Of a stretch of DNA of 49,040 nucleotides, positions 1 through 49,040 are shown piece after piece. This stretch comes from Candidatus Saccharimonadota bacterium (lineage in GTDB: Bacteria > Patescibacteriota > Saccharimonadia > Saccharimonadales > Saccharimonadaceae). A program made the position numbers and the translations under genes. The notes under the pieces were generated by a model. The model did not search any database, was not told where the DNA came from, and saw nothing but the letters and a program-made list of their open reading frames with translations. How positions within the stretch are numbered: position 1 is the first letter of the stretch; each line of letters starts with the position of its first letter. The stretch is taken from assembly GCA_017406405.1 (NCBI GenBank), contig JAFQYO010000015.1:1-49040 (forward strand), read 5' to 3'.

Positions 1-597
1 GCCACGCACACCTGGATAGAGATAAATAAAGCCAGCATCGACATAGGAGCTTATAGTTTTATAACTATATGATGACGGGGCGGATTGAGCTGAGTAGCCT
101 GGGGTATTAACTGGAATAACGATTGGCGCAGTCTCTGCTGTGTAGTCGCCTTTCTTGCCAGTTTTATTAACCTCGCAGGAGTACAAATTATCATCGGCTT
201 CTTTGCAGCTCATGTATTCTTCAGGGATATAAATGCCGAGGGTTTCGTTGCTGGACTCTGCATTTGCAAGGTAAGAAACCCCGATTTGATAATAAACGCC
301 GTTTGAACTGTCATAGGACCAGTTACTTGAATCTAGTGTTAATTTCTCGTTGTCTTGGTTATAGTTTTCTAGAAGTTTTAGTCTTTCTTCGTCAGAAAAT
401 ACCGAAACGACATTATCGCTTGATGGATTCGTCTTTGTTAGATTTATAATTAAAAATGTCGCCACGACAATAAATAAAACTGCGGCGACAGGAATGACGA
501 TTTTTAGAATATTTTTACGGTTTTGTTTATGGTTATCTTGTTCAGCGGTGTCCGTAGACATTGCTGGAGACCCAACTCCCGGCGAATTTGAATCCAT
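1..597 (-). CDS. Membrane-anchored tannase/esterase-like hydrolase, cut by the window edge
   Basis: The reverse strand is open for 199 codons from an ATG at 595-597 to base 1, so the C-terminal part lies outside. AGGAG at 603-607 sits well placed before the ATG, and a TATAAT at 627-632 gives a leader of about 23 nt. The first 30 residues are hydrophilic and end in NRKN, followed by one membrane segment (about 32-53), so the rest should be outside the cell. The later part carries an IPEEY segment, a PIVIPVNTPGY stretch and a YLYPGVRG turn, which resembles the start of tannase/feruloyl-esterase type alpha/beta hydrolases. The catalytic serine would lie beyond the edge, so the family is a resemblance only. 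Another exported alpha/beta hydrolase is also possible. Confidence 0.6.
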   Translation of the reverse strand, partial: MDSNSPGVGSPAMSTDTAEQDNHKQNRKNILKIVIPVAAVLFIVVATFLIINLTKTNPSSDNVVSVFSDEERLKLLENYNQDNEKLTLDSSNWSYDSSNGVYYQIGVSYLANAESSNETLGIYIPEEYMSCKEADDNLYSCEVNKTGKKGDYTAETAPIVIPVNTPGYSAQSAPSSYSYKTISSYVDAGFIYLYPGVRG

Positions 598-640
598 TTT
601 TTCTCCTATTTATTAACACTAGTTTTATTATATCATATAA

Positions 641-658
641 ACCGCCCCGAAGGGCGGT
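641..658 (-). terminator. Hairpin downstream of the small secreted protein gene
   Basis: ACCGCCC and GGGCGGT form a 7-bp GC-rich stem closed by a tetraloop. On the minus strand it is followed by TTTATATG, only a weak U-tract. It lies just after the stop of the gene ending at 670 and before the promoter of the edge gene, so it can separate the two. Confidence 0.55.
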
Positions 659-669
659 CTTGCAGCAGA

Positions 670-1002
670 TTATTCTTCAGAAGGAGCTTCCGACGATAAA
701 TCTTTTGGGCGCTCGCCGTTTTCGAAATCTGGTAACTCTGATCTTTCGCCATCCTTTGGTTTGTGGCTTTCTAGCCATTCTTGCTTCTCTTCTTCGGTCA
801 TAGCGTCAAGTTTGGCTTTGATTTCGGCTTTCTTTTCTTCGCTTAGCTCCGGTCTTTCATGGAGTTCGCTAGATTCTGCCTGATCATTATTGCTACTTGT
901 GGCATTAGCCATTTGGTTTGATGTTATTGCGGCTCCGCCGATGGTTGCGCCAGCAATGAGGGCAGAAGCGACAATTAATTTTTTATGGTTCTTGTTCTTT
1001 AT
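670..1002 (-). CDS. Small secreted Glu/Lys-rich protein, probable ATA start
   Basis: The only in-frame ATG (910-912) would give 80 hydrophilic residues. Upstream, however, the same frame encodes an excellent signal peptide: a KNKNHKK basic start, then a hydrophobic run ending near SNQMANA. The only plausible initiation codon for it is ATA at 1000-1002, preceded at about 6 nt by AGGA; no ATG, GTG or TTG is available before the in-frame stops. The mature part is rich in Glu, Lys and Ser with a helical LSEEKKAEIKAKLDAMTEEE stretch and no cysteine. No family is recognised. The feature is drawn from the ATA. If that is wrong the gene starts at 912 and loses its export signal. Confidence 0.6.
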   Translation of the reverse strand: MKNKNHKKLIVASALIAGATIGGAAITSNQMANATSSNNDQAESSELHERPELSEEKKAEIKAKLDAMTEEEKQEWLESHKPKDGERSELPDFENGERPKDLSSEAPSEE

Positions 1003-1025
1003 AGTTCTTCCTTTCTTTATTATTT

Positions 1026-1560
1026 TTGTATCCCGATTTTATCAGTCAGAGCTTAAACAGAAATGAAATTTTGTCATTAATGGCGGGGAAAGGTTACGAT
1101 AAATTTAGTCAAATTTTTATTGCTCTCGCAAGTTATCTGCCAGTCTTTGTATTAGAATTATATGCTCTAGCAGAAGCTAAGCCGACTATTAATACATGGC
1201 CGGCTTTCTACTTCATTGACATTGTTTTAAGCCTTTAGAGTCTCGTTATTATATTTGTAGCATCGAAAGCCGTCACAAGCGTGCCTAATTGCGTCAACTA
1301 CAGCACGAGATATGCTTTTTTCTTCGCCGTTCTCTAAGCGCACTAAGTTTTTATCGTCAATAGTGATGACCTTTGGGTATCAAACAACGCGGCATCGAAA
1401 ACATCAAAGCTGAAAATGAACAGTCGCTCGCCGAAGACCATCCGCTCAAGAGATCCCTGACGGCTTTGGACGAAGTCGCTGATAAATGGTAGAGACCTAT
1501 CCGCAAAGATTGTGTTGTAATTTTTAAACTTCTTATGTTATAATAGGGTAAATAGGTCAT
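1026..1560. pseudogene. Degenerate stretch with gene fragments, no intact gene
   Basis: Three short coding-like pieces lie here in conflicting frames. A plus-strand frame ending at 1238 encodes a partly hydrophobic peptide of about 52 residues from the ATG at 1080. A minus-strand frame (about 1238-1385) encodes an acidic/basic peptide containing DDKNLVRLENGEEKS but has no start. A plus-strand frame ending at 1491 encodes a peptide ending LTALDEVADKW, with a stop shortly upstream. None has a ribosome binding site. This looks like debris of decayed genes. The source families are not recognised. Confidence 0.4.
1515..1544 (+). promoter_or_regulatory. Promoter of the sorting-signal peptide and hydrolase genes
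   Basis: TTGTAA (1515-1520) and TATAAT (1539-1544) are 18 bp apart. Transcription would begin about 25 nt before the ATG at 1578, which has AAAAGGG as its ribosome binding site. Confidence 0.6.
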
Positions 1561-1577
1561 ATAATAAAAGGGCTTTC

Positions 1578-1805
1578 ATGCTTCGGGCAAATGCTAAGAA
1601 AATTAAGCTGTTCATATGCGGGTTAGTGGGGGTTTTAATACTTTCGATGGCGCAACAACCAGCAGTATATGCGACGGATAACTATTTTACTGCAACGGGT
1701 GATGGTAATAGGGCCGAGACGACTGGCATGGCGACAGTGTTAGGTGGGGCAGTGGTTGCGATGATATTGTTCGCGATTAGAAGACTTTCGAAGAAGGGAG
1801 CCTAG
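1578..1805 (+). CDS. Tiny exported protein with a sorting-signal-like C-terminus
   Basis: This 75-residue protein is almost entirely targeting information. It has a signal peptide (about 1-32, ending VYA), some 18 mature residues, then AETTG, a hydrophobic segment of about 15 residues and a basic RRLSKKGA tail. That order (pentapeptide with TG, membrane segment, positive tail) is the layout of LPXTG-type sortase substrates, though ETTG departs from the consensus. The stop codon directly abuts the GTG start of the following hydrolase, so the two are co-transcribed and probably translationally coupled. No named family is recognised. A two-helix membrane peptide unrelated to sortase is the alternative. 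Confidence 0.7.
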   Translation: MLRANAKKIKLFICGLVGVLILSMAQQPAVYATDNYFTATGDGNRAETTGMATVLGGAVVAMILFAIRRLSKKGA

Positions 1806-3479
1806 GTGGCCGGAAATAGGATACTCAAAAGTTTTGCGACAGCGAGCGTAGGTTTAGTGATGGCTTTTGTTGCGGCTATGCCGGTACGTAATGCGGGAGC
1901 AACGGAGCCGGAGAAAATTACGGCTACATATCCATATTATGCTTTTGTTGAAGATGAGGAGAACCCGTGGGGTTCGGTCTATGATGCGCTAGATGCGACA
2001 GATACCATAGAATATAGCGATGAGTTTTTTAACGAATCATCGCCCGGGAATCATCCGGAACTTCGCGCAGTGTCGTATGCTTTGGCGTTGGCTGGGTATG
2101 AAAATCAGGCGGATGGATATCCTGCTGATACTTCGGTCGCAAATCCTAAGCTGACTGATTTTTTGAATCAGTTAGGGTTTTCTGATTATCAAAGTTGGGA
2201 CGAGCGGTCTGAAGAAGATGGACATTCTTTTGGTACGACTATCGGGCATAAGACTCTCAATACGGGTCAGGAGTTGATTGTCGTCGCGCCGCGTAATTAT
2301 AATTATATGACTGAGTGGCTCTCTAATTTCAACGTAGGGACGAGCGGAGACCATGCTGGTTTTTCCGAATCGGCAGGGTTGATGGTGGATAGGTTTAACG
2401 AATATCTTTCGAGCCATGATTTTTCTAATTATAAAGTTTGGGTGGTCGGATATTCTCGAGGCGGAGCGGTGGTTGATTTGTTTGCCAAAAACATTAACGC
2501 CAATATTAGCGATTATGGACTATCGCCAGAGGATTTTTATGTTTATACCTTCGGCGCGCCGAGGGCGAGCGTTACGGAAACGAAGTATTCTAATATACAC
2601 GACGTGAAGGACGGAAACGATTTGTTGCTCGGGTATGTTTTCCCGGAGTTATGGGGATTCTATAATACAGGAGTTTATGAAGAAATTCACCCGGCGGATT
2701 TAGAAATAACGACTGAGATGGTTGATATTTCTGATTTAGCGGACAGCTCTAGGGCGATGAATCTACTCTCCTCTAACGAGGGCATAGTAGAGAGAGTCGG
2801 TACGATGAACGGGCGAGATTTTATGGATGCGTGGATGGAGTTTGTCACAGATGCGGGATTGACCCGGGAATATTTTGATACGGAAGTGAAAGCGCCGCTT
2901 TCGGAGCTCATGAAGGTCTATCAGCTTCGGACTCTCGACACGCAGAGTGATTTGTTGAACTTCATTAAGAGTACCGATAATGGGGTGGCTGGAATGGTTG
3001 CGGGGAATGCGTTTATGGATTTGGCGACTGGCGGATATGGCGATAGTCTGGAAGAGGCTTTGGCGAACTTTCCACCATATATAGATTTAGTAAAAATCCT
3101 GAAAGGCTCGGCGACAGAAGCCGACGTTGATGAGTTTTCAGATTATCTAGTAAATTATATCGGTGAATACAGTGACTATGAAAATGCCTACGGTACGCCG
3201 ACGGTGACGGAAGCAGAGTTTATCGTCATTAAGGAAAACCTCCCTAAACTCGTGAAGGCCTTATCTCCGATTATTATAGCGGATGCTAAATATACTCAGG
3301 ATACTTTTGGGGAGAATTATTCACTATTTTATACCTATTCTCTAGTTTCTAATGCCGGGGAGCTGGTGACTGGCCATATTCCCGAAAGTATTATGCCGAT
3401 TCTGAAGAGTTTGATACCTGAGGATGAAATTATAATTCCAAAAGCGCCGAATACCGGCAGGTTTACTATTCTCCGATAG
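1806..3479 (+). CDS. Secreted lipase-like alpha/beta hydrolase (GYSRG)
   Basis: The GTG start is chosen because AAGGGAG precedes it and the previous gene's TAG ends at 1805. The protein has 557 residues: a signal peptide (about 1-32, ending GATE) and an extracellular body. The nucleophile elbow is VVGYSRGGA with Ser217. The surrounding pattern (a VWVVGYSRG strand, then YTFGAPRAS about 40 residues later) resembles lipase class 3 / DUF2974-type hydrolases. The last residues are KAPNTGRFTILR: a PNTG motif like that of the 11808-13829 surface protein, but the membrane segment and basic tail are missing, and the other downstream frames do not supply them. The substrate is unknown; ester or lipid hydrolysis outside the cell is inferred. 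Confidence 0.75.
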   Translation: MAGNRILKSFATASVGLVMAFVAAMPVRNAGATEPEKITATYPYYAFVEDEENPWGSVYDALDATDTIEYSDEFFNESSPGNHPELRAVSYALALAGYENQADGYPADTSVANPKLTDFLNQLGFSDYQSWDERSEEDGHSFGTTIGHKTLNTGQELIVVAPRNYNYMTEWLSNFNVGTSGDHAGFSESAGLMVDRFNEYLSSHDFSNYKVWVVGYSRGGAVVDLFAKNINANISDYGLSPEDFYVYTFGAPRASVTETKYSNIHDVKDGNDLLLGYVFPELWGFYNTGVYEEIHPADLEITTEMVDISDLADSSRAMNLLSSNEGIVERVGTMNGRDFMDAWMEFVTDAGLTREYFDTEVKAPLSELMKVYQLRTLDTQSDLLNFIKSTDNGVAGMVAGNAFMDLATGGYGDSLEEALANFPPYIDLVKILKGSATEADVDEFSDYLVNYIGEYSDYENAYGTPTVTEAEFIVIKENLPKLVKALSPIIIADAKYTQDTFGENYSLFYTYSLVSNAGELVTGHIPESIMPILKSLIPEDEIIIPKAPNTGRFTILR

Positions 3480-3563
3480 ATTCGTCCGATCGAGACCGTA
3501 CGATTGTTTAGTTTTTGATTTTTCGGTTTCCATGCGGGTTAATTCTTATGTTATAATGAGAAT

Positions 3564-4076
3564 ATGAAAAAGAAGATGAGTAATAAAAAGTGTTCCTTTA
3601 TCGAAATCCTTAAGGCGGGAGGGATGATTCTTGCGCCGTTAGTTGGCGGAGTTATCATTACGTTGTTTACGGTCGACGCGCAGGAGGCGTTTGGGAAGTT
3701 CCAGCAGCCACCACTTTCACCACCGGCTTGGTTGTTCCCTGTTGCTTGGACAATTTTATATATTTTGATGGGAGTTGCGTCATGGTTAATTTATCGCTCG
3801 GAGGCGAAAAAGCCGGCGGAAAAACGACTTAAAAAGAAAGAACTGATACTTTTTTATACACAACTCGGGTTTAATTTCCTTTGGACAATACTCTTTTTCA
3901 ACGCGGATTTGAAATATTTTGCGTTTGGGTGGCTGATGATAATGTGGATGATGATTCTCGCGCTTATGATAATGACTTGGCGAAATGCGCGGACGGCAAC
4001 TTGGCTTTTAGTCCCATATATATTATGGTGTACGTTCGCGGCGTATCTAAATCTCGGAGTAGCAGTTTTAAACTAG
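3564..4076 (+). CDS. tspO: TspO/MBR family membrane protein
   Basis: This 170-residue protein with five predicted membrane helices matches the tryptophan-rich sensory protein family. It has the typical PPLSPPAWLFPVAWTILY segment near residue 50, LGFNFLWTILFFN in the third helix, and a Trp-rich C-terminal half ending in AAYLNLGVAVLN. Family members bind porphyrins and other hydrophobic ligands; the role here is not shown by the sequence. The ATG at 3564 follows TATAAT (3552-3557) by six bases with no Shine-Dalgarno, so the message is predicted to be leaderless. The PF06541 gene begins nine bases after its stop and is probably in the same unit. Confidence 0.9.
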   Translation: MKKKMSNKKCSFIEILKAGGMILAPLVGGVIITLFTVDAQEAFGKFQQPPLSPPAWLFPVAWTILYILMGVASWLIYRSEAKKPAEKRLKKKELILFYTQLGFNFLWTILFFNADLKYFAFGWLMIMWMMILALMIMTWRNARTATWLLVPYILWCTFAAYLNLGVAVLN

Positions 4077-4085
4077 GATAGATTT

Positions 4086-4787
4086 GTGGAATTCTTCTTA
4101 AAACTTGTCTTTATCTTTTATCTAGGAAGTACAGCTGGATGGGTGATTGAGCTGATTTTTCGGAGAATTGTGCATAAAAAATGGGTGAACCCGGGATTTT
4201 TGATTGGGCCATATTTACCGATTTATGGGTTTGGGTTGGTGCTATTGACGACTTTGTATCTCGGGTCGAAGGATATGTCGGCGAATCCGGTCATAATTAT
4301 TCTTTTGATGGGGGTGGCGATGACTTTAATTGAGCTTATCGGAGGAGAAATCGGGCTAAAAAACAATGTGAGGCTTTGGGACTATCGCGACAGATGGTTA
4401 AACTATAAGGGGCTAATCTGCCCGTTGTTTAGTGCGATTTGGACGGCGATCGGGGCGGTTTATTATTATTTTCTAGCGCCCTATGTGATGGACGCGCTGA
4501 CTTGGTTTAGCCATAATTTGATTTTTTCGTACGTTCTGGGGGTATTTTCGGGCTTGATCGTGATTGACTTTTTCCATTCTGGAAAATATTATGCAAAAAT
4601 CCGGAAATTTGCAAAAGAAAACAAGATTGTTGTTAAATATGAACGACTGAAGATGGATATTAGGGATTTTCAGAAGCGAACACGAGAGAAATATTCGTTC
4701 TTCCTTCCGTTTAAACAGACAAGGCCACTTGAGAAGTATTTGTCGGAATATCGAGAAAAGTCGGCAGAAAAACAGAAGAAAAAATAA
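4086..4787 (+). CDS. PF06541-type multi-pass membrane protein
   Basis: The GTG start at 4086 lies nine bases after tspO. The 233-residue product has about six membrane helices. Its N-terminal portion contains STAGWVIELIFRRIVHKKWVN followed by PGFLIGPYLPIYGFG, a pattern characteristic of the putative ABC-transporter type IV family (PF06541, CmpB). Despite that name, the biochemical function of the family is not established. The C-terminal 50 residues are basic and cytoplasmic (many Lys and Arg, ending KSAEKQKKK). Co-transcription with tspO suggests a shared membrane role, which is inference only. Confidence 0.75.
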   Translation: MEFFLKLVFIFYLGSTAGWVIELIFRRIVHKKWVNPGFLIGPYLPIYGFGLVLLTTLYLGSKDMSANPVIIILLMGVAMTLIELIGGEIGLKNNVRLWDYRDRWLNYKGLICPLFSAIWTAIGAVYYYFLAPYVMDALTWFSHNLIFSYVLGVFSGLIVIDFFHSGKYYAKIRKFAKENKIVVKYERLKMDIRDFQKRTREKYSFFLPFKQTRPLEKYLSEYREKSAEKQKKK

Positions 4788-4802
4788 GGGCCCGAAGGCC
4801 CA
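4788..4802 (-). terminator. Terminator between convergent genes
   Basis: GGGCC CGAA GGCCC forms a short GC-rich hairpin. On the minus strand it is followed by CTTATTTTTTC, a good U-tract, so it terminates the VanY-like gene. The plus-strand gene may use it weakly. Confidence 0.6.
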
Positions 4803-4822
4803 GGTGAGAGGGTTGCTGGAAA

Positions 4823-5563
4823 CTATCGGCTGTTGACGTATTCTTCGAGCGTTAAGTCGTTGTCCATTATTTCATGAGCGGTGGCTGAAGAACCGACGAA
4901 TCGAATCTCGTAAGGCTCGGAAGGAATTCCCGTAATCGCTTCTTTGTTCGGAGGATAACGGTCGATGAAGCCATAATCCGCTAAGGTTTCGTGGAGAAGT
5001 CGGAAATAGGGGATTGTGGCTTGGCGTTCGGCGGTTTCTGTATGCCAAACTTCTTCGCCGGTTTCATCAGGATAAAGAATAACGACGTTCAGAAGCAAGC
5101 CGGTGTGATGCTCCGTGTAGCCGGGCTCGAGAACTTTGTTTGTTTCGGCCCAACCTTCGAGATTGCCGTAATAATCGTAAACTTCCTGCTGGTCATCGTA
5201 AGTTCGATATCCGCTGAACAGCCAGACGTCCATTCCCTCGTCTTTTAGAGCGATTTGGAGCTCGGAAAAGGCGAGGCTCGCGGCGCGTTCGAGATGTTCG
5301 GTCTCGCCATAGATGTTTGCGAGAGGAACCAAATCTGCCTGAAGAAGCTGGTCGTAATACCCGCCAAATTCGTAAGGGTGGGCATAGTTGACGACGGTCA
5401 GATAATCCCGCGCGGGATTCAGCTCGCCTACAAATTCGTCCGCAGACGTGGGGGCCGGCGGAACCAACTCAGCGGAGGCGGAGAGGCTGAATAGAAGCGA
5501 CAAGGCGAAAACAACAGCAACAATTTTTCCAAAAGTTACTATACTAAAACTTTTGAGTTTCAT
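4823..5563 (-). CDS. Secreted VanY-like (M15B) protein with altered zinc site
   Basis: This 246-residue protein has a signal peptide (1-31, ending SASA). The rest follows the D,D-carboxypeptidase VanY/M15B fold: FSGYRTYDDQQEVY (about 116-129), PGYTEHHTGLLLNVV (147-161) and an EAITG...EPYEIRFVG end (208-224). In the active family the zinc ligands are the His and Asp of SxHxxGxAxD and the His of EPWH. Here His152 is kept, the Asp position is Asn159 and the last His position is Glu219; Glu216 (the catalytic base position) remains. This is either a peptidoglycan-stem-binding pseudoenzyme or an enzyme with an unusual metal site. A -10 box lies at 5605-5610 and AAAGGGGG precedes the ATG. Confidence 0.8.
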   Translation of the reverse strand: MKLKSFSIVTFGKIVAVVFALSLLFSLSASAELVPPAPTSADEFVGELNPARDYLTVVNYAHPYEFGGYYDQLLQADLVPLANIYGETEHLERAASLAFSELQIALKDEGMDVWLFSGYRTYDDQQEVYDYYGNLEGWAETNKVLEPGYTEHHTGLLLNVVILYPDETGEEVWHTETAERQATIPYFRLLHETLADYGFIDRYPPNKEAITGIPSEPYEIRFVGSSATAHEIMDNDLTLEEYVNSR

Positions 5564-5694
5564 AGAATGCCCCCTTTCTCAAAAAGGAAAATAGTATCTT
5601 TTATATTATAACATATTTTTAGTTTTTCTTAATTTTTCGGGGATTTCGCCCGCGCTCAAAATTTTTAACAGGGGTGAGAAAATAAAAAACCACA

Positions 5695-5729
5695 AAAATC
5701 CCCCGAATCTATGCGAAACGGGGGATTTT
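5695..5729 (-). terminator. Intrinsic terminator of the LPETG surface protein gene
   Basis: AAAATCCCCCG (5695-5705) pairs perfectly with CGGGGGATTTT (5719-5729). On the minus strand the stem runs into a T-rich sequence, 23 bases after the stop codon of the surface protein. The rest of the 5564-5751 gap holds only the VanY-like gene's promoter and leader. Confidence 0.8.
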
Positions 5730-5751
5730 CTACTTCGGAAGCGGTCAGGCT

Positions 5752-7032
5752 TTAGAAGCGTTTCTTGCGGCTAGCAAGGTAGGCACCAGCAGAGGTAGCC
5801 AAGGAACCAGCGCCAACGATAGTCGCAGCGATGGAACCAGCACCGGTTTCAGGAAGAACCGTAGGGTTCGACGGAGTAACCGGGGTAGATGGGGTCACCG
5901 GAGTACTAGGCGTATCAGGGGTTTCAGGGCAGGACGGGTGAACAAGCACGTCGGCGTAATCTTGTTTCATCGTGTCATTTGCACCGATATAACCTTGAGC
6001 CCAGGAACGAAGCACGTTATCAGCGCCACAGCCGAGCTTTTTAGACTCAACAACTTTAGCGCGGAAGGTAACGGTTCCGGTTGCGCCAGCAGCGTAATCA
6101 CCGATGTTGATACCTTTACCTTTGACGGTGAGGTTATCGCTTTCGATTTTTACACCATTTTTGTTACCACCATTATAAAGCATGGTAGAACCAGCAATAT
6201 ATTCTAAATCAGTACCGAGAAGTTCAAGGATTTGAACGTCTTTTTCGGTCGTGTTAGAAGTGTTTTTGTAGGTGATTTTGTATTCGACGGTGTCGCCAAC
6301 TTTGGCGTAAACTTGGTCGAACCAACCTTTTTCACCACCAATGACACGAACTTTCTTCTCGACGGAGAAATCGTAGTCATAAACGGCTTTAACCTTGAAG
6401 GAGACGATTGCGGTGTAACCGAAACAGCCAGGGATTTCTCCATTAAGGGAGTCGTAACCGAGGGTAACGCCGGTGTAAACTAAATCGTCAGAAAGGGTAG
6501 TACCGTTAACTTTACCGTTGGACTCAATTCTAGCAGAGCCAGGGATATAGTTGAGGTGGAAATTTGAAGAACCTTTAAGGGTAACTTCATCCCAAACTTT
6601 GTTTGGAGTTGCGTTTGAGCTGGTAACAGTACCAGAGATTTTAAGCGCAGAAGCGGATTCTTGAGGAATCACGAAATTGGCTTTAACATCTTTAGCAACT
6701 TTTTCTTCACCGTAAGGGTTGTTGTTGTGGACATACATACGAATAACGTAAGTTTTGCCGTCTTCGACGGTCATTTCGTTTGGATTCCACAAGTTGTTAG
6801 TACCATCTTCGCGAGCTTGAACGAAGTAAAGCTCGTTTCCGATATTAGGGTTGTCAGAGATGGAGTTAAGGACAATTTTGTTGTCGATAGCGCCACCGTT
6901 GATTTGGTCTATTGTATAAGTGCTGCGACCACCAGCAGAGTCACCCCAAGCGAAAACGCTAGGAGCAATGAGGGTCGTTCCGGCGATAGCGGCAAAAGCA
7001 GCTAAACCGAGAACGGATTTAATATTTTTCAT
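5752..7032 (-). CDS. LPETG-anchored surface protein with DUF11-like domain
   Basis: This 426-residue protein starts with a signal peptide (1-28, ending VFA) and ends with a complete sorting signal: LPETG (393-397), a hydrophobic segment, and SRKKRF. A Thr/Pro linker (PSTPVTPSTPVTPSNP) precedes it. The middle part (about 215-370) resembles a DUF11-type bacterial surface beta domain, with VEYKITYKNTSNTTEKDV and GTVTFRAKVVES, and two cysteines at its C-terminal end. The upstream part is another beta-rich domain. A sortase would link it to the cell surface; none is seen in the window. AAGGAG precedes the ATG. The role is probably structural or adhesive. Confidence 0.85.
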   Translation of the reverse strand: MKNIKSVLGLAAFAAIAGTTLIAPSVFAWGDSAGGRSTYTIDQINGGAIDNKIVLNSISDNPNIGNELYFVQAREDGTNNLWNPNEMTVEDGKTYVIRMYVHNNNPYGEEKVAKDVKANFVIPQESASALKISGTVTSSNATPNKVWDEVTLKGSSNFHLNYIPGSARIESNGKVNGTTLSDDLVYTGVTLGYDSLNGEIPGCFGYTAIVSFKVKAVYDYDFSVEKKVRVIGGEKGWFDQVYAKVGDTVEYKITYKNTSNTTEKDVQILELLGTDLEYIAGSTMLYNGGNKNGVKIESDNLTVKGKGINIGDYAAGATGTVTFRAKVVESKKLGCGADNVLRSWAQGYIGANDTMKQDYADVLVHPSCPETPDTPSTPVTPSTPVTPSNPTVLPETGAGSIAATIVGAGSLATSAGAYLASRKKRF

Positions 7033-7151
7033 AATAACTCCTTAATTTGTTATTAAAATATCACTTTTTAGTTAAACTTGCTAGCCGAATTGTTAAAATT
7101 CATCGTCAAAACAGCCGAATCATCTCAAATACAAACATTTATTCTTGGAAA

Positions 7152-7176
7152 CCCCCGGCGAAAAATTCGCCGAGGG
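7152..7176 (-). terminator. Terminator of the proline-rich exported protein gene
   Basis: CCCCCGGCGAA (7152-7162) and TTCGCCGAGGG (7166-7176) form an 11-bp stem with one mismatch and a three-base loop. It lies just after the stop at 7186. The T-tract that follows on the minus strand (TTTCC) is short. Confidence 0.6.
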
Positions 7177-7185
7177 AAAAAGTAC

Positions 7186-8907
7186 TTAGTCTAAGAACGG
7201 GATGTCGTAATCGACACCTTCTTGTCCGGTTTGAGTCGACTGATCGCCGTTATAGGCCTCCGTTTGGGGAGTGCGGTCGCCACCAGAAACGGTTTGGGCG
7301 GCCGGAGCCGGCTGTAAGTCGTCTCGAGTTTCCGAGCCAGGAACATAACAATCCTCGGTCTGAGGATTTACCTGGGCCGGAGGAGCCGTTTCCTGAGAAT
7401 GCGTCTGAGCCTGGTCTTGAGCGTCCGTACGAGGCGGAGCCGGAGCCGGGTCAGGTTCAGGAGTCGGAATCGAACTTTCGGTCTGAGAAGTGTCAGCCTT
7501 GCCCGTTCCCTGATCTCCAGGTTGTGGATTTGCTACTCGATCTTGAGACGGATCCTTCTGGGGACGTTCCGTTTCAGGCGTCGGCGGGTTTGTTTCCGGC
7601 GTCGGGACATCCGTTTCCGGAGTTGGTGGATTCGTTTCCGGCGTCGGAGTTACTTCTGGAGCCGGAGGATTTGTCTCCGGGGTCGGCGTTACTTCCGGGG
7701 TCGGAGGTTTTACTGGAGTATCTCCAGATCCTCCGGGCGTCGGAGTGACGGTTGGCGTCGGGCTCGGCGTTGATGGCGCCGGAGTGGTCGGGATAACCCG
7801 AGTTCCGGGGATGCCCGGACGAGCGTCTCCTGCATTAAACCAGATAGTAAAGTCGTAAAGACGGTCTTTACGTATCTTTGAACGCAGGATACCCCACGTA
7901 TAAGTCTCGCCCGTCTCGATTCGTTCAGGCAAACGATTTCTGTCTTCGGTCGCGTTGTTCATCAGATGATAATGCGCAATCGGAGAATCGTTTGTGTAGT
8001 TAACAAATTCCATCTGGTTCAGGAGAGTACAGACACGAACCATGTTCGATCTGTATTCTGGACTTGTTACGAGCGTGCCGGCGGAATTTCTCCGGAGACA
8101 ATACTCAAGTCCTCGCTCTCCAGCGGGATATTTCTCACTGTCGTTATACGACCTTTTGTCGATCTCGTCGCGATAAGCAACAAGAGTCGGATTTAAATCT
8201 GCGATGGTGGCGCCGGAAATAAGTTCAATCCGAAGAAGAGCTTTTAACCAAGCGATACCGGTCGCAGGGTCGGTCATAATACGACCCATGAGCAGATACT
8301 TTTGCTCTTCGCCAATTAAGTTATGATTCGGGGTAAACCCAGGACAAAAATGTTCCATCCAGGGCTCAAGGTCCACAATCGTATTTCCACTGGCGTCTTT
8401 GACGGCGATATAGTTCGTCGCCAGAGGCAAGCTCAAAGCATCGGACCAACCCAATGCGCCTTCGCGAACACTATCCATCTCCGTAAAAGGAATGAGGGAA
8501 AAGTTTTCGGGGGCGAAACGGTAGAAATCCGACATTTGAGTCTGGCGCTCGGAGAGATCAACGGTATAATACTCGTTAATCTCGGAATTGCTCGTCACAA
8601 ATAACTTCGCAATTCGACGCGCTTCTGCTTCGTTGAGTCCCTTCGAGACAAGATAATTTATTCTTGCATCTTCAGACTCCTGGTCAAAAAAATCCTCGTC
8701 GATATAACTGGCATACCTTTCCGCCTCAACATCAGTCATAGATGCGTCTGCTTTTCGCAGATACGCGGCTAAGGCTGAGTTGGCCGGAAGAGCGTCCGCC
8801 CATGCAGTTGTGACTCCTGTCTCATAGAGGACAATGGAGGAAACACTAACTAACATGACCATAACGAGAAGTACAGCAACGGTTTTTTGCCACTTTTTAA
8901 TCCTCAT
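7186..8907 (-). CDS. Exported protein with a long Pro/Thr/Glu repeat tail
   Basis: Two ATGs stand six bases apart. The second (8905-8907) is chosen because AGGAGG at 8915-8920 is seven bases before it but overlaps the proper spacing for the first. The 573-residue product has a signal-anchor segment (about 9-35), a helical domain of about 330 residues with four cysteines, and then a low-complexity tail from about residue 380. The tail has repeated units of the form PTPETNPP and PEVTPTPE (DNA about 7560-7790), then a Gln/Asp-rich end finishing in DYDIPFLD. No sorting signal and no second membrane segment are visible. The helical domain is not recognised. The extended tail may span the cell wall. 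The start overlaps the preceding membrane-protein gene by 11 bases. Confidence 0.75.
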   Translation of the reverse strand: MRIKKWQKTVAVLLVMVMLVSVSSIVLYETGVTTAWADALPANSALAAYLRKADASMTDVEAERYASYIDEDFFDQESEDARINYLVSKGLNEAEARRIAKLFVTSNSEINEYYTVDLSERQTQMSDFYRFAPENFSLIPFTEMDSVREGALGWSDALSLPLATNYIAVKDASGNTIVDLEPWMEHFCPGFTPNHNLIGEEQKYLLMGRIMTDPATGIAWLKALLRIELISGATIADLNPTLVAYRDEIDKRSYNDSEKYPAGERGLEYCLRRNSAGTLVTSPEYRSNMVRVCTLLNQMEFVNYTNDSPIAHYHLMNNATEDRNRLPERIETGETYTWGILRSKIRKDRLYDFTIWFNAGDARPGIPGTRVIPTTPAPSTPSPTPTVTPTPGGSGDTPVKPPTPEVTPTPETNPPAPEVTPTPETNPPTPETDVPTPETNPPTPETERPQKDPSQDRVANPQPGDQGTGKADTSQTESSIPTPEPDPAPAPPRTDAQDQAQTHSQETAPPAQVNPQTEDCYVPGSETRDDLQPAPAAQTVSGGDRTPQTEAYNGDQSTQTGQEGVDYDIPFLD

Positions 8908-9424
8908 TTTCATCCCTCCTTTGTGGCGTTTTCCGCAGTTGCGAGTTTGGAAGGTTGTTACCTTCTTTTATCTTAGCGATTACGAAAAATGTCAGGGCAA
9001 GGCCACAGAACACGAGCGTAATCACCGAAAAAGCCGCAATATTGTTCGGCTTAGCCAGTTCGACAGTAGAATAATAAACTATCGAAAGTGGCGGCAAGAG
9101 GCAACCAAAAGCTGCCCAGGATCGTCTTCCACTGTTAATGATAAGCAGAAGAAGAAATAGAATAGAGAGCATACCGCCCAAAATAAGAAAGATAACGGAG
9201 ATGACCGGACCGCCAATGAATCGGAGCAACAGATAACTGATTACTGCGAAACTAAGCAGGCCGATAATAAGTCCGTAAACTCCTCCATCTTCTGGGGGCC
9301 TCAGGTCCGAGTGGCGACTCTCGTAATCGAGAGCTATTTGTCTAATTGCTGAATGATAGATGCCAACTCCTAGCACAGAGACTAAAGCAGCTATCAAAAC
9401 TTCGACGATTCTAACTATTATCAT
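8897..9424 (-). CDS. Four-helix membrane protein of unknown family
   Basis: This 175-residue protein has four predicted membrane helices (roughly 5-25, 50-70, 77-97 and 120-145) and a charged C-terminus (TPQRRDENED). GGAGGAGGG precedes its ATG. It is the first gene of a two-gene operon with the proline-rich exported protein, whose start lies inside its end, so the products are likely partners. No family motif is recognised. A consensus promoter lies upstream at 9564-9592, giving a leader of about 130 nt. Confidence 0.65.
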   Translation of the reverse strand: MIIVRIVEVLIAALVSVLGVGIYHSAIRQIALDYESRHSDLRPPEDGGVYGLIIGLLSFAVISYLLLRFIGGPVISVIFLILGGMLSILFLLLLIINSGRRSWAAFGCLLPPLSIVYYSTVELAKPNNIAAFSVITLVFCGLALTFFVIAKIKEGNNLPNSQLRKTPQRRDENED

Positions 9425-9479
9425 ATTCTTCCCTCCTCCATATATGCAATAATAGTAGTTCCTAGACTATATTTTAAAA

Positions 9480-9502
9480 TCAGACACTGCGTTTGTGTCT
9501 GA
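9480..9502 (-). promoter_or_regulatory. Attenuator-like hairpin in the 5' leader
   Basis: TCAGACAC (9480-9487) pairs perfectly with GTGTCTGA (9495-9502). On the minus strand the stem is followed by TTTTAAAAT. It lies inside the predicted 130-nt leader of the membrane-protein/proline-rich operon, so it could act as a conditional terminator. No anti-terminator is obvious. Confidence 0.4.
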
Positions 9503-9563
9503 GATGATTCGGTTTTAATGACCCTTTACATAGGCTCAAAACGCTCCCATGCAGACTAACTTC

Positions 9564-9592
9564 ATTATAGCACACATACGAAAAAAAGTCAA
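9564..9592 (-). promoter_or_regulatory. Consensus promoter of the membrane-protein operon
   Basis: On the minus strand TTGACT (9587-9592), a 17-bp spacer and TATAAT (9564-9569) form a near-perfect housekeeping promoter. The bases after the -10 box (GAAG) are the same as in the promoter at 10407-10435. Confidence 0.8.
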
Positions 9593-9679
9593 TAGTTTTA
9601 ACCATAAGTTGCGTTTTTTGCAAATAAAGAAAGCCCACCTTTTGGGTGGGCAAAGTGAGGGGAAGATAGGATGCGCCGT

Positions 9680-10258
9680 TTAGCGAAGGCCAAGCAGGCG
9701 CGGAATCGGCGGATCGTTCTTGTATACCCAGAGAGCATAGTCTCTTTCGGTCGCTTCTCCGAGAACGTTTCTTTCTTCGTCCACGAAGAGAAATCTGGCC
9801 TTTTCGGATTTCGGCTGCTCACCAGTGATGTCGTAATACTGCTCGGCGGTATACGGCTTTTTGCCGATAAAGAACGCTTTTTCAACGCGTTTTGCGTTTT
9901 CGGTTCTTTCGACAAAGCTGGCGAGCTGGGCCATTACCTCAAAAAGTCCATCTTCTGTGAGCGGGCTGGCGTGACGAGTTGTCGTCGCCGTTGCTTTCGG
10001 ATCCGGTTTCTTCGGAGCAGGCTCAGGCTCGGACTTTTTCGTTGCCGGCTTCGGCTCGGTTTTCGGCTCATCTGCCGGTTTCGACGCGGGCTGTACTGCG
10101 GGTCTCGGCTCAGGCGACTTTGACTTTACTGCATCCCGGAGAAAAGCCGGCACAGAATCGGTCTCCGGAGCGTTAGTGGGCTTCGCCTGAGGCGGATTTA
10201 CGCCAGCAAGCCGATCCAGGTTTGACTCCGGTTTTGGTGAGTCATTTGAATTGTTCAT
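9680..10258 (-). CDS. Pro/Lys/Glu-rich cytoplasmic protein, unknown
   Basis: The chosen ATG (10256-10258) is preceded by AAAGGAGGAG at ideal distance and gives 192 residues. An in-frame ATG at 10345 preceded by AAAGGGG would add 29 residues, so two forms are possible. About residues 25-100 are low complexity, built from Pro, Lys, Glu and Ala. The C-terminal 90 residues look folded: a helix with GLFEVMAQLASFVERTE, then FIGKKPYTAEQYYDITGE and a FLFVDEERNVLGEATERDYA strand region. There is no signal peptide or membrane segment. No family is recognised. The intergenic 9425-9679 holds only the next operon's promoter and leader. Confidence 0.65.
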   Translation of the reverse strand: MNNSNDSPKPESNLDRLAGVNPPQAKPTNAPETDSVPAFLRDAVKSKSPEPRPAVQPASKPADEPKTEPKPATKKSEPEPAPKKPDPKATATTTRHASPLTEDGLFEVMAQLASFVERTENAKRVEKAFFIGKKPYTAEQYYDITGEQPKSEKARFLFVDEERNVLGEATERDYALWVYKNDPPIPRLLGLR

Positions 10259-10406
10259 ACGTTCTCCTCCTTTGTTTTCGAATAAACGATCAATCGTTCG
10301 TCCATCATCAGTTTCTCTTTTTCCAAAAAAAACATCACCAAACATTCTTTTACCCCTTTCTATTTGTAAAAAACTTACCTCTCGAAATAACCGAGGCACT
10401 GGCTTC

Positions 10407-10435
10407 ATTATATCACAGAGTTGATTTTTTGTCAA
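10407..10435 (-). promoter_or_regulatory. Consensus promoter with a 140-nt leader
   Basis: TTGACA (10430-10435), a 17-bp spacer and TATAAT (10407-10412) on the minus strand match the consensus exactly. The start at 10258 would have a leader of about 140 nt; the alternative start at 10345 would have about 55 nt. Confidence 0.8.
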
Positions 10436-10481
10436 TAACGTTATCGAACGATGAGCTAATGACAAGGAGGGATTTTAGGGG

Positions 10482-11447
10482 TTAAAAACTGTTTAGAAAG
10501 TCGATTGCGGCGGTGGCGGCGGTGGCGCCGTCAGAGGTCGCCGTAACGAGCTGATGGAGCGGTTTTTTTCGGGCGTCTCCAGCGCAGAAAACACCGGGAA
10601 CAGAGGTTTTACATGATTCGTCAGAGGAAATGTAACCTTCGTCATCAAGAGAAATGAAATCTTTAAACCTTTGGTTATCGGGAATGCGACCTATTGAGAT
10701 GAAGAGACCGTCAAGAGGGAGAGTTTCTTCGGGCGCAGAGGAGCCGTTTGAGGCGGAGAGGACGACAGAAGAGAGGGATTTTTCCCCGGCGAGAGCCGAA
10801 ATAACACGATTTTTGATGAATTTAATATTTTCTTTTTCTTCGGCACGGCGGACAAGGCTCGGTTCGGCACGAAAAACATTGCGGCGGATGATAAGATAGA
10901 CAGTTTTAGCGAGATTTGAGAGGTAAAGAGCAGAATAGAGGGCAGTATTTCCTCCGCCATAGACAGCAACGGTTTTGTTTTTGAAAAAACTGCCGTCGCA
11001 AGTTGCGCAATAAGAAATACCTCGGCCGCTCAAACGATCTTCACCGGGAAGGTCAAGCTTTCGTTCGCGAGAACCGCTCGAGATGATAATTGTTTTAGCA
11101 AAAAACTCTTCGTCTTCGGAGGTTTTAAGAGAGAAAAGGGCGGGAAATTCGGAGGGAGTTTTGATTTTTTTAATCTTTTCGACGGTGGAGAAGTAGAATT
11201 TTCCGCCAAAAGAGGCAACCTGAGACTTCAGCGTCTTTGCAAAATCAGAACCGGAGATTTCTGGGATTCCGGGGTAGTTTTCAATCTTAGAAGTGTTGAT
11301 AATCTGGCCACCGGGAACGGTTTCTTCGAAAATTAGGACGGATTTTTTCGCACGGAGAGCATAAATCGCGGCGGTCATGCCAGCGACGCCGGCACCGACG
11401 ATAGCAATATCGTAAGGCGTTTTTTCTGAATTTTTCGAGATGAGCAT
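10482..11447 (-). CDS. trxB: Thioredoxin reductase
   Basis: This 321-residue FAD/NADPH-dependent flavoprotein reduces thioredoxin. The FAD dinucleotide-binding motif is IAIVGAGVAGMTAA (about 14-27), the redox pair is C147-A-T-C150, and the NADPH motif is VYGGGNTAL near 162-170. The C-terminal GVFCAGD segment binds FAD. The ATG at 11447 is used instead of the longer open frame because AGAAAGGA precedes it and homology begins there. It follows trxA by 11 bases, so the two form an operon that recycles cytoplasmic thioredoxin. Confidence 0.95.
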   Translation of the reverse strand: MLISKNSEKTPYDIAIVGAGVAGMTAAIYALRAKKSVLIFEETVPGGQIINTSKIENYPGIPEISGSDFAKTLKSQVASFGGKFYFSTVEKIKKIKTPSEFPALFSLKTSEDEEFFAKTIIISSGSRERKLDLPGEDRLSGRGISYCATCDGSFFKNKTVAVYGGGNTALYSALYLSNLAKTVYLIIRRNVFRAEPSLVRRAEEKENIKFIKNRVISALAGEKSLSSVVLSASNGSSAPEETLPLDGLFISIGRIPDNQRFKDFISLDDEGYISSDESCKTSVPGVFCAGDARKKPLHQLVTATSDGATAATAAIDFLNSF

Positions 11448-11458
11448 AGAGATCCTTT

Positions 11459-11785
11459 CTAGACTGCGAGAGCTTTTTTGAGGATTTTTTCGAGTTTTCT
11501 CTTCGGAACGACGCCGACGGATCGGGCGATTTCTTCGCCGTCTTTTAAAAGGACGAGACAAGGAATTCCGGAGACCCCGAATTCTTCAGCGAGTTCGGGC
11601 GAGACGTCGATATTTACGGAGAGAAATTTAAGAGAGGGACAAGATTCGTAATCTTCGGCAAGACTGTCGAAAATCGGACCGAGGATTTGGCAAGGGCCGC
11701 ACCAATCGGCATTAAAATCGACGAAGGCATAGCCGGACTTAGAGTGTTTTGAAAAGTTATCAGAAGTGGATTCGATGACTGGCAT
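11459..11785 (-). CDS. trxA: Thioredoxin
   Basis: This 108-residue protein has the thioredoxin active site WCGPC (Cys29 and Cys32) preceded by FVDFNAD. The cis-proline is in the SGIPCLVLL segment, which also carries an extra cysteine next to it. It starts 22 bases after the surface-protein stop, with AGGAAAA upstream, and is followed directly by its reductase gene. It likely reduces cytoplasmic disulfides. Confidence 0.95.
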   Translation of the reverse strand: MPVIESTSDNFSKHSKSGYAFVDFNADWCGPCQILGPIFDSLAEDYESCPSLKFLSVNIDVSPELAEEFGVSGIPCLVLLKDGEEIARSVGVVPKRKLEKILKKALAV

Positions 11786-11807
11786 AGTATTTTCCTGTTT
11801 TATCCTA

Positions 11808-13829
11808 TTATCGCATAAAACTGGAAAAATGCCGACGGAAAACTATAAAACCGGCGAAAACAACTACGCTCCCTAAAGCGAGAAGTTCAAAGGGCATCAA
11901 AACCGCAGATTCGCCTTCGGAAGTCACGGAACCGGTGTTCGGAGAGGCGACGGTCCGAGAAGCGATGGCATAATTAGAGAAGCTGGAGGTTTTAAAGGTT
12001 ATTGTGTTTGTTAATGGGTCATAAACGGTCGGAATAACTTCGTAAGTTCCGTCATGTTTTTGGTGAACGATGACGACTTCGTTTCCGTCAATTCCCTCTT
12101 CAAGTTTAAAGGTGATGGTCGCTTCTTCGTTTAGATCGTCGATTTGGGAAACCCAAGCGTCAGAGTCGGTTCCGTCGCAGGTTTCTCCGCCTCGGCAGAC
12201 GACGTTATAGAGGGAAATGTCAAGGTAGGTTTTTATGTCGTAGTCGCCAGCGGACTCTTTAAACCCGGTGATATCACCTTCGCTGAGCTCGACATCAGAG
12301 ACGTTGAGCTGAGCAGTGCCGTATTCAAGCGAGGTTTGGTTATCGCCGAGGTCGATAGTCCCGGAAGAGATGCTTTCTGCGTCGGCATTTACTGTGTCTT
12401 CGGTCTCTACTACGTCGGCAACAAAGTAGGCGGCGCCGTCAGGGACGGTGAAGGTGAATCTTCCAACACCGTTTTCGTCGGTCTCGAGTTCGGCCATGTT
12501 GACGTTCATGACTTGGTAACCGTAATCTGGGATAACCTGCATAGTGATTCGTGCGCCAGCCGGAACTACGAGAGAGCCTTCAGAAAAGCCTTCGTTCTCT
12601 AAAACATCGAATTCGATATATCGGATATCGCATCCGCCACTCTCAGGGGTACAGACTTCGGCGTTTTCTTCATCTCCTTCCGTCCACCAGGAGCAATATG
12701 ATTCTTCTACGTCACAATAATAGATAGTGTTCCCGACCGTAAAATCGAAGGAAACTAGAGCGAGGTTTGAGTTACCGATGTAATTATGACCGGGGACAAG
12801 GTTTCCTTCTTCGTCGCGGATGTATTCACAGGCTTCTTGGCCAGTTTCTTCGTTAAACTCGCAACGACGCTCGTATTGTTGTTCCGGGTCGGAAGTCCAA
12901 AGGAAGTTTCCTATCCAGGTGTGCTCGCTTTTTTGGACCTTTACGGAGATATCGTATGTATCAGCAATCGGGACATCTGGAATTGTGAAGCTGATGATTT
13001 GTCTAGAGTAGTGATTAAGATAATCTGCTTGGTTGTCATAATCGAGATAATCGGAAACGGTATAAGACTCGTTGTTGATGATGATTTCGTCAACGAACCT
13101 GAGGTGCCAAAGAGTAGAAAAAGTGAAGCTAACTGTCTTATCGCCTTCTTCGGCATTGTAAAAATAAGAGGCGCGACTGTAATCTTCGCCCTCGACGACG
13201 TCTTCGGGCATCATTTGTTGAGGGAAGGAGTCGTTGATAGCAAAGCTGGCTTCGTGATAAGTTTCGGAATAGGGGACGGTTCTTGCTCCGGCAGGTTCTC
13301 CATGCATGTCATAAATTGGTTCTTCGTAAGAGCCTTCTCCTCCGCGAAGGATAATCATCGCTTCTTTGTTTCCTTCAGGAACGAGTGGGTCGTCGCCGCC
13401 GTTGTCTTCTGAGTAAAGGTTAAACGAGACGTGTTCGTTCGTCGAGGAGGGGGAGTAGGTGGCGGTGTAAGTGAATTTTCTATGCGTTCCCTGCCACTCT
13501 TCTTCTCCGACTTGGGTTATTTCTAGAGACCCAGAGTCTCCGCCGACGCGAACGCCGGTGTCGGATTTCACGCTTTCGTTGGGGACGTGAAGTTCAAAGG
13601 TGAGAAAATATGAGCCATTAGGACTTAGGTAGGCGTCTTCTGGCGACCAGTCAACGCCGTCAATTGTGAAATCGTCAAGCCAGTCGGCGTTACTGTCGAC
13701 GCTCGCGGTGATTCTGTATTCTCCTTCGCCATGATCGGTCGCATAGACCCTTGTAAGAGGCAAAAGACCAGCGAATATCAGACCAAAAATGAGTGAGAAA
13801 ATCGCTAGTCGTTTAAAAAACTTGTTCAT
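11808..13829 (-). CDS. Large SPNTG-type surface protein
   Basis: The start at 13829 is chosen because AAGGAG precedes it and it opens directly into a signal peptide (about 1-31, ending VYA). The 673-residue product is acidic and beta-rich, with several regions resembling Ig-like or carbohydrate-binding modules and a cysteine cluster at about 330-410. It ends with SPNTG (629-633), a hydrophobic segment and FRRHFSSFMR, a sorting-signal layout. Shortly before that comes a segment (SSFSNYAIASRT) common in bacterial surface repeats. The domain families are not identified. Display on the cell wall is inferred. A -10 box lies at 13860-13865. Confidence 0.8.
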   Translation of the reverse strand: MNKFFKRLAIFSLIFGLIFAGLLPLTRVYATDHGEGEYRITASVDSNADWLDDFTIDGVDWSPEDAYLSPNGSYFLTFELHVPNESVKSDTGVRVGGDSGSLEITQVGEEEWQGTHRKFTYTATYSPSSTNEHVSFNLYSEDNGGDDPLVPEGNKEAMIILRGGEGSYEEPIYDMHGEPAGARTVPYSETYHEASFAINDSFPQQMMPEDVVEGEDYSRASYFYNAEEGDKTVSFTFSTLWHLRFVDEIIINNESYTVSDYLDYDNQADYLNHYSRQIISFTIPDVPIADTYDISVKVQKSEHTWIGNFLWTSDPEQQYERRCEFNEETGQEACEYIRDEEGNLVPGHNYIGNSNLALVSFDFTVGNTIYYCDVEESYCSWWTEGDEENAEVCTPESGGCDIRYIEFDVLENEGFSEGSLVVPAGARITMQVIPDYGYQVMNVNMAELETDENGVGRFTFTVPDGAAYFVADVVETEDTVNADAESISSGTIDLGDNQTSLEYGTAQLNVSDVELSEGDITGFKESAGDYDIKTYLDISLYNVVCRGGETCDGTDSDAWVSQIDDLNEEATITFKLEEGIDGNEVVIVHQKHDGTYEVIPTVYDPLTNTITFKTSSFSNYAIASRTVASPNTGSVTSEGESAVLMPFELLALGSVVVFAGFIVFRRHFSSFMR

Positions 13830-13896
13830 TAAAACTCCTTTTATTTCGCTCATGTTTTTATTATATATTAAGTCTTCGGAAATTGGTAGAGTTTAT

Positions 13897-13923
13897 AAAA
13901 ACAAAAATAGCTCGGAGGAGCTA
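13897..13923 (-). terminator. Intrinsic terminator of tRNA-Gly
   Basis: TAGCTC and GAGCTA (13908-13923) form a hairpin with a four-base loop. On the minus strand it is followed by TTTTTGTTTTTATAAAC, a strong U-tract, about a dozen bases beyond the tRNA CCA end. Confidence 0.85.
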
Positions 13924-13934
13924 AAGATAGGCTA

Positions 13935-14009
13935 TGGTGCGAGTGGAGGGAGTCGAACCCTCATCCCAAGTTTGGAAAACTTGTATACTAACCGCTGTAC
14001 TACACTCGC
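13935..14009 (-). tRNA. tRNA-Gly (UCC)
   Basis: The minus strand folds as a cloverleaf. The acceptor stem is GCGAGTG/CACTCGC, the anticodon stem CAAGT/ACTTG closes loop TTTCCAA with anticodon TCC, and the T arm carries GGTTCGACTCC. CCA is encoded (13935-13937). A TATAAT-like box lies at 14019-14024. Confidence 0.95.
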
Positions 14010-14040
14010 GACTATTATATTATACCATACTTTTTAAAAT

Positions 14041-14216
14041 AAAAAGGCCGATGGCCATTTTTATTTTATGGGGTGGGATATCGGGAACTTTTTCTTCGAA
14101 AAAGTTTTCGGGCGTCAACTCGGAAAATCTTGAACAAGGTTCAAGATTTTCACTCGTCTCCTACGAAGTTCGCACCTTCGGTTCTCTCCCGATATCCCAT
14201 ATTCTTACCATAAAAA
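14041..14216. repeat. Structured element made of tRNA-His 3'-end copies
   Basis: A stretch of about 40 bp starting GGCCGATGGCC (14046) and ending in the last bases of tRNA-His is repeated directly at 14225-14265. Within it a 13-bp arm TGGGATATCGGGA (14074-14086) pairs perfectly with its inverted copy at 14187-14199. Between the arms lie three perfect hairpins: 14086-14106 (9-bp stem, 3-base loop), 14123-14151 (13-bp stem, 3-base loop) and 14164-14180 (5-bp stem, 7-base loop). It encodes no protein. It may be a small non-autonomous element that targeted the tRNA gene, or a transcribed structured RNA. Confidence 0.6.
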
Positions 14217-14247
14217 TAAAAATTGGCCGATGGCCATTTTTATTTTA

Positions 14248-14325
14248 TGGGGTGGGATATCGGGATCGAACCGACGACCTTCTGGACCACAATCAGACGC
14301 TCTAACCATCTGAGCTAATCCCACC
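14248..14325 (-). tRNA. tRNA-His (GUG)
   Basis: On the minus strand the acceptor stem GTGGGAT/ATCCCAC is extended by the histidine-specific G(-1) (14325) opposite C73 (14251). The anticodon loop TTGTGGT carries GTG. CCA is encoded at 14248-14250. A near-perfect inverted repeat (14208-14250) begins at the CCA end and may serve as a 3' processing or termination hairpin. Confidence 0.93.
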
Positions 14326-14381
14326 AAGTCTTAGTGATTGTAGCATAAAAACTAGGTTTTGGAAAGTTTATGAGAGAAAAA

Positions 14382-15062
14382 CTATTTCGGGAGAAGGAAA
14401 TAAATGCCGACGCCGGCAGCAGCGCCAAGGATAATAGTCAAGAGAGCGATGATAATGGTCGGAATCCCAGATTTTTTGTCTTCTTCGTCGATGACGACGA
14501 CTTCTTCGGCACGTTTTTTCTTTTTTTCTTCGGGAGTTGAGGCGGATTTCTTTTCGTAGAGGTTTTTCTTCGGGAGAGAATCTTCGAGTTTTATTGCTTT
14601 TTCGGCATCAAATTTTACTTTTTCGAAATTCTTTTTGTTGTCTTTCGGAACGGAGGAAGAAAGAGGACGTTTGTCGACGTTATAGCTGGCGAGGAAAGGA
14701 GACTTTCCGCCGAGGGTATAGAGATTATTGTCGGGGACTTCAGGAAGTTTTTTCTGAGAATCTTCGGAGAGCTTAGAAGGTTTTGCGACGGAAGGTTTAG
14801 GGGAGGGAGTTGAAGAGGCGCGAGATGAAGGGGCCGGAGCAGTCGAACGAACAGGGGCTTTTGAGGGCTTTGGAACAGAAGAGGATTCGGAAGGGACTTT
14901 AGGCTTTTTTATGACTTTTTTAGGGGCAGAGCTCGAGGAGGGTTTTGTCGCGACGATTTTTCGCTTCGCGACAGGACGAGAAATAAGCGGATCCGTCGAA
15001 GATGCACGACGTCCACCGACAAAGTCCATATAGCGAACAGGTTTTTTAGATGACTCGGTCAT
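14382..15062 (-). CDS. Tail-anchored Ser/Pro/Lys-rich membrane protein
   Basis: Of 226 residues the first 200 are hydrophilic and low complexity: Ser, Pro, Lys and Ala dominate about 40-110, and a Glu/Lys-rich stretch follows. The only membrane segment is at the end (about 203-222, IPTIIIALLTIILGAAAGVG), finishing in FLLPK, so the bulk should face the cytoplasm. The ATG lies inside the end of tpiA (17-base overlap), so it is co-transcribed. No family is recognised. A disordered membrane-tethered linker or scaffold is a guess. Confidence 0.65.
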   Translation of the reverse strand: MTESSKKPVRYMDFVGGRRASSTDPLISRPVAKRKIVATKPSSSSAPKKVIKKPKVPSESSSVPKPSKAPVRSTAPAPSSRASSTPSPKPSVAKPSKLSEDSQKKLPEVPDNNLYTLGGKSPFLASYNVDKRPLSSSVPKDNKKNFEKVKFDAEKAIKLEDSLPKKNLYEKKSASTPEEKKKKRAEEVVVIDEEDKKSGIPTIIIALLTIILGAAAGVGIYFLLPK

Positions 15063-15831
15063 TTTTTACTCGTTTGGCTATTTCTATTATATCAGTAAAT
15101 TCGGGAGCAATCAAACTTGCGCCGCCAATCAGAAGACCGTTACAATCTCTGAGAGAGAGATAGGATTCGGCATTTAGGGAACGGACGCTTCCGCCAAACA
15201 AAAGCGGGGTTTCTTCGGAAATTTTCGAGCCGAAGGCTTCCCTAAGGATATTTCGGACGAGCTTCAGGACATCCGCGACATCAAGAGGAGAGGCAAGACG
15301 GGCGGGTTGGCCATGGCCAGAAATCGCCCAAACTGGTTCATAAGCGATGAGGACTTTCGAAATATCTTCTTTCGGGACGTCGGAAAGACCCCCGAGGAGT
15401 TGGTCGCGGATTACGTCGACAGTTTCGCCGAAAGATCGTTCAGAATCAGTTTCGCCAATGCAAAGAATCGGCGTTACTCCGCCACGAAGGGCGGCGGCGA
15501 CCTTTTTCTTGATGTCTTTGTCGGTTTCGCCGAAAATATAACGACGCTCGGAATGCCCAACAATCGCATAATCGACAAGGGAGCGGAGCTGAGAAATGGA
15601 AACTTCGCCGGTGTACGAGCCAAAGTCTTTATAAAAGAAATTTTGGCAAGCGAGTTTTATTTTTCGGCGGTCGGTCTGAAGCGAGAGAGTTTGGAGGGCG
15701 ACGAGAGAAGGCGCAACAACCGTTTCAAGATCGCGATAGGCGCGGACTTTCGAGAGAAGTTTGTGTAAATAAAGCGAGGATTCGCCAACGGTGAAGTTCA
15801 TCTTCCAGTTGCCGATGATATAAGTCTTCAT
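15046..15831 (-). CDS. tpiA: Triosephosphate isomerase
   Basis: This 261-residue enzyme interconverts glyceraldehyde 3-phosphate and dihydroxyacetone phosphate. The catalytic residues are visible: Lys10 in GNWKMN, His93 in VGHSERR, and Glu165 in AYEPVWAIS. The phosphate-binding segments LLFGGSVRS and GLLIGGASL are near the C-terminus. Length is normal for the family. A TAATAT box seven bases before the ATG and no Shine-Dalgarno suggest a leaderless start. It would feed glyceraldehyde 3-phosphate, also produced by the phosphoketolase at 32.9-35.0 kb, into lower glycolysis. Confidence 0.96.
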   Translation of the reverse strand: MKTYIIGNWKMNFTVGESSLYLHKLLSKVRAYRDLETVVAPSLVALQTLSLQTDRRKIKLACQNFFYKDFGSYTGEVSISQLRSLVDYAIVGHSERRYIFGETDKDIKKKVAAALRGGVTPILCIGETDSERSFGETVDVIRDQLLGGLSDVPKEDISKVLIAYEPVWAISGHGQPARLASPLDVADVLKLVRNILREAFGSKISEETPLLFGGSVRSLNAESYLSLRDCNGLLIGGASLIAPEFTDIIEIAKRVKNDRVI

Positions 15832-15888
15832 GATTTTTATATTACACTAAAATTAAAGAAAACACAAGCGTAAAGGCATGAGAAGAAA

Positions 15889-16689
15889 CTATTTCAGAGC
15901 GCCGGAAACACCAAGAATCCCGCGAAGAGCGTAAGCTGTGTCTTCGTGAGAACGAACGGTTATGGTGTCAATCCCCATTTCTACGACGGGATAGTCGTTT
16001 CCGCCGGGCTGGGTCATGTCGCCAAAATAAAGAATATCGGACTTTTCGGCGTTGAGTTCTTCCATGAGGTGAGTCATACCAAAAACTTTGTTCATTCCGG
16101 GGACAAAAGCGTTTATTGAAGTTGTTCCGCCGATTTCAAACTCAAAATCAGGAGCAAGGAGTTTTGCTTTTTCGACGATTTTTTCGCGCTTTTTGCAGTC
16201 AGGGTCCCAAGCGTATTTTTCTTTAGTCCCAGCGGATTGGCCAAGGGCAGAAAAGGTTACTTGAGAAAGGCGATTCTCGATTATCTCGTCGCCTGGTTTT
16301 AACTTGTCTTCCTCCCAAAAACCAAGCTCTTTTGCGGATTTTTCGAGCGCGGAGCAAATCTCCGAAACTTGAGCGTCTGTCAGGGGGAAATTATAGACTT
16401 TTTCCCAGTTTTTCGGGGAATAGGTTTTGTCGGAAGAATTGTAGCGATAATATTGAGTTCCTTGAGCGACAAAAAGGTGGAGGTTTTTAAGATCGGAGGG
16501 CTTTCCGCCGTTTTTAAGGATTGGGTCGACGATTTGAATCAGGAATTGGTCGAATTTTTGGCCAGAAATGGGGCAGATTTTGAACCCGGCGCGAAGTAAT
16601 TTTATTAGAAGCTCCGAGATTTCTTCGGGAATAGGGGTTTTAGCGACGTTGAGGGTTTGATCTACGTCGAAAGCAAGAATTTTTTTCAT
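15889..16689 (-). CDS. HAD-IIB phosphatase/phosphomannomutase-like protein
   Basis: This 266-residue protein opens with the HAD motif DVDQTLN (Asp8 and Asp10). It continues with ISGQKFDQF, an IIENRLSQVTFSALGQSA segment, a DPDCKKREK stretch and FGDMTQPGGNDYPV near 235. This order and the GGNDY motif match eukaryote-type phosphomannomutases and related HAD-IIB sugar phosphatases. Whether it is a mutase or a hydrolase is not certain: the first motif has Gln where most members have Gly. A TCCTCC complement (GGAGGA) precedes its ATG eight bases after the pilin stop, so the two are in one operon. A role in making activated mannose for glycans is possible. Confidence 0.75.
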   Translation of the reverse strand: MKKILAFDVDQTLNVAKTPIPEEISELLIKLLRAGFKICPISGQKFDQFLIQIVDPILKNGGKPSDLKNLHLFVAQGTQYYRYNSSDKTYSPKNWEKVYNFPLTDAQVSEICSALEKSAKELGFWEEDKLKPGDEIIENRLSQVTFSALGQSAGTKEKYAWDPDCKKREKIVEKAKLLAPDFEFEIGGTTSINAFVPGMNKVFGMTHLMEELNAEKSDILYFGDMTQPGGNDYPVVEMGIDTITVRSHEDTAYALRGILGVSGALK

Positions 16690-16697
16690 TTTCCTCC

Positions 16698-17099
16698 TTA
16701 GTTGTTGCGGTTACGCTTTAGAAAATCATCTTCTTTTTCGAGTTCGGCGCGTAAAGTGTAGGACTTACACTTTCCGTCTTTACAATTTGTCGGTTCATAG
16801 AAATAAGAACCAAATTCGCTGTTTAGATAAAAGCCGTTTGGGTCCGTAAAAAGCTCCGGGTCAATCACCTTTAAGACGTCTTCGGAGATTTCTTCAGGAT
16901 AGTAGTTTTTCGCAGGATAAAAGCTCTCTTCAAGAGCGTAATACATGGCGTTTATTGCGATTTTTCGTTTGTCATCTCGGAGCATAGCGTCAGAATTTCC
17001 CTTCTGGACAAAGAAGAGAATGAAGAGAAGCGCCGCAAAGCCTATCACCACAAGGACTTCGGGGACGGTAAAACCGCGCTTTTTCAAAAGCAATTTCAT
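16698..17099 (-). CDS. Type IV pilin-like prepilin
   Basis: This 133-residue protein carries a class III prepilin leader: a basic MKLLLKKRG, then FTVPEVLVVIGFAALLFILF. Glu is at position 5 after the Gly/Phe cleavage site, as required for pilin assembly. The mature C-terminal part has one Cys pair (TNCKDGKCKS), typical of a disulfide-closed loop. It would be processed by a prepilin peptidase, not seen here. TATAAT (17106-17111) ends six bases before the ATG, so the transcript is predicted to be leaderless. Together with comEC in this window it fits a DNA-uptake or adhesion pilus. Confidence 0.85.
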   Translation of the reverse strand: MKLLLKKRGFTVPEVLVVIGFAALLFILFFVQKGNSDAMLRDDKRKIAINAMYYALEESFYPAKNYYPEEISEDVLKVIDPELFTDPNGFYLNSEFGSYFYEPTNCKDGKCKSYTLRAELEKEDDFLKRNRNN

Positions 17100-17157
17100 A
17101 GAACTATTATAACACGATTATTTTACTTTGGGGAGGGGGTGTGGTAAAATTAGTCGC

Positions 17158-17243
17158 GGAAGGGTGGCCGAGTGGTTGATGGCACTGGTCTTGAAAACCA
17201 GCAGATTAACGTCTCGCAGGTTCGAATCCTGTCCCTTCCGCCA
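17158..17243 (+). tRNA. tRNA-Ser (UGA)
   Basis: Acceptor stem GGAAGGG/CCCTTCC, discriminator G and encoded CCA. The anticodon loop CTTGAAA carries TGA, and a long variable arm (GCAGATTAACGTCTCGC region) is typical of class II tRNA-Ser. A TAAAAT box (17144-17149) lies a few bases upstream. Confidence 0.95.
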
Positions 17244-17249
17244 AAATTG

Positions 17250-17326
17250 CGGGGCTTGGCGCAGCTTGGTAGCGCGCACGCATGGGGTGCGTGAGGTCAG
17301 GAGTTCAAATCTCCTAGCCCCGACCA
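17250..17326 (+). tRNA. tRNA-Pro (GGG)
   Basis: Acceptor stem CGGGGCT/AGCCCCG, anticodon stem CACGC/GCGTG around ATGGGGT with anticodon GGG, a T arm with GAGTTCAAATCTC and encoded CCA. Only six bases separate it from tRNA-Ser, so the two are one transcript. Confidence 0.95.
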
Positions 17327-17333
17327 TAGATAA

Positions 17334-17358
17334 CTCCCTTCAGGGGGAGAATTTTTAT
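17334..17358 (+). terminator. Terminator of the tRNA-Ser/tRNA-Pro unit
   Basis: CTCCC and GGGAG form a short stem followed by AATTTTTATTG. It overlaps the last codons of the convergent CBS gene. Confidence 0.7.
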
Positions 17359-18005
17359 TGTTCGCGAAGGGCAACCGCAGAAAGGTCGGAATCTTTATGA
17401 AAGTCATCAGTCGGGGTTTTCCCGAGCAAGAAAGAAATGAGCATTTCGGGAGTTAGAAGCCCAACGATATTTCTAAATCTGTCAATCACTATCAACAAAC
17501 AAGCATTTGTGCGTAGAAAAGTCGCAAAAGCCATCTCGAGAGAATAATCCATGCGAACATAATAGACGTTTGGGTCGAGGTATTTTAAGGCACGGTCAGC
17601 TTCGCGAATTGCGAGAGAGGTTAAGTTGTCAATCGAGAGAGTACCGACGATTTTCCCGGTCCCATCGACAACTGGGAAATGAGAAAAACCGGATTTATAA
17701 AGCTTATCGAGGACGAGGGGGCCGAGAAATTCAGTTTCTTTTACGAAGGTGATTGCGGGTTTTTCGAGCATAATCTCTCGAACTTCGGTTTCGGAAAAAG
17801 TCATGGCAGAGGCGATGATTTTTCTTTGTTTTTTCGAGAGAACGGTTTCGGGAGTACGACGCAGAACATCGAGAAGCTCAGATTCGGATTTTGGAGCGGG
17901 AATACGTTTTACGACCTCGACCGAAGGTTTTTCGCGATATTTTTCGAGCTTTGGGTCGAGATTTTTGACGAATTTCCGCATAAAAGATTCTTGAGAGTCG
18001 TGCAT
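17355..18005 (-). CDS. Two-CBS-domain cytoplasmic protein
   Basis: The start at 18005 is preferred: TATAAT (18013-18018) lies seven bases before it and there is no Shine-Dalgarno, so it is predicted leaderless. The 216-residue protein has an N-terminal basic helix region and two CBS repeats. The first (about 95-155) contains MLEKPAITFVKE and GFSHFPVVDGTGKIVGTLSI, and the second (about 160-210) contains NACLLIVIDRFRNIVGLLTPEM. This is the regulatory-pair arrangement of CorC/HlyC-type proteins, but no membrane DUF21 domain or CorC C-terminal domain is fused. It likely binds an adenine nucleotide and regulates a partner that is not identified here. Confidence 0.8.
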   Translation of the reverse strand: MHDSQESFMRKFVKNLDPKLEKYREKPSVEVVKRIPAPKSESELLDVLRRTPETVLSKKQRKIIASAMTFSETEVREIMLEKPAITFVKETEFLGPLVLDKLYKSGFSHFPVVDGTGKIVGTLSIDNLTSLAIREADRALKYLDPNVYYVRMDYSLEMAFATFLRTNACLLIVIDRFRNIVGLLTPEMLISFLLGKTPTDDFHKDSDLSAVALREQ

Positions 18006-18074
18006 TTTATATATTATACCATATTCTCTGGGGTAATTGTTCAAAATCTAGAGAGATTGTGGTATAATTTTTTT

Positions 18075-19835
18075 ATGTATATTAAGTCTAGTGAACTCAA
18101 AAACTCTCTTGGAAAAACTGTAACTGTCGCGGGCTGGGTTAATTCGCGCCGAGACCACGGGGGATTGATTTTTATAGATTTACGAGATTTCTCGGGAATT
18201 ATTCAGCTTGTCGTCACGCCAGAAGTTGAGGAGAGTTTTAAGCTTGCGGAGTCAGTCCGAGACGAGTTTGTGCTTAGAGCGACTGGAAAAATGCGCGAAA
18301 GGGCGCCGGAGTTAAAAAACCCAAACATCCCGACAGGAGATATTGAGCTCGTGGTCGAAAAACTGGAGCTTTTGAACAAATCTGAGCCTCTGCCAGTCAA
18401 CACGCATGATGACGGGCCGATGAGTTCGGAAGAAATGAGACTGAAATATCGTTTCTTGGATTTGCGCCGACCTAAGATGCAGAAACTTCTTAAAGAACGT
18501 TCGCGATATTATCAGTTCTTAAGAAATTACATGTACGAAAAAGAGTTCACAGAAATTACGACGCCGATTCTCGCGAATTCGTCGCCGGAGGGGGCGCGAG
18601 ACTTTTTGATCCCCTCTCGGCTACATCCAGGAAAGTTTTATGCTTTACCACAGGCACCGCAACAGTTTAAACAACTTTTGATGGTCGGGGGAGTCGAAAA
18701 ATATTTCCAAATTGCACCGTGTTTTAGGGACGAAGACCCGAGAGCTGACCGGCTTTATGGCGATTTTTATCAACTCGACTTAGAAATGTCGTTTGTTGAT
18801 AACGGCGAAGTCGTTCGAGAAACAGTCGAGCCTTTGATAAAAACTTTGGTGACGGATTTTGCGAAAAAGAAACTATTGACCGAAAAAGTTAAACGCATTT
18901 CTTATAGCGAAGCGATGGAGAAATACGGAACAGACAAGCCAGATTTGCGCTATAAAATGGAGTTGGTCGAGCTTACTGATGTGTTTGAAAAAACAGAATT
19001 TAAGGTGTTTAAGGCTGAGTGCGTGAAGGCAATTTTAGTGAAAGACGGAGCAAGTTTAACTCGGTCTCAAATAGACAATTTTACAGAATTTGCAAAGAAA
19101 GAAGGGGCGGGCGGACTTGCGTATATATTATATATGGACGGAGAAGCCAAATCGCCAATTTTAAAGTTTATGAAACCGGAAGAAGTCGCAGCCATCAAGA
19201 AGAGGACCGGAGCGAAAGACGGAGACGCGGTTTTCTTTGGGGCTGATTCGCGAGAGAAAGTGAATAAGGTTCTTGGACAACTCAGAATTCAGTTTGCGGA
19301 GCATTTTAAGCTCGCAAAAGATGATGAAGTGGCGTTGTGTTGGATTGTGGATTTTCCGTTTTATGAGTGGGATGAGAAAATAAAGAAACTCGATTTTGGA
19401 CATAACCCGTTTTCGATGCCGAAAGGGGGACTCGAAACTTTAGACAAAGCTAAAACTGACGAAGAAAAGTTGGCGATTGTGGCTGACCAATACGATATGG
19501 TGATGAACGGGTTTGAGATTTGCTCAGGCGCGGTTAGAAACTTCAATCCAGAAATCATGTACAAAGTTTTCAATATTCTTGGGTTTAATAACGAGTACGT
19601 TGAGACGAGATTTGGAGGTATGCTTTCCGCCTTTAAATTTGGGGCGCCACCACATGCGGGATGTGCGTTCGGGATTGATAGGATTTTTATGGTGCTGGAA
19701 AATACTGATAATATTCGTGATATTGTCGCTTTCCCGAAGAACGGTTCGGGCGTGGATTTGATGATGGACTCTCCGTCAAGCGTTGATGAACTTCAACTCG
19801 AAGAAGCTCATCTCGAAATCGTCGAAGACGAATAA
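18075..19835 (+). CDS. aspS: Aspartyl-tRNA synthetase (bacterial type)
   Basis: This 586-residue class II synthetase has an N-terminal OB anticodon-binding domain starting SLGKTVTVAGWVNSRRDHGG. Motif 2 is CFRDEDPRADRLYGDFYQLD, a bacterial GAD insertion lies in the middle, and motif 3 is FGAPPHAGCAFGIDR. The motif 2 loop differs from the common DLRADRQPEFTQID by a PRADRLYGDFYQ form. The frame is open for 132 codons upstream, but TATAAT (18063-18068) ends six bases before this ATG and homology starts here, so the gene is leaderless. It charges tRNA-Asp; whether it also charges tRNA-Asn cannot be told. Confidence 0.95.
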   Translation: MYIKSSELKNSLGKTVTVAGWVNSRRDHGGLIFIDLRDFSGIIQLVVTPEVEESFKLAESVRDEFVLRATGKMRERAPELKNPNIPTGDIELVVEKLELLNKSEPLPVNTHDDGPMSSEEMRLKYRFLDLRRPKMQKLLKERSRYYQFLRNYMYEKEFTEITTPILANSSPEGARDFLIPSRLHPGKFYALPQAPQQFKQLLMVGGVEKYFQIAPCFRDEDPRADRLYGDFYQLDLEMSFVDNGEVVRETVEPLIKTLVTDFAKKKLLTEKVKRISYSEAMEKYGTDKPDLRYKMELVELTDVFEKTEFKVFKAECVKAILVKDGASLTRSQIDNFTEFAKKEGAGGLAYILYMDGEAKSPILKFMKPEEVAAIKKRTGAKDGDAVFFGADSREKVNKVLGQLRIQFAEHFKLAKDDEVALCWIVDFPFYEWDEKIKKLDFGHNPFSMPKGGLETLDKAKTDEEKLAIVADQYDMVMNGFEICSGAVRNFNPEIMYKVFNILGFNNEYVETRFGGMLSAFKFGAPPHAGCAFGIDRIFMVLENTDNIRDIVAFPKNGSGVDLMMDSPSSVDELQLEEAHLEIVEDE

Positions 19836-19838
19836 AGA

Positions 19839-21272
19839 TTAGCCTTTGATTTTCTTGGCGATATTTTTCGTTGAGAGTTGGTCGAGGGTCAAAACTGAGC
19901 AAATCGGAGCCGTTAATAGAATTGCGGCGATGATTTTTGTGACTTCGGAGCTGAGACCTATTAGTAGGCCGGGGTGGACATTCTCAGCGAAGAGAGAGGT
20001 CAGCATTGCGGAAAGCACGCTTGCGTCTTTTAAGGAAATCACGACGGCAATGCCGAGGCCAAGAACAGTCGAGAAAAAGACGGTCATAAGACAAAGCTCG
20101 AGAAGATAGAAGAAGTAAATAACGAGGATTTCCAGAGAGGACGCGCCGAGCGAACGGTAAAGCGCAATCGACTTGGCGTTTTCGCCAACTAGGCGAATAA
20201 AGGTGAAGACGGAAATCGTTATGGCGACGAGAAGGAGGGCGATTTCGCCATAATTGAAATAATAATAGAGGATATTTAGGGCGTGAGTTGTATTGAGCCG
20301 ATCGCCGACAAGCTCAGAAACGGTATAGTTTGTGCATTTCCCTAGGTTTTCTTCAATGTTACAATCTTCGGCTGAATAGTAGGCGTAAGCATCGTCGAGG
20401 GATTTGAACTCGATAATCGGGAGGGCCGTGTTCCGTTCGGACGCATCGAACAGCTCGCGATAGTTTATGGTTGTGTCGCTGTCGCGTGCAACATAGAGGT
20501 CGGGTTCAATCACACGATTCGAAACGCTACTAAGGAAGAAATCAAGAATGCGGATGTCACGATAACCTTGAGAGATAGTGGTCGGAGTTCGCGAAGAACC
20601 GATAACACCAGCGACGACATATTCGAGAGTTTTTTCTTCGTAGTTCGCCTCTTCGGAGAGTTCTTCAAGAGCCGGATCGCCTTCGAGCAGTTCTTCCGAG
20701 ACAAATGTGGAGGTCGGAACAGAGAATGATTCTGAAAATGTTTTTCCGACAGTTGCGGCCTTTAGGGCTTCGATTTCCGAGAGAGAATAGGTTTTTCTTC
20801 CATAAACGTAGGAGTTGTCGTCGGGACTGTTGACGAGTTTGTCGGCTTCGTCGAGGGAAATAATTTTAAAGAGCGTTCCGCGGTTGTATTGGTTCAGGTT
20901 TATTTCGATAACGTCTTTAACGAAATCTTCGTTGACAACTTTAAAGGAATGGCCACCGTTTTTATATGTGTAGATGTCGACTTTGCCGACGATTTCGCCG
21001 TTATAGGCGGAGGACTTTTGGCGGACGTACGGCTCAAGGGCTTCCCAGTCAAGACAGACGTTGTTCATGCAGGAATTAGAAGTAACATAAAGCTTTCTGC
21101 CAGAGAGAGAATTTGACGTGCGAACAAAAACGTCTTCAAGACCTTCAAATAGAAAAACTGCACCGAGCATGATTCCGAACAAAATGCCAATTGTGATTAC
21201 GGAAAGGATGTTTTGTCTCTTCCGGGAGGCAATATGGCGACGACTGATTTGGATGAGACTAATAAACTTCAT
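19839..21272 (-). CDS. MacB/FtsX-type ABC transporter permease
   Basis: The 477-residue protein has the topology of MacB/LolC/FtsX permeases: one N-terminal helix (about 25-45, preceded by RRHIASRKRQNIL), a large extracytoplasmic domain of about 270 residues, and three C-terminal helices (about 335-470). The cytoplasmic loop has ENAKSIALYRSLGASS, a typical coupling-helix motif of this family. Its start overlaps the ATPase gene by 14 bases. Such systems move or mechanically transmit to envelope substrates; the substrate here is unknown. The extracytoplasmic domain has two Cys pairs that the co-encoded DsbA-like protein could oxidise. Confidence 0.85.
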   Translation of the reverse strand: MKFISLIQISRRHIASRKRQNILSVITIGILFGIMLGAVFLFEGLEDVFVRTSNSLSGRKLYVTSNSCMNNVCLDWEALEPYVRQKSSAYNGEIVGKVDIYTYKNGGHSFKVVNEDFVKDVIEINLNQYNRGTLFKIISLDEADKLVNSPDDNSYVYGRKTYSLSEIEALKAATVGKTFSESFSVPTSTFVSEELLEGDPALEELSEEANYEEKTLEYVVAGVIGSSRTPTTISQGYRDIRILDFFLSSVSNRVIEPDLYVARDSDTTINYRELFDASERNTALPIIEFKSLDDAYAYYSAEDCNIEENLGKCTNYTVSELVGDRLNTTHALNILYYYFNYGEIALLLVAITISVFTFIRLVGENAKSIALYRSLGASSLEILVIYFFYLLELCLMTVFFSTVLGLGIAVVISLKDASVLSAMLTSLFAENVHPGLLIGLSSEVTKIIAAILLTAPICSVLTLDQLSTKNIAKKIKG

Positions 21273-21957
21273 TTTGGGACTCTCCTAGAGTTATGACTTT
21301 TGTCGCGAAAGGGCGAATCGCCTCATCATGAGAAGCGACGACGATAGTCGTGTCGGTTTTTTCCTGAAAGACTTGGAGGATGCGAAGGACCTTGTTCGCG
21401 CTTTCTTTGTCGAGATTTGAAGTCGGTTCGTCGGCGAGAACAACACGAGGGCTAAGGAAAAGAGCTCGTGCGATACAGGCACGCTCAGCTTGACCGCCAG
21501 CAGTTTCGGCGGGGAATTTTTTAAGGGAGTCGGAGATGCCGAGGATTTTAGCGATGGTTTTTAGGCGCTCTTTTAGAGCCGGGGCTGGCATGTTTGCGAA
21601 AACACCCGGAAGGGAGATATTTTCGCCAATGGTGAGATTTGGGTCAAGGAAGAATCCCTGGAAGATAAAGCCAACATATTTTTGGTAGAGTTCTTGTTTT
21701 TCTCGGCCTTTTAGTCCGCGAATGTTTTTTCCGCCGACGATAACTTCGCCAGAATCAGGAGTTTCGATTCCGCCGATTATGTTTAGGAGCGTCGACTTTC
21801 CAGAACCGCTCGGGCCGGTAATCATGACAAAATCGCCGTCTTTTATCAAGGCACTAAAAGAAGTCAAAACTTGTTTGTTCTTAAAGCTTTTAGAGATGTT
21901 GATTAGTTTGATGCCCGCCACTTTTGATGCCCTTTTAGTTTTGAGTTTTCTCCGCAA
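21259..21957 (-). CDS. ABC transporter ATPase (MacB/LolD family)
   Basis: This 232-residue ATPase has Walker A GPSGSGKST (near residue 50), signature AGGQAERACIARAL, Walker B VVLADEP followed by TSNLD, and the switch His in VVASHDEA. The signature has an unusual AGGQAER in place of SGGQQQR. It overlaps the DsbA-like gene upstream (23 bases) and the permease downstream (14 bases), so the three are one operon. It powers the FtsX-like permease from the cytoplasm. Confidence 0.92.
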   Translation of the reverse strand: MRRKLKTKRASKVAGIKLINISKSFKNKQVLTSFSALIKDGDFVMITGPSGSGKSTLLNIIGGIETPDSGEVIVGGKNIRGLKGREKQELYQKYVGFIFQGFFLDPNLTIGENISLPGVFANMPAPALKERLKTIAKILGISDSLKKFPAETAGGQAERACIARALFLSPRVVLADEPTSNLDKESANKVLRILQVFQEKTDTTIVVASHDEAIRPFATKVITLGESQNEVY

Positions 21958-22678
21958 GTTGTTTGTTTATGTAGTCCCGGAAGATAGATAAGGTTTCGGA
22001 CTTTGTTTGGGTGTCACTTTTTATCCATTCGATTTCCTTTCCGTCCTCGCCGAAGAAAGCAGGAGTCGCGGAGATGTTTAAGGATTTTGCAATCGTGTCG
22101 TCGAAATTAACTTTTTTCTTTACGGCGTCGGAGGCCATATCAGAACGGAATTGTTCGACGTCGCCTTTGCCATCGGAAACTTCTTCGAAATAGGAGACGA
22201 AATAATCGTTTCGCTTTGCGCCGGTCGCATAAAACCATTCGGCTTGGTTCGAGAAGAGGAGGTCTCCGTATTCTTCCCAGTATCCTTGGAGGCCAGCGGC
22301 TTCAACCGCGGAGGAGGCGGCGATGGCGTTTGGATGGATGTTTGTTAGGGGGAAAGAACGAAAAACGATGCGGAGTTTCCCGTCATATTCTTTCAGGAGT
22401 TCTTTCGCCCAGGGATTAAAGTTTGCACAACCAGAGCACTGATAATCGGCGTATTCGTAAATAGTCACGGGAGCGTCGCTAGAACCTTTAACGTGGTCGG
22501 CAATTCCGCCATTGTCTTCGTTTGCGGGGATAATGGAGGTTATATCGTATTTCGAGAGGTCAATCTCGGAGGAGGAATCATCAGACTTCGGGAAAAGATG
22601 CGGCGCGGCGATTACAAATCCGAGAAAAGCGGCAACGAGAACAATAATCGTAATCAGGAGAGGTTTATTATTTTTCAT
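21935..22678 (-). CDS. Membrane-anchored DsbA-family thiol oxidoreductase
   Basis: The 247-residue protein has one N-terminal membrane anchor (about 7-25), then a DsbA/thioredoxin-like domain. The active site is C81-S-G-C84 in YEYADYQCSGCANF, and the cis-Pro loop is SATPAFF. This matches the DsbA-like family common in Gram-positive bacteria and CPR, acting outside the membrane on protein disulfides. TATAAT (22686-22691) stands seven bases before the ATG, so the operon that includes the ABC exporter starts with a leaderless gene. It may fold exported proteins handled by, or forming part of, that ABC system. Confidence 0.9.
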   Translation of the reverse strand: MKNNKPLLITIIVLVAAFLGFVIAAPHLFPKSDDSSSEIDLSKYDITSIIPANEDNGGIADHVKGSSDAPVTIYEYADYQCSGCANFNPWAKELLKEYDGKLRIVFRSFPLTNIHPNAIAASSAVEAAGLQGYWEEYGDLLFSNQAEWFYATGAKRNDYFVSYFEEVSDGKGDVEQFRSDMASDAVKKKVNFDDTIAKSLNISATPAFFGEDGKEIEWIKSDTQTKSETLSIFRDYINKQLAEKTQN

Positions 22679-22708
22679 ATAGACTATTATAGCACATAAA
22701 AAGAAAAA

Positions 22709-22722
22709 GTCCCAGACGGGAC
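22709..22722 (-). terminator. Intrinsic terminator of the 30-codon gene
   Basis: GTCCC AGAC GGGAC forms the stem, and the minus strand continues TTTTTCTTTTT. It lies 19 bases beyond the small gene's stop and just before the dsbA-like promoter. Confidence 0.85.
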
Positions 22723-22740
22723 CAATCTTTATTTTCTATT

Positions 22741-22833
22741 TTATATTTCGATAAACTCTTGCCAGGGAGCAGGAGTAATCTTAGACTCCTTACGTTCGGA
22801 TTTTTTCCGAAGACGTTTCAGTCTGATACGCAT
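22741..22833 (-). CDS. 30-residue basic small protein with its own transcription unit
   Basis: ATG (22831-22833) opens a 30-codon frame ending TAA. The peptide begins MRIRLKRLRKKSERKE and ends PAPWQEFIEI, so it has a strongly basic helical half and a short neutral/acidic half. AGGAG lies about 10 bases upstream of the ATG. A promoter at 22904-22932 with 17-bp spacing and a strong terminator at 22709-22722 enclose it exactly, which supports a real gene. It has no recognised family; size and charge would fit an RNA- or ribosome-binding peptide, which is a guess. It could instead be a leader-type peptide of an RNA gene. Confidence 0.55.
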   Translation of the reverse strand: MRIRLKRLRKKSERKESKITPAPWQEFIEI

Positions 22834-22903
22834 TAGAGAATAATCTCCTTTGTTAGTTAGTCGCTCTTCGACCTGTTTAATAGTCCCCTAAGCGACAAAG
22901 GGT

Positions 22904-22932
22904 ATTTTAACAAAGGTTTTTAGGTTCTGCAA
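22904..22932 (-). promoter_or_regulatory. Promoter of the 30-codon gene
   Basis: On the minus strand TTGCAG (22927-22932), a 17-bp spacer and TAAAAT (22904-22909). The leader of about 64 nt begins with a 6-bp stem, AGCGAC (22891-22896) with GTCGCT (22860-22865). Confidence 0.6.
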
Positions 22933-22976
22933 GACTTGATATTTTCAGTAAAAATAGCTTAATTTGGTTTTAGAAG

Positions 22977-24608
22977 CTATTCGGTGTTTCTAAAGACGAT
23001 TTTTTTGAATTTTTCGACGACGGGAGCAACTTCATCGAGGTTAAGGAAATAGCTCGCGAGGATATAGGCAATAAAGCTGACTAAGGTGATTAGACAGAAT
23101 TTCGGGAAAGTTGTAAAAATCGAATCGTCGGTCGACATGAGCGGGAAGAATTTCGTCATAGAATAGGCGACACAAGCCGTAACGGCGCCACAGAAGAACA
23201 TTTTTCTGATTGTTTCCCAAAAGGTTTTGTTTAGGAGCTTGTTTTTTGAACGATGATTTAAGATGAATAGAAGAACAAAGATTTCTGCGACGGCGCCGAT
23301 ACTTTGAGCCCAACCCAGGCCGTCGGGGCCGAAACCGAGTTTATAGAAGAGCGCGGAAAGGGCAATAGTCGAGCCGATCGCAAAGATACTGACAAACAGA
23401 GGAGTGCGCGTGTCTTGGTAGGCGTAAAAGCCGCGAGAAGCGATATGGAAGACGGATTGAGCGAAAATCGCAACGATGAAAGAGCCGAGAATGCTCGCGA
23501 TGAGAGCATCGCCACCGTTCATGATGAAGCTGACAACATAACCCCGAGCGAAAAAGGCGACAATTGAAATCGGGAGTGCAATCCAGACAATCATGCGAAG
23601 CGCAACGCGGAAGGTCGCTTCGAACTCTTCTTCTTTTCCTTCGCCGAGTTCTTCGGTCAGTTGGGGGAAGAAAGCGGTAGAAATCGCGACACCAATCAGA
23701 GAAACCGGCATTTGGTGAAGGGCGGAGGCTTGTTGGAAGCTACGAAGAGCGCCAGCTCCCATACGGGAAGAGAGATTTGTCGAGACGATTGTGTTTATGT
23801 AGTCGATTCCTTGGTCGAGAGAACGGGCAGGCAAGAGGCGAAGAACGCCACGGAAACCTTGGTTTTTCCAGTTGATTTTAAAGCGATAGTCGAAACCGAG
23901 GCCAAAGAGACCGACCAGCGAAGTCAAGAGCTGGAGAACGGCGCCAAAGGCGACACCAATTGCGACACCCATAATCCCGCCTTCGAAGAGTTGAATCCCG
24001 AAAATAGAGATTCCGTTTGTGAAAACGGTAATCCCGATTAAGATGCCGACGTTATAAAGGGCGGGCGCGAGAGCATAAAAGACAAACCGGCCAAGAGCTT
24101 GTTGGATAGAGGAGATGACGGTCGAGATGGAAAAGAGGAAGGGGTTTAGCGCGATGACGCGCATCATGTTTATCGCGAGAATTGTTCCGGATTCGTCAAG
24201 GCCAGGACCGACAACATAGCGAACGAGAGGTTCGGCGAAAACCATAATAAGTACACTCGCCACGAGAGTAATCAGAGCGAGAAAATTCAGCATTGAGGAA
24301 GAAAGTTCCCATGCGGATTTTTTGTTTCCCTTCATCAAACGTTCGTTAAAGACAGGAATAAATGAGACGGCAAGCGCGCCTGAAGTCAAGATAAAGAACA
24401 TAAAATCGGGGATTGTAAAGGCGGCAGTATAGGCGTCGATTCCGGTCGGATAGGTTTTTAGATAATAAGAGTTAAGAAGACGGTCGCGAAAAATTCCGAG
24501 CAAGGAAGAGACTAAGGTCGACGAGGCAAGAAGAATTGCGGCGGATTTTATCGAGAGTTTTGAATTTGCAAGCGCGACAACAGATTTGAACTTTAGTTTC
24601 TTCTTCAT
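22977..24608 (-). CDS. murJ: Lipid II flippase MurJ
   Basis: This 543-residue integral membrane protein of the MATE-like MOP superfamily has about 14 helices. Family hallmarks are LASSTLVSSLLGIFRDRLL near residue 30, a cytoplasmic Arg/Lys cluster, AFTIPDFMFFILTSGALAVSFIPVF in the second helix, and SRGFYAYQDTRTPLFVS near 400. It moves lipid II to the outer face of the membrane for the PBP encoded at 35.9-38.7 kb. TATAAT (24615-24620) ends six bases before the ATG with no Shine-Dalgarno, predicting a leaderless mRNA. Confidence 0.95.
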   Translation of the reverse strand: MKKKLKFKSVVALANSKLSIKSAAILLASSTLVSSLLGIFRDRLLNSYYLKTYPTGIDAYTAAFTIPDFMFFILTSGALAVSFIPVFNERLMKGNKKSAWELSSSMLNFLALITLVASVLIMVFAEPLVRYVVGPGLDESGTILAINMMRVIALNPFLFSISTVISSIQQALGRFVFYALAPALYNVGILIGITVFTNGISIFGIQLFEGGIMGVAIGVAFGAVLQLLTSLVGLFGLGFDYRFKINWKNQGFRGVLRLLPARSLDQGIDYINTIVSTNLSSRMGAGALRSFQQASALHQMPVSLIGVAISTAFFPQLTEELGEGKEEEFEATFRVALRMIVWIALPISIVAFFARGYVVSFIMNGGDALIASILGSFIVAIFAQSVFHIASRGFYAYQDTRTPLFVSIFAIGSTIALSALFYKLGFGPDGLGWAQSIGAVAEIFVLLFILNHRSKNKLLNKTFWETIRKMFFCGAVTACVAYSMTKFFPLMSTDDSIFTTFPKFCLITLVSFIAYILASYFLNLDEVAPVVEKFKKIVFRNTE

Positions 24609-24635
24609 ATAGGAATTATAACACTTTTGTTAAAG

Positions 24636-26564
24636 TTAATGGAGTTTTGCGAGGTCGGGGAGTAAAGCGGGTTTTAGGATAGGGGCAAGCTCTTCTTCTT
24701 CGAGAGTTTCTTTCTCGAGAAGCGCCGAAGCGAGCTCGTCGAGAATTTTTTTGTTCATTTTTAGGACGGCTTCAGCACGTTTCGCAGCTTCGTCGGTCAA
24801 GGATTTTATTTCTTCGTCAATTAGCTCCGCGGTTTTTTCGGAATATGGCTTTTCGGTCGTGATTGAGTAATATCCAGTCGCGGTGTCAGGAAAAACGAGG
24901 TTGCGGGTTTTTACGCCCATACCTTCTTCGATAATCATTTCTTTTGCAAGTTCAGCAGCGTTTTTGAGGTCGGAGGAGGCGCCAGTGGTGATGGCATCGG
25001 GGCCAAAAACAAGTTTTTCGGCAATACGGCCGCCCATAGCGCGAGCGAGAATATCTTTCAAATCGTAGATGCTTTTATAGCTTCTATCTTCCGGAGGAAT
25101 GAACCATGTTACACCGCCGGTATGACCACGAGGAATGATGGTTACTTTGTGGACCGGGTCGGAGTTTGGGAGAACATGGCCGACGATAGCATGGCCTGCT
25201 TCGTGATAAGCGGTCACTCTGCGCTCTTGGTCGTTCATGACTTTCGACTTTCTTTCTGGGCCAATCGCGATTCTTTCGAACGCTTCGGTCAAATCGGCGT
25301 TGGTGATTTCTTTATGAGACTCGCGAGCGGCGGTAATCGCAGCTTCGTTTGCTATGTTCGCGAGGTCAGCGCCAGAAGAGCCGGCGGTTTTCGCGGCGAG
25401 ATCTTCGAGTTTAATTCCCTTTACGGTCGGCTTATTCTTAAAGTGGACTTTGAGGATTTCGAGACGGTCTTTTCTCTCCGGAAGAGTAACGTTTACGTGA
25501 CGGTCAAAACGACCCGGGCGAAGAAGCGCCTTGTCTAGCATGTCGATTCGGTTTGTTGCGGCGATGACGATGACTCCGGATTCGTTGTCAAATCCATCCA
25601 TCTCGACAAGGATTTGGTTTAGGGTTTGTTCGTCTTCGCGACCAGCTCCGCCCCGAGCATCTCGTTTATGGGCGACGGCGTCTATTTCGTCGATAAAGAT
25701 AATCGAGGGAGCGTTTTTCTTTGCTTTTTGGAACAAATCACGAACGCGAGAAGCGCCGACGCCGACAAACATTTCGGCAAATTCTGAACCAGAAATCGAG
25801 AAAAACGGGACACTAGCTTCTCCAGCGACGGCTCGCGCCATCAAGGTTTTCCCAGTTCCTGGGTCGCCTGCAAGAAGAACGCCTCGAGGGATTTTTGCGC
25901 CAAGAGTTTCGTATTTTTTAGGGTGTTTAAGAAAATCAACGATTTCTTCGAGATCTTGTTTCGCGGATTCGTTTCCGGCAACGTCTTTGAAGGTGATTTT
26001 CTTCTTGTCTGGGCCATAGAGACGGGCTTTTGCCTTTCCGAAACCGATGTTCTGAGAGTTCATTGACTGGGCCTGACGCATCATATAACCGAAGAAAAGA
26101 ATCAGCGCAAGAATCGGGAGGACGATAAAAGCGGCGTCAATGATGGTTCCCCAGACATCAGTCGCCTCGACGTATTCAATCGTGGGGTATGTGGCTTGGC
26201 AGGCGGAGATTTCTTCGGGGGTTTCTAAATTAGCACAGTGGTCGACGAGGCCTTGTTCATAGAGGGTCCCGGAAGCATCTTTTCGGGATTTTTCGGTCGG
26301 ATAATCTTTCCCCTTTAAGGTGATTTTTAGCTCGTTTCCGGAAACGGTGATTTTAGAGATGTCTCCAGAGGGGTCGTTCGCGCGAGAAATGACGCTCGAA
26401 AGAGGAACGGTTTCAAGAGTATGAGCCTCGCCGTTTAGGGAATTTATGAGGACGGCGGCAAGCGTAACAACAATAAAGAAAAAAATGCAACTTCGAATGA
26501 AATTCGAGGCTTTTTTGAGGTCTGATTTCTTGTTTTGGGGTTTAGAAAGATTATTTTTCGGCAT
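24636..26564 (-). CDS. ftsH: ATP-dependent membrane protease FtsH
   Basis: The 642-residue protein has two membrane helices (about 25-42 and 140-160) flanking an extracytoplasmic domain. It then has an AAA+ module with Walker A GDPGTGKT (233-240), Walker [11 protein letters not shown] and the second-region-of-homology [20 protein letters not shown], and a zinc protease domain with HEAGH (454-458). The extracytoplasmic part has three cysteines, which is uncommon. It degrades misfolded membrane proteins and some soluble regulators. A TACAAT box six bases before the ATG and the lack of a Shine-Dalgarno suggest a leaderless start. Confidence 0.97.
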
Positions 26565-26617
26565 AATAATATTGTACCATAAAAAATGATCTAGTTTAGA
26601 TATAATATATATTATAT

Positions 26618-28204
26618 ATGCTTAAAAAACTCGTGGAGCGAATATGTCCGTCCGGGGTCGTGATTGCGTTTATGTTCGGAATTATCGGCGGGATTGTTTT
26701 TTCGCTTGTGTTCAGGGTGGCGTTTTTTGATTCGTGGCTTTGGGTGGTCTTCGTAATACTTGTGACAATTTTTGCGGTCATAAAGCCAAATTATTTGTTT
26801 GTTGTTGTTATGCTCGTGATTGGGGCAGTCTTAGGGGCGACGAGAGTTTCCGGGGAGTTAAAAGGGCAAGAAGCGTTCAGAAAAATTGTCGGGGAGACCG
26901 TAACGATTTCTGGGGAAATAAAAGGAGACCCGGATTTTCAGGGGGGATATTATAAAATTAAGCTAAAAAATATAATGATGAACGGAGAGAATATTCGCGG
27001 GGTGATATATGTTTCCGGGAGGTCAAAAAATGAAATTCGTCGAAATGATAGGTTGACAATTTCCGGAAAGATGGCGGAGGGGTTTGGAGTCTATGCAGGA
27101 AGTTTCTTCGACCCGAATATTGTCGAGCTGAAACGTCCCGAGAAAGAAAGTGTTTTGTTGAAGTTTCGGGAGAAATTCGCTGGGGCTGTTAAGGGGGCTT
27201 TTAGCGAGAACTCGGAGAATCCAGAGGAGAACGTTAAAGCTCCCGGTGAACGGGAGGCGAATCTCGGGCTGAGCTATCTTTTGGGGATGAGAAATGGACT
27301 AGATTCGGAGCTAACGGAGATTTTAAGCATGGTTGGGCTCACACATATTGTCGTGGCGAGCGGGACGCATCTCGGGATTTTGGTCGAGACTTTCCGGAAG
27401 GTATTTGGAAGGATTTCGCGGTTTGCGGGGATGTATTTTGGGATTTTGTTTATTGTCCTATTCGGAGGGATGATTGGGTGGACAGCCTCAATAACCAGAG
27501 CGGGAATTGTGGCGATATTGGGGATTCTCGGATGGTATGTTGGGCGAAAATTTGAGGCGTGGAGAATTATTTTAATCGCGATGGCGACGACGCTTCTAAT
27601 CGAGCCAATGAATGTGGTCGACCTCGGGTGGTTATTGTCGTTTGGGGCGTTTATCGGAATTATGGTGGTCGGGCCGATGGTGACGGAGTTTTTTTATGGA
27701 AAGTGGGGGGAGAGGCGAGAGACTTCCGAGAGAGGCCCGGGAGTGGTGGCAGAAATAGTGATTGCGACGATTTCTGCGACGTTGATGTGTGCGCCGATTT
27801 TGCTCTATTTTTTCGGGAGTTTGTCGCTTATTTCCGTCGTAGCCAACTTGTTAATTTTGCCGACGATTCCAGTGGCGATGGGACTGACCTTTCTGACGGG
27901 ATTGATCGGTTTCTTTCCGTTTTCAGGGAGGGGTTCGATAATTTTTAAAATAATTAGATTGCCCGTTGTAAAAATTACAACGATTTTATTAAAATATCAT
28001 ATCGCGGTGATGACGTTTTTCTCTAAACAAACAGGGTTCATAATCCAGATTCCAAAAAACAATCCTAAGGTGTTTCTTCTTTATATTCCGATTCTTGCGC
28101 CGTTTGTTTTCGGAAGTTTCGTCCGCGCTCGAAATAAGCAAAAACAGATGAAACTAATCCAAAAATATCCAGAAAGATATATAAGGTTGACAAGGGATAG
28201 ATAG
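26618..28204 (+). CDS. comEC: ComEC/Rec2-type DNA uptake channel, membrane part only
   Basis: The 528-residue protein has two N-terminal helices, an OB-like extracytoplasmic domain (about 85-170), and a competence domain with many helices. The signature segment LSYLLGMRNGLDSEL...MVGLTHIVVASGTHLGIL (about 220-255) matches ComEC. The usual C-terminal metallo-beta-lactamase domain is absent, as in many short ComEC proteins. It would carry single-stranded DNA across the membrane after capture by a pilus such as the one whose pilin gene lies at 16.7 kb. It is divergent from ftsH; a TATAAT at 26601-26606 lies 11 bases before the ATG. Confidence 0.88.
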   Translation: MLKKLVERICPSGVVIAFMFGIIGGIVFSLVFRVAFFDSWLWVVFVILVTIFAVIKPNYLFVVVMLVIGAVLGATRVSGELKGQEAFRKIVGETVTISGEIKGDPDFQGGYYKIKLKNIMMNGENIRGVIYVSGRSKNEIRRNDRLTISGKMAEGFGVYAGSFFDPNIVELKRPEKESVLLKFREKFAGAVKGAFSENSENPEENVKAPGEREANLGLSYLLGMRNGLDSELTEILSMVGLTHIVVASGTHLGILVETFRKVFGRISRFAGMYFGILFIVLFGGMIGWTASITRAGIVAILGILGWYVGRKFEAWRIILIAMATTLLIEPMNVVDLGWLLSFGAFIGIMVVGPMVTEFFYGKWGERRETSERGPGVVAEIVIATISATLMCAPILLYFFGSLSLISVVANLLILPTIPVAMGLTFLTGLIGFFPFSGRGSIIFKIIRLPVVKITTILLKYHIAVMTFFSKQTGFIIQIPKNNPKVFLLYIPILAPFVFGSFVRARNKQKQMKLIQKYPERYIRLTRDR

Positions 28205-28217
28205 CGGAGACTGAGGG

Positions 28218-29126
28218 CTAGGCGCCGACGCGGTCTTTGCCGTTTTTTCTAGGGGCGTTGTGCTCGACGTATTCGATGATTTTTGAGGCAACATCGCGAC
28301 CGGTCACTCTTTCGATTCCGAAGCCAGGAGAGGCGTTTACCTCGAGGACGAGCGGACCACGAGCGGAACGCATTAGGTCAACACCGCAAACGTGGAGGCC
28401 CATAGCTTTTGCGGCTTTAAGCGCGACTTTCTTTTCTTCGTCGGTCAATTTGACAGGTTTTCCTTCGCCGCCTTTGTGGAGGTTTGAACGGAAATCATCG
28501 TCTAGGGAGATGCGTTGCATCGAAGCGACAACACGGTTTCCGACGATAAAGGCACGGATATCGGTTCCAGCGGATTCTTTGATGTATTCCTGAAGAAGGA
28601 TGTTTGTGCCGTCTTCGTTATAGAGATAGAAAGCCTGGAGAGCGGATTTTGCAGCTTTGCGAGTGTCCGCAAGAACGACGCCGTTTCCGTGAGTTCCGGT
28701 CGCAAGTTTGATAATCACAGGGAGGCCCATAGCGTCAAGAAGAGCGTCGATGTCCGTCGTGTTCCGGGAGACGAAGGTTTTTGGGGTGTCGACATTGTAT
28801 TTAGCAAGGATTTGGGCGGCACGGAGTTTATCGCGGGCGCGAGTGATAGAGATAGAATTCGCCGAAGTCCAAACGCCTTGCATTTCGAATTGACGAACAA
28901 CGGCACAACCATAACGGGTCATGTTGTTTGAGATGCGAGGGATAATCGCGTCAAAACCAGTCAGTTTTTTCCCTTTGTAGAAGATATCAGGGTGTTTGTC
29001 ATCAAGGGAAAGATAACAGTTTTTGTATTTTATTACCTTTACCTTGTGGCCACGTTTTTCAGCCTCTTCAACAAGGCGCTTGGTAGAATAGTTAGCATTG
29101 CCGTTGGAAAGAATTGCAATTTTCAT
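28218..29126 (-). CDS. rimK: RimK-family ATP-grasp glutamate ligase
   Basis: The 302-residue protein has a RimK N-terminal domain (MKIAILSNGNANYSTKRLVEEA) and an ATP-grasp fold. The latter includes PVIIKLATGTHGNGVVLA (P-loop-like), LLQEYIKESAGTDIRAFIVG, and the metal-binding LVLEVNASPGFGIE near 270. RimK enzymes add glutamates to ribosomal protein S6 or build similar peptide tails. AAAGGA precedes the ATG. The gene lies 20 bases after the RimB-like protease gene, and that pairing supports the assignment to protein glutamylation. Confidence 0.9.
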   Translation of the reverse strand: MKIAILSNGNANYSTKRLVEEAEKRGHKVKVIKYKNCYLSLDDKHPDIFYKGKKLTGFDAIIPRISNNMTRYGCAVVRQFEMQGVWTSANSISITRARDKLRAAQILAKYNVDTPKTFVSRNTTDIDALLDAMGLPVIIKLATGTHGNGVVLADTRKAAKSALQAFYLYNEDGTNILLQEYIKESAGTDIRAFIVGNRVVASMQRISLDDDFRSNLHKGGEGKPVKLTDEEKKVALKAAKAMGLHVCGVDLMRSARGPLVLEVNASPGFGIERVTGRDVASKIIEYVEHNAPRKNGKDRVGA

Positions 29127-29146
29127 ATGAGTCCTTTCGTTGAAGT

Positions 29147-29680
29147 TTACATATTTTTCGACTTATGTTTAAGATAAAACTTTCTTGGATTTTTTGCAAG
29201 TTCGTCGTTTAGCGGGGTGGTTTTCGGGTTTTTCGGGGGCTGAGGAACGGATTTTTTAGAGGTGTCGACGAGGAATTTTCCGGAAATCGTACGGCGACCG
29301 ATTAAAATCGGAAAGTTGTTTCTCGAGCGGTCGGAAAGGTTAAAGAGGGCTTTGACCTTTTTCCCGCCAATTTTAAGAGAAAAAGGGGTACGATAACGGA
29401 TTTGTTCTTCGCCGGTCGCCGAACGAACGACTGCGACTTTATAATCTTTGCGCCGGAAAACCTCACCGGTATAAAAGGGAGATTTAGGGGCAAAGAGGAC
29501 AAACTCGAGGGCGCCATCTTCGGTGATTTCTATATTTGAGGCCCAAACTGAGGAAGAATCTGCTCCAGTGTCGATTTTTGCGGGGATTTTTTCGTAACGA
29601 CCCGAAGTTCCAATCGAAACGTATTCGGTCGAACCGATAATCGAAACAGGGGTAGAGCTTGGTTGGAGTTGTTTGTCCAT
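29147..29680 (-). CDS. RimB-like retropepsin-type protease (PF05618)
   Basis: The 177-residue protein has the aspartic-protease-like motif KIDTGADSSSVWAS (about 36-49) and an IGRRTISGKFLVD segment in the second half. This matches the family annotated as putative ATP-dependent zinc protease (PF05618, retropepsin-like). A family member, RimB, is encoded beside RimK in Pseudomonas and trims its glutamate chains. A TATAAT lies nine bases upstream of the ATG. The C-terminal 40 residues are basic, which may favour ribosome contact. Confidence 0.85.
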   Translation of the reverse strand: MDKQLQPSSTPVSIIGSTEYVSIGTSGRYEKIPAKIDTGADSSSVWASNIEITEDGALEFVLFAPKSPFYTGEVFRRKDYKVAVVRSATGEEQIRYRTPFSLKIGGKKVKALFNLSDRSRNNFPILIGRRTISGKFLVDTSKKSVPQPPKNPKTTPLNDELAKNPRKFYLKHKSKNM

Positions 29681-29734
29681 ATGCTCTTTATTATATCACT
29701 TAGAGTTAAAAAAGTCAAGGTTAAAAATGAGAAA

Positions 29735-29756
29735 ACCCCTGTCGTTGGACAGGGGT
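29735..29756 (-). terminator. Intrinsic terminator upstream of rimB
   Basis: ACCCCTGTC (29735-29743) pairs perfectly with GACAGGGGT (29748-29756). The minus strand continues TTTTCTC. It closes the unit of the 222-residue protein whose stop is at 29774. Confidence 0.8.
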
Positions 29757-29773
29757 AAAAAGGAAGTGGATTA

Positions 29774-30442
29774 TTATGAGATTATTAGACCAAATCGAGA
29801 GGCAACTTTTTCGTCGAGATTGACGATTGTTGCGTAGTTCGAAGGGACTTCAAGGATATGTTGAACGGTGCGTTTGACAAGGTTTGTCATTTCGGCTTTA
29901 ATATGTTTCGTATTCGCGAGATAAATAGACATATTTCGATTTTCAAAGGGGATGGTTTTAAGATGGTGTTTTATAAGAAAATCGAAGATAATGTCGGATA
30001 ATACCGGAGTCGTGAAGAGAAGCGCGCTCGGAGTCAACGAAGAAAGATAGGCACAGATCAGGCGATAATGATAATCCGTAATCGCATCTTCCGGAATCGC
30101 CCATTCGATTTCTGCTTCGTTAAGGATATGAGCGCCAGTCAAAGCCGAAATCAGGTCGAAATAATGGGAAGAACCTGTTTCTGACCAGTAGATTGCGCTG
30201 ACGAACTCCTGAGCAAGCAGAAAAATACAATTTGTTCTAAAGCCAGGATCTTTGAAACCGTGATAGGCTTCGTAATTTTTTATCAGATTTGAGACAGGCA
30301 GGAGCTCTCCTCTTGCGAAAAACTCTTTTAAGTAAACTTTTGTTCCGGTGGAATATTCGCGACGCAAGGTGTGGTTTAACCTATAATAAAGCTCGCGCAA
30401 GGTCATTTCGTGGGGTTTCTTGAAATCAAGACGATAAATCAT
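29774..30442 (-). CDS. Unknown mainly helical cytoplasmic protein
   Basis: This 222-residue protein has no signal peptide or membrane helix. It is rich in aromatic and hydrophobic residues and predicted mainly helical; four His/Tyr-containing segments (for example ITDYHYRLICAYLSSL near 125-140) stand out. No catalytic motif is recognised. AAGGAGG precedes the ATG, a TTGCTT/TATAAT promoter lies at 30483-30511, and the gene is followed by a terminator, so it is a single-gene unit. The function is not known. Confidence 0.7.
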   Translation of the reverse strand: MIYRLDFKKPHEMTLRELYYRLNHTLRREYSTGTKVYLKEFFARGELLPVSNLIKNYEAYHGFKDPGFRTNCIFLLAQEFVSAIYWSETGSSHYFDLISALTGAHILNEAEIEWAIPEDAITDYHYRLICAYLSSLTPSALLFTTPVLSDIIFDFLIKHHLKTIPFENRNMSIYLANTKHIKAEMTNLVKRTVQHILEVPSNYATIVNLDEKVASRFGLIIS

Positions 30443-30482
30443 AGCAACCTCCTTTTCGTGGATTTTAAGGTACGATTTTTAT

Positions 30483-30511
30483 ATTATATCACAAAAAGAT
30501 ACAAAAAGCAA
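30483..30511 (-). promoter_or_regulatory. Promoter of the 222-residue protein gene
   Basis: TTGCTT (30506-30511), a 17-bp spacer and TATAAT (30483-30488) on the minus strand, giving a leader of about 35 nt with a strong Shine-Dalgarno. Confidence 0.7.
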
Positions 30512-30549
30512 TAGAAGTTTGCCCTAAGGGAATCAACGGAAGAGGCGGG

Positions 30550-31818
30550 TTATTTTATGATGGCGAAGCGATTTTTCCCGCGTTTAAGGATAGCAGGAGA
30601 CGAGAGGACGAGAGAGTCGTCAAAAACTTTCTCGCCGTTAAGGGAGATGGCGCCAGCTTTGAGGTCTTTTCGGGCTTCGGACTTCGAGGAGCAAAGAGAG
30701 GTTTCTACGAGAGCATCGAGAAGGGGGGTGTTTTTCGGGACGGAGGGGAGAAATTCGGCGAAGGCGGTGAAATCTTTGGAGGTGAGGGAGGAAAAATCAG
30801 CGGATTTGTTAAATAAGATAGAGGTTAGTTTTTCTACGGCGCGAGCGGAAGACTCGCCATGGACAACAGAGGTCGCGCCAAAGGCTAGAGCGCGTTGGGC
30901 GAGGCGTTTTTCGGGGGAGGATTTGTGTTCGGCCATTAGGGAGTCGAGCTCGGGTTTTTCAATAAGAGTGTAGGTTTTTAATAAGGATTCGACGGAGGAA
31001 TCTGGCTGGTTAAGCCAAAACTGATAAAAGTCAAAAACGGAGGTGAAATTCTCCGAGAGAGCGCCGGACGGGGTTTTGGCCGGTTTAGAAGCGAGCCAGA
31101 CAGCGTTTCCTTCGGACTTACCGAATTTTTTCCCGGAAGCCGGGTCGATAATCAGAGGAGTCGACCAGACATCGGCGTCGGCGTTTTCGAGGCGTTTAAT
31201 GAGATGGATACCGGAGGTGCAGTTTCCGTATTGGTCGGCGCCACAAAGCTGAAGGGAGACACCGTAAGAACGGTAGAGATGAAGAAAATCGTAACCCTGA
31301 ATCAAGGTGTAAGAGAATTCTGCGTAAGAAATGCCCGAGCCGCCTTCACCGATGCGGTTTTGGACAAATTGACGATCGAGGAGCTGGGTCATAGAAAAAG
31401 CTTTGCCGACTTCACGGAGGAAGGGGAGGAATTTTATATCTTTGAACCAGTCGAGATTATCGACGAAATTCGGCTTTAGGTCGGGAGAGTTGTTTAGGAC
31501 GATACGTTCGATTTGGGCGCGGATTTGGGACTTGTTGAACTCGACCTCAGAGAGAGGCTTCAAGTCGCGCTCGGAATTCTCTTTTGGGTCGCCGATTTGG
31601 CCGGTCGCGCCACCGACGAGAAAATATGGTTCGTATCCATGGCGGACAAAACAGGCGCACATCATCAAGGCAGCGAGGTTTCCAATAGTTAAAGAGTCAG
31701 CAGAAGGGTCAGCACCCCAATAGAATTTTTTCGAAGGTCGAGAATCAAGCAAATCAGGGGAGTTAAGGGTGGTTTTTGCGGAGAATCCGCGCCAGATAAG
31801 TTCTTCGGATAGTTTCAT
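30550..31818 (-). CDS. tyrS: Tyrosyl-tRNA synthetase
   Basis: This 422-residue class I synthetase has a catalytic domain opening with FYWGADPSADSLTIGN (about 32-47), the tyrosine-binding QGYDFLHLY region, and the mobile loop KKFGKSEG (KMSKS-like). A C-terminal S4 RNA-binding domain follows (from about 355). The HIGH signature is TIGN, a form common in TrpRS but unusual in TyrRS; the overall sequence is clearly TyrRS. TATAAT (31825-31830) ends six bases before the ATG, so the mRNA is predicted leaderless. Confidence 0.95.
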   Translation of the reverse strand: MKLSEELIWRGFSAKTTLNSPDLLDSRPSKKFYWGADPSADSLTIGNLAALMMCACFVRHGYEPYFLVGGATGQIGDPKENSERDLKPLSEVEFNKSQIRAQIERIVLNNSPDLKPNFVDNLDWFKDIKFLPFLREVGKAFSMTQLLDRQFVQNRIGEGGSGISYAEFSYTLIQGYDFLHLYRSYGVSLQLCGADQYGNCTSGIHLIKRLENADADVWSTPLIIDPASGKKFGKSEGNAVWLASKPAKTPSGALSENFTSVFDFYQFWLNQPDSSVESLLKTYTLIEKPELDSLMAEHKSSPEKRLAQRALAFGATSVVHGESSARAVEKLTSILFNKSADFSSLTSKDFTAFAEFLPSVPKNTPLLDALVETSLCSSKSEARKDLKAGAISLNGEKVFDDSLVLSSPAILKRGKNRFAIIK

Positions 31819-31845
31819 ATAAAAATTATAACATAATCAGGGGGA

Positions 31846-32889
31846 TTATTGGAGAAAAGCCGGGATTTTTGAGCCAATTCCGAGAGAGTTATGGCGTTCG
31901 AGGGAGGGTTTCGAGGAGCGCGAGGAGAACGCTTCGGCTAGAAAATCATCGAGAAGCGGAGAAACGGCGTCGGCGTATGTCTCGGCGGAACGCTCAAGGG
32001 ATTGGTTTGCGTAGGCTTCGTAATCACAGTCAGAAGGAATGTATTTTTTGTCGCCGATACGATAAGCGAAACTCCGTTTGACGTCGAACCAAACCGGATT
32101 TGGGGGATAATCGTCGGGGCCATTGTTAATGATGTCTTGGTAGGCGTGGAAAGTTTCGTGGGCGAGGGTGTGGATAATGTCGGAGGCGCGCAACGGACGA
32201 CTGAAGTTGCTTGGGAAAATCTCGACGACACCTCCGATTGGGCTTCCTTCGACGACAGAGTGAAGGGTATGAGAACCTTGGACGCCAGAGGAGATTTTCT
32301 CACCCGTAACGACGGATTGTCTCGGGCGAGGGCTCGTGTCATAGACCATGATTTTAGGGCGGTATTGTTTTGGGATTTCCATGGAATCGCAAATTAAGGC
32401 GGAAACGGTTTTACAGACAGAGGCATAGTCGGGTTTGCTTGCGTTGAGCGCGGTGGCGACTTTTTCGATTATTTTGGCGCGACGAGAAGGTTCGAGCGAG
32501 TTAAGTTCATATTTCAAGAGATGGGATTTTTCGTGAGCGTCTTTTTTTGCAATTTCCCAGCGAGCGGAGTCGCTTTCTTTCAAGATTTTTAGGGTGCGTT
32601 TTACTTCGTCGGCGTGAGTCTGGAGACGCGAATCGTCGATTGACCAGTTGTCGCCGAGGGAGGGGGAAGCTGATTTTAGATTTGACTTTGCGGAGACTTC
32701 GGAAAGCTTCGAGGCGACGGTTCTCAGGCGAGAACGTCTCGGGAGGTCAAATTTTTCGCGCGAAAAAGGAACGGAGTTAAGCGAATCCCAAGATTTAGGT
32801 CTTTCAGAATGAGAAGAATCAGGGGTTTTAGGTTCGACGGAATCCGAGGGTTCTTGAGGAGGATTTTGGTTGAGCTTGACTTTTTCCAT
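31846..32889 (-). CDS. Putative HExxH metallopeptidase, disordered N-terminus
   Basis: The first 85 of 347 residues are Pro/Ser-rich and charged without a signal peptide. A helical region follows, then a C-terminal domain with ASDIIHTLAHETFHAYQ (HETFH at 244-248) and, about 55 residues later, SLERSAETYADAV (Glu299 and Glu303). HExxH plus a downstream Glu in an ExxA-type helix is the gluzincin zinc-site layout. The family is not recognised and the substrate is unknown. The lack of an export signal suggests cytoplasmic action or release by another route. It sits downstream of the phosphoketolase genes with a 26-base gap. Confidence 0.65.
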   Translation of the reverse strand: MEKVKLNQNPPQEPSDSVEPKTPDSSHSERPKSWDSLNSVPFSREKFDLPRRSRLRTVASKLSEVSAKSNLKSASPSLGDNWSIDDSRLQTHADEVKRTLKILKESDSARWEIAKKDAHEKSHLLKYELNSLEPSRRAKIIEKVATALNASKPDYASVCKTVSALICDSMEIPKQYRPKIMVYDTSPRPRQSVVTGEKISSGVQGSHTLHSVVEGSPIGGVVEIFPSNFSRPLRASDIIHTLAHETFHAYQDIINNGPDDYPPNPVWFDVKRSFAYRIGDKKYIPSDCDYEAYANQSLERSAETYADAVSPLLDDFLAEAFSSRSSKPSLERHNSLGIGSKIPAFLQ

Positions 32890-32915
32890 AATTCGTGATA
32901 TAATTAGAGTATAGG

Positions 32916-34091
32916 CTATTCTAGGGGGAATTTATCAACGCCAAACAAAACGGCGTATTCGCGATTTTCTGAGAGTTTTTTCAGTTCGTCTTCGGCGAGG
33001 TCGGGACGACCGAGCGTGCGGAAAATATCAGCGGCGAGGTCAAAGCGAGACGCATGGTTTAAGCTCAACATCTCGAGCGGAGTCGTGGTCGTTCCCTGTT
33101 CCTCGAACCCATGAACAGATAGGACGTCGCGAGAGGTGTAGTTCCTGAAAATGGATTTTAAGGTTTCGGGGTAGCCATGGAAAGAAGCGATAAGAGGGCG
33201 TTCGAAGGTGAAAAGGTCGCTGAATTGGTCGCGGGAAAGGGATTGTTCGGTCGTGCCGATTTTCCCGAAGGTTAAGGCGTTTATCCCGACAAAACGAAGG
33301 CGTTTTTCGGGGAGTTTTTCTTTTACGAGGTCGCGGGCACGAAGCATCTCGCGAGTCGGGATGTCGCCGACAGCGGTCAAAACCAGCTCGGGGTTTTCGT
33401 CGGAGGCGAATTGGAAGACGCTAGCACCGCCGTTGTCGAACTGGAATTTGCTATGATAAGAGTCAATCCAGCGGGGGTTGTCGTTTTTGTCAAAGGTGGT
33501 TAGGTTTATAACGTTTTCCGAGGAGAGCATGCGGGAAAAGGTTTCTTCGGCAGAGACGTCGTCAATTGGGAAAAGACAATTTACGCGATTTCCGGGGACG
33601 GAGAGGAGAGAAGAAATCAGCGCGGGAGATTGGTGAGAGTAGCCGTTGTGGTCTTGGCGCCAACACATACTGGTCGAGAGCAGGTTTACCGCGGGCCAGG
33701 GCTTTCGCCAGGAGATATTAGACATTTGGTTAAAGAATTTTATTTGTTGGAGGATTTGGGAGGTGATGATAGAGAAGAATGCTTCATAAGAGGCCATCAT
33801 TCCCTGTTCGCCGTTCGAGAGGTGGCCAATAAGGGCCGCGAAGAGAGCGTTTTCACTCAGGAGCTCGATGATTCGGCCATCGGGGTCAGAAGGAAGGTCG
33901 AAGTCTTTAACAGGGAGAGACCAAGCACGTTTTTCTTCGTCATAGACGGCGGAAAGACGATTCGAGGTCGTTTCGTCGGGGGAGAAGAAATAGAAGGATT
34001 TGTCCTTTTTAAGGCGCTCAGAGAGGAGGCGACCAAAGGTTTTTGCGATGTTGGTTTTTTCGGCTCCGGGATATTCGACTTTTTCTATCAT
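32916..34091 (-). CDS. Phosphoketolase, C-terminal subunit of a split enzyme
   Basis: This 391-residue protein corresponds to the pyrimidine-binding and C-terminal domains of xylulose-5-phosphate/fructose-6-phosphate phosphoketolase. It opens VEYPGAEKTN, then has FSPDETTSNRL, GMMASYEAFFSIITSQ, SMCWRQDHNGYSHQSP, SFHGYPETL and EEQGTTTTPLEML in the family order. Its ATG overlaps the stop of the N-terminal half gene by four bases (ATGA), so translation is coupled and the two must associate. The complete enzyme would use thiamine diphosphate to release acetyl phosphate and glyceraldehyde 3-phosphate from xylulose 5-phosphate. Confidence 0.9.
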   Translation of the reverse strand: MIEKVEYPGAEKTNIAKTFGRLLSERLKKDKSFYFFSPDETTSNRLSAVYDEEKRAWSLPVKDFDLPSDPDGRIIELLSENALFAALIGHLSNGEQGMMASYEAFFSIITSQILQQIKFFNQMSNISWRKPWPAVNLLSTSMCWRQDHNGYSHQSPALISSLLSVPGNRVNCLFPIDDVSAEETFSRMLSSENVINLTTFDKNDNPRWIDSYHSKFQFDNGGASVFQFASDENPELVLTAVGDIPTREMLRARDLVKEKLPEKRLRFVGINALTFGKIGTTEQSLSRDQFSDLFTFERPLIASFHGYPETLKSIFRNYTSRDVLSVHGFEEQGTTTTPLEMLSLNHASRFDLAADIFRTLGRPDLAEDELKKLSENREYAVLFGVDKFPLE

Positions 34092-35029
34092 AAATTAAAC
34101 CCCTTTCCTTCGGAATATAGTTCTTCGAATTTGTATGACTTCAGCCATTCCTCGAGGAGTTTTAGTTCGGCTTCGGAGGATTTTGCGTTCGGAAGAGGGA
34201 TTTGGTGGGCGAGATAGTTCCCAGCGATTTTCTTTCCGTCAAGTTCGGTCGGACCAGTCGCGCCTTTTTCGGTTTTTAAGATTAAGAAAGGATGCTCGAG
34301 GGTTTCGGACTTTTCAAGGATAAACTGGAAACGTTCGGGATTATCGCCGGAAATCGTGAGAGGAGAAAAACCAAAGCCCCGGACGAACTCGTTCAGCTCG
34401 CGCTCGGACTTCCGCCCCAGGACAGTCGGGCCGGAGATTTTATACTCGTTAAGATGTAAAATCGGGAGAATACGGCCGTTTCTCGGGCCGGAGATAAGTT
34501 TCGAAAGATTTAGCGAGGCGAGGGCAGTTCCGGTTTCCATTTCGCCGTCGCCGAGCAGAACCGCGACGGTTTTTTCTGGGTGGCCTAAGGAAACACCGTA
34601 GGCAGTCCCGAGGGCATAGCCGAGTTCGCCGCCTTCGGTCACGACTCCGGGGGTGAGGGGGCTCGAGTGGCTTGGGAACCCGCCGGGAGCGGAAAAGTTT
34701 TTACAGATGTATTCTATCCCGGAGAGGTTTCGGGAGGCTTTCGCATCGACTTTTTCGAGGGCTCCATCAAGGAATAAATTCGCCTGGAGAGCGGGAAAAC
34801 CATGGCCGGGGCCAAGAATAAACTGGAGCTCGGGACGATTTTTAAAGAAAAAATCTAAGTTCGCATAAACGACGTTGATTCCGTGACAAGTTCCCCAGTG
34901 CCCTAGAAGACGGGGTTTTATGTCTTCGAAGGTAAGCGATCGATCGAGGAGAAAATTCGACTTTAGGAAAAGTTCGGCAACGGTCAGATAATCGGCGGCG
35001 CGGATTCGTCGTTTGATTTTTTCATACAT
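34088..35029 (-). CDS. Phosphoketolase, N-terminal (TPP-binding) subunit of a split enzyme
   Basis: This 313-residue protein carries the phosphoketolase N-terminal domain: GHWGTCHGINVVYANLD, GPGHGFPALQANLFLDG, VTEGGELGYALGTAYG, the thiamine diphosphate motif LLGDGEMETG, and LPILHLNEYKISGPTV. It ends at the linker (LEEWLKSYKFEEL...). The linker normally joining it to the next domain (with an APxGxRxMGANPH-like segment in family members) is missing from both halves, which argues for a true gene split rather than a sequencing frameshift. TATAAT at 35038-35043 lies eight bases before the ATG. The total is about 704 residues, against roughly 800 for the fused family. Confidence 0.9.
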   Translation of the reverse strand: MYEKIKRRIRAADYLTVAELFLKSNFLLDRSLTFEDIKPRLLGHWGTCHGINVVYANLDFFFKNRPELQFILGPGHGFPALQANLFLDGALEKVDAKASRNLSGIEYICKNFSAPGGFPSHSSPLTPGVVTEGGELGYALGTAYGVSLGHPEKTVAVLLGDGEMETGTALASLNLSKLISGPRNGRILPILHLNEYKISGPTVLGRKSERELNEFVRGFGFSPLTISGDNPERFQFILEKSETLEHPFLILKTEKGATGPTELDGKKIAGNYLAHQIPLPNAKSSEAELKLLEEWLKSYKFEELYSEGKGFNL

Positions 35030-35103
35030 ACAAGATAATTATAACACGGTTATGGTTTTCATAAAAGAAAAATCCTTTTGGCCTTAAAAACAATTACGTT
35101 TTC

Positions 35104-35132
35104 TTGACAAAAGATGGTAAGTGTGCTATAAT
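35104..35132 (+). promoter_or_regulatory. Full-consensus promoter of the PIN-TRAM gene
   Basis: TTGACA (35104-35109), a 17-bp spacer and TATAAT (35127-35132). The start codon follows eight bases later with GAGGAG in between, so the leader is about two bases long and the Shine-Dalgarno-like bases may lie upstream of the transcription start. Confidence 0.8.
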
Positions 35133-35140
35133 GAGGAGAT

Positions 35141-35851
35141 ATGAACTTTGTCTTATTTTTTCTTCTTGTTGGGGTGTTCGGGGAGACGACATATCTTCTA
35201 TTCTCGAAGCTCCAAGAAAAAAATCCCCGCGTTCGAGGAAAGCGGAAAATTTTTGTTGATACGAGCGCGTTGATAGATGGGCGGATTCTTGAAGTTGCGA
35301 AGACTGGGTTTTTATCTGATGAATTTTTAATTCCGAAAAGCGTTATTCGAGAATTACAGCTTTTAGCGGACGGAAAAGATAGCCTAAAACGAACTCGAGC
35401 GAGAATGGGCATGGACGTGGCAAACGAGCTTGAGAGGGTGGTTTATATAAATACAGAAATATTTGATGACCTTGAGCTCGGAAAGATGTTGGTTGATGAA
35501 AGATTGTTGTTGCTTGCGAAAAATCATCAAGGAATGATTTTGACTTGCGACTATAACCTTGAAAAAGTTGCTTCAACAGAAGGAATTGAGGTTCTGAATA
35601 TCAATGACCTTGCGCTTGCAATCGGAAATAAGTTCCGCGAGGGAGACAAATTTCGAATCAAGCTGCTCGAAAAAGGGAGCAACCCAAAGCAAGGCGTTGG
35701 ACACCTCAAAGACGGGACGATGGTTGTCGTCGATAACGCAGAGAAATGTATCGGCAAAGAAGTCGACGTGAACTATATCAGGTTCTTACAGACGAGCTCC
35801 GGACGAATGATTTTTGCGGAACTGGCAAGACCAACAAAGAAAAGAAAATAG
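35141..35851 (+). CDS. PIN/TRAM domain protein (YacL-like)
   Basis: The 236-residue protein has a short N-terminal membrane anchor (1-22), then a PIN nuclease domain with the acidic residues of KIFVDTSALIDGRIL, KSVIRELQLLAD and LLAKNHQGMILTCDYNL. A C-terminal TRAM domain begins GVGHLKDGTMVVVDNAEKCIGKEV. This matches the YacL-type PilT/PIN-TRAM proteins. They are shorter here because the usual four-helix N-terminus is reduced to one helix. An RNase role at the membrane is inferred from the domains. Confidence 0.88.
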   Translation: MNFVLFFLLVGVFGETTYLLFSKLQEKNPRVRGKRKIFVDTSALIDGRILEVAKTGFLSDEFLIPKSVIRELQLLADGKDSLKRTRARMGMDVANELERVVYINTEIFDDLELGKMLVDERLLLLAKNHQGMILTCDYNLEKVASTEGIEVLNINDLALAIGNKFREGDKFRIKLLEKGSNPKQGVGHLKDGTMVVVDNAEKCIGKEVDVNYIRFLQTSSGRMIFAELARPTKKRK

Positions 35852-35867
35852 GACTTCCCCCTGATAG

Positions 35868-35889
35868 CTCCGGGAGTTAACTCCCGGAG
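35868..35889. terminator. Bidirectional hairpin spanning the PBP stop codon
   Basis: CTCCGGGAG and CTCCCGGAG form a perfect 9-bp stem with a TTAA loop that contains the PBP stop codon (35877-35879). On the plus strand it is followed by GTTTGTTTG. It can end both the PIN-TRAM and the PBP transcripts. Confidence 0.65.
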
Positions 35890-38723
35890 GTTTGTTTGCC
35901 GCCCGAGGAAGAGGAAGAGGAGGAAGAAGAATCTGACGAGGAGGAGGCAGGGATAGCTATCGTGCGAGAACCAGAGGAGACGCCGTTTGTGTCGGTTACG
36001 GTCACAGTCAGGCTTTCTTCTTTTCCGGTGATGGTGTAGCTCGGGGTAAAGGAGGCAGAGGAAATCTTCCCGGTCGCGACGGCTTTACCAGCGGCGTCGG
36101 TGATTGTGTAGGTTCCGCCGATGATGGCACTTCCGTTTACGGTGATGTTTAGATGAGTACCGCTTCGAGAGACGCTTACGGTCGGGGTCGAGTAGCTACA
36201 ATCGTCAGCGTTTTCTCGGTCGTATCCTTCAGGAATATTCCAGACTTCGTTGTTTGTCATCGGGTCGATGGTTTTTGTAACTTCGATGGTTTCGGTGTCT
36301 TCTTCTTTCGTACAGGAGGAAGCGAGTTTCTTCGTGTATTTGTTGAACTTCAGAGATTCTTTGGTCACGCCAGAGGTCTTCTCGTTGTACCAGGAAGGCC
36401 AAATATCGGTTTTTCCGTTTACGGTTAGGGTTTGGAGGCCAGCCGGACGAGCGGGGGCATCGCCGGGGTGCCACTTTCCTTCCGCGGCATAGACGTCTTT
36501 ATGGACGGACTCCATGTAGTTGTTGATGACGCGGCGGACAATGGTGTTGTCGGAGTTCCAGAGACCAGAGCCGTCATGATTTCCGTTCCAGACCACGGTC
36601 GAAATCGCTGACGAGAAGCTAATCATGAGAGAGTCTTTTGTAACGTTCGAGTTTGAAGTTGTCGTGGTTCCGGTTTTCGAGGCGGTTTCGACACCAGGGA
36701 CAACAAACCCGAAGGCGTATGCCTGGGAGCCCCAAACGAGCTGAGAACGGGCGACCGGGTCTCGGAGAATATCCCAAATCATGTAAGCGACTTGGTCGTC
36801 AACGACTCTTTCTCCGGCGGTATCGGACCAGGATTCGAGCACATCGCCAGCGCTGTTTTTCACTTCGAGAACGTAGGTAATGTCTTTATAAGTTCCTCCT
36901 CGGGAAATCGAGGCGTAGGCGTTTGCATGTTCGACGATGCGGACGTTGCAGCCAGAGCCAATCGCAATCGAGAGGCCGGCAGTCTCGGTATTATCTTCGC
37001 AGTAGGACTTATCACCGAGTTTATGAAGGACATCAAGGGAGTTTTCGACGCCGTTGATGTAAAGAGCTTTAACGGCAGGAATGTTCAGAGAGTTCGAGAG
37101 GGCTTGGCGAATTGTCACATTTCCGTAGAAGCGGTTTGTGTAGTTTCTGAGCATACACGAACCTTGATAACCGCGGCAATAGACAGAGTCGATGTTCTCG
37201 TCTTTTAGGACTGTTCCGGGGCCGTAATTCTGGCCACTGCGCTCGATAAAGAGCGGGGTGTAGTCAAGAACAGGCTTAATCGTCGAGCCAGGCTCAATCA
37301 GTGCGTTCGCGGCGTTGTGGGCGCCATATTCGGCGTTGTTGAAGTCGACAGAGCCGACCATAGCGATAACTTGGGAGGTTTCGACGTCGAGAGAAGCAAG
37401 GGCGATGTTGTCGGAACCGTTATAACTAAAGAGGGCGGCGCCGGCAGCAACGGCGGCTTCGGCGGCTTGTTGGGCGCGGAGGTCAAGGGTGGTTTTAATG
37501 GTGAAGCCCCCGGAACGCATGGTCGAGTAACCGTATTTTTCTTCAAGAAGGGATTTTACTTCGAGGACAAAATGCGGGGCGAGAATGTTTTCGTACTGAG
37601 AAGCTTCGGGCTGGATGGTCGCGATAATGTCGACTTTTTTCGCCTCTTCGGCTTCAGCTTCGGAGATATAGCCATATTCGAGCATACGATTTATGACTTT
37701 CTTTTGGCGCTCGAGAAGAGCTTCGTTCCCGGCATCGTTATAGGGGTTTAAGACGGCAGGGTTGTTCGGAATACTGGCAAGGAGAGCAGCTTCGGCAATA
37801 GTGAGGTCTTTTGTGCTTTTTCCGAAGTAGGTCTGGGCGGCGGACTCGATTCCGTTTCTTCTACCGCCGTAAGGACTTTCGTTTAAGTACATGGTCAAGA
37901 TTTGGTCTTTGTCGTATTGTTTTTCGAGCTCAAGAGCGAGAATCAACTCTTTTATCTTTCTTTTAATGCCGCCGCGGTTTGCAGAAGCAGCTTCGTCGGC
38001 AAAGTAAAGCTGTTTTATGAGCTGTTGAGTCAAAGTCGAGCCGCCCTGGACACTTTGACCGGAAACGGTCGCAATAACGGCACGGGTTAAACCAGCAAAA
38101 TCGACGCCGGGATGTTCGTAGAAGTTTTTATCTTCAATCGCCACGGTGGCTTGTTTAACGTGGTCGGGGATTTCTGAGCTTTCAACCACAAGACGATAGT
38201 TTTCGGTTCCTGTGTCTTCCCAGAGGACATTTCCGTTTCGGTCGAGGTATTTGTTCACGGTTTCGGAAATGGAGATGTTCGAGAGTTTAATGTCGGCGAC
38301 ATCTTTCTTAAAATAGAGGAAAAGACCGCCGACGGCGATAATTCCGAGAAGAATACAAGCAGCGAAGATTTTTCCGATGGTTTTTAGGCCACGGAGAGAG
38401 AACCAATAACGAAAGACGCGTTTTGGAGAAAGATGAGCAAAAAAGCGAGCGACGGGCTGTTTCGGGAGGGTCGCAAGATCCTCGGCGCGACGGCGAGCTT
38501 CTCGGTCACGGCGAAGTTTCCGTTTTACGCGCATTCGTTCGAAGAAACCGAGGGATTTTAAGTCGCGCTTTGTCGCGGCACGGCTTGCGGCGTCGGTCTT
38601 TTTCTTCTTCGCACGAAGAGCCTTTTTCTCCGAGGAGGAGAGCTTTGTACGCTTTCTTTTTGTTTTAGGGGTTTTCGGCAGGATTTTTTCTGCCTTCTTT
38701 TTTTCGCTCTTTTTCTTCACCAT
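35877..38723 (-). CDS. Class A penicillin-binding protein (PBP1A type)
   Basis: The second in-frame ATG is used because TATAAT (38730-38735) ends exactly six bases before it, while the first ATG abuts the box. The 948-residue product has a basic cytoplasmic tail (about 1-115, Lys/Arg-rich), one membrane helix (about 117-138), and a GT51 glycosyltransferase domain with VAIEDKNFYEHPG and GGSTLTQQL. A transpeptidase domain follows with S480-T-I-K483, SLN and KTG (TASKTGTTT). The end is poly-Ser with Gly. It polymerises lipid II and cross-links the wall. The long basic tail and Ser-rich end are unusual extras. Confidence 0.95.
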   Translation of the reverse strand: MVKKKSEKKKAEKILPKTPKTKRKRTKLSSSEKKALRAKKKKTDAASRAATKRDLKSLGFFERMRVKRKLRRDREARRRAEDLATLPKQPVARFFAHLSPKRVFRYWFSLRGLKTIGKIFAACILLGIIAVGGLFLYFKKDVADIKLSNISISETVNKYLDRNGNVLWEDTGTENYRLVVESSEIPDHVKQATVAIEDKNFYEHPGVDFAGLTRAVIATVSGQSVQGGSTLTQQLIKQLYFADEAASANRGGIKRKIKELILALELEKQYDKDQILTMYLNESPYGGRRNGIESAAQTYFGKSTKDLTIAEAALLASIPNNPAVLNPYNDAGNEALLERQKKVINRMLEYGYISEAEAEEAKKVDIIATIQPEASQYENILAPHFVLEVKSLLEEKYGYSTMRSGGFTIKTTLDLRAQQAAEAAVAAGAALFSYNGSDNIALASLDVETSQVIAMVGSVDFNNAEYGAHNAANALIEPGSTIKPVLDYTPLFIERSGQNYGPGTVLKDENIDSVYCRGYQGSCMLRNYTNRFYGNVTIRQALSNSLNIPAVKALYINGVENSLDVLHKLGDKSYCEDNTETAGLSIAIGSGCNVRIVEHANAYASISRGGTYKDITYVLEVKNSAGDVLESWSDTAGERVVDDQVAYMIWDILRDPVARSQLVWGSQAYAFGFVVPGVETASKTGTTTTSNSNVTKDSLMISFSSAISTVVWNGNHDGSGLWNSDNTIVRRVINNYMESVHKDVYAAEGKWHPGDAPARPAGLQTLTVNGKTDIWPSWYNEKTSGVTKESLKFNKYTKKLASSCTKEEDTETIEVTKTIDPMTNNEVWNIPEGYDRENADDCSYSTPTVSVSRSGTHLNITVNGSAIIGGTYTITDAAGKAVATGKISSASFTPSYTITGKEESLTVTVTDTNGVSSGSRTIAIPASSSSDSSSSSSSSSGGKQTSGS

Positions 38724-38788
38724 ACGCATATTATACCATAGTTTTTTAGCATAAATGGATTTTTATAAGTCCAGACAAAACTGGGGGG

Positions 38789-39310
38789 CTAAGCGAGTTT
38801 TACTTTCACCATCGCGGGGCGGAGAACGGCGCCATCATATAAATAACCAGGGCGGAGAGTTTCGGAAATAAGCTCTTTTGCGCCGTCGCCTTCGGTCAAC
38901 ACGGCTTCATGGAACTCGGGATTGAACTCGGTCCCTGGAGCGGTGTTAATCGGCTCTAGTTTGAGGGATTTTAGGGTTTTTTGGAGATTCTTTTCGAGGG
39001 GTTTTAGCTCGGGATAGGTCGTGAGGGCGCGAGAGAAATCGTCAAGAAGAGGGAGAACCTTCGAGACTTCGGAGAAGGCAGTGAGTTTTTTCAGGTTCTC
39101 CTTATCTTTTTCGATGTTTTTTCGGTAGTTTTCGAAATCAGCACGAGTACGCTGAAGGTCAGAGGTTAGTTCGGTGATTTTTGCGTTTAAGGCTGTTTTT
39201 TCGCTTTCTGGGGCGTTTTTTTCTTGAGCCTCGCTAGAAGGCCCTGTTGGGTCTTCGGGGGTTTTAGGGGCGGTTTTTGAGGTTTCTAGGGGTTTTTGTG
39301 ATTTTTCCAT
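38789..39310 (-). CDS. grpE: Co-chaperone GrpE
   Basis: The 173-residue protein has a disordered N-terminus (Pro/Glu/Lys), a long coiled coil (about 45-100, LTSDLQRTRADFENYRKNIE), and the GrpE beta domain near the end with ELISETLRPGYLYDGAVLRPA. It exchanges nucleotide on DnaK. AAAGGAG precedes the ATG. The hrcA stop is nine bases upstream, so it is the second gene of an HrcA-controlled operon. No dnaK or dnaJ follows in the window, which breaks the common hrcA-grpE-dnaK order. Confidence 0.95.
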   Translation of the reverse strand: MEKSQKPLETSKTAPKTPEDPTGPSSEAQEKNAPESEKTALNAKITELTSDLQRTRADFENYRKNIEKDKENLKKLTAFSEVSKVLPLLDDFSRALTTYPELKPLEKNLQKTLKSLKLEPINTAPGTEFNPEFHEAVLTEGDGAKELISETLRPGYLYDGAVLRPAMVKVKLA

Positions 39311-39319
39311 ATTTCTCCT

Positions 39320-40093
39320 TTAAAGTGAGTTTTCGAGCATTTGACCCGCACTGCGGACGAGAGTCATGACTTTTTGGTAGTTTTGGCGGGTCGGACCAAG
39401 AACGCCGATATAGCTGTTGTCCGAGAACGGAGAGCGGAATTTCGAGATAATTAGAGAGACGCCTGAGGACTTGCCGATAGGGTTTTCTTTTCCGATGAAG
39501 ATGTTGAGGGGTTCGCCGGGGGCGGCTTCTTTTAGCCAGGGCTCAAGATTGTCAAGGAGTTTCGCAACGGCTTGAACGCGAGCAAGGTCGACAAATTCGG
39601 GCTGAGTCAAGAGGCGAGAAATGCCAGCAAGATAAAGCTGGTTGCCGATTGTGCCGAGACCGAGATTCCCTGTCAGCTCGACAAGAGAGTCGACTGCGCC
39701 ACGAATCGCCGATTCGGCGGTCGCTTGGGAGGAAACGCGGACTTCGAGCACGTGAGCTCCGCGGTTGTATTCTTTTGGTAGAAAGACGGGAAGGGAGGGC
39801 TTTTTTGCCGACGAGGAAGGACGAAAATCTTCAGGAGACGACTCGGCCTCTGATTCTTCGACGAGGGAATTTACGTAATATCTGTATCCGGCATCAGTCG
39901 GAATCCGGCCGGCGGAAGTATGAGGCTGGGCGATAAGGCCAAAACTCTCAAGACGAGCCATTTCGGTACGAATCGTAGCCGAAGAGACGTCAAAAAGTTT
40001 GGCAAGCGTAACACTTCCAACAGGGGTCGCAAGCTCGGCGTATTGTTCGATAATTGTGAAAAGGATTTCACGTTGGCGTTCAGTCAAATTCAT
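39320..40093 (-). CDS. hrcA: Heat-shock repressor HrcA
   Basis: The ATG at 40093 is chosen: TATAAT (40100-40105) ends six bases before it, and family homology starts MNLTERQREILFTIIEQYAE. The 257-residue protein has an N-terminal winged helix (TPVGSVTLAKLFDVSSATIRTEMARLE), then the HrcA dimerisation part with SYIGVLGPTRQNYQKVMTLV at the end. It represses its own operon (with grpE) through the CIRCE-like operator at 40111-40137. Confidence 0.95.
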   Translation of the reverse strand: MNLTERQREILFTIIEQYAELATPVGSVTLAKLFDVSSATIRTEMARLESFGLIAQPHTSAGRIPTDAGYRYYVNSLVEESEAESSPEDFRPSSSAKKPSLPVFLPKEYNRGAHVLEVRVSSQATAESAIRGAVDSLVELTGNLGLGTIGNQLYLAGISRLLTQPEFVDLARVQAVAKLLDNLEPWLKEAAPGEPLNIFIGKENPIGKSSGVSLIISKFRSPFSDNSYIGVLGPTRQNYQKVMTLVRSAGQMLENSL

Positions 40094-40110
40094 GAAACTA
40101 TTATATAAAA

Positions 40111-40137
40111 TTAGCAGTTTCACGTCAAGAGTGCTAA
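40111..40137 (-). promoter_or_regulatory. CIRCE-like operator covering the hrcA promoter
   Basis: On the minus strand TTAGCACTC, nine bases, then AACTGCTAA. The first half is the exact CIRCE half-site; the second matches GAGTGCTAA in seven of nine positions. The spacer contains TTGACG, a -35 box 17-18 bp from the hrcA -10 box, so bound HrcA would block the promoter. The divergent plus-strand gene at 40156 could also be affected. Confidence 0.8.
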
Positions 40138-40155
40138 GTATGTTATAATTTTTTA

Positions 40156-40374
40156 ATGCGAATACTTGTAAATGTGAAACCCGGGTCGAAAAAAGGACCA
40201 AAAGTCGAAAAACTGGAGACAGGGGAGTTTGTTGTGTTTCTTAGAGAAAAAGCGCATGACGGAGAGGCGAATGCGGCGCTTTTAGAACTTCTCTCGGAAT
40301 ACTTTAATGTCCCGAAAACGACGATAAAAATCAAATCCGGGGCAAGTTCGAGGAAAAAGCTTATTGAGTTCTAG
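40156..40374 (+). CDS. YggU/DUF167 family small protein
   Basis: The 72-residue protein matches the DUF167 (YggU) family: VNVKPGSKKGPKVEK at the start, KAHDGEANAALLELLSEYF in the middle, and IKIKSGASSRKKLIEF at the end. The family's role is not established. TATAAT (40144-40149) ends six bases before the ATG with no Shine-Dalgarno, so it is predicted leaderless. Its promoter lies back to back with hrcA next to the CIRCE-like operator. Confidence 0.88.
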   Translation: MRILVNVKPGSKKGPKVEKLETGEFVVFLREKAHDGEANAALLELLSEYFNVPKTTIKIKSGASSRKKLIEF

Positions 40375-40419
40375 CTTTAAAACCATTATAATAGGACTAA
40401 TAACTAACGAGGTAATATT

Positions 40420-41466
40420 ATGGCGAAAAAACAAGCGGTGGAAAAAACAGAAAAATCGGCTGGAAAAGAAGACGGTCGTTCGCAGGCGCTTAATCTAGCA
40501 ATTTCCCAGATTACGAAACAGTTTGGTGATGGCTCGATTATGAAACTCGGGGAGGCGAAGAAAATTGATGTCCAGCTCATTCCGTCGGGTTCGCTTTCGC
40601 TCGACCTCGCGCTTGGGGGAGGATATCCGAAAGGGAGAATTATTGAGATTTATGGGCCGGAGTCTTCCGGAAAAACGACTTTGACGCTTCATGCGATTGC
40701 GGAGATTCAAAAACAAGGAGGAACGGCTGCATTTATAGATGCAGAGCATGCACTCGACCCGGCTTATGCAAAGCGGATCGGCGTCGATACTTCGAATCTT
40801 TTGATTTCTCAGCCGGATAATGGTGAGCAGGCACTTGAGATTTGTGAAACTTTGGTGCGCTCGGGGGCAGTTGATTTAATCGTAGTCGATTCGGTCGCCG
40901 CGCTAGTTCCGCAAGCAGAAATCGACGGAGATATGGGCGACGCACAAATGGGGCTTCAGGCTCGTTTAATGTCGCAGGCGATGCGCAAATTGACCGGGAT
41001 TATTTCGAAGTCAAAAGCAACGGTGATTTTTATCAACCAAATCAGGATGAAAATTGGGGTGATGTTCGGGAATCCAGAGACAACCACGGGCGGAAACGCT
41101 CTTAAGTTTTATGCTTCGGTTCGGCTTGATATTCGAAGAATCGGTCAAATCAAAGATGGCGACCATATCGCCGGGAACCGAACTAAGGTGAAAATCGTTA
41201 AGAACAAAATCGCGGCGCCGTTTAGAATTGCGGAATTTGACATTATGTATAATGAGGGGATTTCGAAGGTCGGGGATATACTTGATTTAGCGGTTCAATA
41301 TGGCGTTATAGATAAGGCGGGAGCATTTTTGAAGTATAAAGGTGAAACGCTCGGTCAGGGACGCGAGGCCGTGAAAAAATTATTCCGAGAGAAACCGGAG
41401 TTGATGAAAGAAATTGAAGACAAAGTCCGAGAGGAGTCGGCTAAGCGCGAGGAAAGTGTATTTTAA
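40420..41466 (+). CDS. recA: Recombinase RecA
   Basis: The 348-residue protein has the RecA hallmarks: Walker A GPESSGKT (79-86), [12 protein letters not shown] (Walker B), loop L1/L2 region with [20 protein letters not shown], and [12 protein letters not shown]. It catalyses homologous pairing and would recombine DNA taken up through ComEC. A TATAAT at 40387-40392 gives a leader of about 21 nt with GAGG upstream of the ATG. No LexA box is visible in the upstream sequence. The nudix gene starts within the stop codon (TAATG). Confidence 0.98.
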
Positions 41467-41951
41467 TGAGCGATTATCAGAGAGTTTTAGAGAACGGAAT
41501 TGTTTCTCGAGATGGAAAACTGTCGAGCGGAGCCTGTGTTTGGTTTTATAAAAAAGCTCAAGGAAAGATTTTTTTGCTTGCGCAAAAACGCGCGAAAACC
41601 GTTCATAACGGAGGGTTTTATGATGTTTCTGCGGGAGGGCATATCGACGGAGAAGAGACTCCGGTCGAGGGAGCGTTAAGAGAAACTGAGGAAGAACTAG
41701 GGGTTTCTATCAAGCCGGAAGAGTTGGTTTTTCTTTGTGCTTATCGGACGGAAGATAAAATCGTATATGTTTTTATATCTGATAGAACGGCGAAAGACGA
41801 CGTTTTTACACTTGATCCTGGAGAGGTTGAGTCGGTCGAATGGGTTCCGCTTGATGAGTTTGAAAAATTTTTCGAGAAACAAATAAAACCAAATCTGAGA
41901 AGCGATAAATTTCATCTTGAGATTCTAAAGGGGACTCTCGAAAATAAATGA
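41466..41951 (+). CDS. NUDIX hydrolase
   Basis: The 161-residue protein has a complete Nudix box, GGHIDGEETPVEGALRETEEE followed by LG (about 56-78), preceded by GGFYDVSA. The pattern (AGGHIDxGE) is close to Idi-like or MutT-like Nudix enzymes that hydrolyse nucleoside-diphosphate derivatives. The substrate cannot be assigned. It overlaps recA by one base and recX by four (ATGA), so it is translated from the same operon message. The link with recA and recX suggests, but does not show, nucleotide-pool sanitation. Confidence 0.9.
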   Translation: MSDYQRVLENGIVSRDGKLSSGACVWFYKKAQGKIFLLAQKRAKTVHNGGFYDVSAGGHIDGEETPVEGALRETEEELGVSIKPEELVFLCAYRTEDKIVYVFISDRTAKDDVFTLDPGEVESVEWVPLDEFEKFFEKQIKPNLRSDKFHLEILKGTLENK

Positions 41952-42793
41952 AGATTGTCAATCTAAAGGGAGAAATTTCTTCGGCTGAGCCGGAGAACGA
42001 GCTAGAGGAAGAACTCCCTTTTTCGAAAGCAAGTTTTGGACGGCGGGCTATAGATACAAATCCACATAAAATTACAGAGATGAAACCGGCCGTTCGGGAT
42101 GAAAACCGAGTAAATATTTTTTTGGGTTCGAAATTCGCTTTTTCTCTCGACATAACGCAAGTTGTTGATTTTCATCTAAAAGTTGGGCTGGTGTTATCCG
42201 ATGGAGAAATAAAAGAGCTCGAACACGCTTCGGAGTTTGGGAAGCTATATAATAATACGCTTGAGTGGGCAATGGCCAGGCCGCGCTCGGTAAAGGAAAC
42301 TCGCGACCACCTTGAGCAAAAACTGATTCGACGAAAACTCGATAACCAGCGACGAAGAATAAATGCCGAGAGACTAAAAAGCAACCCAGAACTCGAGTTA
42401 AAGCGTGAAGAATATAAAATCCAAACAAAAGAGAGAAGGCTATTTTCCGAAGAAGATGCAGAAAAAGTCATCGCGAAGTTAGTTGAGAAAAAATATGTTG
42501 ATGACTATAGATTTGCGGAGTGGTATATCGAGGCTCGTTCTGCGAAAAAAGGGATTTCCTTAAGACGGCTGAAAGATGAGCTCGGCAGAAAAGGGGTGAG
42601 CCGAGCAATTGTGGACGAGCTTATTGAAAAATCCGATCGCGATGATGAGGAGGAAGCAAAAAAAATCATTCGTAAAAAAGGCGGGAGAGTCAAGCCGGAT
42701 AAGCTATTGAGGTATTTAGCGACGCACGGGTTTGATTATGAAATGTCTAAAGAGTTGGTTAAAAAGTATAAAGAGGACCCGGAGGGATTTTAA
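41948..42793 (+). CDS. recX: RecX-family regulator of RecA
   Basis: Of 281 residues the C-terminal 150 form the RecX repeat domain: AEKVIAKLVEKKYVDDYRFAEWY, LRRLKDELGRKGVSRAIVDEL and a last helix set with LLRYLATHGFDYEMSKELVKKY. The N-terminal half carries an additional beta-rich part and helices, longer than usual RecX. It modulates the RecA filament. The last four bases overlap the convergent gene at 42790. Confidence 0.9.
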   Translation: MKIVNLKGEISSAEPENELEEELPFSKASFGRRAIDTNPHKITEMKPAVRDENRVNIFLGSKFAFSLDITQVVDFHLKVGLVLSDGEIKELEHASEFGKLYNNTLEWAMARPRSVKETRDHLEQKLIRRKLDNQRRRINAERLKSNPELELKREEYKIQTKERRLFSEEDAEKVIAKLVEKKYVDDYRFAEWYIEARSAKKGISLRRLKDELGRKGVSRAIVDELIEKSDRDDEEEAKKIIRKKGGRVKPDKLLRYLATHGFDYEMSKELVKKYKEDPEGF

Positions 42794-43314
42794 GAGTTCG
42801 GGAGGGATTTTAGGGCTTCGGTGACGCGGTGGTTATAGAGGTCGGTCAATTCGGGACCGAGTTCGGCGACCTTTAGTTTTAGCTCATCGAATTTTGACTG
42901 GATTTTTTCGTTGTCTTTTTCGTCGAAAATGGTCTTTAGTTCGTCGAGAGAGGTTTCGAGGTCGGAGAGTTTTTCTTTTGCCTCGGGGAGAGAGACCGAG
43001 TCTTTTAGAGCGGAAATCTTTTCTTTGTATTCGGAAATATTTTCGCTTGTAAAATCGGCGGGAGTTTCCGGGAAAAGTTCAGAGATTTTTTTGTTAAGTG
43101 ATGTTTTTTCGGAAAGGGCGGACGCGATGGCGGTCAAATCGGCTTCGGTTTCGGAAGTTCGAGCGATTTTTCCCTCTTCGTAGCCCTTCCAGTAGGCTTT
43201 ATAAATCAAAAACCCGGCAACGGCGAGGACCAGAACGAAAATCAGACTGGTTATGATGATTCCGGGAGTTTTAGATTTGTGGCGCGAAGTGGATGATTCT
43301 TTAGATTTTTTCAT
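42790..43314 (-). CDS. Single-pass membrane protein with coiled-coil exterior
   Basis: The 174-residue protein has a basic N-terminus, one membrane helix (about 18-38) and a long charged helical part (about 45-170, Glu/Lys/Leu-rich, e.g. SDLETSLDELKTIFDEKD), predicted coiled coil. It faces outward if the helix is an N-in anchor. AAAGGAG precedes the ATG, 12 bases after the DUF3152 gene, so it is the third gene of the PRC-DUF3152 operon. No family is recognised. Confidence 0.7.
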   Translation of the reverse strand: MKKSKESSTSRHKSKTPGIIITSLIFVLVLAVAGFLIYKAYWKGYEEGKIARTSETEADLTAIASALSEKTSLNKKISELFPETPADFTSENISEYKEKISALKDSVSLPEAKEKLSDLETSLDELKTIFDEKDNEKIQSKFDELKLKVAELGPELTDLYNHRVTEALKSLPNS

Positions 43315-43326
43315 TTTTTCTCCTTT

Positions 43327-44094
43327 TTATCTTAAAGTCCAAAGTTCGCTATCAAGCGGCCAGGCGTTGAATGAGCTACACCCACGAAGACCAGTCGATT
43401 GTTGAAGCATAATCGGGGCTGGGCCGCCGTTCGGGCAACCTGTTTCGTGAGCATAGTGGCCGAGCCAATGGCCGACTTCATGATTTATTACCATGTGTTG
43501 GTATTCGCGAGTTGACATACCGCCAGCGCGACTCGCTTCAGTCCCACCAAGCCAACGGTCGTCGTTTATGATAACTTCGTTGTTCCAAGTCGTGCAAGAG
43601 AGGTCGCCCGAACAGCCGGGGGTCGCTTCGAGGTTTGCTGGGTTGGATAAGATGATGTTTAGATCCTGGCCGCTTGAGACTTCGACAAATTTCAGACCGG
43701 CGCGCGCCCATCCACGACTGTCGCTTAAAGTTTCGGCGACTTTAGCCTTAAAATCGGAGAAATCAGCATTTAGAGTTCCCCATGTGAGGGTTTTATAATA
43801 AATAACTTTCACTCCGTTTACCATATGACCGGTCGCGTTGGCCGTCGAGGAGGAGTTGGTTCCGTTTGAACCTGTGGAAGTTTCAGATTCTGGATCTGGC
43901 CATCTCTCGAAATTTGCGGGGAAAGGAAGTTCGATTTTTTCGGAAGTTAGCTCCGCGCTCAAAATATCTTCAGAGTCGGCGGGTTTCGGGTCGGTTTCAA
44001 CCGGTTCAGCAAAGGCGATTTTTGAGAAAATGAATAGACTCAAAACAGAAAAAAGAGTGATTTTTGTTACCGTTTTAAGGGATAGGGAGCTCAT
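43327..44094 (-). CDS. Secreted DUF3152-type metzincin-like protease
   Basis: The 255-residue protein has a signal peptide (about 1-29, ending AFA), a Pro/Ser/Thr linker, and a DUF3152 (PF11350) domain. The zinc site is NHEVGHWLGHYAH (His205, Glu206, His209, Gly212), followed by a GCPNGGPAPIML Met-turn (Met229) and GLRGCSSFNAWPLDSE. The canonical third zinc ligand of HExxHxxGxxH would be residue 215, but that is Ala; His213 and His216 flank it. The family is typical of Actinobacteria. It overlaps the PRC gene by four bases. The mature protein is small (about 220 residues) and probably disulfide-bonded. Confidence 0.85.
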   Translation of the reverse strand: MSSLSLKTVTKITLFSVLSLFIFSKIAFAEPVETDPKPADSEDILSAELTSEKIELPFPANFERWPDPESETSTGSNGTNSSSTANATGHMVNGVKVIYYKTLTWGTLNADFSDFKAKVAETLSDSRGWARAGLKFVEVSSGQDLNIILSNPANLEATPGCSGDLSCTTWNNEVIINDDRWLGGTEASRAGGMSTREYQHMVINHEVGHWLGHYAHETGCPNGGPAPIMLQQSTGLRGCSSFNAWPLDSELWTLR

Positions 44095-44738
44095 GATTTT
44101 TCTCTTTTTTCGGCGGGGGAAGGTCTTTTGGAATCCGAAGTTTCTGCATTTCGCGGGGCTCTCGAGGAGGAGAAATCAGGCTCGCGGAAAGGATTCACGA
44201 AATTCGGGATAAAATCTTCTTTTGTTGCGAGTTTTTTAATTTTTTGTTCTTCGTCTTTTACGATAATTCGATAGTCGTTTATTTCGACGATTTCTTTTCG
44301 GGGAATAACGAGTTCTGGGTCGGAGAAGGATTTGAGGAAAGGACGCTTTACGATGAGTTGACGGACGGAGAAATCATCGCTGTCGACGGTGTAGTCGATG
44401 ATTTTTCCAAGCTTTGTTCCCTTTTTCGTCACGACGGAAAGGCCAAACATGGAAAAATTAAGCTCGAGACATTTGTCGATTTTTATTACGTCGCCTGAAT
44501 TTACGAAATCTTCGGCAGAGTCGATAATCAGGCCGAGGGGAGAAAATTCGCGAACATCACGCGCGTCGAGAATATCGCCGAGTTCGGGGTCGTTTTTTAT
44601 TATGGGACCCCAAACACGAAAAGCGGAGATTTTTAAGCGATCTGGGTCAAGGACAAAGCTCTCGGTCGTCGCAACGGGACCGGCGATATGTAAGGACAGA
44701 ACTGGAAAGCCGATGAGGCGAGAGGCGTTTATCAACAT
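44091..44738 (-). CDS. PRC-barrel domain protein
   Basis: The 215-residue protein has two PRC-barrel-like halves: INASRLIGFPVLSLHIAGPVA at the start, and VTKKGTKLGKIIDYTVDSDDF with VIPRKEIVEINDYRIIV later. The C-terminal 40 residues are low complexity (Ser/Pro/Arg). PRC-barrel proteins occur in photosynthetic centre H subunits and RimM, but also as stand-alone proteins of unknown role. TATAAT (44745-44750) ends six bases before the ATG and overlaps the tilS stop. It leads the operon with DUF3152 and the coiled-coil protein. Confidence 0.85.
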   Translation of the reverse strand: MLINASRLIGFPVLSLHIAGPVATTESFVLDPDRLKISAFRVWGPIIKNDPELGDILDARDVREFSPLGLIIDSAEDFVNSGDVIKIDKCLELNFSMFGLSVVTKKGTKLGKIIDYTVDSDDFSVRQLIVKRPFLKSFSDPELVIPRKEIVEINDYRIIVKDEEQKIKKLATKEDFIPNFVNPFREPDFSSSRAPRNAETSDSKRPSPAEKREKS

Positions 44739-44745
44739 ATTTTTA

Positions 44746-45615
44746 TTATAGCATAAAATTTTGCTTATGAATTTTTACCATTTTATCCTTTGGGAGATTA
44801 AACATTTTCTCAGAAGCATAAGTTCGAATCGCGGTAAGGAATTCTTTGCGCTGAGGGATGGTTGTGGAGACTCCGGCGCGAAGGAGGGCAGCGCGGAGAA
44901 TCTCAAGGGAGGTAGAATCGTTTAATTCAGAGAAAATACTACGGGAAAAGATGAGGTTTTCCGGGAGAATGGACTCGGTGAGGGAATCAATTTCTTTAAC
45001 AAGTGATTTCTGGGCTTGCCAGAGTTCAAAAAGTGTAAGTTTTTTTTCGAGGGGGAGGGAGCGAGTTTTTTCGCGAACTCGATTTCGGAGATAAACCGAA
45101 GTCTCGTTAGTTGGGTCAAGCCGAAAATGAATATCGTTTTTCGAAGCGTAAGTTAAAATCGAGGATTTGTCGAAGGCGGAGAAACCAAACTCTTCCGGGT
45201 CAAGCAGGCCATCAAGAAAAGGACGGCGGATTCCGGGAGAACTTAAGCAGGCAAGGCCACGAAACCCAGTCCCGCGAAAAAGGTTTATGGTAATGGTCTC
45301 GACAAGGTCGTCGAGATGGTGGGCAGTAAAAATTTCCCCTTTTTCTTTAAAAGCAATTTTACGCAAAAAATCGTAACGGAGGGCGCGTGCTTTTTCTTCG
45401 GAGATTTTTGTGAGTTTTTCAGCTTTACCTCTGTAAACTGGAATTTCGAGCGCGGAGCAAACTTCCGACACAAAGTCGCAATCTTCCTTCGAACTTTCAC
45501 GGGCAGAATGGTCAAAAGTCGCAACAACAAGCTCGGTCTTATCGAACTTTTTAACGAAAATGTCGAGCATAACCATAGAATCGACGCCGCCGGAGATTGC
45601 TAAGATTTTTTTCAT
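44746..45615 (-). CDS. tilS: tRNA(Ile)-lysidine synthase TilS
   Basis: The 289-residue protein has the PP-loop SGGVDS (8-13), VVATFDHSARESSKEDCDFV, and AHHLDDLVETITINLFRGTG, the TilS signature. It modifies the wobble C of tRNA-Ile(CAU) to lysidine so that it reads AUA. It lacks the larger C-terminal domains of E. coli TilS and is closer to the compact form. TATAAT (45623-45628) lies seven bases before the ATG. Confidence 0.93.
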   Translation of the reverse strand: MKKILAISGGVDSMVMLDIFVKKFDKTELVVATFDHSARESSKEDCDFVSEVCSALEIPVYRGKAEKLTKISEEKARALRYDFLRKIAFKEKGEIFTAHHLDDLVETITINLFRGTGFRGLACLSSPGIRRPFLDGLLDPEEFGFSAFDKSSILTYASKNDIHFRLDPTNETSVYLRNRVREKTRSLPLEKKLTLFELWQAQKSLVKEIDSLTESILPENLIFSRSIFSELNDSTSLEILRAALLRAGVSTTIPQRKEFLTAIRTYASEKMFNLPKDKMVKIHKQNFML

Positions 45616-45697
45616 TGGAAAAATTATAACATTTCTACTCGCAAAATAAAAAAGATTATGGTAAAATGGGAGTAATATAGTTTAATCAAAGGGCATC

Positions 45698-45898
45698 ATG
45701 GTTAAAAAATCTACAAAGAAAACCACTAAAACCGTAAAGAGGCCGACCACAAAGCCTGCGGTTTCGAGGAAAAAGACAATTAAAGAATGTCTAAATGAGT
45801 CGGAAATTTTACATTTCCACATGAAAATCATAACAGTTCTTTCGATTGTCGTCGCGATTTTGGTTGCGGCGCTTGTGGTTGCACTGTTTATTCTCTAG
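45698..45898 (+). CDS. Small tail-anchored membrane protein
   Basis: Of 66 residues the first 30 are Lys/Thr-rich and basic. They are followed by a short acidic helix (ECLNESEILHFH) and a C-terminal membrane helix (about 45-65, ending LFIL). AAAGGGC precedes the ATG. It is followed by a terminator at 45922. No family is recognised. The basic tail suggests contact with nucleic acid or phospholipid heads, which is a guess. Confidence 0.6.
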   Translation: MVKKSTKKTTKTVKRPTTKPAVSRKKTIKECLNESEILHFHMKIITVLSIVVAILVAALVVALFIL

Positions 45899-45921
45899 AA
45901 AAGTTAGCTTTTTCTAAAATG

Positions 45922-45948
45922 ATAACGCCCTCGCTTTTAGGGCGTTAT
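45922..45948 (+). terminator. Terminator between the small membrane protein gene and lepA
   Basis: ATAACGCCCT (45922-45931) pairs perfectly with AGGGCGTTAT (45939-45948). It closes the upstream unit; the lepA promoter -10 box begins six bases later. Confidence 0.7.
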
Positions 45949-45965
45949 TATGGTATAATTTTTTT

Positions 45966-47759
45966 ATGAATTCTGACAAAATCCGCAATTTTTGCATCAT
46001 CGCACATATCGATCACGGAAAATCGACGCTAGCTGACCGCATGATGGAAATAACAGGGACGGTTTCGAAGCGCGAGATGAAAGCGCAGTTATTAGATTCG
46101 ATGGAACTCGAGCGCGAAAAAGGGATTACGATAAAGCTCGCGCCGGTAACAATGAAATGGAAGGGATATGAGCTGAACCTAATCGACACGCCGGGGCACG
46201 TGGATTTTTCTTATGAGGTTTCGCGGTCGCTTCAAGCGGTAGAAGCGGCAATCTTAGTGGTTGATGCAACGCAGGGAATTCAGGCGCAGACGCTCGCGAA
46301 CGTATATCTTGCGCTTGAACAGGATTTGTTTATTATCCCGGTTATAAACAAAATTGATTTGCCGGCGGCAGATGTCGAAAAAGTTAAAAAAGAAATTATC
46401 GGGCTTCTGGGGTGTAAGGAAGAAGATATTATCGGAGTTTCTGCGAAAACCGGATTAAATGTCGAAAAAGTGCTTGACCGAATTGTGGAGGCGGCGCCGA
46501 AGCCTCGGAAGGAATTATCAGGGAGCGCTGATAGCCTTGAGACGAGGGCGTTGATTTTTGATTCGTATTTTGATGACTATCGCGGAGTTGTGCTCTATGT
46601 CCGGGTTTTTGAGGGGAAAATCGAGAAAAATGCGGCTATAAAAATGATGGCGGCGGAGACAAGTGGGCTCGCGCTTGAGGTCGGGACGTTGAGACCGACA
46701 ATGGTTCCGAAAGAAAGTCTCGAGGAGGGAGAAATTGGTTATATCGTCACAAACTTGAAGACGACGAGAGAAGCAAAAGTCGGGGATACGGTCACGCTCG
46801 TAAAAGCTCCGGCTAGGAAACCGCTCCCGGGATATAAAAATGTGTTGCCGTTTGTTTATGCTGGGTTTTTCCCTGTTTCTAATGAAGATTATAAAGCACT
46901 AAAAGAAGCGATGGAGAAACTCTCGCTCTCGGATTCGGCGATTCAGTATGAACCAGAAAACTCGCCGATTCTCGGATTTGGACTTCGGATTGGATTTTTA
47001 GGGCTTTTACATATGGACATTGTTCGGGAACGACTTGAACGAGAATTTGGGCTCGATCTTGTCGTGACAAATCCGTCGACGAATTATAAAGTTTTGATGA
47101 ACTCGGGAGAAGAAATCGAAATAAAATCAGCTTCGGACCTTCCGGATGTCTCGGAAGTAAAGGAGATTCGTGAGCCGTGGGTTAAAGGAGAGATTATTTT
47201 GCCGAAGTCGATGATTGGGGGAGTGTTGAACTTAATAGTTGAAAAGCGAGGGTTGCAAAAAAACTTGAGCTATCTCGAAGATAGAGCAGTGATTGACTTT
47301 GAGGCGCCGATGGCGAATTTGCTTACGGATTTTTATGACCAGTTAAAGTCTATCACTTCGGGATATGCATCGTTCAACTATGAGCTGAACGGATATCGAG
47401 CGGAAGATTTGGTTCGGGTTGATTTCCTTATTGCGGGAACGAAAAATGATGCGCTGTCGGTCATGTGCCACCGGACAGAAGCGGACGCAATTGGGCGAAC
47501 TGTGACGAAAAAGCTAAAAGAGATAATTCCCCGACAGAACTTTGAGGTTGCGCTTCAGGCGGCGATTGGGGCGCGGATTATTGCGCGCGAGACCATCGGA
47601 GCATATCGTAAAGATGTAACTGTAAAAATCCATACAGGAGACCGGGACAGAAAAGCCAAGTTGCTCGAGAAGCAGAAGCGTGGAAAAGCGAGAATGAAGC
47701 GATTTGGGAAAATCGATATTCCATCCGATGCGTTTACAGTGATGTTGAAAAGAGATTAA
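45966..47759 (+). CDS. lepA: Elongation factor 4 (LepA)
   Basis: The 597-residue translational GTPase has G1 AHIDHGKSTL, G3 DTPGHVDFSYEVSRSL, and G4 NKIDLPAAD. The LepA-specific C-terminal domain (from about 485) has DFLIAGTKNDALSVMCHR and KRGKARMKRFGKIDIP. It acts on stalled or mistranslocated ribosomes. TATAAT (45954-45959) ends six bases before the ATG with only T bases between, so no Shine-Dalgarno is possible and the mRNA is predicted leaderless. Confidence 0.97.
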   Translation: MNSDKIRNFCIIAHIDHGKSTLADRMMEITGTVSKREMKAQLLDSMELEREKGITIKLAPVTMKWKGYELNLIDTPGHVDFSYEVSRSLQAVEAAILVVDATQGIQAQTLANVYLALEQDLFIIPVINKIDLPAADVEKVKKEIIGLLGCKEEDIIGVSAKTGLNVEKVLDRIVEAAPKPRKELSGSADSLETRALIFDSYFDDYRGVVLYVRVFEGKIEKNAAIKMMAAETSGLALEVGTLRPTMVPKESLEEGEIGYIVTNLKTTREAKVGDTVTLVKAPARKPLPGYKNVLPFVYAGFFPVSNEDYKALKEAMEKLSLSDSAIQYEPENSPILGFGLRIGFLGLLHMDIVRERLEREFGLDLVVTNPSTNYKVLMNSGEEIEIKSASDLPDVSEVKEIREPWVKGEIILPKSMIGGVLNLIVEKRGLQKNLSYLEDRAVIDFEAPMANLLTDFYDQLKSITSGYASFNYELNGYRAEDLVRVDFLIAGTKNDALSVMCHRTEADAIGRTVTKKLKEIIPRQNFEVALQAAIGARIIARETIGAYRKDVTVKIHTGDRDRKAKLLEKQKRGKARMKRFGKIDIPSDAFTVMLKRD

Positions 47760-48412
47760 GACGCGGCTGGAGGGTTAGCCTCTCGATGGGACTGGACGTA
47801 TTTATATATCTGATTGACTAGTTCGGCAAAGACAACTTCTCGATCAAGGTCGGCTTTTACTTCGACTAGAATTCCGAGATTTCGATAATGAAGAATGACA
47901 GGAAGGGTTTTTTCGCGGAATTCGTCTAGACGTCTCTGAAAGATTTCAAGACTTTCGTCATCCTGGCGGTTTCCGCGGTCTTTTAGCGTCGCGACAGTTT
48001 CCCAGCGGTTGGTCACGTCAGCTTCAGAAATATTTAAAACAACGGCAAGTTTTATTTCGTGGCCAGAGGTTCTCGCGCGATCCATAACTGTATCTTCTTC
48101 GCCAGACCAACGACCAATTGAGCTCAAGACGAGCGGGAAGGGTTTTAGGTCTTCGCGGTCGAAATATGGCAAAACCCAATCATAAAAAATCTTTGTCGGG
48201 GTCATTTCCCCCCTTCCGGTGTAATTTTGGTTGCTGAGCGCTTCGTTCGAGCGAATGATTAAACCAGAAGACAGGAATTTTCCGCCAATTCCTTCAGCAA
48301 GACGAACGCCGACCGTATCTTTTCCAGACAAAGGGAGACCGAAAATGTTAATCGAGCCCGTTCCTAACCATTGTTTTATAGCTAAAAGTTTTTGTTCGAT
48401 AGTCGGTTCCAT
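47756..48412 (-). CDS. Adenylate-kinase-like nucleoside monophosphate kinase
   Basis: The longest open frame runs to 48517, into the 5S gene. The start at 48412 is preferred, with TATAAT (48419-48424) six bases before it. The 218-residue product has the P-loop GLPLSGKDT (25-33) and late-domain residues DRGNRQDDESLEIFQRRLDEF and PVILHYRNLGILVEV, matching the adenylate kinase family lid and C-terminal helix. The NMP-binding region is less conserved, so the exact nucleotide is uncertain. It overlaps lepA by four bases at the stop codons. Confidence 0.8.
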   Translation of the reverse strand: MEPTIEQKLLAIKQWLGTGSINIFGLPLSGKDTVGVRLAEGIGGKFLSSGLIIRSNEALSNQNYTGRGEMTPTKIFYDWVLPYFDREDLKPFPLVLSSIGRWSGEEDTVMDRARTSGHEIKLAVVLNISEADVTNRWETVATLKDRGNRQDDESLEIFQRRLDEFREKTLPVILHYRNLGILVEVKADLDREVVFAELVNQIYKYVQSHREANPPAAS

Positions 48413-48480
48413 AGGATTATTATAACATAAAAAGGGGTAGTGAGTTATTTTTCGCGACTTTATGGTTATAGCCCGCAAAA

Positions 48481-48500
48481 AGCCGCCCTTTCGGGCGGCT
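48481..48500 (-). terminator. rRNA operon terminator
   Basis: AGCCGCCC TTTC GGGCGGCT is a perfect 8-bp stem followed on the minus strand by TTTTGCGG. It lies 10 bases beyond the 5S gene. Confidence 0.85.
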
Positions 48501-48510
48501 AATTGATAAA

Positions 48511-48616
48511 TTGGCATCTTGCTAGTTTCCCGCTATTGCAGTATTATCGCCCCTACCAGGCTTGACTTCTGTGTTCGGAATGTAAACAGGTATTTCCCTG
48601 GCGGTATGGACGCCAA
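48511..48616 (-). rRNA. rrf: 5S ribosomal RNA
   Basis: The minus strand carries 5S landmarks: CCGAACACAGAAGTCAAGCC in the loop B/C region and GGTAGGGGCGATAATACTGC in the 3' half. The termini TTGGCGT (48610-48616) and ATGCCAA (48511-48517) pair over 7 bp as helix I with one G-U, which sets the ends. The length, about 106 nt, is shorter than the usual 115-120. Confidence 0.88.
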
Positions 48617-48658
48617 ATAGCAGTGGGCACTTTTCTTTTTCTAAAAAAGAAAAGTTCC

Positions 48659-48732
48659 CAACGTCAAAAGAAAAAAAGTTCTTTTTCGAAAAGCCGCACA
48701 TGTCGCCATTTTCGAAAAGATTTTTGACGTTG
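48659..48732. repeat. Large processing stem in the 23S-5S spacer
   Basis: CAACGTCAAAA (48659-48669) pairs perfectly with TTTTGACGTTG (48722-48732), and two copies of TTTTCGAAAA (48683-48692, 48709-48718) extend the stem inside. It lies between the 23S and 5S genes and probably serves RNase III-type processing. A smaller hairpin (about 48629-48658) stands next to the 5S gene. Confidence 0.65.
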
Positions 48733-48804
48733 CGATTGACATCCATTAGATGCTAGATTTTAATTGACTTCGGTGCAAGCACCGATTGCTGATTAAGTCC
48801 AAGA

Positions 48805-49040
<236 letters not shown>

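Follow-up and report, generated by a model that had tools for sequence, protein, structure and literature searches.

A tRNA-linked repeat of Saccharibacteria, probably a small mobile element at the 3′ ends of tRNA genes

When integrases use a tRNA gene as an attachment site, the site runs from the T-loop through the 3′ end. The same end is also repeated in the tRNA-linked repeats (TLRs), 22 of which are found at ten loci in Escherichia coli K-12 (PMC8144298, citing Egan and Landy 1978, Rudd 1999). The final 18-19 bp of a TLR are identical to the 3′ end of the upstream gene (PMC8144298). The function of TLRs in tRNA operons is not known, an early functional claim for rtT having been retracted, and three rRNA-linked TLRs of E. 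coli are transcribed, processed and able to bind Hfq and CsrA in vitro (PMC8144298). RNAs of the RtT family are visible on Northern blots in Actinobacillus (PMC4986893), and a tandem GA motif in RtT has been noted by a covariation study (PMC7657543).

Here, we describe a structured unit located 3′ of a tRNA-His gene of a Candidatus Saccharimonadota bacterium, in a window (the whole stretch of DNA analyzed) of 49,040 nucleotides. Its architecture is that of a tRNA-linked repeat, one that has a core of its own and comes from another phylum, and its Rfam score places it outside RtT. With a probability of about 0.6, we regard it as a Saccharibacteria repeat of the TLR or RtT type and infer that it is a small non-autonomous mobile element residing at tRNA 3′ ends. 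A tRNA-matched antisense arm, a wide distribution in Patescibacteria and signs of mobility are new in comparison with known TLRs.

The tRNA-His locus and its known relatives

On the minus strand, the locus reads from tRNA-His through T1, the arm, H1 and the core, H3, tail copy 2 and T2 to tRNA-Gly (Table 1). The sequence shows the unit (terminator, arm, H1, core and H3) flanked by two tails, that of the tRNA itself and a second copy of it. Its arm is complementary to bases 59 (T-loop) to 65 (T-stem) of the tail, and its predicted stems are maintained by compensatory changes. The 3′ end of tRNA-His does occur twice in direct orientation and in part once inverted, as the original prediction had it: a direct repeat of 51 nt (14036-14086 and 14215-14265, 92%) is composed of the tRNA tail and the terminator, and a perfect inverted copy of 13 nt pairs 14187-14199 with 14074-14086. 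An imperfect inverted copy of 22 nt (14178-14199) matches tRNA-His itself at 91%, and the window arm has the top arm score among the copies examined. The cloverleaf-like fold of 126 bases with three perfect hairpins that had been predicted corresponds to 14074-14199. Two of its inner hairpins are indeed perfect (13 bp at 14123-14151 and 8 bp at 14086-14106), but the third (GAACC-GAA-GGTGC, 14172-14184) has one mismatch in the window copy. The 13-bp hairpin is AT-rich and is surrounded by an extra stem, TTCG/CGAA; the internal loops of the core are TAGGAGACGAG and CGA..GACGCCC. The fold is far more stable than shuffles on either strand (z about −9).

Table 1. Features of the unit and its borders in the window.
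Feature	Position	Strand	Basis
tRNA-His (GTG), host gene	14248-14324	minus	tRNA call and sequence
Tail copy 1, final 18 bases of tRNA-His	14248-14265	minus	sequence
T1, first terminator-like hairpin, directly 3′ of CCA	14208-14247	minus	sequence and fold
Arm, 13-nt reverse complement of the tRNA tail (T-loop position 59 into acceptor strand)	14187-14199	minus	repeat search
H1, conserved GAGAACC-GAA-GGTGC hairpin	14172-14186	minus	sequence; consensus common to E. coli and Salmonella RtT units
Conserved core	14103-14191	minus	covariance models R1/R2
H3, third hairpin, perfect 8 bp, sequence varying among copies	14086-14106	minus	sequence and folds
Tail copy 2, TCCCGATATCCCACCCCA, identical to last 18 bases of tRNA-His (18/18)	14069-14086	minus	sequence and repeat search
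T2, second terminator-like hairpin, near-identical to T1 in the window copy	14035-14068	minus	sequence
tRNA-Gly (TCC), next gene and downstream border	13935-14009	minus	tRNA call

A plus-strand frame (13934-14305) is open across the element, antisense to both tRNAs, and similar frames are present at L053 and L061; the frame in the window is probably spurious, and it is plausible that the element has no coding potential. For comparison, a protein, tpr, is annotated in an E. coli RtT unit. The 5S gene in the window, when inspected by eye, is followed by a terminator and then by no obvious tail copy.

The link to the known repeats came from Rfam. A scan at gathering and permissive thresholds brought only tRNAs and rRNAs over the cut-off, none of them in the element; weak RtT matches (E 0.42 and 2.9) fell exactly at element coordinates in two relatives and led to E. 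coli tyrT and the TLRs. The best scores with the RtT model (RF00391) were 24.4 bits (L037) and 21.0 bits (L036), and in a scan of 60 relatives no match exceeded the cut-off of 45 bits. In the units of E. coli tyrT, the arm reads GGGGAAGGATGAGAA and the tail ATCCTTCCCCCACCACCA, and the motif GGTTCGA is present. In Salmonella, tRNA-Pro is followed by a terminator, an arm, GAGAACC...GGTTCG, a core, a hairpin and an 18-nt tail copy, with two units in tandem.

The Saccharibacteria unit shares with RtT (E. coli tyrT rttR and Salmonella tRNA-Pro) an arm complementary to the T-arm, inner hairpins and a tail from T-loop to CCA, as well as, in the family consensus, the GAGAACC-loop-GGTTCG hairpin beside the arm, where the window has GGTGCG for GGTTCG. 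However, its inner core differs, and the Rfam cut-off is not reached. Like TLRs, it sits directly behind a tRNA (or 5S in the case of TLRs), has a tail identity of 18-19 bp and may occur as one or more tandem units; the 5S-linked TLRs of E. coli likewise sit between two terminators. A search with the last 18 nt of 5S gave no copy at an E. coli 5S TLR because the repeat straddles that end. Unlike TLRs, the Saccharibacteria family belongs to another phylum, has another core sequence, occupies many more kinds of tRNA and shows signs of mobility, and the order of a terminator and then a tRNA-matched antisense arm has been measured in it as a general feature. With elements that a tyrosine integrase inserts into tRNA genes it has in common the site from T-loop to 3′ end and the duplicated tRNA tail, but the unit is smaller than 200 bp, no integrase has been seen, one core occurs at many kinds of tRNA, and in the clearest pair both tails match the host tRNA. 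The REP sequences of the REP/RAYT system are also short, non-coding hairpin DNA in many copies, probably moved in trans, whereas the present unit is strictly placed at tRNAs and Y1 transposase matches are found in 8 of 174 genomes of the genus.

Copies, empty sites and distribution

A covariance model of the core, first built from six copies, finds matches in 138 of 174 Saccharibacteria genomes of the same genus, with up to 22 in one genome, and none in the remaining 36. In the window genome a model of the relatives finds a single core, with an E value of about 1e-15 that is to be read with the window copy being among the model's building sequences. According to the original prediction, a lack of other copies and of empty sites in relatives would have left just a local duplication; many of both were found. 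A DNA search of 60 relatives located tRNA-His in nearly all genomes of the genus and the core behind other tRNAs (Val, Gln, Ser and Tyr); among the matches listed, the core is absent from every other tRNA-His gene. At an empty site in G022, tRNA-His is followed by a single terminator and then by tRNA-Gly, which marks the downstream border at most tRNA-His sites without the core as well.

A second covariance model detected the core in further genera of the family and once elsewhere in the order; of six loci checked in these genera, three have an exact 18-nt copy of the tail. True matches in a genome-wide pattern scan were those in Saccharibacteria; matches in other organisms scored at most 19 bits with the model and were taken as chance. 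Many public records of this group, Candidatus Saccharibacteria, come from ruminant guts. In a sample of 287 genomes of the phylum, the motif GATGAGAACC-N-GGTTCG occurs at eight places in 6 genomes (the pattern read backwards, as a control, gave two matches), and five of these places are directly 3′ of a recognized tRNA gene, in some cases with a tail copy (L302, L306). Matches of this motif in viral contigs were rejected, being located in apparent coding sequence. Phage, plasmid and viral collections contained no convincing match to the core, only short or coding chance matches; one RtT among the phage records is a Salmonella chromosome record filed there. Two contigs of G010 (L038, L039) stop within the element or at its edge, close to tRNA-Tyr, probably because the hairpins break the assembly; draft genomes may understate the number of copies.

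Related arrangements have also been encountered. Shorter tail duplications without the conserved core are present behind tRNA-His (L014, L016, L017, L024, L033) and tRNA-Gly (L009, L012, L023, L034); they consist of an arm, a small hairpin and a tail copy, and some of the copies extend further into the T-arm and past CCA. A second structured repeat, CTTGCTCGCTC...CTTCGCAAG within a long hairpin, lies behind several tRNAs, sometimes in place of T1 (L029 1616-1649, L062 306-339, L063 690-723, L112, L120, L134, L200, L203, L208, L278); it was not found in the window genome.

Tail copy, arm and fold

The placement of the unit was surveyed in 94 copies, all taken from among the top-scoring hits of the initial search. 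A tRNA lies upstream on the same strand in 87 of the 94, with 23 anticodons represented, and the spacing from tRNA to core is mostly 48-58 nt, a second group having about 110-130 nt. Where no tRNA lies upstream, the unit seems to have decayed or been displaced, and inspection of these copies for a hidden gene separating the core from a tRNA revealed none. In two genomes (L061 and L066), a unit away from a tRNA occupies a similar place, after a sequence ending in CCCAGCCA that resembles the tail of tRNA-Gln; these two units may represent insertion at a look-alike site. Two cores stand in tandem behind one tRNA at L098 and L133, where the window has a single one.

A copy of the tail of its own tRNA (at least 13 of 18 bases) accompanies the unit in 73 of the 87 cases and is exact in 40 of the 73. 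In most cases the copy spans the region from about T-loop base 59 through CCA, and its modal length is 18-19 nt. Past CCA the two flanks are mostly unrelated, but in the window and a few other copies the similarity continues into the terminator; unlike most copies, the window copy duplicates the terminator together with the tail (51 nt). At positions that vary between genomes within one kind of tRNA, the tail copy agrees with its own tRNA at 192 of 213. The arm is also fitted to its tRNA: it pairs with its own tRNA at bases 59-65 (T-loop 59 to T-stem 65) in 73-96% of copies, as against 24-51% pairing at variable positions when other tRNAs are used as a control, and the complementarity fades beyond base 67.

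The fold itself is conserved. All 26 modeled pairs of the core show changes on both sides, and 98.1% of cells are paired, figures that are somewhat favored by the fitting of the core alignment to the structure; shifting the partner column by one to three positions destroyed the pairing. This covariation lends strong support to the view of the original prediction that the element is structured. Wobble pairs make up 1.2% of the paired cells of the core, compared with 5.9% in the acceptor and T stems of the same tRNAs. This rarity is suggestive, though not proof, of selection on DNA palindromes, and on its account the hairpins probably act at least in part as folded DNA. It could also be compatible with strong selection on RNA.

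Signs of mobility and alternative explanations

The clearest sign of movement is a pair of tRNA-Val loci in G006 and G018. Their units are almost identical (T1 100%, one mismatch in the core), and the flanks are unrelated on both sides; each genome has its own acceptor variant, which is found alike in the tRNA, tail 1 and tail 2. The simplest account of this pattern is an insertion that duplicated the host's own tRNA end, although gene conversion between the two tails could mimic a target duplication. This is the sole clean pair with an identical unit, unrelated flanks and host-matched tails; in another pair (L062 and L065) the agreement between tail copy and host tRNA is mixed. G126 has two units that are 98.9% alike with differing tail copies, and one of the two is away from a recognizable tRNA. 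At the orthologous tRNA-Ala sites L102 and L132, T1 and T2 appear to have traded places on either side of cores that closely resemble each other, a pattern suggestive of tandem arrays that underwent deletion.

The mean identity of cores is 79% for the same tRNA across genomes and 70% for different tRNAs in one genome. Lineages thus stick to a kind of tRNA, and much of the inheritance may be vertical or restricted to one tRNA. Spread mainly inside each genome, for which clustering by genome would be expected, was rejected, as the cores cluster by tRNA. A search for a mobilizing enzyme, covering the Y1 transposase and reverse transcriptase families, found none. Y1 transposase (RAYT) has no match in 166 of the 174 genomes of the genus, the window genome included, and is present in the other 8. 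RVT_1 is present in 98 of the 174, with no association visible between its presence and the core in these incomplete assemblies: G062 and G079, for example, are rich in cores and have no reverse transcriptase, and G032 and G073 have one and no core. On these observations, neither family seems to explain the movement of the unit. The window genome encodes a reverse transcriptase of about 370 aa (G000:C14:38303-39007).

These observations may be explained in other ways than by mobility. A local duplication of the tRNA-His tail and its terminator that folds well by accident would suit the 51-nt block of the window, which includes the terminator, and the single copy in the window genome. However, the core between the repeats represents a conserved family at many tRNAs of many genomes, and such genus-wide copies refute a purely local event, to which we attach almost no credence. 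The unit might also be the remnant of an integration, in which a tyrosine integrase crossed over in the T-loop and, after loss of most of the element, left the displaced attachment site behind as the second tail. Such an origin would be in line with the existence of tandem units and with the extent of the tail copy, which covers the part of the tRNA gene (T-loop through 3′ end) that integrases use for attachment. Nevertheless, no integrase lies in the short interval (mostly 48-58 nt) between tRNA and core in the copies examined or among the open reading frames around the window copy, phage and plasmid collections and viral contigs hold no convincing match, the same structured core is kept at 23 kinds of tRNA, and both tails in G006 and G018 are of the host type, where an integrated element would bring a tail of the donor type. 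We consider such a remnant improbable. The original prediction left three readings side by side (a small mobile element using the tRNA end, an attachment-site scar and a transcribed structured RNA) and made no reference to the known architecture of tRNA-linked repeats and RtT; it is upheld in part, since the mobile element at the tRNA end is the best supported, whereas a plain integrase scar is disfavored by the last two of these points.

The third reading, that the arm and tail are kept through selection on RNA folding and that spread between genomes is incidental, seems to us possible but rather unlikely. It would explain the strong covariation of the core, the limitation of the arm to the T-stem strand of its own tRNA and the tRNA-specific lineages of the core, and it has parallels in the rRNA-linked TLRs of E. 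coli, which are transcribed, processed and bound to Hfq and CsrA in vitro (PMC8144298), and in the RtT-family RNAs detected on Northern blots in Actinobacillus (PMC4986893). On the other hand, TLRs have no known function and the early rtT claim was retracted (PMC8144298), wobble pairs are rarer than in tRNA stems, identical units stand amid unrelated flanks, and the presence of the unit is patchy, with 36 of 174 genomes lacking a match and other tRNA-His sites lacking the core.

In the favored account of a mobile repeat, the unit would enter tRNA genes at their 3′ ends, duplicating about 18 bp of the target, from the T-loop to CCA, so that the tRNA would stay functional. The enzyme that moves it would act in trans. 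The unit is possibly also transcribed. As a tentative extension, which we consider less likely than not, the TLRs of distant phyla might all belong to a single class of folded mobile elements that are non-autonomous, duplicate 18 bp of their target and have an arm refitted to each new target tRNA, their movement depending on an enzyme still to be described.

TLRs were first described in 1978, and their members in tRNA operons are still without a known function (PMC8144298). The many relatives in Saccharibacteria make the nature of TLRs testable, as either a mobile element with duplication of a tRNA-end target or a processed RNA: their fold covaries, their arm matches the tRNA in question, and in one case identical units have tails of the host type and unrelated flanks. 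The family also accounts for a repetitive feature of tRNA loci in the small genomes of Saccharibacteria and supplies a model for its annotation.
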